From: Haloterrigena gelatinilytica
GTDB taxonomy: Archaea > Halobacteriota > Halobacteria > Halobacteriales > Natrialbaceae
DNA: 64,000 nucleotides
NCBI RefSeq assembly: GCF_013342145.1
Contig: NZ_JABUQZ010000001.1
Location: 4,216,001-4,280,000 of the forward strand
Direction: 5' to 3'
Each line of letters begins with the position of its first letter. Positions within the stretch are counted from its first letter, which is position 1. The translations under genes were made by a program, and so were the position numbers. Under the pieces are notes generated by a model that was given only the letters and a program-made list of their open reading frames with translations, had not been told where the DNA came from and did no database searches. Of this stretch, positions 1 through 64,000 are shown piece by piece.

Positions 1-2
1 GC

Positions 3-1037
3 GCGCTCGGCCTGTTGTGGGGCTCGAGCCGCGTGCTCCGCGGCCTCGATCGGGCCTTCTCGCAGGTGTACGGCACCGCCGGCTCGAAGTCCTTGCTCGA
101 CACCGCCTGGGACGCGATGATCGTCTTCCTCGTGATAACGGGCGGACTCGGGCTCGTCGCCGCCCTCGAATTGCTGATCCGGTACGTGCCGTTTCTGGGG
201 GCGACGATCGTCGGCCCGATCTTCGTCCTGCTCGGCCTCACCGCGACCTTCCTGCCGCTGTACGTCGTCTTCCCCGACGCCGACGTCGACCTCCGGGAGG
301 CGCTGCCGGGGACGCTCGTCGCCGCCGTCGGCTGGTACGTCCTGAGCCGGACGTTCTCCCTCTACGCCGCGTTCGCCGGCGACTACGTCGTCTACGGCGC
401 GCTCGGGGCCGTCTTTCTCGTGCTCGCCTGGCTGTACCTCGGCGCGATCATCCTCGTCTTCGGCGCCGTCCTCAACGCGGTCCTCGCCGACCGTGAAGTG
501 GATCGGCAGCTACAAAGTCCCGGACATCGACAGTTTTCGACAGAAGCGATGACCGACGACGCCACGGGTGCCGACGAGGGGGCGACGGACGATCACGCAG
601 GGACGGCTACGGGATCGGCGGAGGCGGGATCGAGCCGCCGTCGAAGCGCCCGCACGCGGGATCGATCGGAGGATCCCGAAGCGCTTCGCGAGGAGATCGA
701 ACGCCTGCGCGATCGAGTTGATTCGTTCGAGGACAACGTCGAACGCCGCACCGTCGAGAAGGAGTCCCTCGAGAGCGAACTCAAGCGCTACGTCCGCCGG
801 AAGCAGCGACGGGGCCACGCCACCGACTGGGGGCCGTACCTCGTCTTGCTCTACGGGACGGCGATGTCCATCGGGGCGTTTTACTTCCTCGAGGGCGGCT
901 GGGCGATCCTCGCGATGCTCGTCGTCTGGACCTCGACGCTGGGCGTCTACGTGCTGATGGTGCTGTTCGGCTTCGGGATCTCCGTCCTCGGTCTCCCCGG
1001 TCGCGTCCGCGATATGGTCGGCGAACGCCGTTCCTGA
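3..1037 (+). CDS. YihY/BrkB-family membrane protein, 5' end outside the window
   Basis: The reading frame is open from the first bases, so the start lies upstream. About 344 residues are visible. The first 160 contain four or five hydrophobic segments with the glycine- and valine-rich core of the YihY/BrkB family (once annotated ribonuclease BN, now regarded as an integral membrane protein of unclear function). A hydrophilic, acidic and then Arg-rich linker follows, with a predicted coiled coil of Glu/Arg heptads around visible residues 220-265. Two further membrane segments lie at about 275-335. The coiled coil and extra C-terminal TM pair are additions seen in haloarchaeal members. A TTG at 15 could be mistaken for the start but interrupts the domain. 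The family call rests on composition and topology. Confidence 0.75.
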   Translation, partial: ALGLLWGSSRVLRGLDRAFSQVYGTAGSKSLLDTAWDAMIVFLVITGGLGLVAALELLIRYVPFLGATIVGPIFVLLGLTATFLPLYVVFPDADVDLREALPGTLVAAVGWYVLSRTFSLYAAFAGDYVVYGALGAVFLVLAWLYLGAIILVFGAVLNAVLADREVDRQLQSPGHRQFSTEAMTDDATGADEGATDDHAGTATGSAEAGSSRRRSARTRDRSEDPEALREEIERLRDRVDSFEDNVERRTVEKESLESELKRYVRRKQRRGHATDWGPYLVLLYGTAMSIGAFYFLEGGWAILAMLVVWTSTLGVYVLMVLFGFGISVLGLPGRVRDMVGERRS

Positions 1038-1126
1038 TCGGTCCGTCCTCGTCTCTCCGACCCGTTTTCGATCGTCTCCGTCTCCGTCTTCGTTTTCGTT
1101 TCCAGCGCTGACCGGCGGCCGCCGAC

Positions 1127-1933
1127 TCAGCGCCGCGCGGCGACGCGCTGTCGCACGAAGTTTCGGACGCGGTCCGTGTACGTCTCCGGCCGGTGGAGGT
1201 TACAGATGTGGCCGACGCCGGCGAGCACCTCGACGCGGCCGTCCCGGGCCGCCGCCGCGTGCTCCCGCTCGCCGCGGCGCATGAGCTTGTCGTTCTCGCC
1301 GTTGAGCACGAGCGTCGGCCCGGGGTAGGTCGACAGCTTCCCTCGGAAGTCCTCGCCCGCGACGAACGGTCCCGCGTTGCCGAACTCCCGCGGGTAGATG
1401 CCCGAGTCGATGATCTCCCGCTCGATGTCCGCGGGGAGATCGCGGTTGCGCACCCAGCGGTAGCCGAGTTTTTCGACGGCTCGACAGCCGATGTCGGGCT
1501 TCGTGGCGAGCCGAGAGATCCCCCCGGTCGCCCGCGTGAGCGTCTCCATCCCGCCGACGGGGTTCACGCTCGAGCCGGACAGAACTAGCCCGTCGACCGT
1601 TTCGGGACGGCGGGCGACGTACTCCGTCGCGACGTAGCCGCCCAGCGAGAGCCCGACCACTACCGCCGTTCCGTCAGTGTGCTCCTCGATGGCGCGCTCG
1701 AGGCGCTCGACCGCGGGTTCCATCCGGAACTGCTCGTCGCCGTAGGCGCCGTGGCCCGGCAGGTCGAACGTGACGACTCGGTACTCGGACGATAGCGCCC
1801 GCTGTTGGGGGAGCCACATCTTCCGCGTGAACATCGCGCCGTGGACGAACACGATCGACCGATCGTTTCCCGCACCGGCGACGTCGATACCGTCCATACC
1901 GTCGGTTCCGCTCTCGCTGTCTCGACCGAACAT
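1127..1933 (-). CDS. Alpha/beta hydrolase
   Basis: A 268-residue alpha/beta hydrolase fold protein, probably cytosolic. The oxyanion-hole segment VFVHGAM comes first, the nucleophile elbow is GLSLGG, the acid is probably Asp in LNGENDKL, and the catalytic His is in GVGHICN near the C-terminus. These complete the Ser-Asp-His triad in the usual order. Overall it looks like the epoxide-hydrolase/esterase (MhpC-like) group, but the substrate cannot be told. I chose the ATG at 1933 (MFGRDSESG) because the upstream extension to 1981 is Arg/Pro-rich and unlike a haloarchaeal N-terminus. It ends convergent to the BrkB-type gene. Confidence 0.85.
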   Translation of the reverse strand: MFGRDSESGTDGMDGIDVAGAGNDRSIVFVHGAMFTRKMWLPQQRALSSEYRVVTFDLPGHGAYGDEQFRMEPAVERLERAIEEHTDGTAVVVGLSLGGYVATEYVARRPETVDGLVLSGSSVNPVGGMETLTRATGGISRLATKPDIGCRAVEKLGYRWVRNRDLPADIEREIIDSGIYPREFGNAGPFVAGEDFRGKLSTYPGPTLVLNGENDKLMRRGEREHAAAARDGRVEVLAGVGHICNLHRPETYTDRVRNFVRQRVAARR

Positions 1934-2016
1934 AGGCTTCCTATCAGCCGGCGGCCCATAGTGTCCGGGCCGGCGAGACACGGCGTTCGAACCGACGTTC
2001 CCGGTCGGTGCCCGCG

Positions 2017-2919
2017 TCAGTCTCTGCGCCGGTCGCCGTCGGCGTCCTCGTCCTCGTCCTCGCTCCGGTCGCTCAGCCGCTCCGTCTCGAGATCGTCCTC
2101 GAGGTCCGTCTTCCCCGCGTCTTCGGTCGTCGGCCCGCCGCGCTCCGCCTCCGCGTCGCGGTCGGGGTCGGGCGTCGGATCGACGTCCGCTCCGCGGGGC
2201 TGTTCGCCGGGATCGACCGCGGCGTCCGTCCGTCGCGGCTCGCCGGTTCGATCGACCGCAGCGTCGGTGGATTCGAAATCGTCGTCACGATCGACCGCAG
2301 CGTCGGTCGATTCCAGCTCCGCGTCCGGATCGACGGCGGCGTCGGTCGACTCGAAATCGTCTGTCGGCTCGACCGACGCTCCGGCCCGGGTACCGCCCTC
2401 GCGCTCCTGGCGGGCTAGCTCCGTCGGATCGGCCTCGAGGCCGCGATCGCTCGCCCGGTCGCGCCCTGTTTCGGGCTCGTCGGGTGCGGTCGTTTCGCGC
2501 TCGTCGATCGCGTCCGTCTCCTCGAGGGTGTCCTCGCCGGTCTCGTCGCGGAGGTCCTCGGCGATCTCGGTCTCCTCGGTCCCGGCCGAGCCGCCGGCGG
2601 GTTCGGTTCGTTCCTCGCCAGCGTCGTCGCCGGTGTTCGAATCGACGGCCGCCTCGAGCTCCTGTCGATCGACGGACGGTAACTCGCCCTCGAGTCGGAC
2701 GGCGTCGTCGGTGATCTCGCGGACGGAATCGGTATCGAGCGGGTGCGCGGCGTCGGCGACGCCCTCCCAGCCGATCGAGGACTTGACCGAGTCGACGGCG
2801 GCCGTTTCGGGTCTGACGTGAGCGACGTCCCCTTCGACCGACGCGACGACGCCGACCGCCTCGCCGTTGCCGTTCACGACGGACTTGCCGACGTCGTCGT
2901 TCGAAAACGTTGCACACAT
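2017..2919 (-). CDS. PRC-barrel-like protein with a repetitive acidic C-terminal tail
   Basis: The first 90 residues (MCATFSNDDVGKSVV...) form a small beta domain of PRC-barrel character, nearly the same as the N-terminus of the neighbouring gene at 3031-3351. The remaining 200 residues are low-complexity and very acidic, with repeated units reading ESTDAAVD or RTDAAVD separated by short Asp/Glu/Pro-rich spacers. PRC domains in archaea occur in RNA- and envelope-associated proteins, but no role can be given here. The start at 2919 was chosen because it aligns with the paralogue; an upstream extension to 2976 exists but is not conserved between the two. Confidence 0.7.
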   Translation of the reverse strand: MCATFSNDDVGKSVVNGNGEAVGVVASVEGDVAHVRPETAAVDSVKSSIGWEGVADAAHPLDTDSVREITDDAVRLEGELPSVDRQELEAAVDSNTGDDAGEERTEPAGGSAGTEETEIAEDLRDETGEDTLEETDAIDERETTAPDEPETGRDRASDRGLEADPTELARQEREGGTRAGASVEPTDDFESTDAAVDPDAELESTDAAVDRDDDFESTDAAVDRTGEPRRTDAAVDPGEQPRGADVDPTPDPDRDAEAERGGPTTEDAGKTDLEDDLETERLSDRSEDEDEDADGDRRRD

Positions 2920-3030
2920 GCGTGAGGCTACCACCACTCGCGGGAAGCCAGTGGTGCCTGCAATCGTCAGGGACACTAGTGGCCACGCTCGGCGGGTGCG
3001 GCGCCCGTCGGACGGGTCCGTTTTCCTTCC

Positions 3031-3351
3031 TTACTGATCCGGGCGGTTCTGCGGGTTATCCTGGCGGCTCTCGGATCGTTCGTCCGCGGCCGTCGTTCCC
3101 GTCTTCCCGGTCGAAAACTCCTCCGTCAGATGGATTCGGGTATCGGAGACCGCGTCGACGGCGTCGGCCTCGAGGACGAAGGGATCGATGGTATCGCCCC
3201 AGCCGAACCGGGCCATGATCGAGTCGAGCGCGTCGGGTGCCGGCTCGACCCGGGCTCGGTCCCCCTCGATCGCGTCGACGGTCCCGATCACCTTTCCGTC
3301 GGCCCGCTCGACGGGTTTTCCGACGTCGTCGTCGCTGAAGGTCGCACACAT
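3031..3351 (-). CDS. PRC-barrel-like small protein, paralogue of its neighbour
   Basis: A 106-residue protein starting MCATFSDDDVGKPVE. Its first 90 residues match the N-terminal domain of the gene at 2017-2919 almost position by position (VGK.V, VEGD or IEGD, a shared GW, and Leu/Val-rich ends), so the two are a tandem duplication. This copy has only a short hydrophilic tail and lacks the repeat region. It is transcribed in the same direction, upstream of the longer copy, across a 110-base gap, so each may have its own promoter. Function unknown. Confidence 0.7.
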   Translation of the reverse strand: MCATFSDDDVGKPVERADGKVIGTVDAIEGDRARVEPAPDALDSIMARFGWGDTIDPFVLEADAVDAVSDTRIHLTEEFSTGKTGTTAADERSESRQDNPQNRPDQ

Positions 3352-3432
3352 ACTGGACGGTCCCCGGCTGCGAGTAAAGCGCGTAGTGCCTGCATTCGCG
3401 CGGATTTTAGGGTTCGCGGGTACCGGGCGCGA

Positions 3433-3849
3433 TCACTCGGCGGGCTGTTCCGACAGCGATTGCACGATCGCGTCGAACTCGTCCGGATCGAGCGGCTTCT
3501 GCACGCGAGCGTCGACGACGGCTTCGATCTCGTCGGATTCGAATTCTTGGTCTCGCTGTGCGCCCGAAAGGACGATCACCGGAACGTCCCTGACGTCGTC
3601 GTCCATCCGCTCGAGCACGTCCGTCCCGTCCATCCGCGGGAGGTGGAGATCGAGGAGGATCGCGTCCGGTCGCGGAGCGTCGGCGTAGTCGCCGCGCCGA
3701 GAGAGGAACTCCAGTGCGTCGGGGCCGTCGGAGACGACGTGGACGGTCGGATCGTACCCGGTCTCTTTCAACAGCTCCTTGGTCAACCGGACGTCTCCCG
3801 GATTATCTTCCACTAAAAGTATTTCCCCAAAGGAATTTGGACCATCCAT
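3433..3849 (-). CDS. Response regulator, stand-alone receiver domain
   Basis: A 138-residue CheY-like receiver domain with no output domain. The acidic pocket is ILLVEDN near residue 10, the phospho-acceptor Asp lies in ILLDLHLPRMDG near residue 66, the conserved Ser is in VIVLSGA, and the Lys is in VQKPLD near residue 118. It belongs to the haloarchaeal single-domain regulators that receive phosphate from PAS-type histidine kinases. No kinase lies beside it. The start at 3849 places the first beta strand at the usual distance. Confidence 0.9.
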   Translation of the reverse strand: MDGPNSFGEILLVEDNPGDVRLTKELLKETGYDPTVHVVSDGPDALEFLSRRGDYADAPRPDAILLDLHLPRMDGTDVLERMDDDVRDVPVIVLSGAQRDQEFESDEIEAVVDARVQKPLDPDEFDAIVQSLSEQPAE

Positions 3850-4002
3850 TACTACCTCAATGGCGACTCCGGTAGTTAAGAATTCGGTCTCTCGAGGATC
3901 TAGCTCATCGCTGTCTGAACGTTCCGCTCGAAAACACGCCGGGATCTGCGACCGAATCGGTTCAGCTCCGGACGTCCCGACAGCCGCGCCTTCTGCGAGC
4001 CG

Positions 4003-5082
4003 TCAGTCGATCGGGAACCGCAACAGCGCTCCGACCCCGTCGAACGCCTCGGCGAACCGGGTGCCGTCGGGGAAGTCGTCGGGAACGACGACGGTTTCGC
4101 CGCCCTGCTGTTCGGTTCGCTCCCCGAGTTCCTGCAAGTCCGCGCCCTCCAGGTCCGTCGAGAGCAGCAGCGTCTCGACCGCGTCGAACGCGAGGGCGTC
4201 GTCGACCTCCTCGCGGCCGTAGGCGACGGGATCGTCGTCGTCGCCGACCCGATCGAAGAACTCGCCGAGCGTCTCTCGAACGTCGTCCCGATCGCGTTCC
4301 TCGAGGGTCTCCTGGCCCTTCTCCGCGAGCAGCTCGAGGCCCTGCTGGGTCGCGTACTCGACGGCGAACTCGCCGTTGATCCGCTCCTCGAGGCGGTGAT
4401 CGAGGTCGGCCTCATCTCGGAACGTCTCGACGGTGCCCGTCGTTCCGCCCAGCAGGATGCTGTCGACGGGGTCGTCACCCAGAAACGTCCGTCGGGCACG
4501 ATCGGCGATCTCGTCGAAGAACTCCCGCTTCTGGCGCTCGCGGTCCCGTTCGAACCGTTCGGCGGACTGGCCGCCCGCGCTCGACTTCCCGGGGACCTCG
4601 CTCTCGAAGCTCTCGAGCGGTTCGACGCCCTCGTCGTCGAGCACGCCCAGCGCGGCGCCGCCGCGTTCGACGACCAGCAGGCCGTGGGTCGACTCCGGCT
4701 CGGTGACGTCCTCGAGGGGCTCGAGGTCGAACTCGTTGGCGTGGCGGTAGATCGACTCGTCGATGGGGACCGGCAGGTCGTCGAAGACGGCCGTCACGAG
4801 GTCGCCGTCGGGAACGCCGGCGTAGATCGCCAGCCCGCTCTCGGGGATCTCGTCGTACTCGTTCAGTTCGCTCCGGACGGTCTCCAGCGCGTCGGTGAGC
4901 GGTTTCGGAAACGACCGCTCGTCGAGCTGGCTCGCCTCCGCGTAGTCGGTCTCGACGGGCCGGCGGGCCTCGCCGATCGTCTCCTCGGGCGGGACGGCGA
5001 GGCTGACGAGGATGTCTCGGTCGGCGCTTGCGGACGAGAGTCGATCGAGCCGTTCGTGGAGTTCGTAGGATGCGAGTGACAT
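4003..5082 (-). CDS. Vms1/Ankzf1-like peptidyl-tRNA hydrolase (release-factor paralogue)
   Basis: A 359-residue acidic protein (MSLASYELHERLDRLSSA...) matching in plan the haloarchaeal aRF1 paralogues grouped with Vms1/Ankzf1: an N-terminal coiled segment, a central eRF1 domain-2-like fold containing GLLVVERGGAALGVLDDEG, then a helix-rich region and a C-terminal alpha/beta domain ending LLRFPID. Known relatives act on peptidyl-tRNA in stalled large ribosomal subunits; that this protein does so is inference. A central GGTTGTVETF segment replaces the GGQ motif of true release factors. The ATG at 5082 is preferred over the frame extension to 5190, which is Arg-rich and atypical. Confidence 0.65.
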   Translation of the reverse strand: MSLASYELHERLDRLSSASADRDILVSLAVPPEETIGEARRPVETDYAEASQLDERSFPKPLTDALETVRSELNEYDEIPESGLAIYAGVPDGDLVTAVFDDLPVPIDESIYRHANEFDLEPLEDVTEPESTHGLLVVERGGAALGVLDDEGVEPLESFESEVPGKSSAGGQSAERFERDRERQKREFFDEIADRARRTFLGDDPVDSILLGGTTGTVETFRDEADLDHRLEERINGEFAVEYATQQGLELLAEKGQETLEERDRDDVRETLGEFFDRVGDDDDPVAYGREEVDDALAFDAVETLLLSTDLEGADLQELGERTEQQGGETVVVPDDFPDGTRFAEAFDGVGALLRFPID

Positions 5083-5345
5083 GGATCGGGTGGGATGCCG
5101 GCGCCTCCGAACGCGAAAACGGGGGCGGTCGCAGGGGCGGCGAGCGTCCTCGCTACGAGAACTGTGAGGTTGAGCGGCCTGCCGGCGCACTCATGCAGAT
5201 TGGCCGCTCGAGTGTGGGGACTCGAGACGGTACTCGTGTCTGACTCCGAGGGAGAAATCAATAGGAGTTACAATTCTACCGAATACGGATGAGTGTTACT
5301 CTATAATAAACCTAATTCAGTTATCGTATCAGATATCTATCTACT

Positions 5346-5356
5346 AGTATTATTAC
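5346..5356 (+). promoter_or_regulatory. Probable TATA element of the aldehyde dehydrogenase gene
   Basis: The 299 bases between 5083 and 5381 contain no gene. Their right half (about 5260-5365) is very AT-rich against a GC-rich background. A TATA-like run (agtattatta) sits about 27-36 bases before the ATG at 5382, the spacing expected for a leaderless haloarchaeal transcript. No operator is obvious. Confidence 0.35.
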
Positions 5357-5381
5357 GCACTGTCTGGAACGGCGACGTGGA

Positions 5382-6905
5382 ATGGCCACCGAATCGCAGC
5401 CGAGCGGCGACCGGACGGATAGTATCAGCCAGCGCCATCAGGAGACCGCAGCGGACGTCATTCCGCCGAATTTAAAACTGTATATCGGCGGCGATTGGGT
5501 CTCCAGTTCCGCCGGCGAAACGTTCGAAACGCGAGATCCGACGACGGGCGAGACGCTCGCGACGGTGCAAGCGGGCACCCGCGAGGACATCGATCGAGCG
5601 GTGGAAGCCGCCTGGACCGCCTACGACGAGACGTGGTCGGACTACTCGGCCGCCGAGCGCCAGCGCGTCCTCGAGGAGATCGCGGCCCGCGTCGAGGAGA
5701 ACCGGGAGGCGTTCGCCCGCCTCGAGACCCTCGACAACGGGAAGCCGATCAGCGAGGCCAGAATCGACATGGAACTGGTCGCGGACCACTTCCGGTACTT
5801 CGCCGGGGCGACCCGCGTCAACGGCGGCGAGACGATCCCGAGCGGCGACGGGCAACACGTTCAGACGATCCGCGAGCCCTACGGCGTCGTCGGCCAGATC
5901 ATCCCGTGGAACTTCCCGCTGTTGATGGCCGCTTGGAAGCTCGGCCCGGCGCTCGCCGCCGGCAACTGTTCGGTCCTCAAACCCGCCGAGGAAACCCCGC
6001 TCACGGTCCTCAAGCTCATGAACGAGATCGACGACGTCCTTCCGGACGGCGTCGTCAACGTCGTCACCGGATTCGGGCCCGACGCGGGCGAGCCGCTGGC
6101 GAAACATCCCGACATCCGAAAGATCGCCTTCACCGGATCGACCGAGGTCGGCAAGCAGGTGATGACCCAGGCCGCCGAGCACGTCCACGACATCACGCTC
6201 GAGCTGGGCGGGAAGAGCCCGCTGATCATCTATCCGGACGCGGATCTGGAGAAGGCGGTCGCCACGACGATCACGGCCATCTTCTACAACACCGGCGAGT
6301 GCTGTTCCGCGGGCTCGCGGCTGTTCGTTCACAGCGACATCAAAGACGAGTTCCTCGAGGAATTGGCGTCGACCGCCGAGGACCTCACCGTCGACGACCC
6401 GCTGTTGGAGGAGACGACGCTGGGGCCGAAAGTCACCGAAGAGCAGGCCGAACGCACGCTCGAGTACATCGAGGAGGCCCGCGACGCCGGCGCCGACTTC
6501 CTGACCGGCGGCGACGTGCCCGACGACGAGGCGCTCGCGGAGGGGAGTTTCGTCTCCCCGACGCTGATCGACGACATCGACCACGACAACCGCGCCGTCC
6601 AGGAGGAGATCTTCGGGCCCGTCCAGGAGGTGTTCGAGTGGACCGACTACGAGACGATGATCGAACTGGCCAACGACGTCGACTACGGCCTCGCGGCGGG
6701 TATCATCACGAACGACATTACGAAGGCCTACGAGACGGCGACGGATATCGAAGCGGGGAACGTCTGGATCAACCAGTACAACGCGTTCCCGGCCGGGATG
6801 CCCTTCGGCGGCTACAAACAGTCGGGAATCGGCCGCGAAGTCGGCTACGAGGCGCTGGCCGAACACTACACCCAGACGAAGACGATCAACCTCGCTCTCG
6901 AGTGA
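5382..6905 (+). CDS. NAD(P)-dependent aldehyde dehydrogenase
   Basis: A 507-residue aldehyde dehydrogenase of normal length. The substrate/cofactor region IPWNFPLLMAAWKLGPALAAGN is in place, the catalytic Glu lies in LELGGKSP near residue 276, and the nucleophilic Cys in NTGECCSAGSRLF near residue 310. The C-terminal PFGGYKQSGIGRE motif completes the family signature. It oxidises an aldehyde to the acid with NAD(P)+; betaine-aldehyde or gamma-aminobutyraldehyde type substrates are usual for close relatives, but the sequence does not settle this. The first 25 residues are a hydrophilic extension before the domain starts at LYIGGDW. The next gene follows after 9 bases and may be cotranscribed. 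Confidence 0.93.
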   Translation: MATESQPSGDRTDSISQRHQETAADVIPPNLKLYIGGDWVSSSAGETFETRDPTTGETLATVQAGTREDIDRAVEAAWTAYDETWSDYSAAERQRVLEEIAARVEENREAFARLETLDNGKPISEARIDMELVADHFRYFAGATRVNGGETIPSGDGQHVQTIREPYGVVGQIIPWNFPLLMAAWKLGPALAAGNCSVLKPAEETPLTVLKLMNEIDDVLPDGVVNVVTGFGPDAGEPLAKHPDIRKIAFTGSTEVGKQVMTQAAEHVHDITLELGGKSPLIIYPDADLEKAVATTITAIFYNTGECCSAGSRLFVHSDIKDEFLEELASTAEDLTVDDPLLEETTLGPKVTEEQAERTLEYIEEARDAGADFLTGGDVPDDEALAEGSFVSPTLIDDIDHDNRAVQEEIFGPVQEVFEWTDYETMIELANDVDYGLAAGIITNDITKAYETATDIEAGNVWINQYNAFPAGMPFGGYKQSGIGREVGYEALAEHYTQTKTINLALE

Positions 6906-6914
6906 GGCAGTGAG

Positions 6915-7367
6915 ATGACCGACCCCGCGGCGGTGCCGTTTCCGTTTCCCCGGTGGGAGGGCGACCGCGCGACCCACCTCACCGTCGCGCCCGACGACGG
7001 TATCTACGTCGTCCCCTCGGGGGCACACGAACGCCTTCACCGGATCGTGATCGGCGACCGAGACGTCACCGAGCGGTTCGATGGACTCCGAGGGACCAAG
7101 GTCGAACTCGCGCTCACCGGTTGGGTGCAGTTACAGAGCGATCGGCTGACCGACCGCGTCAACGTCGACGCGCCGGACGGCTTCGACGACGCGGCCCTCC
7201 TCGAGCGGTTCGCTCGGATGCACGACGCCGGGTCGATCGCGATCGCACGCTACCCGTCGGGAACCGTCGTCACGAGTACGCCGTCCGAACTGACGCTCTC
7301 CGAGCGCGGTGCTCGCGTCCCGGTCCCCGTAACCGACGATCGGGAGCCGGCCGACGACTACCAGTAG
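6915..7367 (+). CDS. Uncharacterised haloarchaeal protein
   Basis: A 150-residue acidic soluble protein beginning MTDPAAVPFPFPRWEGDRATHLTVAPDDGIYVVPSG. It looks mostly beta-stranded, with no membrane segment, signal peptide or metal motif. The clean haloarchaeal codon use and the close spacing behind the aldehyde dehydrogenase support a real gene and probable cotranscription. I recognise it only as a type conserved in haloarchaea; no function can be given. Confidence 0.6.
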   Translation: MTDPAAVPFPFPRWEGDRATHLTVAPDDGIYVVPSGAHERLHRIVIGDRDVTERFDGLRGTKVELALTGWVQLQSDRLTDRVNVDAPDGFDDAALLERFARMHDAGSIAIARYPSGTVVTSTPSELTLSERGARVPVPVTDDREPADDYQ

Positions 7368-7402
7368 TCATCGCTGCCAAAGCGGGTTGAGAAGACGGCC
7401 GC

Positions 7403-8392
7403 TCAGTCCGAGCGGTAGCCGCGCGGTTCATCGGTGACGGACGCCCCCTCCTCGCAGGCGGGTGCGTCGACCGCCAGGCCGGGCAGTCGCGAACGGAGAT
7501 CGATCGAGTCGCTGCCGATGACGGCGAAGCCGACGAAGATCGTCAGGAAGCCGACGACCGCCGACGTCGCGACGGCCTCGTCCAAGATCGCCCAGCCGCC
7601 GAGCGTCGAGACGACCGGCACGACGTAGAAGATCAGGTTCGCCGTGGTCGCCTCGGTCGCCTCGAGCAGCCCGAAGTAGGCGATGTACGCGAGGACGCCG
7701 GCGACGATGCTGACGTAGCCCAGCGCGACGAGCGCGTCGGTCGTCCACGAGATCGAGCCCATCGACTCGCCGGTCGAGTAGGCCAAGCCGTGACAGAGGG
7801 CCGCCGCGATCGGGAGGCCCCACGCGATCCGGACCGTACTCGAGAGCGTGGCCGTCGAACCGGCCCGGCGGATGAGGACCGCGCCCAGCGCGGCGCTGAT
7901 CGCGCCGGCGAAGAGGATCGCTCGCCCGAACGCGTCGCCGCCCAGCAGGGCCGTCGGGTCGGGGCTGACCACGAGCGCGACGCCGATCAGTCCGAGTCCC
8001 ATCCCGATCGCGCCGCGACGCGAGAGCCGCTCGTCCGAGAGGAGGACGGCCGCGAACACCGGCGTCAGGATCGGGTTGAGGCTGAAGACGATCGAGCCGA
8101 CGGCGCTGGTCGCGTACTGCTGGCCGACGAACAGGAGGGCGTTAGCCAGTCCGATCACGAGGCCGCCGGTCGCGAGGATCGCGACGACGTCGCCCCGCGT
8201 TTCGGGCAGGAGGTCGTCGCCCGACGCGGTGAGCGCGACGTACCCCAGCATGACCAGCGCGGCGACGTCGAATCGAATCGCGACGAACAGCAGCGGCGGG
8301 AAGTACTCGAGGCCGGCCTTCGCCGCGACGAACGTTCCCCCGAAGAACACGCTCGAGCAGAGGAAGAACGCGAGCGTTCGACGGTCGATCAC
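7403..8392 (-). CDS. EamA/DMT-family transporter
   Basis: A 329-residue membrane protein with ten hydrophobic segments arranged as two EamA repeats of five (roughly residues 5-140 and 150-290). The typical FGGTFVAAKAGLEYFPPLLFVAIRF start and the NPILTPVFAAVLLSDE motif are present, with the equivalent YVVPVVSTLGGWAILDE in the second half. Drug/metabolite transporters of this type export small metabolites; the substrate is unknown. It ends convergent with 6915-7367 and is divergent from the HTH gene at 8663, which may regulate it (inference from position). Confidence 0.85.
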   Translation of the reverse strand: MIDRRTLAFFLCSSVFFGGTFVAAKAGLEYFPPLLFVAIRFDVAALVMLGYVALTASGDDLLPETRGDVVAILATGGLVIGLANALLFVGQQYATSAVGSIVFSLNPILTPVFAAVLLSDERLSRRGAIGMGLGLIGVALVVSPDPTALLGGDAFGRAILFAGAISAALGAVLIRRAGSTATLSSTVRIAWGLPIAAALCHGLAYSTGESMGSISWTTDALVALGYVSIVAGVLAYIAYFGLLEATEATTANLIFYVVPVVSTLGGWAILDEAVATSAVVGFLTIFVGFAVIGSDSIDLRSRLPGLAVDAPACEEGASVTDEPRGYRSD

Positions 8393-8662
8393 TGGTCGAT
8401 CACCACCGCACCCGTGCGATCGTACAGAGAAGGTGCCGACGGATCGTCAGTCGGCAGAAATTCTTCGAGGATCATCATACACCTACGTAGGCGTCCGGGG
8501 CATATAGTTTCCTTCAGAAAAGATTTCACGGCAAGAAAAATCTCGGCCGGCGAGAGCGGACCGACGACGGGGGAAAGCCGTGCACCCTCGATGCACTCGA
8601 ACACGATATGAAATCATTTCACGGTGCGAAACGGCTTTCCCGAAGGGGGTCGAACGACGCGT

Positions 8663-9460
8663 ATGGAATCGGCACTCGAGGAGATCGAGTTCCTCGCGCT
8701 CTCGGCCAACCGCGTCGAGGTGCTCGAGTCCCTCGCCGAGGACGGCCACACCCGCAACGAACTGGCCGCGGCGACGGGGGCCTCGCAGGCGACGCTAGGG
8801 CGCATCCTCGGCGACTTCCGGGAGCGGTCGTGGATCCGCCGGGAGGGCAGCGAGTACGTCGCGACGGCGACGGGACGTCTCGTCGCGTCGGGCATCACCG
8901 ACCTCCAGCGGATCATCGAGACCGAACGGCGACTCCGCGAGGTCGTCGACTACCTGCCGAGCGAAGAACTGACCTTCGACCTCCGGCGGCTGGCCGACGC
9001 GACGATCACCACGCCCAGCCAGACCCGTCCGAACGCGCCGCTGTCGCGGCTGCTCGAGTTGCTCGAGGACGCCGACGACGTTCGGACGGTCTCCCACGCC
9101 TTCAACGAACAGACGCTGTCGGTCGTCCAGGACCGGGCGGAAACGGGCGAGCAGACGTTCCGCGGCGTCTTCTCCCGAAGCGCGATCGAGGCGCTCGTCG
9201 ACGACGCGACGCTCCGTGACCGACTCGAGGCGCTGCTGGCGACCGACGGGACGGCGATCCGGGTCCGCGACGGGTCGGTTCCGCTCGCGGTGATGCTCCT
9301 CGACGACGTCGTCTACCTGCTCTTGCGCGACGACCAGGGCGTCCTGCGGGCGTCGATCGACACCGACGACGAGGCGGTCCGGTCGTGGGCCGAGGAGACC
9401 ATCGCGGAGTACTGGACGAACGCCGACTCGCTGTCGGACGCCGGATTCTCGCTCGAGTGA
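8663..9460 (+). CDS. HTH transcriptional regulator, haloarchaeal winged-helix type
   Basis: The N-terminal 70 residues form a winged helix-turn-helix: ALSANRVEVLESLAEDGHTRNELAAATGASQATLGRILGDFRERSWIRRE. The C-terminal two thirds are an alpha/beta domain shared by many haloarchaeal regulators, probably a ligand or dimer domain, ending AEYWTNADSLS. The ATG at 8663 (MESALEEIEFL) was chosen over one at 8624 because it directly precedes the helix of the DNA-binding domain. It is divergent from the EamA transporter at 7403-8392, the usual arrangement for a local repressor and its target. Confidence 0.8.
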   Translation: MESALEEIEFLALSANRVEVLESLAEDGHTRNELAAATGASQATLGRILGDFRERSWIRREGSEYVATATGRLVASGITDLQRIIETERRLREVVDYLPSEELTFDLRRLADATITTPSQTRPNAPLSRLLELLEDADDVRTVSHAFNEQTLSVVQDRAETGEQTFRGVFSRSAIEALVDDATLRDRLEALLATDGTAIRVRDGSVPLAVMLLDDVVYLLLRDDQGVLRASIDTDDEAVRSWAEETIAEYWTNADSLSDAGFSLE

Positions 9461-9503
9461 CGCCGGCGATACGCTTACGGGGCCGCCCGTGGCAGCGTCG
9501 TCC

Positions 9504-9626
9504 ATGAGCGCGGAGTGGCCTCGAGAGATCGGCGATCACACGGTGTCCGACGAGTGGATCTGCGAGGACTGCGGCGCCAGCTACGCCTGTCTCGACCAGT
9601 TCCGGGAGTCCCCGTGCGAGGCGTAG
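9504..9626 (+). CDS. Very small zinc-binding protein
   Basis: A 40-residue protein with the core WICEDCGASYACLDQFRESPC: a CxxC pair followed by two more cysteines, suggesting a single zinc knuckle or rubredoxin-like ribbon. Haloarchaea encode many such mini-proteins. The ATG at 9504 follows the upstream stop by about 40 bases. The region 9627-9789 to its right shows no further gene. Confidence 0.55.
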   Translation: MSAEWPREIGDHTVSDEWICEDCGASYACLDQFRESPCEA

Positions 9627-9789
9627 CGGCCGCCGGTCCGCGGTTCCTCGCGGGCGCATCGAACGCCGACCCGAGGCGCGTCCCGACCGCCAGCGGCGCG
9701 GTTCGACGACCGACGGGTCCCCGATTTGGTCTCGCAAGCCGTCGATTTGCGGCAACGTATCCGAAACCTCAGTCCCACACCCAGTAACG

Positions 9790-11322
9790 ATGGATCTCCA
9801 CGTCGACTATCGCGTCTCGGTGAGTCTCGTCGGTACCGTCCTGAAGTACATGACCGTCCCGTTGTTTCTGCCGCTGGCGATCGCGGTCATCTACGGGGAG
9901 CCCGTCCTCCCGTTCGTCGTTACGATCCTCGTCGCGCTCGCCGTCGGCCTCGGTTTCGAGGAGCTCCATTCGGAGCCGAAACTCGGGCGGCGCGAGGGCT
10001 TTCTCTTCGTCGCGCTGACGTGGCTCGCCGTCCCGCTGATCGGCACGCTCCCCTATCTCGTCGCCGGTCAGGGAACGATCGCCTCGCCCGCGAACGCGCT
10101 CTTCGAGTCGATGTCCGGGTTCACGACGACGGGGTCGACCGTCCTCGGTGAGATTTCCGTCGAGCGCCACTCCCGATCGGTACTCATGTGGCGCCAGCTG
10201 ACCCAGTGGCTCGGCGGAATGGGGATCATCGTCCTGATGGTCGCGATCCTCCCGCAGCTATCGGTCGGGGGCACACAGCTGATGGAGGAGGAAGCGCCCG
10301 GCTTCAGCATCGAACAGCTCACGCCGGGCATCCGGGAAACCGCGCGTGCGCTGTGGCGGATCTACATCGGCTTCACCGTCCTGGCCTTCGGCCTCTACTA
10401 CGCCCTCCACGCGGGCGGACTCGCCCCGAACATGGATCTCTACAACGCCGTCGCCCACGCGCTCACGACGATGCCGACCGGCGGGTTCTCGCCCGAAGCG
10501 CGCAGTGTCGAGGCGTTCAGCCCCGCCGTCCAGTGGGCGGTGATGCCGTTCATGCTGATCGCCGGCACCAACTTCGCGCTCTTCTGGCACGCGTTCAACG
10601 GTCGCTCGGACCGGCTGTTCGAGAACGCCGAGTTTCGCTCGTACGTCGGGATGGTCGGGCTCGTCGGGGCGATCCTAACCGTTTTTCTGGTGACCGGTCT
10701 CGGACTGGCGGAGACCCCCGAGTTCGTCGGCACCATCTCCGGTAACCTCGAGGCGTCGGCCCGCCACGCGCTGTTCCAGTCGCTGGCGTTTATCACCACG
10801 ACCGGCTACGCCAGCATGGACTTCAACACGTGGAGCGAGCCGACCCAGACCGTCCTCCTGTTCGCGATGTTCCTCGGCGGCTCCGTCGGCTCCGCCGCGG
10901 GCTCGATCAAAATCGTCCGCTGGTACGTCATCCAGCGGGTCGTCCGCCGCGAGCTGCTCACCGACGTCCATCCCAACGCGGTGGTCCCGATCCGCGTCTC
11001 CGGCGAGGTCATCGACGAGGAGACGATCCACGGGCTGCTCGCCTTCACGCTGCTGTTTCTGATCCTGTTCGCCGTCTCGACGATCCTCATCTACTTCGAC
11101 ACCCATCGGATCGAGGAGAACCTGACCGCGCTCGAGGTGATGAGCGCGACGATCGCGACGCTCGGGAACATCGGCCCGGGCTTTGGCATCGTCGGACCCA
11201 TGAACAGCTTCCTGCCGTTCTCGGACGCCGCGAAGCTCTACATGGTGTTTCTCATGTGGATCGGCCGGCTCGAGATCCTCACCGTGCTGGTCGTGCTGAC
11301 GCCGTCGTACTGGTGGGACTGA
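9790..11322 (+). CDS. trkH: TrkH-family potassium uptake protein
   Basis: A 510-residue polytopic membrane protein of the Trk/Ktr/HKT superfamily. It contains the repeated M1-P-M2 elements, with selectivity-filter-like segments SMSGFTTTGSTVL, ALTTMPTGGFSP, ITTTGYASMDF and ATLGNIGPGFG, each carrying the filter glycine. The FLGGSVGSAAGSIKIVR motif, also typical of TrkH, lies at about residue 365. It forms the pore of a potassium uptake system in the cytoplasmic membrane and normally works with a cytosolic TrkA (RCK) partner, which is not in this window. This transport is central to salt-in osmoadaptation. The size is normal. Confidence 0.95.
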   Translation: MDLHVDYRVSVSLVGTVLKYMTVPLFLPLAIAVIYGEPVLPFVVTILVALAVGLGFEELHSEPKLGRREGFLFVALTWLAVPLIGTLPYLVAGQGTIASPANALFESMSGFTTTGSTVLGEISVERHSRSVLMWRQLTQWLGGMGIIVLMVAILPQLSVGGTQLMEEEAPGFSIEQLTPGIRETARALWRIYIGFTVLAFGLYYALHAGGLAPNMDLYNAVAHALTTMPTGGFSPEARSVEAFSPAVQWAVMPFMLIAGTNFALFWHAFNGRSDRLFENAEFRSYVGMVGLVGAILTVFLVTGLGLAETPEFVGTISGNLEASARHALFQSLAFITTTGYASMDFNTWSEPTQTVLLFAMFLGGSVGSAAGSIKIVRWYVIQRVVRRELLTDVHPNAVVPIRVSGEVIDEETIHGLLAFTLLFLILFAVSTILIYFDTHRIEENLTALEVMSATIATLGNIGPGFGIVGPMNSFLPFSDAAKLYMVFLMWIGRLEILTVLVVLTPSYWWD

Positions 11323-11439
11323 CATCCGCCGAGCAGTCTCATACGTTGACGACGCGGCGACTCGGTCTGGCTACGCCTCGAGTGCGAAATCGCGGACGGG
11401 ATCGAAAACGAGGTCCGAACGACGGCGATCGCCCGATCG

Positions 11440-12780
11440 TCAGTTCGCGCGCGGGAAGTTGTCGATCGTGTCCGCGCGGAACGCCTCCTCGTCGAACTCG
11501 TAGTCGCCGTCGAGGAACGCCAGGACCTGCCGGGTGTCTTTGACGGCGTTTTTCAGACAGGTCGAGGCGCCCGGCGACGGCGTGATGTTGAAGATGATGT
11601 CGTCGCCGACGATCTTCGCCTCGCCCATGTCCAGTGACTTCCGCTTCGTGTCGACGATCTGCGGCCGAACGCCGCCGTACCCCTTCGCGCGCTCGATGTC
11701 CTCGAGTTCGACGCTCGGGACGACCTTCTGGACGTGCGGGAGGAACTGTCGCGGGCCGACCTCGGGGACGTCGTAGACGAGGTTCCGGAGGACGTACGGC
11801 AGGAGGATCCGGTCGGACAGGATGTTCGCGTAACTGAGGAACGCCGCCGCGTTCAGTCCGAACACGTCGAGGAAGTCCTTCACGGTCGAGATGCGACCGC
11901 GCTCGAGTGTCGGGACGAGCTTCGCGGTCGGGCCGAACCGCGTGATGGAGTCGTCGTGGACGTCCGCGTCGCCGTGGACCGCGGCGAAGGGGAGCTTCTT
12001 CATCTGGAGGGTGTAGACCTTCCCGTTGAGCAGATCGTCCGCGAGGAAGAAACTCCCCGCGATGGGGAGCAACACTTTCCCCTCGCCGTAGCCGAGTTCC
12101 TTGGCGATCTGGAGGCTGTGCGAACCGGCGGCGACGACGGTGGCCTCACAGTCGAACCGGCCGTCGGTCGTCTCGATCGTGTAGCCGTCGAGCGTCGGCG
12201 TGATGTCCTCGACTTTCGTCCCGGTGAAGACGTCGACGTTGGGCTCGTCCTCGGCCTGTCGGACGAACGACTGCGTCGCCGCCCCGTAGTCGACGACGTA
12301 GCCGTCGGGGGTCTGTAACGCGCGCATCTCCTTCGAGGGGTCTCGACCCTCCACGACCTTCGGCTCGTAGTCGGCGATCTCCTCACGCTCGATCATCCGG
12401 AGCTTCGGGAAGAGGTCGCCGAACCCCTCGCCCTCGTAGCGCTGCTCGAGTTCCGCGACTTCCGCCTTGCCGACGCCCAGCACCATCTTGCTGCGCTTGT
12501 CGTGCATCTCGCGGTCGTCGTCGTGGTTCTCGAGATAGCCCGCGAGGAGCTCCGCCCCTTCTTTGACTTCTTCGGCCTTCTCGAGGGTGTAGTTGGTCTC
12601 GATATCGCCGAAGTGGAGCGTCTGGGAGTTGTTGGTGTGGTTCGTGTTGATCGCCGCGATCTCCCGTTCCTTCTCGATCAGTGCGATGGAGTCGACGTCC
12701 GAGAACTTCGCGGTGGTGTACAGAAGCGACGCACCGCTGATCCCACCGCCGACGATAACGAGGTCATATTTGCCAGACAT
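11440..12780 (-). CDS. mqo: Malate:quinone oxidoreductase-type FAD-dependent dehydrogenase
   Basis: A 446-residue flavoprotein. The dinucleotide-binding loop VGGGISG is at residues 9-15, followed by the IEKEREIAAINTNHTNNSQTLHFG segment typical of malate:quinone oxidoreductases, and the C-terminal SPGASTCLKNA motif. The reaction would be malate to oxaloacetate with electrons passed to menaquinone at the membrane. It is somewhat shorter than bacterial Mqo, as usual in haloarchaea. It may instead be a related L-2-hydroxyglutarate-type dehydrogenase, but the NHTNNSQTLHFGDIETNY stretch favours Mqo. A single-gene unit. Confidence 0.8.
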   Translation of the reverse strand: MSGKYDLVIVGGGISGASLLYTTAKFSDVDSIALIEKEREIAAINTNHTNNSQTLHFGDIETNYTLEKAEEVKEGAELLAGYLENHDDDREMHDKRSKMVLGVGKAEVAELEQRYEGEGFGDLFPKLRMIEREEIADYEPKVVEGRDPSKEMRALQTPDGYVVDYGAATQSFVRQAEDEPNVDVFTGTKVEDITPTLDGYTIETTDGRFDCEATVVAAGSHSLQIAKELGYGEGKVLLPIAGSFFLADDLLNGKVYTLQMKKLPFAAVHGDADVHDDSITRFGPTAKLVPTLERGRISTVKDFLDVFGLNAAAFLSYANILSDRILLPYVLRNLVYDVPEVGPRQFLPHVQKVVPSVELEDIERAKGYGGVRPQIVDTKRKSLDMGEAKIVGDDIIFNITPSPGASTCLKNAVKDTRQVLAFLDGDYEFDEEAFRADTIDNFPRAN

Positions 12781-13237
12781 GGTTGGTTTCGGTAGGTACC
12801 CGTTTCGACCGCTGTACTCCGAACGGATAACTCATATTCTTTCGATTGAACTTTCGTCGATCGACGAATATCCTCTCGACGGGGAGAGAATCCAATAGTT
12901 AGCTTCGTTTCGACGAAACCGCTCGACGTATACCGTCCCCGTTCCATCGTTCCGTGCAGTTCGCACACATCGACTCGGTCCGTACGGTCGATACGTAGCC
13001 GTCTCCCCCGATCGTGTTTCGGCAGCTGTCGACAGGGATCGTCCGAGTGTGACGGCAGGGTGGTTTCGTTGTACTGGGAGTAGCAGCCGTCTATCCGTTT
13101 AATCTGTGGCTTAAATATACGCTTGGTACCGTTGTTCTGACGGACCGTCCGCTGTCGGCAAAGAATTTCAACCGGCGCCTCTATCATCAATACGTGAAGA
13201 TCGAGCTCGATCTGATAGCGTTGGTGATGCCGTCGTG
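12781..13237. other. Intergenic region without a recognisable gene
   Basis: About 455 bases between the divergently transcribed flavoprotein and the membrane hydrolase-like gene. I see no convincing open frame on either strand. AT-rich patches at 12,825-12,850 and 13,095-13,135 probably hold the two promoters. No repeat or hairpin stands out. Confidence 0.5.
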
Positions 13238-13804
13238 ATGCCGTGGGGACACGCGGCATTCGGCTACGTCCTGTACTCCCTCGGCCACCGGTTCGTGACG
13301 CGCGAGCCGCCGAACGGTCCGCTCGTCGTTCTGGCGCTCCTGTTCGGCACGCAGCTTCCGGACCTCGTGGACAAAACGCTCTCGTGGGGTCTCAATCTCT
13401 TTCCCCAGGGATATTCGGTGGCACACTCCGTTTTCGTCGCCGTCCCGATCGGGTTGCTCGTCCTCGGGGCGACGGCGTCCGACCGCCGCGATATCGGCAT
13501 CGCGTTCACCCTGGGCTACTGGTCGCACCTCCTCGGCGACGCGATTCTGGCGGTTCCGAAACTCGGCGTGTCGCCGAGCGATCGGCTCCTCTGGCCCGTC
13601 GTTACGCTTCCGCCGTACCAGTCCGAGGTGACGCTTATCGGCCGCGTCACCCAGGTCATCAGCGCGTTTTTCGGCGAGGTTCTCACTACCGAGCAGCTCG
13701 TCTTCCTCGCGCTCTACTCGACCCCGTATCTGCTGGTGTTCGCGCTCTGGCTGGTCGACGGCGCGCCCGGCGTCGCGCACTTCCTGCGCGCGGACGATAG
13801 CTAG
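13238..13804 (+). CDS. YdjM/LexA-binding-type membrane metal-dependent hydrolase
   Basis: A 188-residue membrane protein with about five hydrophobic segments. It carries the histidine/aspartate pattern of the YdjM (DUF457) family: the early His in WGHAAFGY, PDLVDK near residue 47, AHSVF near 67 and HLLGDAI near 100, which line up as a metal site within the membrane. Bacterial relatives are described as inner-membrane hydrolases of unclear substrate. The ATG at 13238 overlaps a GTG at 13235 and is preferred. Stands alone. Confidence 0.75.
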   Translation: MPWGHAAFGYVLYSLGHRFVTREPPNGPLVVLALLFGTQLPDLVDKTLSWGLNLFPQGYSVAHSVFVAVPIGLLVLGATASDRRDIGIAFTLGYWSHLLGDAILAVPKLGVSPSDRLLWPVVTLPPYQSEVTLIGRVTQVISAFFGEVLTTEQLVFLALYSTPYLLVFALWLVDGAPGVAHFLRADDS

Positions 13805-13950
13805 CGACGCCTGCCGGAGCGGGTGTTGCGCACCGATCGCTTCGAGACCGATAGCAAACGAACTCGGAAAGGGGGACGAGACGTCGTCTCTTCTCACGCG
13901 CATCGAATTGCGGGCAAGGTCCCGAACCATCACGGAAGCCGGGACGCCCG

Positions 13951-14367
13951 TTACTCCTGCAGTTGGCGCTCCTCGTCGTGCTGGACGACGACGAACTCCC
14001 CCGATCCGGTGACCTCGAGCTGGTAGGTCTCCTCCCAAGACTGTCCGATCACGTTCGAAAGCGACCTGTCGACGTGGCTGCCCGGTTCGGTGCCGCTCCA
14101 GGCAACGGTCGCGCCGGGGTCGGTCCGGACCGGCGGTTGCAACACCAGTGACTCTCCGTGGGTCGCGATCGCGACGCTCCCGGGTCCTAGCAACGAGACG
14201 TTGGTCAGTCGCCGGCCGAGAACCCCGCGATGCTCTTGATAGTCCGAAGAAATACCGTGCCCCGCGTAGGAGCGGTTCTCCGTGCCCTCGGTGATTCGGG
14301 TCTCTCCGTCGGTAGTGATCTGTTTTCGGGTACCGACTGCAGGATCCGTAAAGCCCGTCTCGATCTT
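13951..14367 (-). pseudogene. Remnant of an AIM24-family gene (C-terminal part)
   Basis: An open frame of 138 codons without ATG or GTG. A stop lies directly upstream at 14368-14370 and the only TTG is at 14193. Its translation has the end of the haloarchaeal AIM24 (DUF124) family: GPGSVAIATHGESLVLQPP, then ATVAWSG and SWEETYQLEVTGSGEFVVVQ. The N-terminal half of the family is missing, so this is probably a decayed or truncated copy. Translation of an 80-residue product from the TTG cannot be excluded. Confidence 0.45.
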
Positions 14368-14476
14368 TCAGCAGTTCTGAAGCAGTAGATCGCCTGATTT
14401 CTCACGGAACCGTCGATTAGCGCTAAGCCTCTATCCGTGTACTGTTCCCACGACCCACTCCCGTGGATCGAACCGT

Positions 14477-15781
14477 ATGAACCAGCGAACCCGCGTCACC
14501 GTCGCCGCCGTCGTCATCGCCCTTCTGATCGCATCGCTCGGGGTTCAGGCGGCCGTTATCGAACGCGAACACAGGGTCGTCAACGACGACGGGCGGTATC
14601 CCGGGAACACGCTCGTCGGCGTCCATTCGTACGACGAGACCGGTCGGATCGTCGAACTGACACCGGACGGCGAGGTCGCCTGGGAGTGGTCGGTGCCCGA
14701 ATCGCGGGTGTTCGGGGTCGAACAGCTCGACGAGGAGACGGTGCTGGCGGCCGTCGCCGTCAAGCGGCTCGCCGAAGACTGCGACGAGGAATACCTCGAG
14801 TACGAGGAGAAGGACGGCCACTGCGTCCACAATCGCGTCGTCGAGATCGACAAAGAATCGGGCGAGGCCGTCTGGGAGTACGACTGGTACGACGAGTTCA
14901 TCGCCTGGCACGAGGTCCACGACGTCGAGCGACTCGAGAACGGCGAGACGGCGATCGCGGACATGGGGAACGATCGCGCGTTCACCGTCGATCGCGACGG
15001 CGAGATCACCTGGGAGTGGCACGCCGAAGACCACCTGACGCCCGGCACGCCGTTCTACGAGGAGTACGGCGGCCCCGAGAAAGAGGGGGAACACGACGAC
15101 TGGACCCACATGAACGACATCGACCGCCTCGAGAACGGCAACTTCCAGCTGAGCATTCGCAACTTCGACGTGATCGTCGAGGTCGATCCGGAGACCGACG
15201 AGGTAGTCGACGTCGTCGGCGAACCGGGGAATCACAGCGTGCTGGACAAACAGCACAACCCCCACCGCATCGAAGACCAGGGGACGATGGTCGTCGCCGA
15301 CAGCGAGAACGGCCGCGTCGTCGAACTCGACGTCGAGTCCGAGGAGCGCATCTGGCGCTACACCGGCCCCGCGAGCGACTCACTCCAGTGGCCTCGAGAC
15401 GCGGACCGACTGCCCAACGGCAACACGCTCATCACCGACTCCCGGAACAACCGCGTGCTCGAGGTCGATCCCGACGGCGAGATCGTCTGGCAGTTCGGCG
15501 ACCCCGACGGGACGGTCGTTCCGCTGCCGTACGAAGCCGATCGCATCGGCGCCGGCGAACGGTCGGACGTCCCGCCGGGGAGCGAACTGACCGCGGTCGA
15601 GGACGAACCCGACGCCGTCACGGCGACGATTCGCGAGTGGGAGGCCATGGCCCAGTACGTCTTCCCGACGTGGATGCACCTCCCGCAGATACTGCACGTC
15701 GTCGGCATCGCCCTCGGGGTCCTGTGGCTCTGTGCGGAGGGGTGCGTCGTCGGCTGGCGTCGGCTCGCTGTCAGTGGATGA
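14477..15781 (+). CDS. Arylsulfotransferase (ASST)-like beta-propeller membrane protein
   Basis: A 434-residue protein with an N-terminal hydrophobic segment (residues 7-28) that anchors or exports it, and a C-terminal TM segment (about 400-420). Between them are repeated propeller blades of the form W.W..P, DVERLENGET, DIDRLENGNF, DADRLPNGNT, each about 50 residues, as in ASST/PQQ-like proteins. The His-rich segment WTHMNDIDR resembles the family's catalytic region. Aryl-sulfate sulfotransferases move sulfate between phenols outside the membrane; whether this protein is catalytic is not clear. The start follows a short leader and matches the signal segment. Confidence 0.75.
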   Translation: MNQRTRVTVAAVVIALLIASLGVQAAVIEREHRVVNDDGRYPGNTLVGVHSYDETGRIVELTPDGEVAWEWSVPESRVFGVEQLDEETVLAAVAVKRLAEDCDEEYLEYEEKDGHCVHNRVVEIDKESGEAVWEYDWYDEFIAWHEVHDVERLENGETAIADMGNDRAFTVDRDGEITWEWHAEDHLTPGTPFYEEYGGPEKEGEHDDWTHMNDIDRLENGNFQLSIRNFDVIVEVDPETDEVVDVVGEPGNHSVLDKQHNPHRIEDQGTMVVADSENGRVVELDVESEERIWRYTGPASDSLQWPRDADRLPNGNTLITDSRNNRVLEVDPDGEIVWQFGDPDGTVVPLPYEADRIGAGERSDVPPGSELTAVEDEPDAVTATIREWEAMAQYVFPTWMHLPQILHVVGIALGVLWLCAEGCVVGWRRLAVSG

Positions 15782-16049
15782 GATTCTCGGGACACTCGAA
15801 ACTCGCGTGTTTGTCGGTGTAGAGCGAGATATTCCGATTGTCACAATAGGACGCTAGTTTTGCCGGACGAAGTTCCCAGCCGAGGAGGAGAAGCGCGTTC
15901 TCGTCGTCTCGATGCCAGACCGTTACGATGATATCGTCAGCCGGGGCGTTTCTAAGCGATTCGCCGGCCGAAACGCGGAGACGTCTCTCGAGGTCTTCGC
16001 GTCGATTTCGTAGCCGAAGACCTCGAAACCGTGAGCGGAGAAGCTCTCG
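15771..16049 (-). pseudogene. Fragment of an unidentified protein
   Basis: Between the propeller gene and the glycosidase, the minus strand holds a coding-like frame without a start codon. It translates to Arg-rich sequence followed by DDIIVTVWHRDDENALLLLGWELRP and ends ASFECPENLIH at a TGA at 15771. It slightly overlaps the 3' end of 14477-15781. The balanced hydrophobic/acidic composition suggests the end of a real gene whose 5' part was lost. I do not recognise the family. Confidence 0.3.
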
Positions 16050-16051
16050 GA

Positions 16052-18931
16052 TTACACCGACGAAGCCCCGCTGATCTCGAACGTCACACTTCCTCGGACG
16101 ATTTCATCCGCCTCGATCGTGGGCTCCTCCGCGAGGACCGGCTGGCGGTTCATCCAGCCGAAGGGATTGGTCCCCGACAGCGAGCGCTCGAGCGCGAGCA
16201 GATCGACCGACTCCGAACGGACCTGGGCGCGGACGTGGTGGTCGCCCCCAGAGCGGAGGTGAACGCCGGCACCGTGGTCGTTCACTAAGGCCGCGGTGTA
16301 GACGTTTCGCTTCGTCCCCCGGAAATCATTGGAGCCGTGGCTCGTCGCGTCGTCCTTCCAGGGCCGGTCGCTACCGAGGCGGATCTCCTCGTGGTCCGGT
16401 CGGGTTCCCTCGGGGAACGCCACGGCCGTTCCTTCGGCCCGCCCGATGTGGTCGTCGGGGTAGGTGCTCCACTGGCCCTCTCGGCGCCACGACAGCGTCG
16501 TCAGGTCGTCCGCGAGCGGGAGTGCAACGCCGACCTCGCGGGCGTCGAGTGCCTCCTCGAGCGTGAACTCGTACTCGACTTCGATTCCACCGTTGAGGGG
16601 CCGGAGAACGAACGTTCCGGTCGCGACCGCGTACTCGACGTCGATCGCGACGACCGTACCGTCCTCAACGAGCCTCACGTCGGTAACCGTCCGGCCGTCG
16701 AGGCGGTGGTCGATCGCCCCTTCGCCCTGGCTCGCTTCCGACTCGGTCGGTGTCAGGACCAACTCCGGTCCCCCGACCACGACCGGCGTTCCCTGCCCGT
16801 CCGCCGGCCGGACCTCAACGAGCCCGGTATTCCGATCGATCGACATCGGTGGACCCTCGGTCGTCCACACCGATTCCTCGTCGATTTCGAGTGCCGTCCC
16901 CGTCGGTGCCGGGTAGCTTTCGCACCCTGGCGAGTCGACGGTGAAAACGGCCTGTTCGATCGTGTGGCCGTGTGGATGGGTGACCCTGAGCTCCAGCCGG
17001 TTCTCGGCCACCGGGACCGTCACCGTCACGCGCTCGCCCGGTGCCGCCTCGATCGGTCGTTTTCCGGAGTTTCGGGCCCCCTCGAACTCGATCGACCGGT
17101 CGGCGAGGTCGACGAACTCGTGGCGGTTCTCGATGGTCAATCGGAGGACGTTACCGTTGCCGAACCACTCCGTTTCGACGACTCGGACCGGCGAGTAGAT
17201 TTTCTTGACGTGCCAGTATTCGGGGCGTGGCCGTCGGTGGCGATCGAGCAGCCCCCAGAGATACCCTCTCCACCGCTCCAAGTGGTCGCCGCCGGCCCAG
17301 ATCGCGCCGCCGGCGACCGAGTCGCCGGCCCGACAGCGCTCCCAGATCTGCTCGAAGGGAATCCCCCACTGGTCGCGGAGTCCGGGGTCGGTCACCAACT
17401 CTCGGCCATTGTAACAGTAGGTGTGTGCGTACTCATCGAACAGGATCGGATCGTCGAGATCGACGTACTCTTCGACCGTCGAGTCCGTTCGAAACGCAGG
17501 GTAGTGTTGCGAACGGACGTCGTAGACGTCGTGCCAGGGGTCGTCGGAATCGTAGTTGTCGTAGTTGAAGATCGTCGGCCGCGTCGGATCGATCGCCTCG
17601 GTCAGCCGGCCGGCGGTCTCGAAGGCATCGTACCACTCCGACTCGTTCGCGATCGACCAGAGACAGACCGACGTCCGGTTCTTGTCGCGTTCGACCATCT
17701 CTACGGTCTGTGAAACGACTACCTCCGGATAGGGGTCTCCCCGGTCGCGGCCGACGAACGTGTGGGGCGCTTCGACTTCGACGACGAGCCCGAGCTCGTC
17801 GCAGGCGTCGAGAAACGCCTCCGAAGTCGGGTGATGGGCCGTCCGGACGTAGTTGACGTTCGCCTCCTTTAGTCGGCGAGCGTCGTCACGAGTGAGTTCC
17901 GACGGGACCGCGTGCCCGTGCTCGGGGAGATGAATCTCCTCCCAGTTGACCCCTCGTAACGTCACTGGCTCGCCGTTGAGCCGGAGTTCGTTCCCCGCGA
18001 CTTCGATCTCGCGAATGCCGACGCGCTGGGTCACCCGCTCGGTCGATTCCCCGGCATGGAGTTCGAGCTCGAGGGTATAGAGCCGCGGCTCCTCCGGGTT
18101 CCACGTGTGCGGGTCGGCCACCTCGAGGGTCGTCGAGGGTTCACAAGAGCCACCTGCCCGGGAGGAAAGCGAGCGTTCCGTGGTCGCGACCGTCTCACCG
18201 TTCGGGTCTGAAAGCGCCAGTTCCAGCGTCGCATCGCCGTCCGCTCCACTCGCGTTTTCGATTCTCGTCTCGACGTCGACGGTCGCTGACGATCCCTGTA
18301 GGTGGGTCCGAACGTCGTAATCGGCGATGTGGATCTCGGGAACCGAGACGAGCGTCACGTCCCTCGTGATCCCACCGGTAACGTTCTGCCAGGCCATGTC
18401 GTCCGACGCCGACGCCTGGGCGACGCCGACCGAGAGCACGTTCGTTCCCTCCTTGACGTGATCGGTGACGTCGATCTCGAAGGGGGTGTAGCCGCCGACG
18501 TGATGGCCGATCTCGGCTCCGTTAAGGTACACCCACGCTTCGCTGTAAACCGCGTCGAATCGGAGGAAGAGTCGTTCACGGTCGCTCTCGGGGGCCTCGA
18601 ACTCCCGGCGATACCACCCCAGTTGACCCTCCGGGGGATACCACTCCTCCGGTCCCTCAGGGATGGCGGACTCGCCGTATCCCCACTGGCCCGGCACCTC
18701 CGCCTCGCGCCACTCGGCGCGCCGGTCGTCGATGATTGTCGAGAGCGCGAACTCCCACGTTCCGTTCAGCGATCGTACGTCACCGTCGCCCGTCGTCGCG
18801 GGTCGGGGCGTGAGCCGACCCAGTGACTCGTCGTCGCCGTCATCTCGTGCACTCGCGGCCCTGACCGGGAGCGCAGCACCGATCGCGGCTCCAGAGACGG
18901 TCGAGAGGAGGGTCCGCCTGCTGATGGGCAC
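16052..18931 (-). CDS. Tat-exported glycoside hydrolase family 2 (beta-galactosidase-like)
   Basis: A large secreted glycosidase. The GTG at 18931 gives MPISRRTLLSTVSGAAIGAALPVRA, a clear twin-arginine signal, so I prefer it over the frame's extension to 19078. Then follow the GH2 sugar-binding jelly roll (LNGTWEFAL ... EVPGQWGYGESAIP), an Ig-like domain, and the TIM barrel (LNGEPVTLRGVNWEEIHLPEHGHA). The acid/base Glu is in WSIANESEW near residue 430 and the nucleophile Glu in LFDEYAHTY near 498. A C-terminal beta-sandwich region completes about 959 residues. It should remove terminal beta-linked sugars from exogenous polysaccharide outside the cell. It is the last clear host-type gene before the mobile element. 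Confidence 0.88.
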   Translation of the reverse strand: MPISRRTLLSTVSGAAIGAALPVRAASARDDGDDESLGRLTPRPATTGDGDVRSLNGTWEFALSTIIDDRRAEWREAEVPGQWGYGESAIPEGPEEWYPPEGQLGWYRREFEAPESDRERLFLRFDAVYSEAWVYLNGAEIGHHVGGYTPFEIDVTDHVKEGTNVLSVGVAQASASDDMAWQNVTGGITRDVTLVSVPEIHIADYDVRTHLQGSSATVDVETRIENASGADGDATLELALSDPNGETVATTERSLSSRAGGSCEPSTTLEVADPHTWNPEEPRLYTLELELHAGESTERVTQRVGIREIEVAGNELRLNGEPVTLRGVNWEEIHLPEHGHAVPSELTRDDARRLKEANVNYVRTAHHPTSEAFLDACDELGLVVEVEAPHTFVGRDRGDPYPEVVVSQTVEMVERDKNRTSVCLWSIANESEWYDAFETAGRLTEAIDPTRPTIFNYDNYDSDDPWHDVYDVRSQHYPAFRTDSTVEEYVDLDDPILFDEYAHTYCYNGRELVTDPGLRDQWGIPFEQIWERCRAGDSVAGGAIWAGGDHLERWRGYLWGLLDRHRRPRPEYWHVKKIYSPVRVVETEWFGNGNVLRLTIENRHEFVDLADRSIEFEGARNSGKRPIEAAPGERVTVTVPVAENRLELRVTHPHGHTIEQAVFTVDSPGCESYPAPTGTALEIDEESVWTTEGPPMSIDRNTGLVEVRPADGQGTPVVVGGPELVLTPTESEASQGEGAIDHRLDGRTVTDVRLVEDGTVVAIDVEYAVATGTFVLRPLNGGIEVEYEFTLEEALDAREVGVALPLADDLTTLSWRREGQWSTYPDDHIGRAEGTAVAFPEGTRPDHEEIRLGSDRPWKDDATSHGSNDFRGTKRNVYTAALVNDHGAGVHLRSGGDHHVRAQVRSESVDLLALERSLSGTNPFGWMNRQPVLAEEPTIEADEIVRGSVTFEISGASSV

Positions 18932-19352
18932 CGTTCTCCGATCTTCCTCATGGCTGTCGATATCTATAACCACGCCAAGAGTGCCCACATAATTATTAAT
19001 AAATACACTCCTTATTTTTGAAACATGATATATTGATGTATATGTCGTGCCGACAGGCGCGTCTCGGTCGTGTCGCAAACTCCTCTAGAGCTCGGTAGTA
19101 ACTGACTCCCGTGAGAACACGGGGTCGACTCTGGCATCCACTCGAGGTACTTTATGCACGCCACAAGCGACGTGCGGTTCACGAGTATCGATGCAGGTTT
19201 CCCGCGTCGGAGAAGTGGCCTCGGCACTCATATGACGTAGAACTGATATCAAAACACACAGACCGCACAGACCGTCACAGGTGTGACCGCTACACCGAGG
19301 TCTGTATCACCACAGATCAATTACCCTTTCTACGCGCGAACGCCTCTTCAAC
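18932..19352. other. Gene-free junction between host chromosome and mobile element
   Basis: About 420 bases with no supportable gene. The left part (18,985-19,040) is very AT-rich and probably carries the promoter of the glycosidase. A hairpin CCCGTG-AGAA-CACGGG lies at 19108-19123, and nested inverted repeats at 19267-19305 are listed separately. The change from GC-rich host genes to the element falls here. No tRNA 3' end or repeated att core could be found by eye. Confidence 0.45.
19267..19305. repeat. Nested inverted repeats upstream of the integrase module
   Basis: An outer pair ACAGACC (19267-19273) and GGTCTGT (19299-19305) encloses a perfect inner palindrome GTCACA-GG-TGTGAC (19274-19287). 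The block lies 48 bases before the small gene that precedes the integrase. It could be an operator for that gene, an integrase arm-type binding site or a transcript hairpin; the sequence does not decide. Confidence 0.45.
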
Positions 19353-19889
19353 ATGACGGGTGATCAGCCGGCAGCGTATGACCAGGAGTCCTGGGAGGAT
19401 CGCGCCAACCTCGGGGAGGGCACAACGCGGATCGTGCTGTCCTGTTCGAAAATGGAGCGTGACCTGTGGAAGGAGGAGGCTGCTGAGGAAGGGTTCAGCA
19501 GCCGGACGAAGTACCTGTACACGTTGATCCAGGAGGCACGGGCGTACCGCAAACACGGTGTGTTTGCCGATCACAGCAGCGAGGACCGGATCGAGCAATT
19601 GGAGGCGGAGGTCGACCGGCTCGAACAGCAGGTAGATCGGGAGCGGCAGAAGCAGGGTGGCCGCGAGCACGTGGACGATCCGGAGTTCGTGGAGCGATAC
19701 CTTGAGGAGACGTATACGCCGTTGGACGAGCTGCTCCAGCGGATCATGGAGTCCGGTGCGTTGGATGGGTTGGTTCGGAAGCGGGTGGAGGATCAGTTGT
19801 ACATCTTGGCGGCGCAGGACCGGGTCGAGTACGAACCGGGCTGGGGCTGGAAACTGACCGATGCCGACACGGACAGCGGAGGTGCGTGA
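19353..19889 (+). CDS. Small coiled-coil protein preceding the integrase
   Basis: A 178-residue hydrophilic protein. Residues 22-60 (TTRIVLSCSKMERDLWKEEAAEEGFSSRTKYLYTLIQEAR) read like a ribbon-helix-helix-type DNA-binding region. A heptad coiled coil (RIEQLEAEVDRLEQQVDRERQKQ) follows at about 75-98, then a C-terminal helical/winged region ending LYILAAQDRVEYEPGWGWKL. It sits 3 bases before the tyrosine recombinase and is surely cotranscribed, so a role as excisionase or accessory regulator of integration is plausible (inference). Confidence 0.65.
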   Translation: MTGDQPAAYDQESWEDRANLGEGTTRIVLSCSKMERDLWKEEAAEEGFSSRTKYLYTLIQEARAYRKHGVFADHSSEDRIEQLEAEVDRLEQQVDRERQKQGGREHVDDPEFVERYLEETYTPLDELLQRIMESGALDGLVRKRVEDQLYILAAQDRVEYEPGWGWKLTDADTDSGGA

Positions 19890-19892
19890 TCT

Positions 19893-20825
19893 GTGGGCGA
19901 TGAGTGGTACGAGACCGTGTTCGAGAACCGGTGTAGCGAGGTGAACGAGTTCCTTGAACGGAAGCGGGATCTGGGCCGGTCGCCGCGAACGTTGAACGAG
20001 TATAGTCGGACGTTACAGAAGTTCTTCCACGACGAGTTCCCGGAACTTGAACCGGGCGAGGTAACGGTGCGGCACATCGAACAGTACCTGAGTGCGTTAA
20101 CGCGGCGGGACCTGTCGCAAAATACGAAACGCCGGTACCTGGAATCACTGTCCGCGTTTTATAGCTGGGCGATGAAACGGCCGCGGTACGCGGAGATCAC
20201 GGGCAATCCGGCGGCGGTCGTGCTCGAGGAGTTACCCAAGCGGGTGCGTGACCGACCGGACTGTGCGACGTGGGAGAACGGGCGGGCGATCGTTCACGGG
20301 CTGCAGGAGCCTCGGCTCAAGCTGGTGGCGATCGTGATGGCGAAGACCGGTGCCCGGGTGTCGGAGGTCGTGACGTTGGAGCAGGACGATCTTTTGCTGG
20401 ATGACGGGTTTATCCGGTTCCGGAATCGGAAGGGGAAGGCGACGACGGTGTTCCCGATCGATACGGAGACACGGGATGCGTTGGAGCGGTATCGACTGGT
20501 ATGGAAGGGCCGGGACACGGAGTACGTGTTCCCGAGTATCCGCGGCGAGCATTTGAGCCGGGAGCAGGTGCGGCGCCGGATCCGGGAGGCAGCCGTCAAG
20601 GCCAGTGTGATGGAAGAGGACGAACATCGCTTTGAGAAGAAGTTCACGCCGCATACGTATCGGACGGTGTTCACCACGGAGATGCGGAACGCAGGGATGA
20701 AAGACCACATCCTCCGCTACCTGCGTGGAGACAAGGACAGCGAGGCAATGGACGTGTACACGCGGGTCGATCGAGAGACGGCGAAGGAGGCCTACCTCGA
20801 CTGCATCCGTGAGCTAAATCTGTAA
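19893..20825 (+). CDS. Tyrosine recombinase (integrase)
   Basis: A 310-residue phage-type integrase. The SAM-like N-terminal core-binding domain (residues 10-95) contains SPRTLNEYSRTLQKFF. The catalytic domain has the first Arg in GARVSEVVTL near residue 153, the beta-hairpin Lys in RKGKATTV near 181, the H-x-x-R box in HTYRTVF near 252, and the nucleophilic Tyr in AMDVYTR near 288. All catalytic positions are present, so it should be active in site-specific integration and excision of the element. It starts with GTG directly after the accessory gene. The target site is not visible. Confidence 0.93.
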   Translation: MGDEWYETVFENRCSEVNEFLERKRDLGRSPRTLNEYSRTLQKFFHDEFPELEPGEVTVRHIEQYLSALTRRDLSQNTKRRYLESLSAFYSWAMKRPRYAEITGNPAAVVLEELPKRVRDRPDCATWENGRAIVHGLQEPRLKLVAIVMAKTGARVSEVVTLEQDDLLLDDGFIRFRNRKGKATTVFPIDTETRDALERYRLVWKGRDTEYVFPSIRGEHLSREQVRRRIREAAVKASVMEEDEHRFEKKFTPHTYRTVFTTEMRNAGMKDHILRYLRGDKDSEAMDVYTRVDRETAKEAYLDCIRELNL

Positions 20826-20911
20826 TCATCAGTCACGGTGCTGACCGGTGTGGCGATGTGTGACAGGCCGCGTTCACCTTACGCGTCCGGTTTCCGTAGC
20901 GCCACGGTGTG

Positions 20912-21073
20912 ATGTCAGGGAATCAATCAGCGGAACAGCGCCGTGGGCACAAGCTGGATGTGTGGCGTGGAAAGAACGGAGAGGTAGTGGGTGCACCGAT
21001 CCTGTTGACACCTGACGAGGTACGGGAATTGGAGCAGACGGGATCGGTGACGATCGTGCTCAACGATGACTGA
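20912..21073 (+). CDS. Small element protein overlapping the ATPase gene
   Basis: A 53-residue protein, MSGNQSAEQRRGHKLDVWRG..., with a compact predicted beta fold ending LEQTGSVTIVLNDD. Its stop overlaps the start of the ATPase by 8 bases (ATGACTGA), a translational-coupling arrangement that supports it as real. Function unknown. Confidence 0.5.
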   Translation: MSGNQSAEQRRGHKLDVWRGKNGEVVGAPILLTPDEVRELEQTGSVTIVLNDD

Positions 21074-23078
21074 CAGTGAGCGACCGTCCCAGTCCGACCT
21101 TGAGGAGTTGAAGGAGATGATGGAGCTGGTCGGCGAATCACCGGAGACGATCCAGAAGGTGCTGCGGGCGTGTGCGATCAACCGGGAGCGGTACGACCGG
21201 TTCTACCAGCGGTACGAGAAGCAAGTGAAGCAATTGGAGGCGGAGGCCGCCCGGTTCGACTGGGAGTACCCGTTCGAACAGTACGGCGGCAGGTTCCGGA
21301 TCGGGACAGATCCGGCAGGTGATCCCGTCGGCCTCACACTCGAGGAGCTGAACGAGCATATGCTGGTCGTGGGACGAACAGGGGCCGGGAAGACGACCCT
21401 GTTCTACAACGTGATCGACGAGTGCATCGTCCACGACTTGCCGGTTCTTGTCTTCGATTTCAAGAACGACTACCGGCACCTGGCCGGCCATCGCGATCTC
21501 TTGGTGGTGAACTGGCAGGACCTGAAATTCAATCCGTTACAGCCGCCGCCCGGCATCCGCACCAATCACTGGGCGGAAGTCATGGCTGATACATGGACAC
21601 ACGCGATGAGCCTTCTCGTGGCGTCTCGGGGTTACTTCATCCGGAAACTCCGCCAGCTGTACGATCTGTACGAGACAGAGGCGGGTGAGTGGCCGTCCTT
21701 GTTCGAACTGCTGGAACTCGTCAGAGCGGACGAGATTCCGTATGCCAGTCCACGGTACCGGTATAAGGAGCGGGTGGATAACCGGTTGACCGGGATGACC
21801 GGGTTCTCCGGGGAAGTATTCGACTGCAGTCGGAGCTATCCGTTTGCGGAGTTCCTGGACCAAAACGTGGTGATCGAACTGCAGGAACCGATCGAGGATG
21901 TGCAGGTGTTCGTGGTCGAGGCGTTACTGACGTGGATCTTCTACTATCGGATGGCACAAAGTCAGCGCCAGGAGTTGCGGCACGTTGTCCTGTTTGACGA
22001 GGCAAAGCACGTGTTCGATGTGCAGCGGGAGCGCAACATCGATGCGCCGAATCCGCCGGTCACGAAGTTACTGGGACAGGTCCGTGAGTTCGGTGAGGCG
22101 TTGATCGTGGCCGACCACGAACCGTCAAAGCTGTCCGACTCGTTAAAGGCGAATACGAACGCGAAGCTGTGGCTGTCGCTGGGCTCCGGCAAGGACACGC
22201 GAGAGATGGCAGAAACGTTTGGACTGGACGACGAAGAGACCGATTATACACGAACATTGGAGAAAGGAGAGTCGTTGCTGTGGGCGGCGGACCGTGACCC
22301 GGTCCCGGTCGAGTTGCCGGACTACCAGCTGGACAAGTCCATGACGGAACCGGAGATACGGGACGAGATGCGACCGGTGCTTGACGAATTGGAGTGGTGT
22401 GAGCGTGTGCGGCCGCGGGCGTTCATTGAGGTGGCGGCCACGCTGGACGATACCAAGGAATCAGAACGGGAGCAGGATGGTACTGGTGACGGCGTCGGTG
22501 AGGTGGCAGTGACGTTGCTTGCGTCGGTGAACGAAGACCCGTTCCTGTCGCTGTCGGACCGGTATGGTACGATCGATGTCGGGAAGAAGACGGGGTCGGC
22601 GGCGAAGGAGGAGCTGCTGACATTGGACCTGGTGCGGGAAGTCGAGGTGCGGACCGGACGGCGTGGCCGGAATCCGAAGATGCTTGAGCTCACTCCGAAC
22701 GGCCGCGAGGTGTTGGAGGAGCGCGGGTATGATGTGGTGGAGACGGGACGGCGGGGAATCGAGCATCGGTACTGGCAGCATCGGATCCAGCAGTGTTACG
22801 AGGGTGATGGGTTCGACGTGGAGATCGAGTTCAGTGTTGGTAAATCCAGAATTGACGTGTACTGTGTTCGGGATGGTACGACGGTCGCAGTCGAGGTGGC
22901 TCGGTCGCCGGAGCACGAAGTGGAGAACGTGGAGAAATGCTTGGACTTCGACGTCGATCGCGTGGAGGTCGCGTATCTGGATGATGATGTCATGCGTCGG
23001 ATAGAAGCGGCTGTCGAGGAGGCGTTTGATGGTGTGCCAGACCGGGTCGCGTTTGTCCCGGTGTCAGAGTACACGTGA
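21066..23078 (+). CDS. HerA/FtsK-like ATPase with C-terminal winged helix and nuclease-like domain
   Basis: A 670-residue protein. A helical N-terminus is followed by a P-loop ATPase domain with Walker A VVGRTGAGKTTLFY near residues 101-113 and Walker B HVVLFDEAKH near 305, in the style of HerA/VirB4 hexameric DNA pumps. After about residue 480 comes a winged helix (SLSDRYGTIDVGKKTGSAAKEELLTLDLV). The last 110 residues read RIDVYCVRDGTTVAVEVARSPEHEVENV, with the D-(x)n-E-x-A spacing of PD-(D/E)XK nucleases. It probably moves or processes element DNA (replication or transfer); haloarchaeal plasmids and integrative elements carry similar ATPases. The nuclease activity is inference. Confidence 0.8.
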   Translation: MTDSERPSQSDLEELKEMMELVGESPETIQKVLRACAINRERYDRFYQRYEKQVKQLEAEAARFDWEYPFEQYGGRFRIGTDPAGDPVGLTLEELNEHMLVVGRTGAGKTTLFYNVIDECIVHDLPVLVFDFKNDYRHLAGHRDLLVVNWQDLKFNPLQPPPGIRTNHWAEVMADTWTHAMSLLVASRGYFIRKLRQLYDLYETEAGEWPSLFELLELVRADEIPYASPRYRYKERVDNRLTGMTGFSGEVFDCSRSYPFAEFLDQNVVIELQEPIEDVQVFVVEALLTWIFYYRMAQSQRQELRHVVLFDEAKHVFDVQRERNIDAPNPPVTKLLGQVREFGEALIVADHEPSKLSDSLKANTNAKLWLSLGSGKDTREMAETFGLDDEETDYTRTLEKGESLLWAADRDPVPVELPDYQLDKSMTEPEIRDEMRPVLDELEWCERVRPRAFIEVAATLDDTKESEREQDGTGDGVGEVAVTLLASVNEDPFLSLSDRYGTIDVGKKTGSAAKEELLTLDLVREVEVRTGRRGRNPKMLELTPNGREVLEERGYDVVETGRRGIEHRYWQHRIQQCYEGDGFDVEIEFSVGKSRIDVYCVRDGTTVAVEVARSPEHEVENVEKCLDFDVDRVEVAYLDDDVMRRIEAAVEEAFDGVPDRVAFVPVSEYT

Positions 23079-23674
23079 CCTGATAGGAGAGGTGTGAGTA
23101 GTGGTGAGTCAATGCGTCTCACCGGGGAGACGGTTTCTGTCTCTGCCGTTCACAGATGGCAGTAAATGGCGTCCGGAGGTGTCGGTAGATAGTTTTTCGG
23201 CCTCTCTGAAGGTGTCTTTTGGGTACGATCGTTTTCGTCACTGATTTTGCGTCCTTAGGTTCGCCTATAGTAGTTTTAAGCAGCTCACGTTTTCGGTGCG
23301 GAAGCGAATAGAAAGGATGGAGAGAGGAATAGAGAGAATGGAAAAGGAGAGAAGAATGAGAATGGAATGAATGATGAGAAGAAGGGTGGAAAGAGGGTGA
23401 GTGATCGGACAGTAGTTGGCGATCGGTGGCGCGGCACGGACGTGGTTGTCGCTTGCTTGAGAGGTGTTCGGCTCTGCGGTTCGGTGAGTGTCCTCGAGGG
23501 CCGCTGCGGAGTCGTGTTCCGTGGGTGGCCGAGTCCGGGTGTTGGTGCCGCGGTGGTTCTGCGGCACCGTGGGGTGTTCAACGTTCAGTTGAACGGGTGG
23601 TGTGTCTTGGGTTCGCGGTTTCGGCCCTTCGGACCAGAGATTACTGTTAAAAAGATCTATGTTTCTGATAATGT
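23079..23674. other. Gene-free 596-base region with purine tract and hairpins
   Basis: No credible open frame. It contains a purine-rich tract (23287-23402), an 8-bp hairpin with arms GGTGCCGC (23544-23551) and GCGGCACC (23561-23568), and a smaller hairpin TTCAAC-GTTCA-GTTGAA (23577-23593). An AT-rich stretch at 23640-23665 is the likely promoter of the next gene. Such strand-asymmetric, gene-free regions beside a DNA-pump gene can be replication origins, which remains a guess. Confidence 0.5.
23287..23402 (+). repeat. Polypurine (GA-rich) tract
   Basis: For about 115 bases the plus strand is almost only G and A with scattered T, made of varying units such as ggaaaggatgg, agagagga, gaatgga and gatgagaaga. 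Such a run on one strand is outside normal haloarchaeal composition and can form triplex or unpaired DNA. Confidence 0.7.
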
Positions 23675-24727
23675 ATGCGAATAGATACACAGTTATCTGA
23701 GGCTGATTCTGAATGGGTGCAGAAACTGGCGGATCGCCGAGGCCTGCAGAAGGACCGAGCTTATACAGAAGTGATACGAACCGGTGTCGATGTCGAGATG
23801 CGGCGGGAGCGGATCAAGGAGTTGATCGTCGAGTTCTTTGAGAGTGAGAAGCCGCGGTATGATCGGCGGATGGAGGCGCTTCGTGAGGAGTATGAGATCG
23901 GTGAGGTAGAGTATGTTGATGAGAGTGATTTCTACGTCAGGTACAATGGTCAAAAGTACAGTTTTTCGCAGGTGGATGAACTCAGAGCTGTGGATGAAAT
24001 CCCGATTCATGAAAGTATTTGTCCGGACTGTGGATCCAGCGATTTAGCGTTTGATGGGGATGCGATTGATACTGAGGAGCACAATTACGTATGCTGTGAG
24101 TGCGATCACGGGTTCGATAAGGCGGAGAAACAGGGTGTTCCGGACGAGGAAGCAGCGGCGCACGTTAAGGAGTTTGTACGGCGCCGCCAGCAGTTATTCG
24201 GCTATGTGTTTGAGCAGCTTACGGAGCTTTTGGATGGGGTCATGGGAACGTTCGGCGGATACGGGTACAGTGAGTGGCTGCATCCGGGGCTGTACCAGTA
24301 CCGGAACGGGTTCCAGGTTGTGGATATCCCGTTTTGGACGACGGATACGGAGCAGATCCGGTTTCATGTCGAGGACTACATTGCGGACTATGAGTCGTTG
24401 CGGAATCCGTTGTACCGGGCGGCATTGGAGCAGTTGACAGCGGATTATCTGCAGTTGGTACGGGAGATCAAGGCGGTGAACTCTGATGCGGACCAGGTAG
24501 AGCCTATTTTTATTGATCGGCGTGGCCGGAAGCCGGAGATCATCGAGGTGCTAGGTCTCGAGTACGGTGAGACGCGGCTACCGCTGCATACGGTCGGGTA
24601 TGAGGTTGAGAAGGTGGAGCCGTCTGCGGATGATTTGGCACCGGAGCATGATGCTGATACATCGGTGACGTGGATTCGGATCACGAACGACAAGCCGATT
24701 GAGCAAGAGGGTGGTACCGACGAGTAG
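23675..24727 (+). CDS. Zinc-ribbon protein with N-terminal RHH-like region
   Basis: A 350-residue acidic protein. The N-terminus (MRIDTQLSEADSEWVQKLADRRGLQKDRAYTEVIRTGVDVEM) resembles a ribbon-helix-helix DNA-binding segment. Around residues 110-145 is a zinc ribbon with CPDCGSSD and a second pair CCECDHGF. The rest is helical with aromatic-rich segments and no recognised domain. It is first of a run of overlapping genes to 25640. A regulatory or replication-associated role is possible, but no family is recognised. Confidence 0.6.
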   Translation: MRIDTQLSEADSEWVQKLADRRGLQKDRAYTEVIRTGVDVEMRRERIKELIVEFFESEKPRYDRRMEALREEYEIGEVEYVDESDFYVRYNGQKYSFSQVDELRAVDEIPIHESICPDCGSSDLAFDGDAIDTEEHNYVCCECDHGFDKAEKQGVPDEEAAAHVKEFVRRRQQLFGYVFEQLTELLDGVMGTFGGYGYSEWLHPGLYQYRNGFQVVDIPFWTTDTEQIRFHVEDYIADYESLRNPLYRAALEQLTADYLQLVREIKAVNSDADQVEPIFIDRRGRKPEIIEVLGLEYGETRLPLHTVGYEVEKVEPSADDLAPEHDADTSVTWIRITNDKPIEQEGGTDE

Positions 24728-24923
24728 CGACGTGGATGGTCTGCCAGATGGTTGGAGTTATTCGTCCGGGCGGATGGAGCTGTTCTGTCCGCATGGAATC
24801 GGCCATCCGGTGCCGTGGAATCCGAAGACGACGCACGGATGCTGCGGGTGCTGTGGTGACAGTCCTCCGGATGCTCTTCCGGAGTGGGAACAGGCTGTGG
24901 AGGCGGTGCGCCGTGTCCGGTGA
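24711..24923 (+). CDS. Small Cys/His-rich protein
   Basis: A 70-residue protein with the metal-binding pattern FCPHGIGHPVP followed by HGCCGCCG. It starts at a GTG inside the end of the preceding gene (overlap 17 bases) and its stop overlaps the next start, the packing typical of this element. Seen widely as a small zinc protein type in haloarchaeal plasmids; function unknown. Confidence 0.6.
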   Translation: MVPTSSDVDGLPDGWSYSSGRMELFCPHGIGHPVPWNPKTTHGCCGCCGDSPPDALPEWEQAVEAVRRVR

Positions 24924-25176
24924 TGATTGGCTCTGGTTGGATGAGATCGTGGAGAAAGCGTTACAACAGGACCGAGACGTGTTGATTGAGGCGGCCAACG
25001 GGTACGGGTTCCATATCGTGGTTGATGGCGTTCCGGTGACGGAGAGTGAGAGGGCGCCGGAGAAGGACGAGGGATTGCCGTGGGAGGGTTTGGAGTATCC
25101 GTTGGTCCGAGGCGGACGCACCTCTAGTTCGGATCAAGCGTTAGAAAAGGCACGAGAAATCGTCGGTGATGAGTGA
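24913..25176 (+). CDS. Small acidic protein of unknown function
   Basis: An 87-residue acidic protein, MSGDDWLWLDEIVEKALQQDRDVLIEAANGYGFHIVVDG..., starting with GTG inside the previous gene and ending at a TGA whose final base is also the A of the next ATG. No motif recognised. The tight overlaps on both sides and the acidic composition support it. Confidence 0.5.
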   Translation: MSGDDWLWLDEIVEKALQQDRDVLIEAANGYGFHIVVDGVPVTESERAPEKDEGLPWEGLEYPLVRGGRTSSSDQALEKAREIVGDE

Positions 25177-25640
25177 TGAGTGAGGCGTATGATCGGCAGT
25201 TGCGGCGGCCGCGGCGGTTCTATCTGGATGAGACGGTAGGACCGGATGTTCCGGGTCACTACGATGCGGATGTTGCGGAGTTTGATCCTGAGAGCATCTG
25301 GTGCTGTAAGCAGAATCATCCGGAGCTCGTTGTCCAGGATCTGGCGGAGGAATTCGGTCTGGATTCGGAGGAGCAGGAGTTTGTGCGGATCACGTTGATG
25401 CGGCGGGGGGTGAATAAGTGGCTGTATGCGCGGCGGCAGTTCATCCAGCTCAAGCATGAGGTGAAGTCGTTGATGAAGCAGGCGGAGCTCGGCAGTGAGC
25501 GCTTCGAGTTGTTGGAGGAGTTGAACGAGAAGATGCAGCATATTGCGAAGACGCCGCGGTGGGTGGAGTGGCCGACGAAGGTACACACGCAGCGGAAACA
25601 GGATGAAGAACAGGTGATCATTCGTGGAACGATGTGCTGA
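25176..25640 (+). CDS. Helical protein of unknown function
   Basis: A 154-residue protein, MSEAYDRQLRRPRRFYLDETVG..., with a possible HTH-like region (VVQDLAEEFGLDSEEQEFVRITLMRRGVNKWLYARRQFI) and a following coiled-coil-like helix (ELLEELNEKMQHI). The last gene of the 23675-25640 run; a 645-base gene-free region follows. Family not recognised. Confidence 0.5.
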   Translation: MSEAYDRQLRRPRRFYLDETVGPDVPGHYDADVAEFDPESIWCCKQNHPELVVQDLAEEFGLDSEEQEFVRITLMRRGVNKWLYARRQFIQLKHEVKSLMKQAELGSERFELLEELNEKMQHIAKTPRWVEWPTKVHTQRKQDEEQVIIRGTMC

Positions 25641-25706
25641 TGGTGGCCGAGATGACGGTGATGGGGCAAGTAGTGGAGGAAATCTGCAGACCGTTTGAGT
25701 AATTGG

Positions 25707-25866
25707 GCGTCCCTGCGGACCGCACACCCGGGCGGGGTGTTCCGTCCGTGATCGGGACGCTATGATGTGAGGGGGCGCGGCGCTTCGGACCGGCAGTAAC
25801 TACGATTGTTGGTGCTGCCCGTCCATCCGCTTGCGCCCAGTGGCACTCCTCCCGGCCTGTCGGCCG
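25707..25866 (+). ncRNA. Candidate structured RNA with two long multi-tier hairpins
   Basis: Hairpin A (25707-25760) pairs GCGTCCC with GGGACGC, then CGGAC with GTCCG, then ACACC with GGTGT. Hairpin B (25773-25838) pairs GGGCGC with GCGCCC, GGAC with GTCC, and GGCAG with CTGCC around a loop of 18. A short third hairpin (CGGCC with GGCCG) lies at 25853-25866. Three successive helices in register in each of two neighbouring hairpins are unlikely by chance. A promoter could not be fixed, so the transcribed strand and ends are guesses. It might be a regulatory RNA, an antisense RNA or part of an origin. Confidence 0.4.
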
Positions 25867-26238
25867 CGAGATTGCCGAAGTAAGGAAGAGGCTGGTTGGT
25901 TTTTCTTTCAGTGAGTACGATTAGGTGTGATTGGGCTGGATGGATTTCCAGACGTAGTCAGGTAGAAGAACATATGGTCTCTGTTTGCCTGTTGTTGTGT
26001 TTCACTTTGCACACGGAGGGTTATACGCTGAGTAGAAGGACGTATGTCTCTCGTAGAATCGGATGTGTGGGTCTCCGGATTCACGGGTGTTCACCGGATA
26101 TCGACATCCGAACGTTCGGAGTACAGAGCAAGCGACCATCCGATATGAATTGTGCATGATCTCAGGGGCAACCCCGGTTTCCAAAGGCTCGGTTTTGGGC
26201 AAGGATAACGCCTGTATCCATCGTGTTAGTATGACTTA

Positions 26239-26249
26239 CATATAAAAAT
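26239..26249 (+). promoter_or_regulatory. TATA element of the 26287 operon
   Basis: The run catataaaaat centred about 26244 lies 40-45 bases before the ATG at 26287. Initiation about 25 bases downstream would leave a leader of about 20 bases that includes AGGTGA near 26273, a possible ribosome binding site. It heads the close-packed genes to about 27432. Confidence 0.5.
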
Positions 26250-26286
26250 CTAAGATGACATCATCAACCCAACAGGTGAACAGCAC

Positions 26287-26670
26287 ATGCAGTCAATCAA
26301 AGAAATCCTCGAAATCCACGGGTTCGACTCCGTGGAGGATATGCCGATTAGCTACGAAATCAAACTCGAAGTAGACGGCTTCATGCCGCTCATCATCAAA
26401 AAGATCAATGAGCACCGGCTGTCTGTCGCTCACTACTATGAGCAGAACGGCGACCTGATGCGGGACCCGGAGATCATCTTCGACTCACAGGTCTGGGTAG
26501 CCGTTGAATACCATCAAGACCCATTCATCCGGCTCCGGGATGAGAACGGCTTGGTGGACGCAACAGCGTTCGCACTGAATACGTGGGACGACAACCTGAA
26601 ACAGCAAGGATTCGTGGAGGCGGCTGAACAGGCCGCCTCCGCCTCTCCTGCACATGAGGTGGTAGTCTGA
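26287..26670 (+). CDS. Element protein of unknown function
   Basis: A 127-residue acidic protein, MQSIKEILEIHGFDSVEDMPISYEIKLEVDGFMPLIIKKI..., with an alternating beta pattern in the middle (DSQVWVAVEYHQDPFIRLRD) and a helical tail. The start resembles small proteins common in haloarchaeal viruses and plasmids. It leads an operon behind a clear TATA element and overlaps the next gene by one base. No function. Confidence 0.6.
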   Translation: MQSIKEILEIHGFDSVEDMPISYEIKLEVDGFMPLIIKKINEHRLSVAHYYEQNGDLMRDPEIIFDSQVWVAVEYHQDPFIRLRDENGLVDATAFALNTWDDNLKQQGFVEAAEQAASASPAHEVVV

Positions 26671-26813
26671 TGGGTCAGACTCCAACATATCGTGATTTTG
26701 TTCGCAACAGTGTTCCACCCTTGGTAGCAGATGAAGCCGATAGGAAATTATCGGAAGAAGCAAAACGCGAACTGTATGAGACAGTAATTTCGCTGAGAGG
26801 TGTAGAACGATGA
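26670..26813 (+). CDS. Small element protein
   Basis: A 47-residue protein, MGQTPTYRDFVRNSVPPLVADEADRKLSEEAKRELYETVISLRGVER, mostly helical. Its ATG shares a base with the upstream TGA and its TGA overlaps the next ATG by four bases, which supports translation by coupling. Function unknown. Confidence 0.5.
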   Translation: MGQTPTYRDFVRNSVPPLVADEADRKLSEEAKRELYETVISLRGVER

Positions 26814-27277
26814 GCGACGACGAACAGGGAACCGAAGTCAGCGGGGTCGTTACCGAGTTTCACCCGAGCCAGAACGACAACAAGCCGCACGGCGTGTACG
26901 TGGACGGCGACCGGTACACCACGTTCGAAGACGAAGACGTAGCCGAGATCGAGGAAGGTACAGGAGTCCGGTTCCGGTACGAGCAGAACGACGAACATCG
27001 GAACATCGTTCCCGGCTCCGTAGACATAGTAGCCACCGATGCAGACCCGAACGTGTACGGCAGCACCGACCAGAAAGTGATGGAATCGACGCGCGATCGG
27101 AGCATCCGATGTAACGTGGCACTGAAGGAAGCACGAGAACTCTGCCAGCCACTCATCACCGAGGACATGTCCGAGCCACGATTCCACGAAGTCGTGGAGT
27201 TGATTGGGGGTACAGCAGAGCAATTCGCGGAGAAACTGCACGAGTTGAACCAGCAGACCCCACAGGGTGAGCAGTGA
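26810..27277 (+). CDS. Acidic protein with a probable OB-like N-terminal domain
   Basis: A 155-residue protein. Residues 8-75 (VSGVVTEFHPSQNDNKPHGVYVDGDRYTTFEDEDVAEIEEGTGVRFRYEQ) have the strand pattern and glycine spacing of an OB-fold or cold-shock-like nucleic-acid-binding domain. The C-terminal half is helical. An element single-strand DNA or RNA binding role is possible (inference). It overlaps both neighbours by one to four bases. Confidence 0.55.
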   Translation: MSDDEQGTEVSGVVTEFHPSQNDNKPHGVYVDGDRYTTFEDEDVAEIEEGTGVRFRYEQNDEHRNIVPGSVDIVATDADPNVYGSTDQKVMESTRDRSIRCNVALKEARELCQPLITEDMSEPRFHEVVELIGGTAEQFAEKLHELNQQTPQGEQ

Positions 27278-27432
27278 TGCCGCGACGGCGGACAGCAGCG
27301 CAGAAGAAACGGCAGCAGCGGCGTTTGCGCTCGATCAAGAAACAGCAGTCCAAGGGTATCGAGAAGCCGAACACGGACAAATTTGACCGGTGGGGGCGCC
27401 GTCGCGGAGCAGACAGGGATGACGATGAGTGA
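27277..27432 (+). CDS. Very basic small protein
   Basis: A 51-residue protein, MPRRRTAAQKKRQQRRLRSIKKQQSK..., with about 40 percent Arg/Lys/Gln in the first 30 residues, which is striking against the acidic proteome. It suggests nucleic-acid binding. The ATG overlaps the previous stop by one base. Confidence 0.5.
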   Translation: MPRRRTAAQKKRQQRRLRSIKKQQSKGIEKPNTDKFDRWGRRRGADRDDDE

Positions 27433-27488
27433 TGAATAGTGGCGCTGGGCCGGGTTGCTCCCGGCCTACCGCATTTCAGGGTGAGACG

Positions 27489-27593
27489 ATGATATCCATG
27501 AACTACATGCAGAAGGCGAATAACGTCGGCTCAAACAGCGAAGAAAGCGAATCCGGTAATAGGAGCGCGTTTGAGATCGCGGGTGATGCGTAA
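27489..27593 (+). CDS. Possible 34-residue protein
   Basis: MISMNYMQKANNVGSNSEESESGNRSAFEIAGDA, ending GCG TAA. Its reality is supported mainly by the fact that the following coding frame begins exactly at its stop (TAATT). No function. Confidence 0.35.
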   Translation: MISMNYMQKANNVGSNSEESESGNRSAFEIAGDA

Positions 27594-28045
27594 TTCCATG
27601 GGCCACCGTTTACTACTTGAACTGGGATCGGACGAACAGCGATCACGCCGACGCCAGCGACCTGTTCCACAATCTCCACATCGAAGATCCGCCGGAACAC
27701 CTCGGTCGGGCTGAGTTCGATCAGCTCTACCGGGAAGTGATCGATGTCGCGGTCGACAAGCCGGAACAGGTGTTCCATGAGTGGAACCGTGGCAGCGGCC
27801 GCGAATCTGACGCGTTCCTGACTCTCCGGTACTGCGAACGCTGTGAGACGTACATCGAGGGCGAGGACGAGGCCGTGACGCACGCAACGCAGAACCACGG
27901 CTACGACGCCTTGATAGAATCCGGGGAACCGGACTACGTACGCGGTGAGCGCAGCATGTCGGTCGGCGATATCGTGGAGATCAACGGCACCTACTACATG
28001 GCCGCCAGCATCGGCTGGGAAGCGGTCGACATCGGAGGTGGCTAG
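27593..28045 (+). CDS. C2H2-type zinc protein, probable AUU start
   Basis: About 150 residues. The frame is coding-like from TVYYLNWDRTNSDHADASDLF and has a C2H2-like site YCERCETYIEGEDEAVTHATQNH about two thirds along. No ATG or GTG exists before the domain: the frame opens at TGA 27584 and runs TGC GTA ATT CCA. The ATT at 27593 overlaps the upstream TAA as TAATT. A TTG at 27617 is the first canonical alternative and would cut into the first strand. Function unknown. Confidence 0.55.
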   Translation: MPWATVYYLNWDRTNSDHADASDLFHNLHIEDPPEHLGRAEFDQLYREVIDVAVDKPEQVFHEWNRGSGRESDAFLTLRYCERCETYIEGEDEAVTHATQNHGYDALIESGEPDYVRGERSMSVGDIVEINGTYYMAASIGWEAVDIGGG

Positions 28046-28866
28046 TGATGCTTGAGGGGAGCAGTCCGATGGGGCAGTTCTGGTATCAAGAGGAGAACGA
28101 CCTCCGAGAGCGGATCGGACACTGTGACCCACCCATCGGTGTCAGCTTATTCTCCGGGGCGGGTGGCTTCGATCTGGGATTTGCGCAGGCCGGGTTCGAT
28201 GTCCGGGTCATGGTCGAGTACGAGCAAGAGGCGTGTGACACACTACGGCTGAACAGGGACTGTTTCAACGATTACACTGAGCCGACGATCATCCAGGAAG
28301 ACATCCGGGAGATCGGTACATCTGAAATCCTCAACGCGGCGAACGTGGGAATCGGCGGTACCACGGCGGTCTACGGCGGACCACCGTGCCAAGGCTTCTC
28401 CATGTCTGGGAACCGTGATCCGGACGATGAACGGAACGCACTGTACCGGGAGATGGTCAGGGTCGTACATCAGGCGAAGCCCGTCTTTTTCGTAATGGAG
28501 AACGTGCCGGGACTGGCGACGATGGAGGATGGCAAGGTTATCCAACGGGTATGCGACGAGTTCCGGCAAGGCGGGTACAACGTCACATGGGACATCTTGA
28601 ACGCCGCAAACTATGGTGTGCCACAGCGCCGGAAGCGTGTGTTCGTCATGGGGAAGCGGATTGATTTCATGACACCGCCACCGTTCGGCATCGGGAATCC
28701 GCAGATGCATATTGGGGCAGTGCCAGGACGCGTGGATCATCCGGATTTCTTCATCGAGAAGCATGGCCTACAGGAAACCGAACAGGCCACACTGGACACG
28801 TTCACCAACGAACCAGAAACATTGGACGAGGCACTGGAGCAGATGATCCAGGACGGTGATGCATGA
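28045..28866 (+). CDS. C5-cytosine DNA methyltransferase, short form lacking C-terminal motifs
   Basis: A 273-residue m5C methyltransferase. Motif I is VSLFSGAGGFDLGFAQAGF near residue 33, motif IV GGPPCQGFSMSG carries the catalytic Cys near residue 115, motif VI is MENVPG, and motif VIII QRRKRVFVMG. Only about 60 residues follow, so there is no room for a normal target recognition domain and no motif IX or X (GNAV-like). Ordinary enzymes are 320 residues or more. It may be truncated, a split enzyme, or depend on a partner. No cognate endonuclease overlaps it, although an Mrr-like nuclease lies 740 bases downstream. Confidence 0.85.
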   Translation: MMLEGSSPMGQFWYQEENDLRERIGHCDPPIGVSLFSGAGGFDLGFAQAGFDVRVMVEYEQEACDTLRLNRDCFNDYTEPTIIQEDIREIGTSEILNAANVGIGGTTAVYGGPPCQGFSMSGNRDPDDERNALYREMVRVVHQAKPVFFVMENVPGLATMEDGKVIQRVCDEFRQGGYNVTWDILNAANYGVPQRRKRVFVMGKRIDFMTPPPFGIGNPQMHIGAVPGRVDHPDFFIEKHGLQETEQATLDTFTNEPETLDEALEQMIQDGDA

Positions 28867-28867
28867 T

Positions 28868-29029
28868 ATGAGCTCGTATTTACCGTTGTCTGAGGATCAG
28901 GAACAGGAACTGAGAGAGTTCAACGAACGGTATGAAGAGTGTCAAGAAGAGGGATGCAGAACGGAGGTTCTTGACGGTGGACGGTGTTCCGATCATGAGG
29001 CGCAACGGACACTGGCCGGGTGGTCGTGA
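28868..29029 (+). CDS. Small Cys-containing protein after the methyltransferase
   Basis: A 53-residue protein, MSSYLPLSEDQEQELREFNERYEECQEEGCRTEVLDGGRC..., with three cysteines spaced C-x4-C-x9-C. It starts one base after the methyltransferase stop, so it is cotranscribed. A tiny zinc-binding partner is possible but not shown. Confidence 0.45.
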   Translation: MSSYLPLSEDQEQELREFNERYEECQEEGCRTEVLDGGRCSDHEAQRTLAGWS

Positions 29030-29065
29030 TGGTTGAGACAGATGTACGGGAGAGAGGTGGGCGTG

Positions 29066-29215
29066 ATGAGACTCTGGCGTAGACAGACGTTGACGGATCG
29101 TGGCCGGGTCCGTGACCGGCTTGAAGAAGCGGATCAGGATGCGGACAGCGACGGAGATACTGATTCAGCGGCCGATGAGCAGGGGCAGGCTGATCTCCAG
29201 CGGTGGACCGGGTAA
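29066..29215 (+). CDS. Small acidic protein
   Basis: A 49-residue protein, MRLWRRQTLTDRGRVRDRLEEADQ..., basic at the start and strongly Asp/Gln-rich at the end. A GTG at 29063 directly before the ATG is an alternative start. Low support beyond composition and packing. Confidence 0.35.
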   Translation: MRLWRRQTLTDRGRVRDRLEEADQDADSDGDTDSAADEQGQADLQRWTG

Positions 29216-29243
29216 CGCCCGGCCCGCTGCACTTCACAAGGTG

Positions 29244-29504
29244 ATGATAATAGCATCGGTTACTCAGATTTTGCGAGATCATGGTTTGACACCGGAGAAC
29301 GCGAAACAGTTCGTGGCGTTGTCGCCACTGTACAACAAGAAAGATTTGGCCGAACAGATGGGGGTGTCTGAGGTGTCGGTGCACCGGTATAAGCAGATCT
29401 TCTGGGATATGCAGCCAGAACAGCGATATCGGGTGATGGCTGCGTTGATGACCGAGAAGTACAACGAGGTCGTGGACAGCGAACCAGAGGAGACCACTGA
29501 GTGA
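29244..29504 (+). CDS. Small HTH protein
   Basis: An 86-residue protein with a helix-turn-helix at residues 28-52 (LYNKKDLAEQMGVSEVSVHRYKQIF), then a helical tail and an acidic end. The HTH resembles those of transposase/resolvase-type and plasmid regulators. The start MIIASVTQILRDHGL begins the first helix. It may control the preceding methyltransferase module. Confidence 0.55.
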   Translation: MIIASVTQILRDHGLTPENAKQFVALSPLYNKKDLAEQMGVSEVSVHRYKQIFWDMQPEQRYRVMAALMTEKYNEVVDSEPEETTE

Positions 29505-29607
29505 GGAGTAGCGGTGACCGATCGAGGAAGGTGAGCATGGCTCCAAAGTCTGTTCGCAGCGGTTCCGTTGAGAACCGTTAAGGTGACTCACACGATTACT
29601 TGAGGGT

Positions 29608-30453
29608 ATGAGCTCCGAGGAGGGAGAACTGTCGGATCTCGATTGGCGGTCTTATCAGAAGCTGGTTGCGGGTCTGCACGCCGATGAGGAGACACGGGTA
29701 GAAACCGAGTACGACTATCCGATTCCGGGCAGCGGCACCAAGGAGATCGATGTCGTGGTCTGGGATCAGTCGGACCATTACGAGTACACGGTTCTCATCG
29801 AGTGCAAATTCCACGACAGTCCACTCTCACAGAGCGTTGTAGACAGTGTAAACGGCTACTTCCAGCCAAGTGATGCGGACAAAGCAGTGATCGTCTCGAA
29901 GTCAGGGTTCCAAAGCGGCGCAATAGAGCGAGCGGAAGGAACCGGTGTCGAACTGCTCACACTCCGCCAGCTCATTCCCGATACCGATCTTCCTGTCGAC
30001 GTGCTGCGGTACGTCCACAATAATCTCGAGATCACAAACCGGCATTTGGAGGTCCTAGATATGGATGTCGAAGGGCTGGATGATGACGAGGATACCGAAC
30101 GCGAAGAGGTTCCAGTCGTCTTCAATCAGACCAACAGCCAGCTCTATACAACCGATCGAGAGCCACGCGGCGAAACCCTACTCGAGCGGAGGAATGAACT
30201 CGAACAGTCCATGGAGGTGGGCGAACATACGGAGGAATTCGATGATGTTGCCCTGCTGATAAACGGTACGTTCTTCCAGCTGCACTCGATGGAGTATCGC
30301 GTCACGGAGTCGACCGGGACGATGGAGTTTACCGTCGACCTCCTCGAGGACGTCGACCTACTGTATCGGGATGAACTGACAGGAGATGAGGAGTATCGAT
30401 CGCTGTCCGATGCCCTGGAGGCGTTCCAAGAACACGTCGAAGCGGATTCGTAG
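29608..30453 (+). CDS. Mrr-like restriction endonuclease (PD-(D/E)XK)
   Basis: A 281-residue protein. The N-terminal 130 residues show the Mrr_cat pattern: WRSYQKLVAGLH with a distal Glu, IDVVVWDQSDHYEYTVLIECKFHDS carrying the D and the E-x-K pair of the nuclease core, and then VDSVNGYFQPSDADKAVIVSKSGFQSGAIERA, the typical last strand and helix. The C-terminal 140 residues are acidic with a beta pattern and may recognise DNA or partners. Mrr enzymes cut methylated or otherwise modified DNA (type IV restriction). It forms a single transcription unit with a short leader. Confidence 0.8.
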   Translation: MSSEEGELSDLDWRSYQKLVAGLHADEETRVETEYDYPIPGSGTKEIDVVVWDQSDHYEYTVLIECKFHDSPLSQSVVDSVNGYFQPSDADKAVIVSKSGFQSGAIERAEGTGVELLTLRQLIPDTDLPVDVLRYVHNNLEITNRHLEVLDMDVEGLDDDEDTEREEVPVVFNQTNSQLYTTDREPRGETLLERRNELEQSMEVGEHTEEFDDVALLINGTFFQLHSMEYRVTESTGTMEFTVDLLEDVDLLYRDELTGDEEYRSLSDALEAFQEHVEADS

Positions 30454-30667
30454 GCTCCACCCAGTTCTCGAGCGTATATCGGGACCCGTCATTCAGCCCA
30501 TCTGAGAGATACAGCGGTTATCCTGGTTCCGACACGATCTGTGCGGTTTCTGGGACGTAGGTGCGTGGCCGACCCGGTGTTCGATATTTGACCGGCGAGT
30601 CAAATCGACCAGTCACGGTCGTAACCATTCCCGCAAGAACTAGGGTACTAGCGTGTGAAGAAGTAAC

Positions 30668-31522
30668 ATGGCGCGAGAGCACGGACACCGTGGACGGACC
30701 CAGCAGCGGTACCGTATCCCGGTCTCCCCCCGAACCGGGTCACGAGATCAGCCGGGGCCATGGACTATTCTGTACGCCATCCTGTCCTTCTTGCTCGGCG
30801 GCGTCTTCCTAATCGCAGCCGGAGGGATCCTGTTGTTCTGGGACGGAGTCTTCGACCTGCTCATAGCGGTTGTCTTGGCCGTGGCCGCCTGGGCCGCGTT
30901 CGCGGCCGCCATCAACCAGGTGGAAGGCTACGTGGTTGATCCGGCCGTCACCCTCAGCGTCCTCCTCGTGTTTGCAGCGGTCGCTGGCGTAATCATCGGC
31001 GACCTCGGTGACGCCGCCGTCCTGCTGACTGTAGCGGCGGCCGCAGCCACGGCGACGTGGAAATCGTATGGTGAAATCGTGGACGGGGACGCGGAGAACA
31101 GCGTTGTGTCGGTGTCCGGCCGCGTGGTGCCGTCACTGCCGGTGGTGCTGTACGGGATCGTCGGCATCACACTGGGCGTGATGGTGTTGGACTGGGGTGT
31201 GACGCGGGGCTGGGAGCTTGTGTCGCGGTGGTTGCTGATCGGGGAAACGTCTTCCGTGCTCTGGGAGGATCTCGGGGCGGCATCGGTGTCAGTGGTGGCA
31301 GGTGTCGCAGCGGTGCTGGGAGCAGTGGTGACGTTGACTAGGCGTCGTGTCGGGGTGGTGGTGGCGACGGGAGCTGCAGTGTTGGCGCTTGGCGCAGCGG
31401 CGTGGATCTTGATGCTGTACCAGTCGTGGCATCCGACGGCGCAGACATACCGGGCGGTCGTGGCGGTCAGTGTGCTGGCGCTCTTCCTCACGGTTCCGGC
31501 GTATCGCCAGCTCCACAACTAA
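30668..31522 (+). CDS. Polytopic membrane protein of unknown function
   Basis: A 284-residue protein with a basic N-terminal tail (residues 1-32) and about eight hydrophobic segments, rich in Ala, Val and Leu. No transporter signature or charged motif inside the membrane is seen. It converges on a pair of membrane protein genes at 31542-32523, so three membrane proteins are grouped here. Confidence 0.6.
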   Translation: MAREHGHRGRTQQRYRIPVSPRTGSRDQPGPWTILYAILSFLLGGVFLIAAGGILLFWDGVFDLLIAVVLAVAAWAAFAAAINQVEGYVVDPAVTLSVLLVFAAVAGVIIGDLGDAAVLLTVAAAAATATWKSYGEIVDGDAENSVVSVSGRVVPSLPVVLYGIVGITLGVMVLDWGVTRGWELVSRWLLIGETSSVLWEDLGAASVSVVAGVAAVLGAVVTLTRRRVGVVVATGAAVLALGAAAWILMLYQSWHPTAQTYRAVVAVSVLALFLTVPAYRQLHN

Positions 31523-31541
31523 CTCACCCCACCGCCGGGAG

Positions 31542-32057
31542 CTACTGATTCTCCGCGGACCCGACTGCGTCGTGGACAGCGGCTGTGATCCGTGCCGGGA
31601 TCTGCACACTCAGCGAGACGACGGTGAACACGACGGTGTAGACGACAAGGCCGACGGTCCGCACCATTCCCTCGATCGTGCCGAGCGGGCCGGGCATGAC
31701 CACGGTTCCTGCACCGGTCGCGTACCCGATCTGCCGAAGCAAGACACGATAGTAATCGGTCAGCTGCTCGTTCGCCCGGCCTGGCACGGTCTCCATGTGC
31801 TGGAAGAACAGCCACAGGTGTTCGCCGGTCCGGACGGGCCACGCCCGGCTGCCGGGGAACAGGACGAACATGGCGTACGCGAACACGAGGAACACCGCTG
31901 TGTACTGGAAGACGGCCCGGCTGTACGCTCGTCGGTACTCCGGTTGGTCCGCTCGCCGCGACATCACTGCGAAGTAGGCGGCGGCCAGCAGGATGATGCC
32001 GCCGACGAGGTCGATGATCTGCTGACCGGTGACTCCGGCTGTGGATGCGTCAGCCAT
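31542..32057 (-). CDS. Membrane protein, about four TM segments
   Basis: A 171-residue protein starting MADASTAGVTGQQIIDLVGGIILLAAAYFAVM. Hydrophobic segments lie at about 12-32, 52-72 and two at the C-terminal third. The central hydrophilic loop contains HLWLFFQHMETVPGRANEQLTDYYRVLLRQIG. The ATG at 32057 overlaps the upstream gene by 8 bases, and a longer frame to 32300 is Ser/Thr/Pro-rich and out of phase with that gene, so it was rejected. Function unknown; cotranscribed with 32050-32523. Confidence 0.6.
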   Translation of the reverse strand: MADASTAGVTGQQIIDLVGGIILLAAAYFAVMSRRADQPEYRRAYSRAVFQYTAVFLVFAYAMFVLFPGSRAWPVRTGEHLWLFFQHMETVPGRANEQLTDYYRVLLRQIGYATGAGTVVMPGPLGTIEGMVRTVGLVVYTVVFTVVSLSVQIPARITAAVHDAVGSAENQ

Positions 32058-32523
32058 GGTCGTTCCAGTGGTCGTCGTCGAATTCGATGGAGACGGTGTC
32101 GTCCTCCGGTTCTGGTGATCGATCCAAGGCGAGGTGTTCGAGGCGGTGGAGCAGTCGGTCGACGCGGTCCAGGACTGTGGTAACCCGGTTGCTGATCGCG
32201 GTACCCCGATCGCTGGTACCGGGCAGGCTGGGCCGTGGCAGCTCCAGGCCACGGTCTCGGAATCGGTCGAGGGATGGGAGGAGGGTGTAGTTGTGGACAC
32301 CGAGTTTCCGGAGTATCCACACGGTTGGGAGCGTGATGACGAGAAGACCGGTGACGAGGATGACGACGTCGACGATGACGATGAACACGGCGGTCAACGT
32401 AGTGGCGATCAGGAGCGGGTAGAGGCTGGAGCGTGGCCGCGCAAGGTAGGCAGCAAGCCGGTAGCTCCCGATAAAGGTGAGGCCAATTAACAGCCAGCCA
32501 AGCAGCTGCACGAAATCGTTCAT
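32050..32523 (-). CDS. Membrane protein with cytosolic helical tail
   Basis: A 157-residue protein with two or three N-terminal TM segments (MNDFVQLLGWLLIGLTFIGSYRLAAYLARP and LLIATTLTAVFIVIVDVVILVTGLLVI) and a soluble tail containing a helix LDRVDRLLHRLEHLALD and an acidic end. First gene of a two-gene unit. Function unknown. Confidence 0.55.
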   Translation of the reverse strand: MNDFVQLLGWLLIGLTFIGSYRLAAYLARPRSSLYPLLIATTLTAVFIVIVDVVILVTGLLVITLPTVWILRKLGVHNYTLLPSLDRFRDRGLELPRPSLPGTSDRGTAISNRVTTVLDRVDRLLHRLEHLALDRSPEPEDDTVSIEFDDDHWNDHG

Positions 32524-32699
32524 CTATACTTCTTACTACAGTGTATGGTCTAGAAGCGCTAAACTATTTTGGATAGAAATCAGACTTACCTTGCTGCTGA
32601 ACACCGTATCGCGGTATATGTCGGAGGTGCGTGAGGCACGCACAGAGTGAGTGTTTTAAATTTCGTTGAGAAGAGGGTGTTTGGAGGGGAGACCCCGCA

Positions 32700-32825
32700 G
32701 TGAAAGACTTACGCGAGACGTTCGAGGATGAGGAGTTCAAGTTTCTCAAACAAGTAAAAGGCGACCGATCCTGGCACGACGCGATTCTCGAGGAATTCGG
32801 CCATGAGGAAGAGAGCGATGACTGA
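32700..32825 (+). CDS. Tiny antitoxin-like protein
   Basis: A 41-residue protein (GTG start), MKDLRETFEDEEFKFLKQVKG..., whose pattern (E.F..LK..KG..SW....) resembles small haloarchaeal VapB/DUF7557-type proteins that often accompany toxins. No toxin is adjacent. The stop overlaps the start of the LSM gene (ATGACTGA), so the two are coupled. The family resemblance is tentative. Confidence 0.45.
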   Translation: MKDLRETFEDEEFKFLKQVKGDRSWHDAILEEFGHEEESDD

Positions 32826-33075
32826 GAAATACGATAAGCCATTCGATCTCCTCAGGGAATTCGTCGGGGACACAGTCAGAGTCGTCCGCCGCAACGGCAG
32901 TGTCATCGTGGGCAAGCTGCACACGTTCGACCAACACATCAACCTGATCCTAACCGACGCCACCGTCTACCAGAACGAAACCGATACACAGCAACAGGAA
33001 GACGTCGGCCGGTTCTTCCAACGCGGCGGTGCTGTCACCGACATCCGACCTGCTGGGGGCGAGACTAATGAGTGA
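32818..33075 (+). CDS. Sm/LSM-fold RNA-binding protein
   Basis: An 85-residue protein with both Sm motifs. Sm1 is LREFVGDTVRVVRRNGSVIVGKLHTFDQHINLILTDA, including the Asp-x-His-x-Asn RNA-binding loop (D-Q-H-I-N). Sm2 is RGGAVTDIRP. Archaeal Sm proteins form rings that bind U-rich RNA; haloarchaea normally have one on the chromosome next to rpl37ae. A second, element-encoded copy may serve an RNA of the element. The ATG at 32818 was chosen; an upstream ATG at 32803 lies inside the previous gene. It overlaps the next gene by 8 bases. Confidence 0.8.
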   Translation: MTEKYDKPFDLLREFVGDTVRVVRRNGSVIVGKLHTFDQHINLILTDATVYQNETDTQQQEDVGRFFQRGGAVTDIRPAGGETNE

Positions 33076-33469
33076 GGACGTTATTGATCCGGATGAGACC
33101 GAGGCACTACCGGAGGAGATCCTTGACGACGACGAGTTCCACGAGGATCTCTTGCTGGCAGTTCAACGATTTGGGCAGGATCTGAGCCGGCTCGCGGCCA
33201 AACGCGGGATCAACAACATGCAAACAATCTATTTCATCGCGTTCTCCCACCTCCTGGAGCTGTCGTGTCTCGAAGACGAAGACATTGTCAAGTTCGGGAA
33301 CTGGTTCGCAGAAGCGCTCGAGGAAGCCGTCGAGGATGGCGCAGTCTCGGCACAGCTGGACGAAGAAACCGCGAAGGAACAGCTCAGTAAAGCAGAGCAG
33401 CTCAAACGGGCGAAGAAACGGGCCAAGCAAAACCGTGGAAAACGCGGCAGTTCTGGCCTCGCAGGCTGA
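33068..33469 (+). CDS. Helical acidic protein
   Basis: A 133-residue protein, MSEDVIDPDETEALPEEILDDDEFHEDLLLAVQRFGQDLSRLAAKRG..., with an acidic start, long helices in the middle and a strongly basic end (KRAKKRAKQNRGKRG). The charge switch suggests a nucleic-acid contact at the C-terminus. In the operon with the LSM gene. Not recognised. Confidence 0.55.
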   Translation: MSEDVIDPDETEALPEEILDDDEFHEDLLLAVQRFGQDLSRLAAKRGINNMQTIYFIAFSHLLELSCLEDEDIVKFGNWFAEALEEAVEDGAVSAQLDEETAKEQLSKAEQLKRAKKRAKQNRGKRGSSGLAG

Positions 33470-33474
33470 AAGCG

Positions 33475-34953
33475 ATGACTGAGCACATAGAGCGTGTCGA
33501 CACAGAGGACGGGCCGGATGTCGAGGTGCCGGACAACTGTGTTCTCCTCTTACATCGTGATGCAGAGATCAACGAATACGACGGCCACCAGGTCCACAAG
33601 GGCGAAGCCGTGTCAGATCTGGATGTTCTGGACCTGCTGATCGATGTTCTGAACGGTCTAGGCAAGTCGCTCACGACAGAGCTGCGCGAGACGCTAACAA
33701 ACGGAGAGAGTGAGGACGAGAACAGAGAGCAGGAGGTCGAAGACACGGTAGAAGCCGATCAGGAAAGCGGGGACACAAATGAGGAAGCCGACAAGAGTGG
33801 AGACGACGAGCTGTCTGCACTAGAGCGGCGTGCCGCCCGCTTGGATGAAGAAGTCGCGGAAAACACGGCGTACACCCGAGAGGAGATTGTGGCAATCGCG
33901 TTCGACAAAGATGTGGACGAGGTCACGGACAGTAACAAGGCGTACCTCTACCAAATCCTGCCAGAGGCAGATCTCGAACTGGAGACGATGCCGGATCCAA
34001 ACAGCACGTCTGACCGGAATCTGTACTACCATGGAGAACAACCGGATATCGGGCCGGAGACGGACACTGACAGCGATACCGAACGGAGTGACGAGACCGC
34101 CGAGGGAGCTGGTGCCGTCCACCCGGATTACGTGGCGGACTGCCCGCACTGCGATTACAGCGAAGCGTTTCAGGACACGGATGAGGCAGCTGTTGCCCTC
34201 GATACCCACCTGTTGGACGAGCATCCAGACGAAGTGGCGACAGAGGACCAGGAGCATGATGCCCCTTTGGCGGGGTCGCCGCCCGACTCATCCGGCGGCG
34301 AAGACAGCGCCGCCGAGGATGATACAGGAAAAAGTCGGATGGGGGACGCTCCGACCGGCCACAGTGACGACGGCGGAGTCCCTGACACCGATGACGAGGA
34401 TGCGATCGACGAGATTGCACCGGTCTCGGCCGAAGACGAACAGCTCAACGACACCGTCTTCACAACGATCGAGGAAGACCCCTCGGAGACGTCGGTGGAA
34501 GACGAGGTCACTGACGACATCACGGATGTTCTCCCCGACGATATTTCGATCGAGGACCTGTCCAAAGCACACCTGATCAAACTGCTACACTACCGGACAG
34601 ACCGGTCACAGGAAGAGATCATGGAGCTCGTCGGCGCAACCCAATCGTATGTGTCGTCGGTGACTAATGGCCTCCCGGAGACGCAGGAACCGGAGGTCGT
34701 TGGCTCCCTGCACGAGTGCCGGGCGAACGACGTGGTCCGGTACGTGAAGTGCATCGAATGTGATGCGGTGTTCGACCTGGACGCAGTGGAGAACACAGGG
34801 CGACCGAAGTGGGACAACGAGCAGGATCCGATAACGCACGTGGACTGGTTCCAGCATAACGAGTTCGAAGGCTATGTAGTGAAACCAGAAGGTGAGGAGC
34901 CGCCGGCCCGGCCGCGTGGAGCGGTCAAAAACCACCGTGTCATCGAAGAATAG
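33475..34953 (+). CDS. Large acidic protein with zinc-finger and HTH-like parts
   Basis: A 492-residue, extremely acidic protein. A structured N-terminal 70 residues is followed by low-complexity Glu/Asp/Ser. A C2H2-type site (DCPHCDYSEAFQDTDEAAVALDTHLLDEH) lies near 220-250. A long disordered stretch leads to an HTH-like segment (YRTDRSQEEIMELVGATQSYVSSVTNG) near 375-400 and a final domain with Cys pair VKCIECDAVF. It is the last gene of the 32700-34953 unit. Possibly an element regulator; no family recognised. Confidence 0.6.
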   Translation: MTEHIERVDTEDGPDVEVPDNCVLLLHRDAEINEYDGHQVHKGEAVSDLDVLDLLIDVLNGLGKSLTTELRETLTNGESEDENREQEVEDTVEADQESGDTNEEADKSGDDELSALERRAARLDEEVAENTAYTREEIVAIAFDKDVDEVTDSNKAYLYQILPEADLELETMPDPNSTSDRNLYYHGEQPDIGPETDTDSDTERSDETAEGAGAVHPDYVADCPHCDYSEAFQDTDEAAVALDTHLLDEHPDEVATEDQEHDAPLAGSPPDSSGGEDSAAEDDTGKSRMGDAPTGHSDDGGVPDTDDEDAIDEIAPVSAEDEQLNDTVFTTIEEDPSETSVEDEVTDDITDVLPDDISIEDLSKAHLIKLLHYRTDRSQEEIMELVGATQSYVSSVTNGLPETQEPEVVGSLHECRANDVVRYVKCIECDAVFDLDAVENTGRPKWDNEQDPITHVDWFQHNEFEGYVVKPEGEEPPARPRGAVKNHRVIEE

Positions 34954-35095
34954 GCGGCCGCCAGCCTTTCTTTTTTCATGACGTTGGAGCTGATGACACT
35001 AAGACCTCTGACCGGACGTCACACGTGTGGCCGATCTGGACAGGTACCGCCGACCGATTAATAGGTTAAGGTGTGGGCGGTGTATACAGCAGTGT

Positions 35096-35497
35096 ATGGT
35101 GTCAGGAAACCGTTTCGTGCTGGGGGCGGCCGCGATTCGACCGGAGCGGACCCGGTTCACGTTCCCACAGCAACTGGTGACCGTTGAGGTGGTAGCACCG
35201 GGTGAACAAATAGTCTGGGCGGTTGATGAGGAGCGGGACGAGGCCCTGATTGGCCGGGACCAGGATTGGCTCGGGGACCGAGGCGACGTGATCGGTATGA
35301 AGATGGTGACTGAGAATCGGATGGTGACGGTTCCACGTGAGCTGTTTGAGCGCTTCGAGTTGTTTGAGACAGGGGAGACCGTGTTCTTCGTCGCGGATGC
35401 GGAGGAGCTGCGGAACGATGCATGCCGTGTCCTGACGGAGGACGATATGTTGACCGCGTTTGATCAGGAGATCGTGGACCGGTTCAAACCGGAGTAG
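35096..35497 (+). CDS. Possible AbrB-like protein
   Basis: A 133-residue protein, MVSGNRFVLGAAAIRPERTRFTFPQQLVTVEVV.... The middle, VIGMKMVTENRMVTVPRELFERFELFETGETVFFV, resembles a SpoVT/AbrB swapped-hairpin DNA-binding domain (basic turn, VPRELFERF, GETVFFV). The ATG at 35096 was chosen over the frame's extension to 35027, which crosses an AT-rich promoter-like stretch. Single gene; probable regulator, tentatively. Confidence 0.5.
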   Translation: MVSGNRFVLGAAAIRPERTRFTFPQQLVTVEVVAPGEQIVWAVDEERDEALIGRDQDWLGDRGDVIGMKMVTENRMVTVPRELFERFELFETGETVFFVADAEELRNDACRVLTEDDMLTAFDQEIVDRFKPE

Positions 35498-35592
35498 TCG
35501 GACGGAGCGCCGGTAAAAACTCTGGCGTTACTGTTCTTTGTCGAGGACGTGATGGAGTAGGAAGTCCTGTATAATGCGGTTGGAATGTCATG

Positions 35593-35626
35593 GATTAATT
35601 ATATAAATGTTATCCTCTGCTAACAT
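35593..35626 (+). promoter_or_regulatory. Promoter with inverted-repeat operator for the 35631 HTH gene
   Basis: A TATA element (ttaattatataa, 35594-35606) lies about 30 bases before the ATG at 35631. Between them is an inverted repeat ATGTTA (35607-35612) and TAACAT (35621-35626). The repeat covers the space between TATA and the expected leaderless start, the position for a repressor that blocks RNA polymerase. The HTH gene just downstream is the natural candidate for autoregulation. The position also argues for ATG 35631 over ATG 35607, which is part of the repeat. Confidence 0.55.
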
Positions 35627-35630
35627 TTCC

Positions 35631-35909
35631 ATGAGTGAGGAATCGGTGTTCCTTGATGATGTGACCGCTCGCATCATGCGGGTACTGCTAGAGAACCCGG
35701 CCGTATTCTACAACAAGTCACAGCTCACCAAGGCCGCTGACGTGTCTCGTCCAGCATTCTACGACCGGTTCGACGAACTCCGTGATCGGCGAATAATCGA
35801 ACCGGCCGAGGTCGTGTCCGGCCACCAGTACTGGACGCTCAACAGCGACTCGGAGCTCGCAAACGCCTTCTCGACACTACTGTATCCAGAGGGTGATAGC
35901 GCTGAGTGA
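35631..35909 (+). CDS. Winged-HTH regulator
   Basis: A 92-residue protein, MSEESVFLDDVTARIMRVLLENPAVFYNKSQLTKAADVSRPAFYDRFDELRDRRIIEPAEVVSGHQYWTLN, a clean winged helix of the ArsR/MarR-like haloarchaeal kind. It lies behind a TATA box and operator-like repeat and overlaps the next gene by 17 bases, as do regulator/partner pairs such as antitoxin and toxin. Confidence 0.75.
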   Translation: MSEESVFLDDVTARIMRVLLENPAVFYNKSQLTKAADVSRPAFYDRFDELRDRRIIEPAEVVSGHQYWTLNSDSELANAFSTLLYPEGDSAE

Positions 35910-36195
35910 GACTCGAGTGTTCGAATCGTTCGAAGATGCAGCAGCCTATGCTACGGCCGAGGCAATTGCGAATATAGCTGACGAAATCGACTGGGATGCG
36001 ATAAAGGCTCGGACGATCTACCGGTTCAACACGCGAATCATCATCGACGATGAACCGGTTGGCCGCATCAAGGTAGATGAAGACCATATCCACTTCTATG
36101 GCTTCAACGACCGCAGACGGAAGATTCGTGTGGTCGAGCAGGAGGATGCGAAACAACGCGTAGAAGAGTTGCGGAAGGACGCAGAGGGGGAGTAA
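35893..36195 (+). CDS. Partner of the winged-HTH gene, unknown function
   Basis: A 100-residue protein, MIALSETRVFESFEDAAAYATAEAIANIADEIDWDAI..., then a beta-rich middle and a charged helical end. It starts at a GTG inside the HTH gene. No toxin motif was recognised. Confidence 0.5.
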   Translation: MIALSETRVFESFEDAAAYATAEAIANIADEIDWDAIKARTIYRFNTRIIIDDEPVGRIKVDEDHIHFYGFNDRRRKIRVVEQEDAKQRVEELRKDAEGE

Positions 36196-36197
36196 CG

Positions 36198-36845
36198 ATG
36201 AAACTGAAGCTACCCGGTGCTGAGGACCAGCGGAACGAAGATATTATGCGGATGATCGAAGCGATCACCGCGGACCACGACAAACTCATCCGATTCACCA
36301 TCGAGGGCAGCATCTCGAAAGAGATCACGATCGACGCGATGTACGCCTTCGAGTCACAGGGAGAAGACATCTATGCGCTCTATGTCCCACGTTCCTTCCG
36401 AAAGCGAGCGTATCGGTCGAAGCAGGCGCTCCACGACACTATGCTCGACGGCCTGGAGGCGGAGATCATTGACATGGGTGACCTTGAGGATGAGGACCGG
36501 AAGCGGTGGTACAACGATATCACGGCCAAACAGGACCCGATCACGTCGGTCTATGTGTTCGTGAAGACAACGGACGACGGCCGGTACAAGGACCACTGGA
36601 AGTATTATCGCGGCAATTCCGAGGAAGACATCCGCGAACATGAGGACTTGCCGAAGCCGTCAGCAGACGAGAAGTGGGTGTACTACTGCCTCGGGAATAT
36701 CGCAGAGCTCCGTGAGAACGCAGAGAAGTACAGTTTCGATCTGCGGAAGCATTTCAACGGCGCTGTTCCGACGGATTTGCTGTGGTTGACGGACGAAAAC
36801 GAACTCCGCGAGTTGCGGGAAACGGTGTCAGCGAACCATGAGTGA
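36198..36845 (+). CDS. Element protein of unknown function
   Basis: A 215-residue mixed alpha/beta soluble protein, MKLKLPGAEDQRNEDIMRMIEAITADHDKLIRFTIEG..., with aromatic-rich central segments (DHWKYYRGN, EKWVYYCLGNIAELR). Two bases after its neighbour and overlapping the next gene by 8. No family recognised. Confidence 0.55.
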   Translation: MKLKLPGAEDQRNEDIMRMIEAITADHDKLIRFTIEGSISKEITIDAMYAFESQGEDIYALYVPRSFRKRAYRSKQALHDTMLDGLEAEIIDMGDLEDEDRKRWYNDITAKQDPITSVYVFVKTTDDGRYKDHWKYYRGNSEEDIREHEDLPKPSADEKWVYYCLGNIAELRENAEKYSFDLRKHFNGAVPTDLLWLTDENELRELRETVSANHE

Positions 36846-37191
36846 GTACCATACGCTTGAACTGGAGGTCGGTGACGGGTTTGTCCGGGTCGAGGGCGAG
36901 GAGTTCGACCGTGACCAGGACCTAGAGACGATCCTCAAGGAGACCGCCGATATGGAAACGAAGGCGGAGAAGATACAGCGGGAGTTCGGAAACGCCTGTG
37001 GCCGCGAGCTTGCGGTCCGCCGCGTGAACAAGCTGATGGACGACCTCGGGCTGACACCGATGGAACGGTTCGACGTCGCTCTCGACATCATGAGCAGTCT
37101 GCAGTACAAGGTGCATCGGCCGTGGCGAGAGCAACCGTCCTACGGCGATACCTGGGGCGACGAAGACGAAAGAGAGGGTGATACGCGGTGA
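36838..37191 (+). CDS. Element protein of unknown function
   Basis: A 117-residue protein, MSEYHTLELEVGDGFVRVEGEEFDRD..., beta at the start and then helical (ADMETKAEKIQREFGNACGRELAVRRVNKLMDDLGL). Overlaps both neighbours by 4-8 bases. Not recognised. Confidence 0.5.
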   Translation: MSEYHTLELEVGDGFVRVEGEEFDRDQDLETILKETADMETKAEKIQREFGNACGRELAVRRVNKLMDDLGLTPMERFDVALDIMSSLQYKVHRPWREQPSYGDTWGDEDEREGDTR

Positions 37192-37523
37192 GCAATGTCC
37201 GGAAGATTCCGGTGGCCGACCCGGAACAGGTCGAACTCGAGGTCGAGGTCTGTGGGAAGGGCCGCGGCTACTACCTGAAGATCCCGAAGAAGCACTTACC
37301 GGGTTCCCAGGTTTCAGCGGCTGTGGTCGAGATCGAGGACGTTCCGATGACACTGCACCGGGCGGTTAGCACCCAGTTCACGTTTCCAAAATTCCTCGTG
37401 GACCTCCTGTCGCTGTCGGAAGACGACACAGTCACGGTCCGGGTGCTCGGTGTCCTCAAGAAACAGCGGCTGGAAAAAAAGATCGGACAGAACACTGGAG
37501 AGGGTGAAGCAGATGGGAACTGA
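37188..37523 (+). CDS. AbrB-like small protein
   Basis: A 111-residue protein (GTG start), MSNVRKIPVADPEQVELEVEVCGKGRGYYLKIPKKHL.... The stretch AVSTQFTFPKFLVDLLSLSEDDTVTVRVLGV resembles an AbrB/SpoVT hairpin with FPKFLVDLL in place of the usual VPKELRE. Probably a DNA-binding regulator or antitoxin type; tentative. Confidence 0.45.
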   Translation: MSNVRKIPVADPEQVELEVEVCGKGRGYYLKIPKKHLPGSQVSAAVVEIEDVPMTLHRAVSTQFTFPKFLVDLLSLSEDDTVTVRVLGVLKKQRLEKKIGQNTGEGEADGN

Positions 37524-37902
37524 AGTCTGGACTATCGACGCACTTATCGAGCTTTTGAAGCACGAACGCGATCAGATGGCAGACGACGAGAAGCCGTATA
37601 TTCTGATCGGCACCCACGCTGAAGAGACGCTGACGTTCGAGATCCTGGATAACGGCCTCTTTCAGATGGGGACGCACATCTACGCCGGTCTGACAGAAGG
37701 TGAGAACGGATTGATGGGGATGAAGGTGAACACCGATCTGCAAGGCTGTCTTATTGCTGACCCCGAGCAGGTTGCAGAGGACGCGAAAGCGGCAGCGATC
37801 ACGGTTGATCGTGTGCGAGACGAAATTATCCAAGACGCCGATCGCGAAGACGAACAGGCTGGTAACGGCGAATATGAAGACTACGGAGGTGATCACACGT
37901 GA
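37513..37902 (+). CDS. Element protein of unknown function
   Basis: A 129-residue protein, MGTEVWTIDALIELLKHERDQMADDEKPYILIGTHAEETLTFEIL..., with a small alpha/beta fold and an acidic tail. The ATG at 37513 lies inside the end of the previous gene. Not recognised. Confidence 0.5.
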   Translation: MGTEVWTIDALIELLKHERDQMADDEKPYILIGTHAEETLTFEILDNGLFQMGTHIYAGLTEGENGLMGMKVNTDLQGCLIADPEQVAEDAKAAAITVDRVRDEIIQDADREDEQAGNGEYEDYGGDHT

Positions 37903-38087
37903 GCGACATGCACAGGGTACGGGTCGTGGAGACCGAGAGCGAGGCAAATCAGGTGCTGGAAGAGATGGACGACGAGGGGTATCAGCCCGTCGACACAGCG
38001 ATCTCCCACGACCGGGATTCGACTCGGATACTGATCGTGTTCGAGCGCCGCGGCTACCCGTTCGACGAAGACGGTGATCTCCAGTGA
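37899..38087 (+). CDS. Small alpha/beta protein
   Basis: A 62-residue protein (GTG start), MSDMHRVRVVETESEANQVLEEMDDEGYQPVDTAIS..., beta-alpha-beta with the layout of short DUF1737-like or DUF4177-like proteins. Overlaps the previous gene by 4 bases and the next by 4. Confidence 0.5.
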   Translation: MSDMHRVRVVETESEANQVLEEMDDEGYQPVDTAISHDRDSTRILIVFERRGYPFDEDGDLQ

Positions 38088-38206
38088 CCTTACCGAACGT
38101 GTTCGCGGAACGGGTGCAGGAAACCTACGACAAATCGGTCGAGCCGCCGATCCACTGTTCGGTTGACGGTACCTGTTGGATCGAGATCGGGACGGAGGAG
38201 GTTTGA
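38084..38206 (+). CDS. 40-residue protein
   Basis: MTLPNVFAERVQETYDKSVE..., with CSVDGTCWIEI near the end (two cysteines). GTG start overlapping the upstream TGA by 4 bases. It is supported by packing only. Confidence 0.4.
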   Translation: MTLPNVFAERVQETYDKSVEPPIHCSVDGTCWIEIGTEEV

Positions 38207-38211
38207 TCCAG

Positions 38212-38406
38212 ATGGTCATCGAGCAGCAGGGAAGCGGTATCAACCCGTATCCGGCGGAGCATCATCAGTGCCGGGCGTGCGGTGCTTCATTTTTCATTTA
38301 CCGACGGTCATATACGCCACTGTACTGCCCGAAATGCGGGAGCGGTCCCGCTCTTCAGCGAATACTATCATGGATCGGCGATCTGGTTCGGCGTACACGG
38401 AACTGA
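38212..38406 (+). CDS. Small zinc-ribbon protein
   Basis: A 64-residue protein with a four-cysteine ribbon: CRACGASFFIYRRSYTPLYCPKCGSG. The ATG at 38212 follows the previous stop by five bases. Last gene of the 35631-38406 run; a terminator-like hairpin begins at its stop. Confidence 0.6.
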   Translation: MVIEQQGSGINPYPAEHHQCRACGASFFIYRRSYTPLYCPKCGSGPALQRILSWIGDLVRRTRN

Positions 38407-38441
38407 GGATACAATCCTCGGTTCGATAACCAATATTTTTT
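38405..38441 (+). terminator. Probable transcription terminator
   Basis: A perfect 6-bp hairpin GAGGAT-ACA-ATCCTC (38405-38419) overlaps the stop codon of the zinc-ribbon gene. A second short one follows (GGTT-CGAT-AACC), then the T-rich run ATATTTTTT at about 38433-38441. T-runs terminate archaeal transcription, so this probably ends the operon. Confidence 0.5.
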
Positions 38442-38452
38442 GCGGAGCAACA

Positions 38453-38590
38453 GGTGGCGGCATCAGGAAATTGAGTGTACCCGGGGCACGGGGATTCGCC
38501 CTGCGTTTGCGTCAGACCGACGGGGTACGACACCGCGGCAGCCTAACAGACTGACGGTGGGCAGACACTTCGGACCTCCCTGCCGCCACA
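38453..38590. ncRNA. Candidate folded RNA between convergent operons
   Basis: A long-range helix pairs GTGGCGGCA (38454-38462) with TGCCGCCAC (38581-38589). Inside it GTACCC pairs with GGGTAC, GGG with CCC around ATTCG, and GTCAG with CTGAC. The 237 bases between 38407 and 38643 have no gene. It could instead be a terminator region for the two converging operons. Strand is not determinable. Confidence 0.3.
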
Positions 38591-38643
38591 CACTGCTCCG
38601 CACTATACAATTCACCATAACCAGGTGATACGTCAGATCCGAC

Positions 38644-40875
38644 TCAGTGTGTGAGCACTTCTGTCCCGGGTGATGAAACGAGTCGGCCGTGATCCTGGAT
38701 ATACGTGTATAGGTCGAGATACACGTCTGCACAGCTTTTCGCCGGGTCCTGTCCCTTCTTCGGTGTGGTCAGCGTCTCCCAGTTTCCGATCAGGACACAC
38801 CGCTTCTTTGCCCGTGTCAGCGCCACGTTGAGACGACGCGGTCCCTCGTTCTTGAACTCCAAGAAGCCGGCGTCCATATCCGGATTACTGCGGACGAACG
38901 AGACGATGATCGCTTCCTTCTCGCTGCCCTGGAAGGAGTCGACCGTGCTCACCTTCACCCCGTAGATTTCGTGCCGCTGGAGCTCCGTCTTGATTGTCGT
39001 GCATTGGCCCGCGTACATCGCGATGATCCCGACATCGTCCGCATCAACACCGTTGTTCAACAGGCGCTGTGCCTGTCCAACGGCTGCCTGTGCCTCTTCG
39101 TGGTTTTTCTTGCTCGTTCCGTGATCGGCGTCCTCATCACGGATATCGATTCCGACCAACGGCGGCATCTCGTTGATCGTCCATTCCGCGTTTTGCTCGG
39201 CATCCTCGAGCTTGCCGTTGTAGAACGCCTGATTCGAGAAGCCAGCGATTGTTTCGTTCATGCGGTACTGGCGGCGGAGCGTGACAGAGATGTTCTCGTC
39301 GTACAGATCCAACAGCCGCTCGAACAACGGCCGGTGCATATTCTCCCGCCGCATGGTCTCGTCCGAGCAGTGCGGTGGCAGCTGTTTGTGATCTCCTGCC
39401 AGGATCAATTGCTCTGACCGATAGAACGGGATGAGCGTCGACGGGATATCTGCCTGCGTGGCTTCGTCGATCACACAGAGATCGAACTCGTTCTTGGTGA
39501 AGTTGGCGGCGCGGTTGGTGGTGGCTCCGACGACATCGGCGTGGTACTTGCTGCGTCCGGTATACTGTGAGCGGACCGTTTCATCGGTGATCCGATGGCC
39601 GTCGCGAGCGATTCGGAGTTCGCCCTCGAGGTCCGCCTGGTACAGCTGATCGGTCGCCAGCAGGTTGTCAACGGCCTGGTTCGAGTGGGCGCAGGCCAGA
39701 ACCCGTTTCCCGTCCTTTACAGCCTCGCGGATGATGGTGGCTAGCGTCCGTGTCTTCCCGGTGCCTGGCGGGCCATGGATACAGAACACGTCTTCCGAAC
39801 GGAGTGCGGCTTCCGCTGCCTGTTGCTGGTACCGATTGAGCTGGTCTCGGTCGAAGTCGACGGCGAGCGCCGAATCGAAGTTCAACAGTGCTCTGCCGCC
39901 GATGATCTCTCGTTTTTGGGTGTCCTGCCAGACCTCGTCGATCGCGTCTCGTTTGCGTTCGTTCGCGAGCGGGTCATGAAGTTCGACGATCGAGACCGGG
40001 ACCTCCTCTTTGAGGTGGAGCGCTGCGAACTCGGGGGCATCAGATGTGTCCCAGTCCGGTTGGATCCGGAACCCGTCATCGAAGACATCGGTGATTCTGG
40101 CGTCGAACGGGAATCCGTCCTCTTCACGGTCCCTCCCGACCACTACTTCCACATTGTATCGGAGGTCGGAGTCGGTTCTGAGATCGAGGTCCGGGTCCTC
40201 TTTTGCGTCGGCGTCGATTCGAAGGGTGATTTTATCGCGTTCTGCCGATACGGCACCGCGAGCGGTGAGTTCGGAGACCGCGATGCGTTGCCGTTCCAGT
40301 TGTTGGATCGGGGTGTCGTGGATCTCCTCTCGGCGTTCCTCTCGTTCGCTGTCGTCGTTGGTTTCGACCAGTTCCACGAGATCGTCGTAGAGTTGATCCA
40401 TTTCGTCTTCACTGGCCGGGCTTTCAGCAGCGATCTCGGTTGCTGAGCCACCGAGACCGGTGTCCGTCGTTTCGACATCGGCCAGGAATGACGGTGTTTC
40501 TGGCGGGGTGTAGTCCGGGTGCCAGAATCGGAGTCGGTACCCGATATATACTCGGCCGAGCGTGTTCGTTTGGACCGGTGTGAGTTTCTCGCGGGCGACA
40601 TCGAAGTAGAAGATTGTTGGACGACCGTGGTGATTCCGGAGAATGACGTATTCGCCGGTCAGTTCGGCACTGTCTTCTTCGTGGAGTGGGATCCACAGCT
40701 GCTGGTTGTCTTGGCGGAGTTCGGAGTATTGTTTGAAGCTGGCGAGGATTTCGTCCGTCGGGATTTGGTCGTCGATTCCCCACGTGCCGGTGTTCATTCG
40801 CGACTGTCGGTTGAGGTGTAGTACGCGAGGCTCGTAGGTGTGGAATTCGTCCACAACCGCTTGGATAACGCTCAT
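38644..40875 (-). CDS. SF1 helicase of the Upf1/IGHMBP2 type
   Basis: A 743-residue helicase. About 350 N-terminal residues include an acidic coiled segment and a beta domain. Motif I CIHGPPGTGKTRTLATII is near residue 365, motif Ia ACAHSNQAVDNLL, motif II VIDEATQAD near 468, motif III LAGDHKQLPP, motif V VSTVDSFQGSEKEAIIVSFVRS, and motif VI NVALTRAKKR. All are intact. Such AAA_11/AAA_12 enzymes unwind RNA or DNA 5' to 3'; stand-alone copies are frequent in defence islands and mobile elements. The ATG at 40875 was chosen because the extension to 40971 is Pro/Arg-rich. A separate minus-strand unit. Confidence 0.88.
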   Translation of the reverse strand: MSVIQAVVDEFHTYEPRVLHLNRQSRMNTGTWGIDDQIPTDEILASFKQYSELRQDNQQLWIPLHEEDSAELTGEYVILRNHHGRPTIFYFDVAREKLTPVQTNTLGRVYIGYRLRFWHPDYTPPETPSFLADVETTDTGLGGSATEIAAESPASEDEMDQLYDDLVELVETNDDSEREERREEIHDTPIQQLERQRIAVSELTARGAVSAERDKITLRIDADAKEDPDLDLRTDSDLRYNVEVVVGRDREEDGFPFDARITDVFDDGFRIQPDWDTSDAPEFAALHLKEEVPVSIVELHDPLANERKRDAIDEVWQDTQKREIIGGRALLNFDSALAVDFDRDQLNRYQQQAAEAALRSEDVFCIHGPPGTGKTRTLATIIREAVKDGKRVLACAHSNQAVDNLLATDQLYQADLEGELRIARDGHRITDETVRSQYTGRSKYHADVVGATTNRAANFTKNEFDLCVIDEATQADIPSTLIPFYRSEQLILAGDHKQLPPHCSDETMRRENMHRPLFERLLDLYDENISVTLRRQYRMNETIAGFSNQAFYNGKLEDAEQNAEWTINEMPPLVGIDIRDEDADHGTSKKNHEEAQAAVGQAQRLLNNGVDADDVGIIAMYAGQCTTIKTELQRHEIYGVKVSTVDSFQGSEKEAIIVSFVRSNPDMDAGFLEFKNEGPRRLNVALTRAKKRCVLIGNWETLTTPKKGQDPAKSCADVYLDLYTYIQDHGRLVSSPGTEVLTH

Positions 40876-41100
40876 TGATTGGATCAAGGGGGTCCGCTTT
40901 GGGGGAGGGATGTTCGTGGTTCGGTAGCGGGTACTAGGCGGGTACGGCCGATATGCCAATAAGTCTTTCAATAGCGGAGTGAAAGTGAAAAGTGGTGAAA
41001 TTAGGCTCCCCTAGTGTTCTTGCGTGTATTCTAGTAGGCGGTTTTTCGCCACTGGAGCTGTTTTGTCACAGCTCGGAATATAGCTGAGAGGTAAGAGAAG

Positions 41101-41134
41101 GGTTTAATATATAAATTTTGATACGAACGTTCGT
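41101..41134 (+). promoter_or_regulatory. Promoter with palindromic operator for the 41148 HTH gene
   Basis: A TATA run (tttaatatataaatttt, 41103-41119) is followed by the perfect 12-base palindrome ACGAACGTTCGT at 41123-41134, ending 13 bases before the GTG at 41148. The palindrome lies between TATA and the expected start, so binding would repress. Its core CGAACGTTCG recurs at 26109 and 62331 in other gene-free parts of the element. Confidence 0.5.
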
Positions 41135-41147
41135 AGCAGGTGATGGG

Positions 41148-41348
41148 GTGAGCCGGAAAACACGGATCAAACGCGTCCTCGAACGGGCAGACAAACCGCT
41201 ATCCACGAACGAGGTCGCCGCCCGAGCGAGCGTCGCATGGCACACAGCCCGAGACGACCTCGAAGAACTCCACGACGAGGGCGCGGCGTACAGGACGGAA
41301 CTGAACAACCGGCTCACCATGTGGTGGGATTGCGAAATCCCCCTGTAA
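41148..41348 (+). CDS. Small HTH protein
   Basis: A 66-residue protein, MSRKTRIKRVLERADKPLSTNEVAARASVAWHTARDDLEELHDEGAAYRTELNNRLTMWWDCE, a compact winged helix-turn-helix. Leads an operon behind a palindromic operator and is the likely binder of it. The GTG at 41148 is the only start downstream of the palindrome. Confidence 0.65.
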   Translation: MSRKTRIKRVLERADKPLSTNEVAARASVAWHTARDDLEELHDEGAAYRTELNNRLTMWWDCEIPL

Positions 41349-41375
41349 GATACCGGAACAACACTGGTGACGACG

Positions 41376-41543
41376 ATGGAGCTTGATGAGCACGAACTAG
41401 TTCAAGAGATCGCTGAGGTCATCCAGAAGGCAGATGATGACCGACTGCCGGATGACACGATATGGTATGGCGATGCACAAACGCTGCCAGAGGCGATAGC
41501 GAGACGCGTCGTAAATATCCGCGAGAAAGGTGGTAACGAGTGA
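41376..41543 (+). CDS. Small element protein
   Basis: A 55-residue acidic helical protein, MELDEHELVQEIAEVIQKADDDRLPDDTIWYGDAQTLPEAIARRVVNIREKGGNE. Its stop overlaps the next GTG by four bases. Not recognised. Confidence 0.45.
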   Translation: MELDEHELVQEIAEVIQKADDDRLPDDTIWYGDAQTLPEAIARRVVNIREKGGNE

Positions 41544-41866
41544 ACGGCAACAGTACAGAATCACACGAGACACCGGATGGCTACGTCACAACTCAGATTG
41601 ATGTCGTTGACGGCGTGGTAGAACTCACTCGGCACGGTCCACGAGAAAACATGTTCAAACAGATCACGACAAATGTGGACTGCCTGACGGACTCCTACCA
41701 ATACTTTGGGACGGACGAGTGCATCAAGGCAAAGCTCTGGGAAGGAGACGACGGCAAGAAACGACTATATGCTCGGTTCCGAAGGACGGACAATCGGAAC
41801 AAGTTCTGGGAGCACTACGCCGAACTCACAGACATCGCAGAGAACGCTGGAGAAGGTGATGCGTAA
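41540..41866 (+). CDS. Element protein of unknown function
   Basis: A 108-residue protein (GTG start), MNGNSTESHETPDGYVTTQIDVVDGVVELTRHGPRENMF..., beta at first and helical at the end. It ends GAT GCG TAA, where the next coding frame begins at TAATT. Not recognised. Confidence 0.5.
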   Translation: MNGNSTESHETPDGYVTTQIDVVDGVVELTRHGPRENMFKQITTNVDCLTDSYQYFGTDECIKAKLWEGDDGKKRLYARFRRTDNRNKFWEHYAELTDIAENAGEGDA

Positions 41867-42399
41867 TTCAAGCGGTCAAGCAGGAGACGATAGCGAAGGC
41901 ACCAACACCACCGACACTGGATAGTCTGCAGCTGACGAGGGAGACCAGTCGGAAAGAAGTGAACACCTTCCTGGAGAGAAAGGACGTGGACCACAAACTC
42001 GGTGGTGTCGTCAAATGGAGGGCGTGTTTTGGTGCCCGGTATCGTGGTAGACTCGTCGGTGTATGTATCGTTGACCGGCCGACAGCTCGTATGCTCGATG
42101 ATGAGAAGTATTGTGAGATCACGCGGTATGCGTCCCGACCGGATCGACCGAGCAACATGGGGACGTGGCTGATTTCCCGTGCTCGTGACTGGGCTGCGCT
42201 TGAAGGACATGAGAAACTAATCGCGTACGCTGGAGTAGCCGGGAACCGTGGAACATTATATGACGGTGCAGGTTTCGAGGAGGTCGAAGTAACGAACGCT
42301 ACAGGGGTTGGATGGCAAACACGCGATGGCCGGAAATCGTGGGACGACTATACACGGCGAAAGTGGGTATACGAACTGGAAGGTGCAGAACGATGGTAG
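41866..42399 (+). CDS. GNAT/XF1762-like protein, probable AUU start
   Basis: About 177 residues. The core FGARYRGRLVGVCIVDRPTARMLDDEKYCEITRYASRPDRPSNMGTWLISRARDWAALEGHEKLIAYAGVAGNRGTLYDGAGFEEV has the layout of XF1762-type/GNAT-fold proteins common in phages and archaeal viruses. The frame continues upstream of the GTG at 41959 for 31 coding-like codons (QAVKQETIAKAPTPPTLDSL) to ATT at 41866, which overlaps the upstream TAA, and no ATG/GTG/TTG occurs there. A competing 21-codon frame from ATG 41859 overlaps this stretch. Substrate unknown. Confidence 0.6.
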   Translation: MQAVKQETIAKAPTPPTLDSLQLTRETSRKEVNTFLERKDVDHKLGGVVKWRACFGARYRGRLVGVCIVDRPTARMLDDEKYCEITRYASRPDRPSNMGTWLISRARDWAALEGHEKLIAYAGVAGNRGTLYDGAGFEEVEVTNATGVGWQTRDGRKSWDDYTRRKWVYELEGAERW

Positions 42400-42429
42400 A
42401 GATCGGAGCGGGAGAAGGTGAACAATGAG

Positions 42430-42498
42430 ATGGGATGGTTACGGAAACAGATTGACGAACAAACTGTTGAACAGTCGAATCTCGGTGCGTTCGCATGA
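42430..42498 (+). CDS. Possible 22-residue peptide
   Basis: MGWLRKQIDEQTVEQSNLGAFA, whose stop overlaps the next ATG by four bases (ATGA). Only this packing supports it; an alternative 30-residue frame starts at 42425. Confidence 0.25.
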   Translation: MGWLRKQIDEQTVEQSNLGAFA

Positions 42499-42656
42499 GT
42501 CGCCAGAACAAACGTGAACTGGTTGCGGAGATCTGTGAACTGGCAGGATGTGATGATACGGAGTATCGTGGAAACGGCCACATGAAACGCGAGCAGCTGG
42601 TTCAGGTCCGGGATACGCTACGAGAGTTCGGACAGAAGACGCAGGGTGATAACTAA
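42495..42656 (+). CDS. Small element protein
   Basis: A 53-residue helical protein, MSRQNKRELVAEICELAGCDDTEYRGNGHMKREQLVQVRDTLREFGQKTQGDN. It resembles SAP-like or Rho-N-like small helical domains (two helices joined by a turn), tentatively. Ends GAT AAC TAA, where the helicase frame begins at TAATC. Confidence 0.5.
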   Translation: MSRQNKRELVAEICELAGCDDTEYRGNGHMKREQLVQVRDTLREFGQKTQGDN

Positions 42657-44209
42657 TCGACCAAAACCTACAGCAGAAGATCGAACAGCTTCAGCAGCGC
42701 GTCGAACAGGTTGACCAGCTGCGATCGGAGCTCGAAGACGACCTGGAACAGCAAAAAGCCGAGGCAACGGATACGGTCGTCGAGGAACTGACTATCGACG
42801 GGATACGCGAGGAATATTTGGATGCGTTCGCCGAGAAACCGTATAAGATCGTTCCCAAGTCGCAGGATGAGGCGTTCGTTGTTGTGCCGCGGTTCGTGCC
42901 GTTCAACGTAGGGTGGCTGCACGAACAGAACGACGCGTGGAACGTGTTCGTCGTCAACAAGTACGTTGACTGGATCACCGAACTCCCGGACGACATCCGG
43001 GACCGGGTCGGCATCGAACAGCAATACGAGGAGGCGCAGGTCCACGACGATACCGTCGAGTTCAGCAGCGAGGACGAACGCGACCAGGCATGGGACGACC
43101 TTGGTGGCCGGGACGGTGGCCTCTACCGGCGGAAAGGCGACACCGAGATCAAGATCAAGAACGGGAAAGAGTTCGAGATTATCGCCGAACTCATCGAACA
43201 GGGCAACCTACCCTTTACGCCGCAACCGGTCGCTGACGAGGACCTCCGCGATGACCGGAGTGGAATTCAGCTGCGGCCGTACCAGGAACGGGCGTGGGAG
43301 AAATTCAGAGAGACCGGGATGGTCGGTATCTACTGGTGTCCCGGCGCCGGGAAGACATTCATCTCCCTGTACATCGGTGACCGCATCAACGGCAAGAAGC
43401 TCGTCGTGGTCCCCTCACGGACGCTAAAGGAGCAGTGGGAGGACGCGATTCACGGCCGGAAAGAGAAATATCCCGGCGCGGTCGATCCCGGTGAGTGGGA
43501 GATCCAGACCTATCAGTATCTGACCCACCGGAACAACCTCGAGGACTACCAGAACGATGCGGTGACGCTGACGATTTTCGACGAATGCCACCGCCTGCCG
43601 GCAAACACGTTCTCGAAGCTAGCAACGATCGACACGACGTACCGAATGGGGCTCAGCGCTTCACCGTACCGGGAAGACGGCCGCACCGACTACATCTTCG
43701 CGTTGACCGGGTACCCGATCGGGTTGAAGTGGCAGGAACTGATCGAACTGGGAGCGGTCCAAGAGCCGGACGTCACCGTCTACCTGTATTCCACACAACA
43801 TCGGAAGCGCAAGGACGTGGCGAACATTGTCGCCGAGCGCGCCGGGAAGATCCTCATCTTCTGCGACGCGATCCAGAAAGGGAAGCGGCTCTCACAGGAG
43901 CTGGATGTGCCGTTCGTCCACGGCGACACGTCGGACCGGATGGAGACGTTCCGGGAGAACCGTGTGGTCATCGGGAGTCGTGTCGCGGACGAAGGCGTCT
44001 CGCTCGACGAACTGGATACCGTGGTCGAGTACGATTTCCACGGTGGATCACGGCGGCAGGAAGCCCAGCGCGTTGGCCGCGTGATGCATAGCGACGGCAA
44101 GGGCGAGCATATCGTGATGATGACCGACGAGGAGTACGAGAAACATGGCCAGCGGCTCTACTCGCTGGAAGAGCAGGGATTCAATATTCGATTTGAACGA
44201 AGGCGATGA
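42656..44209 (+). CDS. SF2 helicase of the XPB type, probable AUC start
   Basis: About 517 residues. The first 50 are a heptad coiled coil (IEQLQQRVEQVDQLRSELEDDLEQQ). Motif I is WCPGAGKTFISL near residue 228, motif Ia VVPSRTLKEQW, motif II IFDECHRLPA near 308, motif III GLSASPYR, and motif VI QRVGRVMHS near 471. The frame has no ATG, GTG or TTG between the stop at 42649 and TTG 42818. The ATC at 42656 shares one base with the upstream TAA, and beginning at 42818 would leave a 160-base gap in a packed operon and remove the coiled coil. XPB-like helicases are typical of haloarchaeal viruses and plasmids (replication or repair). Confidence 0.85.
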   Translation: MDQNLQQKIEQLQQRVEQVDQLRSELEDDLEQQKAEATDTVVEELTIDGIREEYLDAFAEKPYKIVPKSQDEAFVVVPRFVPFNVGWLHEQNDAWNVFVVNKYVDWITELPDDIRDRVGIEQQYEEAQVHDDTVEFSSEDERDQAWDDLGGRDGGLYRRKGDTEIKIKNGKEFEIIAELIEQGNLPFTPQPVADEDLRDDRSGIQLRPYQERAWEKFRETGMVGIYWCPGAGKTFISLYIGDRINGKKLVVVPSRTLKEQWEDAIHGRKEKYPGAVDPGEWEIQTYQYLTHRNNLEDYQNDAVTLTIFDECHRLPANTFSKLATIDTTYRMGLSASPYREDGRTDYIFALTGYPIGLKWQELIELGAVQEPDVTVYLYSTQHRKRKDVANIVAERAGKILIFCDAIQKGKRLSQELDVPFVHGDTSDRMETFRENRVVIGSRVADEGVSLDELDTVVEYDFHGGSRRQEAQRVGRVMHSDGKGEHIVMMTDEEYEKHGQRLYSLEEQGFNIRFERRR

Positions 44210-44415
44210 AGGGTGACAGGATAAGGGGGCCGATCAGGATGGGTGACGTATTCATCGTAGACGAGGAGACACTGGCTGAGGCCGTGAAGAAGGCCGGATA
44301 CGCCTACCAGCAAGAGCACGGCTACGGGAACCGGGCATCCGATTTCAATCTGTATCTGCAGGCGGAACTCCCGCGGTTCATCAAACAGGTCGGAGAAGAA
44401 CTGGGAGAACAATGA
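44206..44415 (+). CDS. Small element protein
   Basis: A 69-residue protein, MKGDRIRGPIRMGDVFIVDEETLAEAVKKAGYAYQQEHGYGNRASDFNLYLQAELPRFIKQ, with alternative start ATG 44239. The first overlaps the helicase stop as ATGA. Helical; not recognised. Confidence 0.45.
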   Translation: MKGDRIRGPIRMGDVFIVDEETLAEAVKKAGYAYQQEHGYGNRASDFNLYLQAELPRFIKQVGEELGEQ

Positions 44416-44498
44416 TCGAACTCGCTGCAGCAATTTTATTCACATTGATGTGTTTCAGGATCAGTCTGTGGCTGCTTCCCGACCGTGACACGAAATAG
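44412..44498 (+). CDS. 28-residue membrane peptide
   Basis: A single hydrophobic helix (IELAAAILFTLMCFRISLWLL) and a charged end (PDRDTK). The ATG overlaps the previous stop by four bases. Possibly a holin-like or toxin-like peptide, but nothing beyond hydrophobicity shows that. Confidence 0.4.
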   Translation: MIELAAAILFTLMCFRISLWLLPDRDTK

Positions 44499-44586
44499 AG
44501 CGGCCTGTTTCCATCGCTTCTGCTGGCTCGAAATCGCATAGCGCGTTAAGAACGTTCGGTGGAACGGGTTCTGCGGGAGATCCACT

Positions 44587-44787
44587 GTGGACGAACGTCC
44601 CAATCTCGCAGAGGAAGCAACAACGCTTCTCACCGAACTGCAGCAGGACTTCTCCCCACTTCAGATCACGATGCTGCTGGCCGCTGCCCAACAGATCCAT
44701 ACCGCTCACAACGCTCACAGCGCCTCCATAGAACGAATCATTCGCGGCGACCATCTCACCGATAATTCACTGGACCAGGATCGGTGA
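44587..44787 (+). CDS. Small helical protein
   Basis: A 66-residue protein (GTG start), MDERPNLAEEATTLLTELQQDFSPLQITMLLAAAQQIHTAHNAHSASIERI. Mostly helix. Last plus-strand gene before the minus-strand CBASS-like operon. Not recognised. Confidence 0.45.
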   Translation: MDERPNLAEEATTLLTELQQDFSPLQITMLLAAAQQIHTAHNAHSASIERIIRGDHLTDNSLDQDR

Positions 44788-44905
44788 TCACACGACCACT
44801 GGCACATACGAATTCAATGTAAAAGCACGATACACCAGAGTCATATCACATCCCACACAGGAAATAGAGGGGGTTGGCCATCCGCTTCATGGAACGTTAT
44901 CGAAG

Positions 44906-45487
44906 TCAGTCCAATGGTTCTTGAGAGGGATCCGTCGAACGGCCGACGATCGCTTCACGCATTTCCGGCGTTGTAGAGATCTGTTCTTGCAGCTTTTCCT
45001 CGCCGCGGACGTATTTGATCCAGTAGTACCAGAGACTGCTCGCATCCGGACACTCCAGGTTCAGCTCTTTCCGCCGCTCAGACAGCTCCTCGGACGTCTC
45101 CTCGATCTCCGCGTCAGTTACCCTGTTGGACGGTAACGTGACCATCAAGAAATCACGGTAGTCATCAAACAATGCATGGTGCTGTTTCGCCGATTTCCGG
45201 AACCGTTCCGCACGGTTATCCGGCTTTGCGGCTCGCCGGTAGCCGGTGATCACTGCCATCCCCAGCGGCAGCACGATTGTCGTCCACCGAGGCCACGCCG
45301 TCCATACCGCTTGAGAGACGAGCAACAGGCTTGCAGTGAACAGCACCGTGTCAAGAAACCGGTTCAGCCACCGGTAGAAGTTCGCCGCCAAGAAATGCTG
45401 ATTATACGTGTTGCACGCGGAATCGGCTTTAATCACCGCGTTCTTCCGGATCCGGTCTCGGAACGCAGGGTCCTGGTCACCGGTCAT
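44906..45487 (-). CDS. SLATT-domain two-TM effector of the CBASS-like operon
   Basis: A 193-residue protein with the SLATT layout: an N-terminal helix with NQHFLAANFYRWLNRFLDTVLFTASLLLVSQAVWTAW, two TM segments at about 42-63 and 67-84, and a C-terminal helical region (RFRKSAKQHHALFDDYRDFLM ... ELSERRKELNLECPDASSLWYYWIKYVRG). SLATT proteins are predicted pore-forming effectors switched on by nucleotide second messengers. It overlaps the CD-NTase gene by four bases as the last gene of the operon, the usual effector arrangement. Confidence 0.8.
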   Translation of the reverse strand: MTGDQDPAFRDRIRKNAVIKADSACNTYNQHFLAANFYRWLNRFLDTVLFTASLLLVSQAVWTAWPRWTTIVLPLGMAVITGYRRAAKPDNRAERFRKSAKQHHALFDDYRDFLMVTLPSNRVTDAEIEETSEELSERRKELNLECPDASSLWYYWIKYVRGEEKLQEQISTTPEMREAIVGRSTDPSQEPLD

Positions 45488-46440
45488 CGGTTCACCTCGT
45501 CACCGATCGCGTCACCGTACGCTTCGTCCGCTGCCGCAGTGTTCCCTTGTCGTCGAAGCCGGTTTGCTCGGCGTACATGCTCACGCGCCTCTCGTGCCGT
45601 TTGAATAGCTTCGCGGCGGTCCGCCGGATCCATCTCTCCATCAATCCGCTGGCCGTACACGGGTTCTCGCGTGCCGTTCGAGATCCGCTGCGGTAACTGC
45701 TCGAAGAAGCCCTCCACCAGCTCTTCTGTCGACGCGTTCTTATCCGGGTGCGTGCGGACGTAGTGGTACGCCATGACCTCCATGTGATAGGACGAGACCG
45801 GGGACCCGGTGTTGTCGTTGAACTTCTTAGCGATCCGGGCCACTCGCTGCAGCTGTCCACCGCGCGCCCGGTCAACGGCGTCGAACTGGTTTTTGTACTG
45901 CCGAGGGTTCGTCTGCACCCACGACCGGCCCCCGCTGTACGTGTCCGGTATCACGTATCCGTCACCACTGCGGAACGCCGGCGCGACTTCGACCGTGAAA
46001 TCGTGGAACTGGACGGCAACCACATTCCGATCGATACTGACCTTGGAGTTCGGATACCGTCGTTCCAACGCTCGTTTCACGGCCTGCAAGCAGTTCTTCG
46101 ACCCGTTCTCACCTTGGAGCCATTGCCCATGTTGCGCCTCGTCAAGCACGACCATCACGTCCGAATCGGACTCTTCGTCCAGTGGCCCGACCATGGTTCC
46201 CCGTGTATGAGAGCCGATCTGGTGGCTGTCTTCCACGTCCAGCTCCTCGTCCATGATGTCGACGAGACGTTGCCGGCGTTCGTCGATCGTCTCTCCCTGG
46301 TGGTCCGTGATCGCGGCCTCGTCCGCGTACTCGTCGATGGAAGTCTGCTCATCGTCTGAGTCCGCAGCAGACGGTTCGGCACTGCCGCCACCTGGACCAG
46401 TACCACCGGATCGACTCCGGGGTGAAATACCGCTACCCAT
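45484..46440 (-). CDS. CD-NTase (cGAS/DncV-like nucleotidyltransferase)
   Basis: A 318-residue nucleotidyltransferase. The GS motif (QIGSHTRGTMVGPLDEES) is at residues 75-77, and the metal-binding pair D92 and D94 lies in SDSDVMVVLD. The third acidic position is E151 in FTVEVAPAF, an allowed variant. A C-terminal helical domain follows (YHMEVMAYHYVRTHPDKNASTEELVEGFFEQLP). Enzymes of this superfamily make cyclic di- or trinucleotides on phage sensing. The ATG at 46440 follows the upstream stop by one base; an ATG at 46476 is a longer option. The N-terminal 50 residues are Ser/Gly-rich. Confidence 0.85.
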   Translation of the reverse strand: MGSGISPRSRSGGTGPGGGSAEPSAADSDDEQTSIDEYADEAAITDHQGETIDERRQRLVDIMDEELDVEDSHQIGSHTRGTMVGPLDEESDSDVMVVLDEAQHGQWLQGENGSKNCLQAVKRALERRYPNSKVSIDRNVVAVQFHDFTVEVAPAFRSGDGYVIPDTYSGGRSWVQTNPRQYKNQFDAVDRARGGQLQRVARIAKKFNDNTGSPVSSYHMEVMAYHYVRTHPDKNASTEELVEGFFEQLPQRISNGTREPVYGQRIDGEMDPADRREAIQTAREAREHVRRANRLRRQGNTAAADEAYGDAIGDEVNR

Positions 46441-46441
46441 G

Positions 46442-47215
46442 CTACGACCACCCCCGAACCGGGAAGTACGCGTCAAGCGGTGCCTGTCCGATCTGGAGCG
46501 CGGAGTGGATCGAGGCGGCCCACTGTTCGTACTGGCGGACGGCTACCGCGGCTGGTTCCGATCCGACGTCCGTGACGCGGAGCCAGCGCTGACCTGCAGC
46601 GCCCGACACAGCGGGTGGAAGCTGTGGTAACAAGTTCTCGGACTGCAGGCCGATCGCGAGGATATCGTCCGGTTCGTATTCGATCGCGATTTCCTGCAGC
46701 CGCCGCAGCAGGTCGGGGAACCGGTTTCCATATGAGAAGTATTGGGCGCAGTAGTAGGCGACGCGGTCGATCCCGTAGTGATCGAACACCTCGTAACAGA
46801 TATCGCGCTCGTACGGGGTCTCGCCTTTCACCAGGGGAATCGGCTCGATCCCGTGGTCACGGAACTGTGGGATGACGTCCGCCAAGGTCTCTGCGTACGT
46901 GCGTATCGTCTCCACCCGGAACGATTGCGGGTCATCACGGTACACCGGCGTATCACATGGGACGATGCCGCTCGCGCCGTATTCGGTGGCGACCGCGAGC
47001 TCCCGGTCCGGGAACCAGAGTTCGAGTTCCTCGTCGTCGAAGGTCGAGGAGAGCACGACGTCGGCGTCAAGGTCGGCAGGTGTCCAGCCCTTCTGCTGGA
47101 AGCGGTGAACGTACCGCTCGTCAATCATGACAGTCGGGATGGCATCGGTTTGCTGCGCTACAGCGACCTGTGCAGCCTTTGGTTCGAGCCGGGGGATTGG
47201 ACCAGTAAGTTCCAT
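46442..47215 (-). CDS. Protein of unknown function opening the CBASS-like operon, possible TIM barrel
   Basis: A 257-residue soluble protein. It has the strand-helix alternation of a TIM barrel: ADVVLSSTFDDEELELWFPDRELAVATEYGASGIVPCDTPVY, then IEPIPLVKGETPYERDICYEVFDHYGIDRVAYYCAQYFSYGNRFPDLLRRLQEIA and DDILAIGLQS. The order (PLVKG strand, helix, YYCAQYF strand) is reminiscent of the tRNA-guanine transglycosylase superfamily, but no catalytic Asp or zinc site can be placed. It is translated immediately before the CD-NTase, so it belongs to that operon, though it is not a usual CBASS component that I know. Confidence 0.5.
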   Translation of the reverse strand: MELTGPIPRLEPKAAQVAVAQQTDAIPTVMIDERYVHRFQQKGWTPADLDADVVLSSTFDDEELELWFPDRELAVATEYGASGIVPCDTPVYRDDPQSFRVETIRTYAETLADVIPQFRDHGIEPIPLVKGETPYERDICYEVFDHYGIDRVAYYCAQYFSYGNRFPDLLRRLQEIAIEYEPDDILAIGLQSENLLPQLPPAVSGAAGQRWLRVTDVGSEPAAVAVRQYEQWAASIHSALQIGQAPLDAYFPVRGWS

Positions 47216-47381
47216 CTACTGATCCACCTGCTCGGAAGCAACCTGGTCGAGAATCGGGGAATGATAGCGGCTTTGCATGGGTCGTATGTGATCGTGTCTG
47301 GGTATGGTTGGAAAGAATATGAATGCCTAGCTGAACAACTGGCTGTGGTGAGAATGTGTTTCAACTCGAAACGTTTACGGT

Positions 47382-47398
47382 ACAACAATGATAGTTGT
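47382..47398 (+). promoter_or_regulatory. Possible operator in the divergent CBASS/TrmB region
   Basis: An inverted repeat ACAAC (47382-47386) and GTTGT (47394-47398) ends six bases before the ATG of the TrmB-type regulator. It lies in the 188-base region between that gene and the divergent CBASS-like operon, so one bound protein could control both. No clear TATA for the minus strand was found. Confidence 0.3.
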
Positions 47399-47403
47399 GG
47401 TCA

Positions 47404-48144
47404 ATGGCTGATCTCGACGATATTCTCCAGGAAGTGATGGAATGGGGTCAGTACCACGCCGCGGTGTACCGGACACTGGTGGAACGCGGTGCGCTCGAAC
47501 CGACCGATGTCTCCACGTGGTCTGACGTCCCGCAGGGCCGTGTCTACGATATTCTGGACGACCTGTACCGAGAGGGTGCGGTCAAAACGCAGAGCGTCAA
47601 CCCTACGATCTACGTGGCCCAGCACCCGGAGAAAATCATCGATCGGAAGGAGGCCGAGTTTGTGGAGAAAGCGACGGAAGCGAAGCAACGGCTGTTCCAG
47701 ACGTACGAGGTCAACTTTAACGAAGATCTCGGACGGAACCCGGCCTGGGTGGTGGCCGGCCGATCCGGCGTGGTCGATCAGGTCCGGGAGCAGCTTGAAT
47801 TTGCGGATCAGCGAATTGACGCGCTTGAACCGGAACCGTGGTACGGGGACGACGACGTTGATCTCCTACAGTCGGTCTCAGAAAACGGATGTGATGTCCG
47901 CATCGTTGGCCGGGCAGGCGCAGAAGATGCTCTCGAACCGTTTGTGGATTCCCCGGTTAGCGTGCGGCATTCCACGGATGTGACTACATCGTTCTATCTG
48001 ATCGACGATGACCGGGTGATTCTGAACATTGGCCGGGGAGATACAGGGGTGATGTTCCGGGATGCCACCATAGCAACTGTTTTGACGACAGAATTCGAGA
48101 ATACATATAACGCGGCACACGAGGTGACCACTCCCGATGCATAG
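47404..48144 (+). CDS. TrmB-type HTH regulator
   Basis: A 246-residue protein. Residues 1-75 are a TrmB winged helix (MEWGQYHAAVYRTLVERGALEPTDVSTWSDVPQGRVYDILDDLYREGAVKTQSVNPTIYVAQHPEKII). A helix and a PLD-like alpha/beta effector domain of TrmB proteins follow (VDLLQSVSENGCDVRIVGRAGAED ... FYLIDDDRVILNIGRGD). Canonical TrmB proteins sense sugars; this copy, divergent from a CBASS-like operon, more probably controls it. It overlaps the next gene by 8 bases. ATG 47404 was chosen over TTG 47395. Confidence 0.8.
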   Translation: MADLDDILQEVMEWGQYHAAVYRTLVERGALEPTDVSTWSDVPQGRVYDILDDLYREGAVKTQSVNPTIYVAQHPEKIIDRKEAEFVEKATEAKQRLFQTYEVNFNEDLGRNPAWVVAGRSGVVDQVREQLEFADQRIDALEPEPWYGDDDVDLLQSVSENGCDVRIVGRAGAEDALEPFVDSPVSVRHSTDVTTSFYLIDDDRVILNIGRGDTGVMFRDATIATVLTTEFENTYNAAHEVTTPDA

Positions 48145-48592
48145 AAAACTGCTGCCGTTGGCGTTGATGTACGCCGACGATGGAGAGCCGATTGAAGGAC
48201 GGACACGGCTACAGAAACTGGTGTTTCTGATGCAAAAGGAACTCGAGCAGCGTGAGCAGTCGGGGATGGTCGGATCAGCGTACGAATTCATTCCATATGA
48301 CTATGGTCCGTTTTCAAAGGATCTCTACGATGATCTGGATGCGATGATCAACCAGCAGTTTGTGGATGATACCGAGGAGCCGTTGCGTTCGGGGAAAGTG
48401 AAGTACGTCTACGAGATCGAAGACGACGGACAAACGTTAGTTGAGACAGAATCGGAGAACCGGGAGAGCGTCGCTGAGGTTGTACAGGTAGCGCAGGAAA
48501 TCAAGGAGGAGTACAATGATATGCTGCTCTCAGATCTCATTGAGTTCGTGTATTCAGAGTACCCGGATTACGCCGAACGAAGCGTATACTAA
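48137..48592 (+). CDS. Panacea/DUF4065-like protein
   Basis: A 151-residue helical protein beginning MHRKLLPLALMYADDGEPIEGRTRLQKLVFLMQKELEQ, with EFIPYDYGPFSKDLYDDLDAMINQQFV. The R-x-x-LQKLVFL and YDYGPFS elements mark the Panacea (SocA/DUF4065-like) group, which forms antitoxin domains in many toxin-antitoxin pairs and occurs in mobile elements. No toxin is obvious next to it unless the adjacent regulator or zinc protein serves. Coupled to the TrmB-type gene. Confidence 0.7.
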   Translation: MHRKLLPLALMYADDGEPIEGRTRLQKLVFLMQKELEQREQSGMVGSAYEFIPYDYGPFSKDLYDDLDAMINQQFVDDTEEPLRSGKVKYVYEIEDDGQTLVETESENRESVAEVVQVAQEIKEEYNDMLLSDLIEFVYSEYPDYAERSVY

Positions 48593-48753
48593 CCCCTTCT
48601 CTTAGGATAAGGGTTCGATGACTGGTAGGATATCTAAACGCACCCAGCCAAGGTTGAGTTTCCATTCCACCGATTGTCTCGAAACCGGTTGTACGGTTAA
48701 AAGTATCTCGTGATACCCGTTCTTCAGTGCCTTTCCTCATCTGCAGCGAATAC

Positions 48754-48765
48754 CTTAAATAAAAA
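48754..48765 (+). promoter_or_regulatory. TATA element of the 48789 gene
   Basis: The run cttaaataaaaa is centred about 30 bases before the ATC at 48789, matching leaderless spacing and supporting that position as the beginning of translation. The preceding stretch from 48593 has no gene. Confidence 0.5.
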
Positions 48766-48788
48766 TTCACTCAGCGGGTGATCACGCC

Positions 48789-49115
48789 ATCGACTCCGAC
48801 GATAGGAACGAATTCACTGAAACATACCAGTTACATCTTGCTTCTGACGAGGCCCTAGAGGTCGAATACGTATCTCGAGACGATTGGGAAGGATTACTTG
48901 ATTCGTGTCCCGAGTGCCATGGCACCGAGTTCGACCATATGCGGTACGAGGGCGGGCACTACGGGCACCACGAGGGCACAGTGATTCAGCGCACCGACTA
49001 CTGGGATCAGAAGGGCATCTTATACACAGCCTGCAAATCGTGTGATGAAGTCCTCTACAAGCACCCGGCGTATGATCTGCTGGAGCAGTGGCTTAATCGG
49101 TCGGAGAAGGAGTAG
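48789..49115 (+). CDS. Zinc-ribbon protein with no canonical start codon, probable AUC start
   Basis: About 108 residues: (M)DSDDRNEFTETYQLHLASDEALEVEYVSRDDWEGLLDSCPECHGTEFDHMRYEGGHYGHHEGTVIQRTD..., then ACKSCDEVLY. The pairs CPEC and CKSC form a zinc ribbon. The frame has no ATG, GTG or TTG before the first cysteine pair; the first ATG (48939) lies inside the ribbon and would destroy it. An ATC at 48789 falls at the leaderless distance from a TATA element. Function unknown. Confidence 0.6.
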   Translation: MDSDDRNEFTETYQLHLASDEALEVEYVSRDDWEGLLDSCPECHGTEFDHMRYEGGHYGHHEGTVIQRTDYWDQKGILYTACKSCDEVLYKHPAYDLLEQWLNRSEKE

Positions 49116-49154
49116 AGGATTTAACCGGTAGTACGCGGGACCTTTCATAGAAGG

Positions 49155-49718
49155 ATGATTTCTGACAACCTCAAGTCAGTTCCAACCGGGACTCCCGGCG
49201 TTTACTGCATGTTTGATCTCGACGGCAAGGCCGCCTACGCAGGGCAGACCAGTAAACTCCGGAGCCGCCTCAGGCAACACTTTATCCGACAGGACTCCAG
49301 CGTGGTCAGCTATGGCCGACTGGATATCTGGGATATCGCCTACGTGGACTGGTGGGAAACGCCTGAGACGGACCGGGCTGAACAGAAACTACTCTCCGCG
49401 TACCAACCGTATCTCAACTTTGATGCCGAAATCACGCCACCAAGCGGTTCCGTCGACCTTGAGATAGAGCAGCCAGACGGAACGGTCGAGCTGGTGTCCG
49501 AGGAAGAGCGAGCGTTTCGGTCGGAACCATACAACCGGTCAAAGCAGAAACTTGAGCATCTGCTGCGCATGGTCGATACGATCAAACTGGCTGGCCACAG
49601 CGATGCGACCAAGAAAACGCTCTATGCTCATCAGCGCATTTTCCACGAGAACGTCTCCGAGTTCCTCGGCGTCGAACCTGAGGAAGCTCACACCGATCTT
49701 TCCGACTGGGTCGAATAG
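49155..49718 (+). CDS. GIY-YIG nuclease
   Basis: A 187-residue protein. The N-terminal 90 residues are a GIY-YIG domain: GTPGVYCMFDLDGKAAYAGQTSKLRSRLRQHF supplies the GVY...YAG core and the catalytic Arg in LRSRLRQH, and ETDRAEQKLLSAYQPYLNF supplies the metal-binding Glu and the Asn. The C-terminal half is helical (SKQKLEHLLRMVDTIKLAGHSDATKKTLYAHQRIFHENV). Such enzymes nick or cut DNA in restriction, homing or repair. It lies 101 bases from the convergent GmrSD-type gene. Confidence 0.85.
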   Translation: MISDNLKSVPTGTPGVYCMFDLDGKAAYAGQTSKLRSRLRQHFIRQDSSVVSYGRLDIWDIAYVDWWETPETDRAEQKLLSAYQPYLNFDAEITPPSGSVDLEIEQPDGTVELVSEEERAFRSEPYNRSKQKLEHLLRMVDTIKLAGHSDATKKTLYAHQRIFHENVSEFLGVEPEEAHTDLSDWVE

Positions 49719-49820
49719 CCGGTCACGGAATCTCCGTGTCACCGCTATTTTCCTGTCACCGCCACAGACAGACAGAGACTCATCCTCGGCATCTCCGCTG
49801 AAACGCATTGCAGGAGAGTG

Positions 49821-52310
49821 TTACGCGGTCAGCACTGCCAGCCGTTTTTCGATGTCTTCCTTGACGTAGTCTTCGATATCGTCCATATACGGTTCAAACT
49901 CGTCAGGTTCCGTTCTGAACTTCAGCGATTCCAGTATGGCCGTGATGAGCTGCGCTTTCCGGTCGACCAGCTGTTCGTAGGTCCACCACTCGTTGAAGTA
50001 CTGGACTGTGGGGTGGACCTCCGAGAACTGGGTTTCATCCTCTGGCAGATCCTGGGCGACCAGTTCCTCGAGTTTATCGTTCGAGATATTATCTGTGGTC
50101 GAGAAGTACTGGTTAACGAGATTGTCCATGTCCTTGCTGTGTCGGAGGTGGTACTCGCGGAGTTTCACCGAGAACAATCGGTTCTTGATCGGCGTGTTCA
50201 CCTCCTCGTCCAGAAGCATCATGTTCCCGAGGTCGCGGACAAACCGTTCCTCGATCCCGTCGATGATCTGCTCGATCTCGTCGTACCCGGGATCGTCCGC
50301 GGAGAGGAGGTGGGCGTCCCGGTTCCGCAGATAGTCGATCTGCGTTTCGATCATGTTGCGGTCGCCATTATCGAAGAAGCATTCCAGCCAGGCGTACGGG
50401 TTCTCCTTGCCGGGGAGGAAGTAGGATAGGGGGAGAATGTGCTCGATGTGGACCTCGCTCGGATCCTCGCTCAGTTCGGATTTCGTGATCCCGGTCTGGT
50501 TCCGTCGCCGGAAGTCTTCGTCTGCCAGTTTCAGGAACAGCTGCTTCGTCTGGTTGTTCCGCCAGTTTTCGCTGGTGATGAGGACGTCGATGAACGACTC
50601 GTCGAAGAGCTGGCGCGCTGAGCTATCGATGTTCTCGATCAGCGTTTCACTGATCGTATCGACGTCGAACTGGTTCCCTGACTGTTCGAGTTCGCGGAAC
50701 GCTTGACAGGTTTTCGGGTACGTGTCGTCCACGACGGTCGCCACGAGATCGGAAATCGCGACCCGGAACGTGATATTCTCCACCGTTTTCAGGATGTCGC
50801 GGAGAAACGCGTCCTTCCCGGGGGCTTCCGTCACGGCCTGGTAGACGTACATGACGAATGGCCGCCACTGCTTGGTCCCGAGTTTGTTGAGACGCTGGAG
50901 GATGGCTTCGCACTCTTCCCGGTACTCCTTTTTCAGCTCGGTGTCGTCGTCGGTCAGGTCGGCGGTCACGATCTCCCGGTACCTGCCCGCATAGTTTTCC
51001 AGTTCCTCGAGGAAGTCGCGGGCCTGTCCGGGGCTGGCCAGCCGGGATTTGATATCGCGGCGGCCGATCTGTTTCAGCCGGAACGCTTCCAGCATGTTGC
51101 TGCGGGCATCGGTCACAGTCTCGAACGACTTCTCGGTTGCCGCCAGGTAGTGGGCGAGGAAGTCCTCGACCGCGTCCGCGTCACCGCCGAACATCTGTAC
51201 CACGTTCTCCCAGCGGGCGATCTGTTTGTCGCTGTCGGACTCGCCCTGGAACCGGCCGACGATACGAGCCCGGACCTTGTCCATATTGGAGAGTTCGACC
51301 CCACGGTCGTTCAGCGACTGGAAGACTTCGATGCGGAGCTCCTGGTTGTCGGTCTGGAAGATGCACTCGGAGACGCGGAGTGACCGGAGGGTGAAATGTG
51401 CAAGGTTGAGCAGGGCCTTGACCTCTTTTTCGGGCGTGTCGAACTCTTCCCGGTCGGCGAATGCGGCGACCTTTGCATCGTAGTATTCGTCGGTCTGCAC
51501 CAATCGGCGGTGGGAGTCGCCGAAATACCGGAACGACTCCAGCAGGTCGGTATCGGCCAGTTCCTCGTCGTCTTCGTAGACTTCTTCGGGGATCCCGATC
51601 TCATCGAAGAGGTCTCGGAGGCGGATGGCGTTCTGTTTGCGGCCGTCGTACTGGTCCATCGCCTTGAGCGTCTGAACCTTCTTCTCGGGGTCCTGGAACA
51701 GCAGCTCGTAGATCTTGTCGTCGTGGTCGTTGAGTTCCAGGAATGGGGTTTCGGTTGGGCCTTTCCGCCGGTACAGCAGCTCGTCGAGATATTCCTCACA
51801 GATGTGTTCGGCGTACTCTTGGAGCTGGCCGTCGACCTGGTCCCGCTTCTCCTCGAGATGGTCTTTGATGTTCTTCAGGAGGATGGAGACCGTGGAGAGG
51901 CGTTGCTGGCCGTCGATGATCTCATAGACTTCACCCTGCGAGGACCGGGCAATATACACGGTGCCGAAGTAGGTGTCCACCGGGAGTTCGCCGGATTTTG
52001 GTTTCAGTGTGAGAATAGACAGGAGCGTGTCCCACAGTTCCTCATGTTGTTCCTCCTCCCACGAGAAGTTCCGCTGGTATTCCGGAACCTCGAACCGTTC
52101 TCCATCTGTCACGCGGAGGAGCGACCGGTTTTTCAGCTCGATATCCTGCTCGAGCGAGCGGATGAACTGGGTGCTATCCACGAAATCCAGGTCCTGATAG
52201 ATCTCCCGATAATCAGTGGGATCATAGTCGATGATCCCTGTCCCGTCTGGATCGCCGGGATACAAGAAGACCCGGGTCCCACAAAGTGGTGTTTCGTCCG
52301 AACTTTCCAT
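49821..52310 (-). CDS. GmrSD-type protein (DUF262 plus DUF1524)
   Basis: An 829-residue protein of the type IV restriction family. The DUF262 (GmrS, ParB-like NTPase) part has VPEYQRNFSWEEE at about residues 75-87, YFGTVYI near 114 and DGQQRLST at 133-140. A long helical middle follows. The DUF1524 (GmrD, His-Me nuclease) part has VHIEHILPLSYFL near 615, a downstream Asn-rich segment and LGNMMLLDEEVNTPIKNRLFSVKL. GmrSD enzymes cut glucosylated or otherwise modified DNA. As the last gene of the dpd-like cluster it could be the restricting arm or a separate defence against modified phage DNA. The 79-base gap to the GHKL gene allows cotranscription. Confidence 0.88.
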   Translation of the reverse strand: MESSDETPLCGTRVFLYPGDPDGTGIIDYDPTDYREIYQDLDFVDSTQFIRSLEQDIELKNRSLLRVTDGERFEVPEYQRNFSWEEEQHEELWDTLLSILTLKPKSGELPVDTYFGTVYIARSSQGEVYEIIDGQQRLSTVSILLKNIKDHLEEKRDQVDGQLQEYAEHICEEYLDELLYRRKGPTETPFLELNDHDDKIYELLFQDPEKKVQTLKAMDQYDGRKQNAIRLRDLFDEIGIPEEVYEDDEELADTDLLESFRYFGDSHRRLVQTDEYYDAKVAAFADREEFDTPEKEVKALLNLAHFTLRSLRVSECIFQTDNQELRIEVFQSLNDRGVELSNMDKVRARIVGRFQGESDSDKQIARWENVVQMFGGDADAVEDFLAHYLAATEKSFETVTDARSNMLEAFRLKQIGRRDIKSRLASPGQARDFLEELENYAGRYREIVTADLTDDDTELKKEYREECEAILQRLNKLGTKQWRPFVMYVYQAVTEAPGKDAFLRDILKTVENITFRVAISDLVATVVDDTYPKTCQAFRELEQSGNQFDVDTISETLIENIDSSARQLFDESFIDVLITSENWRNNQTKQLFLKLADEDFRRRNQTGITKSELSEDPSEVHIEHILPLSYFLPGKENPYAWLECFFDNGDRNMIETQIDYLRNRDAHLLSADDPGYDEIEQIIDGIEERFVRDLGNMMLLDEEVNTPIKNRLFSVKLREYHLRHSKDMDNLVNQYFSTTDNISNDKLEELVAQDLPEDETQFSEVHPTVQYFNEWWTYEQLVDRKAQLITAILESLKFRTEPDEFEPYMDDIEDYVKEDIEKRLAVLTA

Positions 52311-52389
52311 ACCCTTACACCGGTATCAGTTATACGTTAATATTGTGGTAGCAGACAGCTTCCGCTTCCTTGATACACCGGGTGCCGAG

Positions 52390-53955
52390 CTAATCCAGTG
52401 AGGTGAGCGGCTGATGTTCTTGCGCTGCAATCCGATCACAGACCGTGATGATATCCACGGTATGTCGATCCTTATGGTGGTAGACGATCCGGTCATCCTG
52501 GAGATCTATCTCCACATCACCGCCGTGGTAGCCGTGCCGTTCGTACTCCCGCAGGACATCAATATCACCGTAGTCCCAGCAGAGTATTGTATCAGCCGAC
52601 CCGAGCGGATAGTCGTTTTCGAAGTGAGTCGTGAGTTCGACGTACACGTGGCTGGTCCGGGGGTCTCCATCCTCCAGCAGGATAGCGGGTACTTCGTGGT
52701 CTGCTTTGTACTCCTCTACGGTAATCTCTGTGTCTGCATGGGTATTGGAGCGTTCGAGGGCTAACAGGACCTCGGTGCGGTTGGTCGGCGTGAACGGTTC
52801 AGCAGGGTTGATTGCATCGAGCCGGTCCTCGAGTGATGTTGTCTGCGACTGTGCGCGTCGCCGCAGCTGTGCCCGCTTCCGTGTCTCCAAGTAGTCCTCC
52901 TTGAACCACGGATCTTCGGCAATCTTCGTCATGTAGTGTTTGAGCTCCCGTTTCAGTTCCTTGTACAGTGAACTGGCCTTGTTCCGGACCTTGCCCCGGT
53001 TCGCCGAGAGTTCCAGGTCCTGGCAGTTGGCGATGAAGAAGAAGTGAATGAACTCGTTGTCGTGGGTGAGAACCTCGTTGACCTGCTCGACCTTGATGTG
53101 GTCTTTCGCGAGCCAGACACCGAACTGAACGGAGTGCCGACCGTAGGTGGGGAGTTCGTTCCGCGCTTCTTTGCCTCCGATCATGCCGACGATTTCCACG
53201 GTTGACGTTCCACTATCGTGCTCGAATTCAATTTCCCGCGGCGGATAGTGCTTGCACATCCGGGTGGCGGGGAATTCACCGGTATCCGGTTCGAGCTGTT
53301 CGCTGGGGAACGTGAGCTGGTTGGTCGTGGCAAGTTCGTCCCGGGAGTCATCGATCTCTTGGTCGAGGTCGACCACCACGTCCATCTCGCGCTGGTCGCT
53401 ATCGAAATAGTGGGCGGTTGAGCCGGCGATGGTTTTCCACTTCAGGTAGTGGTGGACTTTGTCGTATGTCAGTGAGGCCGGGTCGAACCCTTCGCCGGAT
53501 CGGAAGCCACTGATCTGGATCCGGGTCCCGGTGTTGTCTGGCCGGGTTTCCATTTCGGTCACTTCGTACTCCGGCAGCGTCTTGTTGTTCAGCTTTTCCC
53601 ACGGCCGGTCCATGACGGCGTGGTAGTTCGTACCATCATGGGCGGTGTCAACGACGATCCGGTCGCTCTTGTAGAATATTTTGGTGCCATGGCCTTTGTG
53701 ACCGATCGAGTCCGTTTTCCGGGAGTTCCCGAGGTCAAAGAAGGATTTGAGGTCGTCGCGGGACATCCCGTGGCCGTCGTCTTCGATAATGATATCGGAC
53801 CCTGATGCGGTGTTACGGATGGTTATCAAGACCTCCGTGGCACCGGCGTCGTAGGCGTTCGACAGCGATTCACGGATGATCTCAAGTGGATCCTCAAAGT
53901 CGCTGGCAATTTCAAGAAACTCCTGTACTTCGTTTACTTCCGGGTGCTGTTTCAT
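52390..53955 (-). CDS. GHKL (Hsp90/MutL/MORC-type) ATPase
   Basis: A 521-residue protein with a complete Bergerat ATP-binding fold: the N box ESLSNAYDAGATEV (E29, N33, D37), DDGHGMS at 59-65 and the lid GHKGHGTKIF at 85-94. A transducer-like domain then runs to about residue 330 (ELSANRGKVRNKASSLYKELKRELKHYM). The C-terminus is mixed alpha/beta (ILLEDGDPRTSHVYVELTTHFENDYPLGS). Its arrangement resembles MORC-like or Hsp90-like stand-alone proteins of defence loci. It starts two bases after the DpdA stop, so it is translated with it; GHKL proteins are not part of the described bacterial dpd set as I know it. Confidence 0.85.
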   Translation of the reverse strand: MKQHPEVNEVQEFLEIASDFEDPLEIIRESLSNAYDAGATEVLITIRNTASGSDIIIEDDGHGMSRDDLKSFFDLGNSRKTDSIGHKGHGTKIFYKSDRIVVDTAHDGTNYHAVMDRPWEKLNNKTLPEYEVTEMETRPDNTGTRIQISGFRSGEGFDPASLTYDKVHHYLKWKTIAGSTAHYFDSDQREMDVVVDLDQEIDDSRDELATTNQLTFPSEQLEPDTGEFPATRMCKHYPPREIEFEHDSGTSTVEIVGMIGGKEARNELPTYGRHSVQFGVWLAKDHIKVEQVNEVLTHDNEFIHFFFIANCQDLELSANRGKVRNKASSLYKELKRELKHYMTKIAEDPWFKEDYLETRKRAQLRRRAQSQTTSLEDRLDAINPAEPFTPTNRTEVLLALERSNTHADTEITVEEYKADHEVPAILLEDGDPRTSHVYVELTTHFENDYPLGSADTILCWDYGDIDVLREYERHGYHGGDVEIDLQDDRIVYHHKDRHTVDIITVCDRIAAQEHQPLTSLD

Positions 53956-53957
53956 TG

Positions 53958-55199
53958 TTAGAAATATCCTCCGAGTGATTGGTTGACGACGCGGTGCGTC
54001 TGTTTGCGGATCGGGTCACGGCGACCCACGGTCTCGTCGAGGTAGTTGATCAATGGGTCTGTTCCGTGCTGTTTGATCCGCTGCCGTAGCTCCTGTACTT
54101 CCTGTTTGTGGATGATGAGGTTGTGCATGGCGACCGGGCCGAGGATATCCTTCTGGTATTCGGCATTCCCCTGCATCCGGTCCACCAGCATCGGTGTCGA
54201 GCAGACCGGGCAGTCACATTGGGAGAAGTCCACCTCGTCCAAGGGGATGTGGTCGGTCAGGCTCACCGAGTACTTTTCGTTGATCGCGTTCAGGATGTAG
54301 GTTGTTGCGTCGAACGTGTCGGCACCGGCGGCGACGAGCAGGGGTATTGAGCTACTGCCGATCCCGAGGATGTGGAGCGGAAGGTCCTCTAACCCGCGTT
54401 CCTCCATGATTTCGACACAGTCCATGACTGCGGTGATCAGTGCCTCCTTGTTGTCCTTCTTCGGGACCAAGCTACCGAGCGCGATCCCGTCGAACAGGGT
54501 GGAGATATCGATATTCCCGAACTGGGACTGGACGGTATCGAAAAACCGGTTGAGCATCGAGTAATTGTAGCCGTGGACGGTCAGGTACCGGGCACCGGGA
54601 TAGTCCTGGGTGAGGCGGGCGAACTCCACCGCGTTTTCGGCGGTACGTTCCGCTTTTGTCTGCCGCTCCTCGAAGGTGTCGTTGGGCGTGATCGGGCGGT
54701 CGAGGTTGACCACAATATCGCCGCCGAGCTGGTTCTGGATCCGGAACGCTTCCCGTTGATCGATCTCGATCTCGAAATCGCTGCCGTCGAGGCCATCGCT
54801 GTGTAAGAACTTGTACCCGCCGGAGTCGACGAATATGAGACCGCTATACTCTGAAAACGGTTCCCGGTCCTTGATCCGTTCCGCGGTGTAGTCATCAAAC
54901 CGTTCACGGTTGATTCCGTAATCGGTGAGAGCTGCGACGGAGGTCATCGTTCCGCGGAAATATTCCTCGTACGTGCCGCCGCCGATCGCGTCATCACCGA
55001 TCATGAACTCCTTGATTGTCCGGTGGACACCACCACCGAAGACGCTGGATTTCGTACCGCCGCCGTAGAAACTCAGGACAGGGAAGAACGTTGGTGTCTC
55101 GAGGGTCTGGCCGTTGATCGTGAGCGTACCAGCCCGGGCATCACCGGCCGTCGCCGCGACTTGGAACGTGGTCTGATCAGTCTGCCTGAACTGTGGCAT
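53958..55199 (-). CDS. dpdA: DpdA: DNA 7-deazaguanine transglycosylase (TGT fold)
   Basis: A 413-residue TGT-superfamily protein with no PUA domain. It starts like the family (GDARAGTLTINGQTLETPTFFPV). D125 in FVDSGGYKF matches the base-binding Asp, LTVHGYNY and FDGIALGSLVP match the GxxxG specificity loops, and D297 in DTFDATTYILNA matches the nucleophile. The zinc site C-x-C-x2-C-x25-H is exact: C328, C330, C333, H359 (HNLIIHKQ). tRNA-acting archaeal TGT carries C-terminal PUA domains and lies elsewhere, so this copy should exchange guanine in DNA for preQ0. It overlaps the upstream gene by 23 bases. Confidence 0.85.
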   Translation of the reverse strand: MPQFRQTDQTTFQVAATAGDARAGTLTINGQTLETPTFFPVLSFYGGGTKSSVFGGGVHRTIKEFMIGDDAIGGGTYEEYFRGTMTSVAALTDYGINRERFDDYTAERIKDREPFSEYSGLIFVDSGGYKFLHSDGLDGSDFEIEIDQREAFRIQNQLGGDIVVNLDRPITPNDTFEERQTKAERTAENAVEFARLTQDYPGARYLTVHGYNYSMLNRFFDTVQSQFGNIDISTLFDGIALGSLVPKKDNKEALITAVMDCVEIMEERGLEDLPLHILGIGSSSIPLLVAAGADTFDATTYILNAINEKYSVSLTDHIPLDEVDFSQCDCPVCSTPMLVDRMQGNAEYQKDILGPVAMHNLIIHKQEVQELRQRIKQHGTDPLINYLDETVGRRDPIRKQTHRVVNQSLGGYF

Positions 55200-55659
55200 T
55201 CTTCACCTCCGTTTCAAGTGCGGACTCGCCATCCCGGACGACGCGCTTGAGCGCGTGGCCTTTCTGGCCGATGCCCTCGCCGTCGATATATCGGACCGAT
55301 GCCCGGAGGTCAGACAGGTCACCGACTGCGTGCCGGTACTCCGCCCCGAGATTGAAAATGACGTGGTCGTACTCGTGTGCCGTAACCCGTGACCGCAGCT
55401 CCGCCGTAACATCAGGACGGAGATCAGTAGCCCGCTCCACGGTCATCCGGCGATCGTAATACGCAATCTTGTCGGTTGCATCCACGAGACCGTGTTCGGC
55501 CGAGAGCACACAGATATCGATGGTGTCCTGAAATTCTCCCTCACGTATCGCTTTTTTGATGATTTTGAAGAAGTACCCGGAGTATAATTCCAAGGGCTTG
55601 ACCGGTTTTCCGGGGCGATTTTTGGACTTTGAGCAGGACTGTACCAGCAGTATCGACAT
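55177..55659 (-). CDS. DUF6884-type protein, first copy
   Basis: A 160-residue protein: MSILLVQSCSKSKNRPGKPVKPLELYSGYFFKIIKKAIREGEFQDTIDICVLSAEHGLVDATDKIAYYDRRM, then HVIFNLGAEYRHAVGDL. The SCSKSK start, LYSGYFF, LSAEHGLV and YD.RM match the DUF6884 pattern. The alpha/beta fold with a conserved Cys suggests an enzyme, but no activity can be assigned. It heads the dpdA operon behind its own TATA element, and its stop overlaps the dpdA start. A paralogue lies at 55862-56311. Confidence 0.7.
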   Translation of the reverse strand: MSILLVQSCSKSKNRPGKPVKPLELYSGYFFKIIKKAIREGEFQDTIDICVLSAEHGLVDATDKIAYYDRRMTVERATDLRPDVTAELRSRVTAHEYDHVIFNLGAEYRHAVGDLSDLRASVRYIDGEGIGQKGHALKRVVRDGESALETEVKNATVQAD

Positions 55660-55683
55660 GGCTGCTTCTTTCGACCCCTGGAC

Positions 55684-55691
55684 CTTATAGT
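55684..55691 (-). promoter_or_regulatory. TATA element of the DUF6884-dpdA operon
   Basis: On the minus strand the run actataag lies 25-32 bases before the ATG at 55659, fitting a leaderless transcript. It implies that the modification half (DUF6884, DpdA, GHKL, GmrSD) can be expressed separately from the upstream genes, from which it is parted by 202 gene-free bases. Confidence 0.5.
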
Positions 55692-55861
55692 TTCCCCCAT
55701 CCTAACCTAGACACGTTATCTACAGAAAACAGGCAATACAAGCGTTTTCAAGCTGGTTTGGGAAAACACCTGTGAGGCAAACTGCAGAGTCATAGCCAGT
55801 CCTTTTAAGTCAGGTATATATTCGTTCTGAGTGTTTTCTGAGGATATCTAAGCGGCGGGGG

Positions 55862-56311
55862 TTATTCGAAGGAGCCAATTGTTGACTGGTCGGGCGGGGA
55901 ATTATGTTTGAGCCATTCCACCTGTTCAAACAGGCGTTTGCCTTGGAACGGCCACCGGACGGTGGAGACTAGCTCGTGGAGGTCATCGTGGATTGGGGTA
56001 ACGTAGTCATGGCCCGCAAGAATGACGACCTCATCGAAGCCGGTGATCTGTGGTCGCAAGTCGTCGATGACCTCTGTCCCCCAATCGGCGGCTTCGGTAT
56101 CGCTCAGATCGGTCATCGCGGTATCGTACGGTTCGAGGACAGTGGTGGGATGGACGACACCGTGTTCAGCGGAGAGGATCCGCCAGGCGTGGCATCCCTC
56201 TGCCCACTGGCGTTTCTTCGCGAAGTAAGTGGAGGTGTAGAGGGATTTTGCTTCCGTTGGCTCGTCGCGTTTTTCGCTGCCACAGCCGACGAGTGCCAAG
56301 GTTTTCGTCAT
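55862..56311 (-). CDS. DUF6884-type protein, second copy
   Basis: A 149-residue protein: MTKTLALVGCGSEKRDEPTEAKSLYTSTYFAKKRQWAEGCHAWRILSAEHGVVHPTTVLEPYDTAM, then VVILAGHDYVTPIHDDLHEL. It shares with the copy at 55177-55659 the CGSEK/CSKSK start, LYTSTYF, ILSAEHG and YD.A/RM elements, but only distantly. It starts 9 bases after the stop of the second TGT-fold gene. A pair of this family flanking two TGT-fold genes suggests they act on the same chemistry, for example handling the 7-deazapurine (inference). Confidence 0.7.
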   Translation of the reverse strand: MTKTLALVGCGSEKRDEPTEAKSLYTSTYFAKKRQWAEGCHAWRILSAEHGVVHPTTVLEPYDTAMTDLSDTEAADWGTEVIDDLRPQITGFDEVVILAGHDYVTPIHDDLHELVSTVRWPFQGKRLFEQVEWLKHNSPPDQSTIGSFE

Positions 56312-56320
56312 GGCCGGGGA

Positions 56321-57253
56321 TTACTGGTAGTCGCTGATGCTCTTCTGCTTCGTGGTAAACTCGGTATTGTACTTGGTGAGCCGGTGTGTTGCCTGAAGGA
56401 GGATTCCGAATTCGAATGCTCCCGCGACCGAGTTCCGCATCTGTCCTTCGACCAGTCCAAATGGCTGCTTTTGCCAGTGTTTGTCGAGCAGGCCGCCGTT
56501 GAGGATGGCCTGTGATGGACCGCTGTTATCGACGGACTCGATCAGGTCAGGATTGTGCCGGAGGGATTCAACAAGGGAGTCTGACAGCCCCCAGCCCAGT
56601 CCGTGGAGATCGGGCTCGTCACCAATCTCGTCCCGGAGGGCCTGAGCTTCGCTGATCCGGCGTTTGGGATTCGCATTTTTGAGTCCGCCAAGCATGTACC
56701 GCTCCTCGAGATGACTGTCCACAACGATCTCCCTGATATCCTGTATGTGATCGACATACGGTGGCTGCAGCGGGATATATGCCGGTGGGTGCCGGTCCGG
56801 ATCGTGGAGGTCGATAAATTCCCGGATACTTTGTGTCGTCGCCTCCGTATGGTTTGCTGCCCCTGTCAGCTCCTCCAGGTCAAACTTGCGGTCGTAGAGG
56901 TGAAACGGCAGGTAGTCTTTAGCGACGACGGCCGTCGCGTCTTTCGTCACTGCTTCGGCGAGGATATCCTCGTTAGTTACCGTGGGATCGGTGATGTTCG
57001 AGTCAAGGATACGGTGCTGGCTCCGCCAGAACGATGCCGGCGCACACTCCCCAGCCTTCTGCAGCCGATATGGCCATGGATGTTTGAGAGACGAGGCCGC
57101 ATAGATGTTGACCGGACATTTCTCCAAGATCATCTCTAACCGTTGAAAGTACCCTAAGACCAGATGTGGGTCAAAATAGTCCAGATCATCAGGATTCGCG
57201 TGGAAGTCCTCAACTTCCTCCGCGAACGCGCCAATCTCAGGCCGTTTTCCCAT
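56321..57253 (-). CDS. Second TGT-fold protein (DpdA-like), without zinc site
   Basis: A 310-residue protein that follows the TGT barrel in shortened form: FWRSQHRILDSNITDP (D84, S85, at the place of the DSGG Asp), YIPLQPPYVDHIQDIREIVVDSHLEERYMLGGLKNANPKRRI, DLHGLGWGLSDSLVESL at 215-231, and a Ser-Val-Asp (D242, in ESVDNSGPSQA) at the place of the nucleophile. The C-x-C-x2-C...H zinc motif is missing. Proteins like this are annotated in archaeal viruses and plasmids as queuine tRNA-ribosyltransferase-like. It could be a second DNA-modifying subunit or a base reader. Its own TATA-like region lies near 57280. Confidence 0.7.
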   Translation of the reverse strand: MGKRPEIGAFAEEVEDFHANPDDLDYFDPHLVLGYFQRLEMILEKCPVNIYAASSLKHPWPYRLQKAGECAPASFWRSQHRILDSNITDPTVTNEDILAEAVTKDATAVVAKDYLPFHLYDRKFDLEELTGAANHTEATTQSIREFIDLHDPDRHPPAYIPLQPPYVDHIQDIREIVVDSHLEERYMLGGLKNANPKRRISEAQALRDEIGDEPDLHGLGWGLSDSLVESLRHNPDLIESVDNSGPSQAILNGGLLDKHWQKQPFGLVEGQMRNSVAGAFEFGILLQATHRLTKYNTEFTTKQKSISDYQ

Positions 57254-57413
57254 AGCAGAGAGTATCAGCCAGTTGGTTAAGCCGTTTGGGTTCTCAAACG
57301 AACCACGGTCCTATAAACGTGGATGGGTCCGGGAACGTAGCTGGGTCGCTCCTCGCGGCGAGGTAGACAGCACTGACGCATCCGGCACTAGGTCGTCTCG
57401 TGTAACCGCGTCT

Positions 57414-57869
57414 TTAGAGGTCAATTTGCAGCCGATCCTCGAGAAAGGCGCTGATGCTTCCACATTCGTTTTCACGGATATCACAGAGTTCGACATTGAT
57501 GTTTAAGCCGCGGTATGTGATGTTTGCAGATCCCTGGTACAGGACCTGATCTGTCACGATCGCTTTCGCATGGAGGTTCTCGACCTCCTTGATACGGGCC
57601 ACGTCCGAGACACGAGGGAGTAATGCAGCGGGACGGAGCTGGTTGTGATCGGCTTGTGCGGGGTCGACGATGAACCAGACATCGGTATCGAAGAACCGGA
57701 CCGCTTCAGACAGCTGTAACTGCCGTGCAGAGAGTTGGTCAGTTTCCGGGAACCGCACAGTGATGTCACTTACCCAGGGAGAGACGATCGCGATCCGCTC
57801 TGCGTTCAGGAACGCCGTCCCGAGAAAGGAGGCGATCAGGTCAGAGTGAATGGAAAATGTTCGTGCCAT
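57414..57869 (-). CDS. PLD-family nuclease-like protein (DpdK/DrmC-like)
   Basis: A 151-residue phospholipase D-fold protein with a single HKD motif: H100-x-K102-x4-D107 in NLHAKAIVTD, followed by GSANITYRG at 113-121. One motif per chain implies a dimer. Stand-alone PLD proteins occur next to the large helicase in both Dpd (DpdK) and DISARM (DrmC) systems. The ATG at 57869 (MARTFSIHSDL) overlaps the helicase by 29 bases, so the two are coupled; an extension to 57923 has no homology signal. Confidence 0.8.
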   Translation of the reverse strand: MARTFSIHSDLIASFLGTAFLNAERIAIVSPWVSDITVRFPETDQLSARQLQLSEAVRFFDTDVWFIVDPAQADHNQLRPAALLPRVSDVARIKEVENLHAKAIVTDQVLYQGSANITYRGLNINVELCDIRENECGSISAFLEDRLQIDL

Positions 57870-60800
57870 CGATTCGAGCACCAGGCATCGCCTCATTGTC
57901 GAGCATTTCGGTACCCCACGCATCGCCGTCCGTCCGGGTAATCAGATGCTCGTACAGCGGTTCCAGCACGGCAAAGCTCAGGATATCACTTTGGTCCCCG
58001 GGGACGATACTGTAGGCCTGGTGAAGGTTTTCGATACACCCGTCGACATCGGGTTCTTCCAGCAGATTCCGTACTTTTTCGACAGTCATATCCAGATCAT
58101 GGTCATCGATGACATCCTCTGCCGGTTCATGATCGCCTGCAACGAACTGCCGTTGGACCACGTCCTGCCGGAGGTCGTATGCATCGGCTGGATCGATACC
58201 GACGTCCCCGGCAAATTCCTCAACGCGGTCAGCCGTATTCCGCACCATCTCCACGACGTCATCGACCACGGTCTCCACGGCGACGGTAACGTGATCCGCG
58301 ATCATACCGCGAACCGCCTCCCAGTCGTCGTTTTGGACGGCAGCAACGAACTCCGGATCGGTCCACAGATAACCGTTGATCAGCTGTGGATTCGATGCGA
58401 CCCGGTTGATCGATCGGAGCAACTTTTCATGTTCCGGCCGGTTCCGGACGTCATCAAAGAGATCGACGATCCCTTGTCCGCCTTCAGCGTACTCGAAGAC
58501 GGCGACCTGCTGAGTCTCCGGGTTGATGCCGTACAGTAACTGGGCCTGATTGACGCCACTCACGTCTGCGATGATCTCTAACAAGAGATGAGCGGCGGTG
58601 TAATGGATCGAATTCTCCAGATCCTCATCCGGGTTGTGGGTGTCAAACCGGTCACGGAACTCGCGGTATTCTTCGTCTTCGAGGAACGCATCGATAAACT
58701 CGCTGAGATCCCAGACCGCTCCGCGCGTTCTGAGAGAGAATCCCAGCGGTTGGTTGAACGCGATCGTGACCTCCTGTTGGTTATTCCGATCCGGATTGAA
58801 CGGGGTACTGTTACCGGTCGTCGGATCACCCATAGGATCTGCGGGTGTAATGGTCAGCTCAACAGCGTCCAGCCGGACATCCGGCGACATATACGTGACA
58901 GTGATCCCATCTGCTGTTGACACGTCTTCGTTGAAGACGGTAGAGATCTGGGGATCCGAATGAAGCTGCCCAAACTCCATGGTGTCACTGCCATGCGGTC
59001 CAGTATCCCAGAAATCACGTCCTATGTAGAGTGACTCGGTACAGTACCGGACAATTGATTGGGCGCGGTTTCCTGAATAATCACGGACGCGCTTTACAGG
59101 CAGCGTGTTTGGCGTGATCACGTTCTGCCCAGGTTCTGTGCTGAGACCAGCAACATCGAAGTAGTAATCCGCCTCGTCTTCCGGAGGAGCGTCCTGGACA
59201 GGAGGATTAAATATCTGCAGGGACTGGTCTGATAGATATTTTGCCATGAACGGGGCATATTCGAAGAAGAGCGTGGTCAGCGGTGCCTCCGTTCGCTGCG
59301 CATCATTCTCGTCCTCATCTTCATCGTTCACAAACCGGCGGTCAGACAAGATGTCAACACGGTCCTCTTCGTCATCTGCATCGTGTTCCTCTTCCGGGAC
59401 GATCGAAAACGTCTCCCCTGCCTCGGCAAAGTATGAGGTAGGGACGTAATGCGGTGGCTGGAGCTGTTCACCGACATCATCCAGCGCCACGGCGCGATCG
59501 AAGAAGTACACCGCCCGGAGCAACGCCTTAAAGGCACGTACCATCAAATGGCCATAGATCGTGTTTTCGCCCTCCTCTCGCTCGTATTCCTGACCGATAA
59601 AGCAGTACAGCTCCTGGAGCGACTTCTTGAGGTAGTAGGCTTGCCGCCATCGTTGTCCCCGCTGCCGCAATTCCTCGTCTCTACGGATTCCACGGGCTGT
59701 CTGCAATGCCTCCATGGCCTCCCCATATCCCAGATTATAGGGGAAGGCCTCCGGAACCCCGTCCAACGACGGCGCGAGGGACGCCAGGTCATCCTGGATA
59801 TCGTATAGCTGCCGGTCGAGGCGGTCATACCAGTCCCGGCGATCCAGATCATCGTCGGTGAGCAGATCAGTGAGTTGCGCAAGGTCATCGAGGAGATCAT
59901 CGACTGCCTGCTCGACAGCAGTAGTCTCCGGCTCTGCACTGTCCAGCAGTTCCTCGGTTTCCTCGCGCAGAGTACGCAGTCCCTGTTCCATCCACTCATC
60001 GAGGTCATCCCGTTCGTCCAGCTGGAGGGTGAACCGCGTTGCTGGCTCACCGACGAAACCAGCGATCTCTGTGAAGACGGCACGGTCTTGGATGTCCTGC
60101 AGCTCCCGATACGCTCGTCGCAGACCATCCTTGCTCTCCAGTCCGTCGAGCTCCCGGACCTGCTGTTCAAGCGTATTTTGCAGGATGGTACTGGGATTCT
60201 GGATCAGATGCAGGAATGCCTGGAACGAGGCCTCATCCGACTCGTTGAGGAACGATTCAAGGAAGCGTTCCCGTTGTTCGTCGTTGGATAATCCCGGCTG
60301 GCGTCGGAGTTCGTAGACAATCTCGAAAGCGCGGTAGAGCTGGTCATGAATCCAGATCAGGATTTCGTTCTCGACGTTAAGGGGCGTGGTGATTTCTGGC
60401 TCGAGGAACCGATCAGCCCGGTGGAACAGTGTCCTGTCACCCCCTTCGTTATCCAACGTGACAAGGAAATGAGCGTCATTACCCCCTTGACGCGACGCAC
60501 GGCCGATCCGTTGAACGAACTGGGACATCTCCCACGGAGCTCGGTACTGGCTGATCACCTTGATCGCCGGGATATCGATCCCTACTTCGAGTAGAGAGGT
60601 ACTCAGTATAAGATCCGTGTTCCCGAACTCGTCTGCCCCAAGCCGGAGATCAGATGTGGTCCGCTCTATGTTGAGATCGCCTTGGATGAGCTGATGCCCA
60701 AGACGTGTCTCAGCCGGTCTGGCGGTTCTGTACGGGGTATTGTTGGCGACCGTATCCCAATCGTCTTCTCCGGTGTTATGGTGGCGCCACCGCCCTTCAT

Positions 60801-62073
60801 TTTCGAAATCCTGGATCTGAAAATACCGTTGATTAACCTGGCTCACACTGTCAATAAAGGCAAGCGCCTTCTTTCGGTCACGGTCACCGTGCTCGTCCAG
60901 AAGCGCATGCGCAAACAGCAGGATTTGCTGGATGAACGTGGAACTCGTCCCGACATCCTCTGCCGAGGTTACAAAGTGGAAGTGCTCCGTGTCTTCCGTT
61001 TCCCGTTTATCTTCGGGACCGGTCTGGATAACGGAGATATTGCCTGAATCCACCCCGAACAGATCACTCCCGAACTGCTCTGGCTGATCGATCGTTGCAC
61101 TGGAGCCGATGAACAGCATCCCAACATCGTCATCCATCCGTCGTGCAATCGACTCCCGCGTATTCTTGATGATACGAGAGGCATGCGACCCATAGATCCC
61201 ATTATAGAGGTGCACTTCATCAAACACGACCGTCCGGAACTCATCGATGATATGGTAATTTGGCTTGAGCGCAAAGTTTTCTAATGAGTTAATAGTCGTG
61301 AGTAAAATATCGGGAACCTCCCCACCATTATCCGGCTGCATAGCTGCACGCGATAGTTTCAACGTGTCTTCACCAAACGTTGGACCTCCCGGCACTGTAA
61401 GCTCATACGCGTCATCGTCCCATTCCAGCGCAACAGGGTCATTCTCGTGCTCTCCACCTGTCCACTGAGCAACCGTGAATTCACCATCGTCAACGAGCGC
61501 ACTCTCTGCGACCTCACTGTTATCCCGCCGAACATTCCCGTTATAGATTCCGATCGAAATACCGGCGTCGTACTCCTCGTTCATTTCGTGCAGTGTAACG
61601 AGGAACCGCTCGAGCTGGTCTTCGAGCAGCGCGTTCCGCGGGTAGACGATCGCGATTTTCCCGAACCCATCACCGTTGTTAAACGCGAGATCGTGGAACA
61701 AGGGGCCAGAGAATCCTTCCGTCTTCCCAAACCCGGTTGGCGCGGTTAACATCGCAGCCTGGGTTTCACCCTCATCAGTCCGGGCCTGCCGCATCTCATT
61801 CAGCCGGGTCCAACACTGTTCCTGAAAGTAGGTCAACCCGTCAAATCCAAGCACATCATGCAGAACCTCCTCGATATACTCATCGTCTCCATCGTAGGAA
61901 TGCCGATCAGGCCGTTGAACCGGTCGAGAATGGTACTTAAGAGCTTCCGTTACCCGGGTCGGATCCGGATCGTTGGCATCCCAGCGCTGCCGGTTGGCTA
62001 CGATCGCCTCCAGAAGCGTTTGTACTTGCGCGTCAAACCGGTCGAAATCGGAGTGCCGGTCCGCATAGTCCAT
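57841..62073 (-). CDS. Large DEAD-like helicase with DUF1998-like C-terminus (DpdJ/DrmA-like)
   Basis: A 1410-residue protein. Helicase motifs: Walker A MLTAPTGFGKTEGF near 108, motif II VVFDEVHLYNG near 284, motif III IGSSATI, motif V STSLLEVGIDIPAIKVIS, and motif VI QRIGRASRQG near 521. A long helical middle (550-900) follows. Around 1140-1240 is a segment AAHLLLEIIADVSGV ... QVAVFEYAEGGQGIVDLFDDV, which matches the DUF1998/MZB pattern with its EGGxG turn. Such proteins pair with a PLD protein in DISARM and Dpd restriction. First gene of the cluster, with a TATA run at 62094-62106 about 25 bases upstream of its ATG. Confidence 0.85.
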   Translation of the reverse strand: MDYADRHSDFDRFDAQVQTLLEAIVANRQRWDANDPDPTRVTEALKYHSRPVQRPDRHSYDGDDEYIEEVLHDVLGFDGLTYFQEQCWTRLNEMRQARTDEGETQAAMLTAPTGFGKTEGFSGPLFHDLAFNNGDGFGKIAIVYPRNALLEDQLERFLVTLHEMNEEYDAGISIGIYNGNVRRDNSEVAESALVDDGEFTVAQWTGGEHENDPVALEWDDDAYELTVPGGPTFGEDTLKLSRAAMQPDNGGEVPDILLTTINSLENFALKPNYHIIDEFRTVVFDEVHLYNGIYGSHASRIIKNTRESIARRMDDDVGMLFIGSSATIDQPEQFGSDLFGVDSGNISVIQTGPEDKRETEDTEHFHFVTSAEDVGTSSTFIQQILLFAHALLDEHGDRDRKKALAFIDSVSQVNQRYFQIQDFENEGRWRHHNTGEDDWDTVANNTPYRTARPAETRLGHQLIQGDLNIERTTSDLRLGADEFGNTDLILSTSLLEVGIDIPAIKVISQYRAPWEMSQFVQRIGRASRQGGNDAHFLVTLDNEGGDRTLFHRADRFLEPEITTPLNVENEILIWIHDQLYRAFEIVYELRRQPGLSNDEQRERFLESFLNESDEASFQAFLHLIQNPSTILQNTLEQQVRELDGLESKDGLRRAYRELQDIQDRAVFTEIAGFVGEPATRFTLQLDERDDLDEWMEQGLRTLREETEELLDSAEPETTAVEQAVDDLLDDLAQLTDLLTDDDLDRRDWYDRLDRQLYDIQDDLASLAPSLDGVPEAFPYNLGYGEAMEALQTARGIRRDEELRQRGQRWRQAYYLKKSLQELYCFIGQEYEREEGENTIYGHLMVRAFKALLRAVYFFDRAVALDDVGEQLQPPHYVPTSYFAEAGETFSIVPEEEHDADDEEDRVDILSDRRFVNDEDEDENDAQRTEAPLTTLFFEYAPFMAKYLSDQSLQIFNPPVQDAPPEDEADYYFDVAGLSTEPGQNVITPNTLPVKRVRDYSGNRAQSIVRYCTESLYIGRDFWDTGPHGSDTMEFGQLHSDPQISTVFNEDVSTADGITVTYMSPDVRLDAVELTITPADPMGDPTTGNSTPFNPDRNNQQEVTIAFNQPLGFSLRTRGAVWDLSEFIDAFLEDEEYREFRDRFDTHNPDEDLENSIHYTAAHLLLEIIADVSGVNQAQLLYGINPETQQVAVFEYAEGGQGIVDLFDDVRNRPEHEKLLRSINRVASNPQLINGYLWTDPEFVAAVQNDDWEAVRGMIADHVTVAVETVVDDVVEMVRNTADRVEEFAGDVGIDPADAYDLRQDVVQRQFVAGDHEPAEDVIDDHDLDMTVEKVRNLLEEPDVDGCIENLHQAYSIVPGDQSDILSFAVLEPLYEHLITRTDGDAWGTEMLDNEAMPGARIDGTNIFHSL

Positions 62074-62467
62074 GCAGAGAGACTCCCGTCGGTCTAAACA
62101 TTAAACTTGCCTTATGGCAGCTATCTTACTGCTTTCGGGTAAGGAAGCAATACTGATATTAACAACTCAGAACCAATAAACGGTTTTAAATCTCGGTTTC
62201 CGGTGGTGTAGTAGAGGTAGAACGCGGCTCGCTGCCACACCTATCACCGTCCCCCAGTAAAGAGTGTGGCAGCCCGCGTACTCCTTACTCTTCAGCGAGC
62301 ATTTTGGTTCTCGAAACGGATCCGAGAGTGCGAACGTTCGGATTACAGAACGGGGTTCTCGATCGACACTCGATCGGTCTTTGTGGAATGTGTCCCAGAA
62401 GGAACTGTATTAGGCCACCTGTTCCATAACCCCCTCGTTTTAAAAGAATTAGATTTCGTTTCAAACC
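62074..62467. other. Gene-free region between the dpd-like cluster and the serine recombinase
   Basis: About 394 bases with divergent promoters: ttaaac repeats at 62094-62106 for the minus-strand helicase, and ttttaaaagaatta near 62437-62450 for the recombinase. In the middle, CGAACGTTCG at 62331-62340 lies in a context (CGAACGTTCGGATTACAGAAC) resembling that at 26109 (CGAACGTTCGGAGTACAGAG). No gene is seen. Confidence 0.5.
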
Positions 62468-63256
62468 ATGGGCCACACCGCGATCTATGCCCGAGTTTCA
62501 ACCGACAGCCAAGACAGTACCCGGCAACTTGAGGAGTGTCGCGCAGAAATCAACGACGACGAGCCGTTCGAGGTCTATGCCGAAACTGGGAGCGGTGCCG
62601 ACCCCGACCGACCAGAGATCAACCGGCTCATAGATGACATCAAGTCCGGAGACGTAGACTGCGTTGTCGTCTGGGAGATTTCCCGGATCAGCCGAAACCT
62701 CGCATTCACCGCCCAGTTTATCGAGCTCTGCGTCGAGAACGAAGTCGAACTCCACTCTCTCAACGACATCTTCCCCCGAATCCGCGCGGACAGCGACATC
62801 ATGCAAGAAATGGTTGGCAAGATCGCCGCATGGATGATGGAATTCGAACGCGAGATGATCCGCGAACGCATCAAATCCGGGATCCGTAACGCCCGATCAC
62901 AAGGCAAATGGCTCGGACGTCCACCCTACGGATTCACCACGGACGACGACGGCTATCTCATCGTTGAATCTGAAGAATACCTGAATATGCAGACCGCGCT
63001 GGAAATACTGGAGACGGACGACGATATGTCCATCAGTGCGGCAGCACGACACACTGGCGTTCCCAAATCCAGCTTGTCCCGCATCTACAAGGACGAGGAA
63101 CGGCGGAAGCTGTACCTGTTCGGTGAAGTGGACGACAGTCGTATAGTGGATGCTGTCGAAAACGATGATGACGTCACTCACGACAGCGAACTTGTCGAAC
63201 TCCGCAAACGCATCGAGAATCTTGAGGAAACGGTGGAACGCGCTGTCGGAGAATAA
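62468..63256 (+). CDS. Serine recombinase (resolvase/invertase family)
   Basis: A 262-residue serine recombinase. The catalytic domain starts MGHTAIYARVSTDSQDSTRQLEEC with nucleophile S11 and the R9 pocket, then DCVVVWEISRISRN with the family Arg residues, and the long E helix KIAAWMMEFEREMIRERIKSGIRNARSQGKWLGRPPYGF. The C-terminal part has an HTH (ISAAARHTGVPKSSLSRIYKDEE) and an acidic tail. It may resolve multimers or invert or excise a segment. An AT-rich TATA element lies about 28 bases before the ATG. The second recombinase of the element, beside the tyrosine integrase at 19893. Confidence 0.9.
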   Translation: MGHTAIYARVSTDSQDSTRQLEECRAEINDDEPFEVYAETGSGADPDRPEINRLIDDIKSGDVDCVVVWEISRISRNLAFTAQFIELCVENEVELHSLNDIFPRIRADSDIMQEMVGKIAAWMMEFEREMIRERIKSGIRNARSQGKWLGRPPYGFTTDDDGYLIVESEEYLNMQTALEILETDDDMSISAAARHTGVPKSSLSRIYKDEERRKLYLFGEVDDSRIVDAVENDDDVTHDSELVELRKRIENLEETVERAVGE

Positions 63257-63269
63257 ACTGCGATTCACA

Positions 63270-63368
63270 ATGGCCGATATCAGTGCATACGATATTGATA
63301 CACGGAGCGAACTCCCTTATGATGATGAAAGGGCACCGAACTGGCATGGAGGCATCTGGATGATGTGA
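63270..63368 (+). CDS. 32-residue protein after the recombinase
   Basis: MADISAYDIDTRSELPYDDERAPNWHGGIWMM, starting 13 bases after the recombinase stop. Its acidic composition and Trp/His-rich end are consistent with a small haloarchaeal protein, but nothing more. Confidence 0.3.
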   Translation: MADISAYDIDTRSELPYDDERAPNWHGGIWMM

Positions 63369-63451
63369 CACCAGGAACACCGAGCACCTCCAAAAGAAAT
63401 CATTTCTGCCTCGAAAATCCGGTCGGACAAACAGGGGTATTTCACCGAAAT

Positions 63452-63621
63452 CCCGGCAAGGAACCGGGTCTTCTGGACGAAAATCCCGGGGAGAAAGAGG
63501 GACGGGGGATATCGTGTTTCAGATATCCCCCTGGAAAGGGGTAATCATGGGGAGCGGTTTGTCCCCCCGTGAGGTAGGCGTCAAGCCTGTCCTGCCGCGT
63601 CCGGCAGGATAGCCGCTCCCC
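63452..63621 (+). ncRNA. Candidate structured RNA near the right end
   Basis: Hairpin 1 pairs CCCGG (63452-63456) with CCGGG (63464-63468). Hairpin 2 pairs GGGGGATATC (63504-63513) with GATATCCCCC (63522-63531), a perfect 10-bp stem. A closed multibranch unit follows: GGGGAGCGG (63549-63557) pairs with CCGCTCCCC (63613-63621), and inside it are AGGC-GTCAA-GCCT (63576-63588) and TCCTGCCG-CGTC-CGGCAGGA (63590-63609). The unit is cloverleaf-like, but there is no T-loop or anticodon arm. No gene lies between 63369 and 63768. Strand is inferred from the recombinase orientation only. Confidence 0.4.
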
Positions 63622-63698
63622 TAACATAATATTACGATTTTTCAGGGCTTCTCGCCGGCTTGACCGGGAAATCACCGAAATATCCTGTCCGTCCAGCC

Positions 63699-63727
63699 AA
63701 ATTCATATCACGTAGTGATATGAATTT
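63699..63727. repeat. 29-base palindrome with 13-base arms
   Basis: Arms AAATTCATATCAC (63699-63711) and GTGATATGAATTT (63715-63727) are exact reverse complements, separated by GTA. AT-rich sequence (tattata) follows to 63750. It lies just past the end of the last, minus-strand gene, so it may be a terminator for it, a recombination site for the serine recombinase or a protein-binding site. Confidence 0.6.
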
Positions 63728-63768
63728 GAATTTCTACATTATATAATAATCCTATCTAGCGCCGGACC

Positions 63769-64000
63769 TCATTTGTACTGCTGGTAGTTCTGACTGATCT
63801 GTGAGGCGGACATCTCGAAGAGGTCGGCTACGTCACGCTGGTTCATGTTGCTGTTGATGTAGACCTTGCAGGCGATCTCCAGGAGGTCCGGTCCCTCGTC
63901 TTCTTCATCAGTTGCCCACTCCCAGCTGCTGGCTTCTTTTGTGTCGTACGTCCAGCTGGTCGGCGGTATCCCGTCAAGATCGAACTTCTCATCCTGTCCT
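63769..64000 (-). CDS. Partial HTH protein at the window edge
   Basis: The minus strand is open from the right edge to TGA at 63769. The visible 76 residues end NQRDVADLFEMSASQISQNYQQYK, a helix-turn-helix of the psq/sigma type (MNQRDVADLFEMSASQISQNY), after an acidic stretch TDEEDEGPDLLEIACKVYI. The N-terminus is outside the window. Possibly an element regulator or transposase-like HTH. Confidence 0.6.
   Translation of the reverse strand, partial: GQDEKFDLDGIPPTSWTYDTKEASSWEWATDEEDEGPDLLEIACKVYINSNMNQRDVADLFEMSASQISQNYQQYK

Follow-up and report, generated by a model that had tools for sequence, protein, structure and literature searches.

The window, the whole 64,000-nucleotide stretch of DNA analysed here (C1:4216001-4280000 of a 4.55-Mb genome), contains eight intact open reading frames on the minus strand between positions 49821 and 62073, arranged in a single block as the initial annotation had described. 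In the order of transcription, they encode a YprA/DpdJ-like superfamily 2 helicase of 1410 aa (57841-62073), a single-HKD, DpdK-like PLD nuclease of 151 aa (57414-57869), a 310-aa protein referred to here as orfX (56321-57253), two DUF6884 proteins (DUF6884a, 55862-56311; DUF6884b, 55177-55659), a DpdA-like guanine transglycosylase (TGT) of 413 aa (53958-55199), a 521-aa GHKL ATPase (52390-53955) and an 829-aa GmrSD nuclease with DUF262 and DUF1524 domains (49821-52310). Profile searches confirmed the families previously assigned to the PLD, DUF6884, TGT, GHKL and GmrSD proteins. A convergent neighbour on the plus strand (49155-49718) encodes a GIY-YIG nuclease-domain protein (Pfam, 6.6e-7), possibly an accessory of the block, homologues of which occur in 11 of the 36 TGT-GHKL loci described below.

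The helicase and PLD genes overlap, as had been noticed before, by 29 nt when the PLD start conserved in the related haloarchaeal genome G143 is used (the gene may also begin further upstream, at 57923). A gap of 160 bp separates PLD from orfX, which lies 9 bp from DUF6884a; downstream of these, the DUF6884b and TGT genes overlap by 23 nt, and the TGT-GHKL and GHKL-GmrSD distances are 2 bp and 79 bp, respectively. This spacing suggests three transcription units, comprising helicase-PLD, orfX-DUF6884a and DUF6884b-TGT-GHKL-GmrSD. Searching other haloarchaea for the same gene order recovered all eight genes, identically arranged, in G143, and six of the eight with their order kept in three more genomes (G028, G370 and G291). 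All eight genes showed dN/dS values of 0.04-0.15 between the window and G143, and are therefore real, maintained genes under strong purifying selection. The recurrence of the gene order and the low dN/dS together argue that the block did not arise by chance.

In the surrounding DNA, a SMODS nucleotidyltransferase gene (Pfam, 4e-23) overlaps a gene for a SLATT_4-like membrane protein (0.003, below the cutoff) at 44906-46476 on the minus strand, and the proximity of this CBASS-like pair to the island points to a wider defence region. A serine recombinase is encoded just upstream of the helicase gene (62468-63256, plus strand). The GC content falls from about 0.62-0.70 to about 0.53-0.62 over positions 19000-64000, a drop suggesting that this part of the window is a large acquired region.

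The transglycosylase and its conserved neighbours

Alignment of the 413-aa TGT (Pfam TGT, 4.6e-28) to the archaeal TGT 1iq8 showed that it keeps both catalytic aspartates, D125 (in DSGG) and D297 (in DTFD), as well as the zinc ligands C328, C330, C333 and H359, bearing out the complete active-site and zinc residues read at 53958-55199 in the initial annotation. A Pfam search detected the TGT domain alone, with no PUA domain match. In a 46-protein maximum-likelihood tree the TGTs of this system formed a clade of their own (support 100/100) outside the TgtA clade (99/99), and thus apart from the tRNA-acting enzymes among which it had earlier been considered that the protein might fall. Judged by its sequence, the 413-aa TGT is not the housekeeping TgtA, and membership of that family was rejected on both the tree and the missing PUA match. 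The DpdA equivalog model NF041059 gave 22.1 bits against a cutoff of 200, the protein being nearer to the archaeal type, and its closest sequences in PDB and NCBIfam searches were archaeosine TGTs.

In most organisms the substrate of TGT enzymes is tRNA, and this, together with the archaeosine TGT matches, would fit an enzyme that modifies tRNA or another RNA, making the locus an RNA-modification or translational-stress system. We consider such a function extremely improbable in view of the separate clade and the missing PUA match, of the restriction genes that frequently accompany the TGT core, and of a canonical TgtA (2.6e-84) and an ArcS that are encoded near each other at another place in the host genome. 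QueC (1e-74) and QueD/PTPS (1.3e-19) are likewise encoded outside the block, and with these four genes in the host preQ0 should therefore be available.

The system TGT gene was found in 42 of 391 haloarchaeal genomes, always followed by a GHKL ATPase gene; the GHKL gene was found in 43, the extra one being a fragment. In the 36 loci that we read in detail, DUF6884b, TGT and GHKL were all present in every case (36/36), and the TGT-GHKL distance was always 1-34 bp. This invariable association makes the GHKL ATPase (Pfam HATPase_c_3, 4.4e-14) the protein with which the transglycosylase is always paired, a position occupied in bacteria by DpdB. In Foldseek it came closest to the folds of MutL, Hsp90, GyrB and MORC, and as confidence in the model was low (pLDDT 65.8) the GHKL fold class was all that we took from it. 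On the basis of linkage, the ATPase may use ATP to clamp DNA for the TGT or to load that enzyme. In-frame stops in some GHKL matches came from alignments running beyond the natural gene end, and were given no meaning.

Both DUF6884 proteins scored above the Pfam cutoff (DUF6884a, 4.8e-36; DUF6884b, 1.9e-12) and gave weak PADLOC matches to DpdC (1.7e-4 and 4.4e-4, respectively); dpdC has been reported to belong to this Pfam family (PMC11888242). Pfam, PADLOC and NCBIfam searches with the eight proteins returned zero matches to the ParB/DndB-like DpdB. Thus, the earlier view that the island lacks DpdB and DpdC holds for DpdB; the two DUF6884 proteins may stand for DpdC.

A second transglycosylase-fold protein and its viral relatives

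The orfX product was recognised by neither Pfam nor PHROGs, so that fold and profile methods were needed. Its AlphaFold model (pLDDT 86.6, pTM 0.83) had tRNA-guanine transglycosylases as all of its 50 best Foldseek matches in the PDB (best E, 6e-8), residues D84, S85, G189, H217, S240 and D242 were invariant in 19 homologues, and in a profile comparison with the TGT family D84 and D242 aligned with both catalytic Asp positions. According to this model, orfX is a TGT-fold protein without a zinc site, as the initial annotation had recognised.

That annotation had missed the viral connection of the gene. The orfX protein matches the annotated DpdA of halovirus HRTV-29 (1e-12; Dpdavirus, NC_062762; PMC8651126), in which the DpdA gene is overlapped by a 'YaaA' gene (gp32) whose product scores higher against DUF6884a (54 bits) than against DUF6884b (17 bits). 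As in the window, the virus thus carries adjacent YaaA/DUF6884 and TGT-fold DpdA genes, without preQ0 genes; it differs in its reversed gene order, in sequence (27% identity) and in being a virus genome rather than a host island. The CxxxK and LSAxxG motifs of DUF6884a are intact. The nearest orfX relatives outside the island, in G361 and G346, each adjoin a DUF6884 gene, and the region around the one in G346 is provirus-like and includes a match to a packaging ATPase. Given the HRTV-29 match and these relatives, orfX-DUF6884a is, on sequence evidence, a virus-type pair equivalent to the DpdA-YaaA pair of HRTV-29. A scan of viral contigs with orfX returned zero relatives, the close relatives having come from whole genomes. 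In one further locus (L080 4851-7550, in G283), a virus-type orfX relative lies near a gene for a protein with a start, SGGYDS, that on visual inspection resembles QueC, which suggests a viral preQ0 and DpdA set.

Most of the surveyed loci (31/36) carry instead of orfX an ArcS-like TGT-DUF5591 protein, and in the two of these proteins that were aligned the TGT catalytic motifs are intact, in contrast to the canonical ArcS of the host, where they are lost. The loci without it are the four relatives of the window, which like the window have orfX in its place, and G002, which has a second TGT-fold candidate elsewhere in its genome. Therefore, a second TGT-fold protein, either ArcS-like or orfX, occurs near every surveyed locus except that of G002. 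The mutual exclusion of the two was significant when loci were counted singly (Fisher, p = 1.4e-5) and fell to p = 0.06 with the five near relatives taken as one lineage; we therefore rejected it as a repeated pattern, and treat it as one replacement event. Another arrangement with two TGTs was seen on the cyanobacterial plasmid pNOS3756_2 of Nostoc sp. NIES-3756 (L252 2557-11074), where an annotated DpdA of 714 aa is accompanied by a second, 315-aa TGT between two DEAD/DEAH helicases.

Helicase-PLD, GmrSD and other accompanying modules

The helicase has DEAD and Helicase_C domains and retains motifs GKT116, DEVH285, SAT325 and QRxGRA521. Its best named match was DpdJ (PADLOC, 6.2e-52), and that of the PLD protein (PLDc_2) was DpdK (PADLOC, 1.6e-16); with 152 bits against an NCBIfam cutoff of 800 and 55.8 bits against a cutoff of 100, respectively, they are homologues and not equivalogs. 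The DUF1998-like end previously proposed for the helicase was not borne out, because no DUF1998/MZB match was detected and the whole protein has four scattered cysteines, which form no zinc cluster. Canonical Dpd helicases are likewise reported to be without a zinc cluster in the main text of the BRIGADE preprint (PMC12458937).

Among the five genomes of the window's variant, helicase-PLD is present in two, the window's own and G143, where the helicase is intact (88%), and absent from the loci of G028, G370 and G291. In G028 and G370, C-terminal PLD stubs of 40 aa remain directly upstream of orfX, indicating that helicase-PLD was lost there and the remainder retained. Helicase-PLD thus appears from these comparisons to be an optional restriction module of the variant, so that its earlier inclusion in the island stands for its DpdJ/DpdK-like nature and needs this qualification. 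Its absence from three loci that keep the other genes, as well as the 160-bp gap that suggests separate transcription, could also mean that TGT, GHKL, DUF6884, orfX and GmrSD make up a complete modification/restriction system by themselves, and that helicase-PLD is a separate, independent defence that happens to adjoin it. This is unlikely, since relatives of helicase-PLD adjoin the TGT core in about half of the 36 loci, the PLD stubs place the pair formerly at the same position, and the best matches of its two proteins are DpdJ and DpdK.

GmrSD, the predicted restriction effector, was assigned by both of its domains (GmrSD_N, 3.5e-27, 96.3 bits against a cutoff of 33.2; GmrSD_C, 1e-8, 35.6 against 23), is kept in all five variant genomes, and gave a weak match to PADLOC SspE models (3.6e-13). 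Eight of the nine genomes with a full-length GmrSD homologue of at least 53% identity also had the TGT core (p about 1e-7, with genomes counted as independent). A fragment 96% identical to the window GmrSD lies in a genome without the system TGT (G302:C3:471310-472359), and is either a remnant or a recent transfer.

GmrSD enzymes, classically modification-dependent, are known chiefly for cleaving DNA that carries modifications. GmrSD and helicase-PLD might thus act in a type IV-like manner, destroying viral DNA that carries 7-deazaguanine, with TGT, orfX and the DUF6884 proteins removing or remodelling the mark or guarding host DNA. Bacterial Dpd systems, the source of the best-matching DpdJ and DpdK, restrict unmodified DNA, and the writing of a mark is favoured by the intact motifs of the TGT and by the supply of preQ0 in the host; TGT-GHKL is moreover also found in loci without GmrSD. 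For these reasons we regard a type IV-like function as quite improbable, even though the orfX pair is of virus type, haloviruses carry such bases or DpdA (PMC6884629, PMC8651126) and DUF6884 shares its fold with the DNA-binding YaaA (PMC11701544).

An ARMADA-like five-gene block lies near the core in 19 of the 36 loci (e.g., L071 1647-11809). It consists of a YprA helicase of 1550-1600 aa and four companions of 293, 282, 961 and 229 aa, which occur together in all 19 cases; the 961-aa companion gave STAND/AAA-like matches and matched DpdH weakly. Judging by gene content, effector modules are interchangeable among TGT-GHKL loci.

Relation to known systems and proposed function

BRIGADE (Bell et al., bioRxiv 2025) is a haloarchaeal class defined by ARMADA-like YprA helicases. 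The preprint's main text describes BRIGADE as exclusive to halophilic archaea, and attributes to it PLD nucleases, a predicted cluster of 7-deazaguanine genes and, as a rule, two helicases of the YprA kind (PMC12458937). By comparison with that text, about half of the TGT-GHKL loci, namely the 19 of 36 with the ARMADA-like cassette, look like BRIGADE systems. The window and its variant relatives, all in haloarchaea, resemble them in the predicted 7-deazaguanine cluster (here TGT, two DUF6884 proteins and orfX), in a PLD nuclease (the BRIGADE feature being PLD or PD-(D/E)xK), in a helicase of the Dpd-like YprA kind, and in the DUF6884b-TGT-GHKL core, which also occurs beside ARMADA-like helicase loci. 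They differ in that the ARMADA-like helicase and its four companions are absent beside all five variant loci; a search of the window's own genome for such a helicase gave only the window helicase and weak generic helicases. Instead of the usual two YprA-like helicases there is one in the window, and none beside the core in three relatives, and the ArcS-like TGT-DUF5591 is missing too; in place of these genes the window has orfX-DUF6884 and GmrSD. The shared core and DpdJ-like helicase with PLD could be what is left of a BRIGADE type I locus that has lost its ARMADA-like cassette and ArcS-like gene. Such decay is very improbable, as all eight genes are intact and under the selection described above, and the orfX and GmrSD additions common to five genomes look like a stable variant.

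The block likewise resembles bacterial Dpd (dpdA-K) in combining a TGT, DUF6884 proteins, a DpdJ-like helicase and a DpdK-like PLD, and differs in its GHKL and GmrSD genes and in being archaeal. None of the eight proteins had DpdD, E, F, G, H or I as a best match, and canonical Dpd membership was rejected because the DpdA, DpdJ and DpdK model scores were all below NCBIfam cutoffs. DISARM was rejected as well, the eight proteins including no methyltransferase and giving weak DrmA/DrmC cross-matches only. HerA/FtsK-centred BRC systems have a TGT without DpdB or DpdC, with an NTPase proposed as the DpdB stand-in (NAR 2026, PMC12839542), and differ in their PglZ, DUF6079, HerA, STAND NTPase and GNAT genes, none of which are in the window block. 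In Haloarcula and Halobaculum plasmids (L251 6338-14830 and L253 7992-11076) we observed a triplet of TGT, hypothetical protein and BREX-type ATPase genes, accompanied in Haloarcula by QueE, PTPS and an EVE-domain gene. Ssp systems (SspABCD-SspE, PMC9646914) similarly link a DUF262-type effector to a DNA-modifying module, with other modification chemistry and writer proteins.

The locus probably functions in the manner of Dpd and has its core in common with BRIGADE-type loci, but by defining features it is a member of neither. On sequence comparison, the five-genome subclade of the window is a distinct variant, so that of the new gene set and haloarchaeal Dpd counterpart first proposed, the variant, the extra TGT outside TgtA and the DpdJ/DpdK-like genes stand, whereas the gene set is not isolated (42/391 genomes; 19/36 loci BRIGADE-like) and canonical Dpd models stay below cutoff. 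The main text of the BRIGADE preprint does not mention GHKL, transglycosylase or DUF262 (PMC12458937), and as far as the papers show, with BRIGADE represented by that text, neither the pairing with GHKL nor the pattern of two transglycosylases nor the virus-type pair has been described.

We propose, with a probability of roughly two in three, that the island is a haloarchaeal 7-deazaguanine DNA modification-restriction system and represents a variant within the BRIGADE/Dpd group. Our observations comprise its gene content and folds, the intactness of its catalytic motifs, and its phylogeny, linkage and selection. This reading is supported by the full active site of a TGT outside TgtA with the canonical pathway genes elsewhere, by the invariant core with a second TGT-fold protein near all loci but one, and by the DpdJ/DpdK best matches, the viral pair, the GmrSD linkage and the low dN/dS. 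Counted against it are the missed NCBIfam cutoffs, the weak DpdC matches, the lack of a ParB/DndB-like DpdB among the eight proteins, a GHKL role drawn from linkage, the usual preference of GmrSD for modified DNA, the missing helicase-PLD in three of five genomes, and the discussion of DUF6884 in Pfam as possibly related to DNA repair (PMC11701544).

In the mechanism that we infer, the 413-aa TGT would replace guanine in host DNA with preQ0 supplied by the archaeosine pathway, the GHKL ATPase assisting it in place of DpdB, and orfX, as a second, virus-type DpdA, would also insert a preQ0-type base in DNA. The DUF6884 proteins would act like DpdC and convert the nitrile group that the inserted base carries, the amide (ADG) being the probable product. 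Self DNA would be recognised by this mark, and GmrSD, plus helicase-PLD where present, would attack unmarked incoming DNA. Measurements of 7-deazaguanine in DNA exist for some bacteria, for phages and for a halovirus; in the literature, we found none for archaeal chromosomes. There is precedent for DpdA putting deazaguanine in viral DNA (PMC6884629), and GmrSD may read the mark, as SspE, a modification-dependent effector, is tied to phosphorothioate (PMC9646914).

A bolder version, which is possible and against which we would still lay odds, is that a GHKL protein of MutL/MORC type, rather than a ParB/DndB protein, drives DNA guanine transglycosylation in haloarchaea, and that the system needs two different transglycosylases. 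One of them would be constant; the second would be an ArcS-like enzyme, or else a virus-type DpdA that was acquired along with its DUF6884 partner as a replacement. GmrSD would read the mark, which might be identical to that of the virus, and a viral anti-restriction module would have been turned into a host self-mark.

The window locus and its approximately 40 relatives provide a defined three-gene core, DUF6884-TGT-GHKL, that is directly testable, and the assembly of such systems is illustrated by their second transglycosylases and effector modules, which are interchangeable. A putative DpdA pair of viral type within a defence island of the host connects the viral and host sides of one chemistry.
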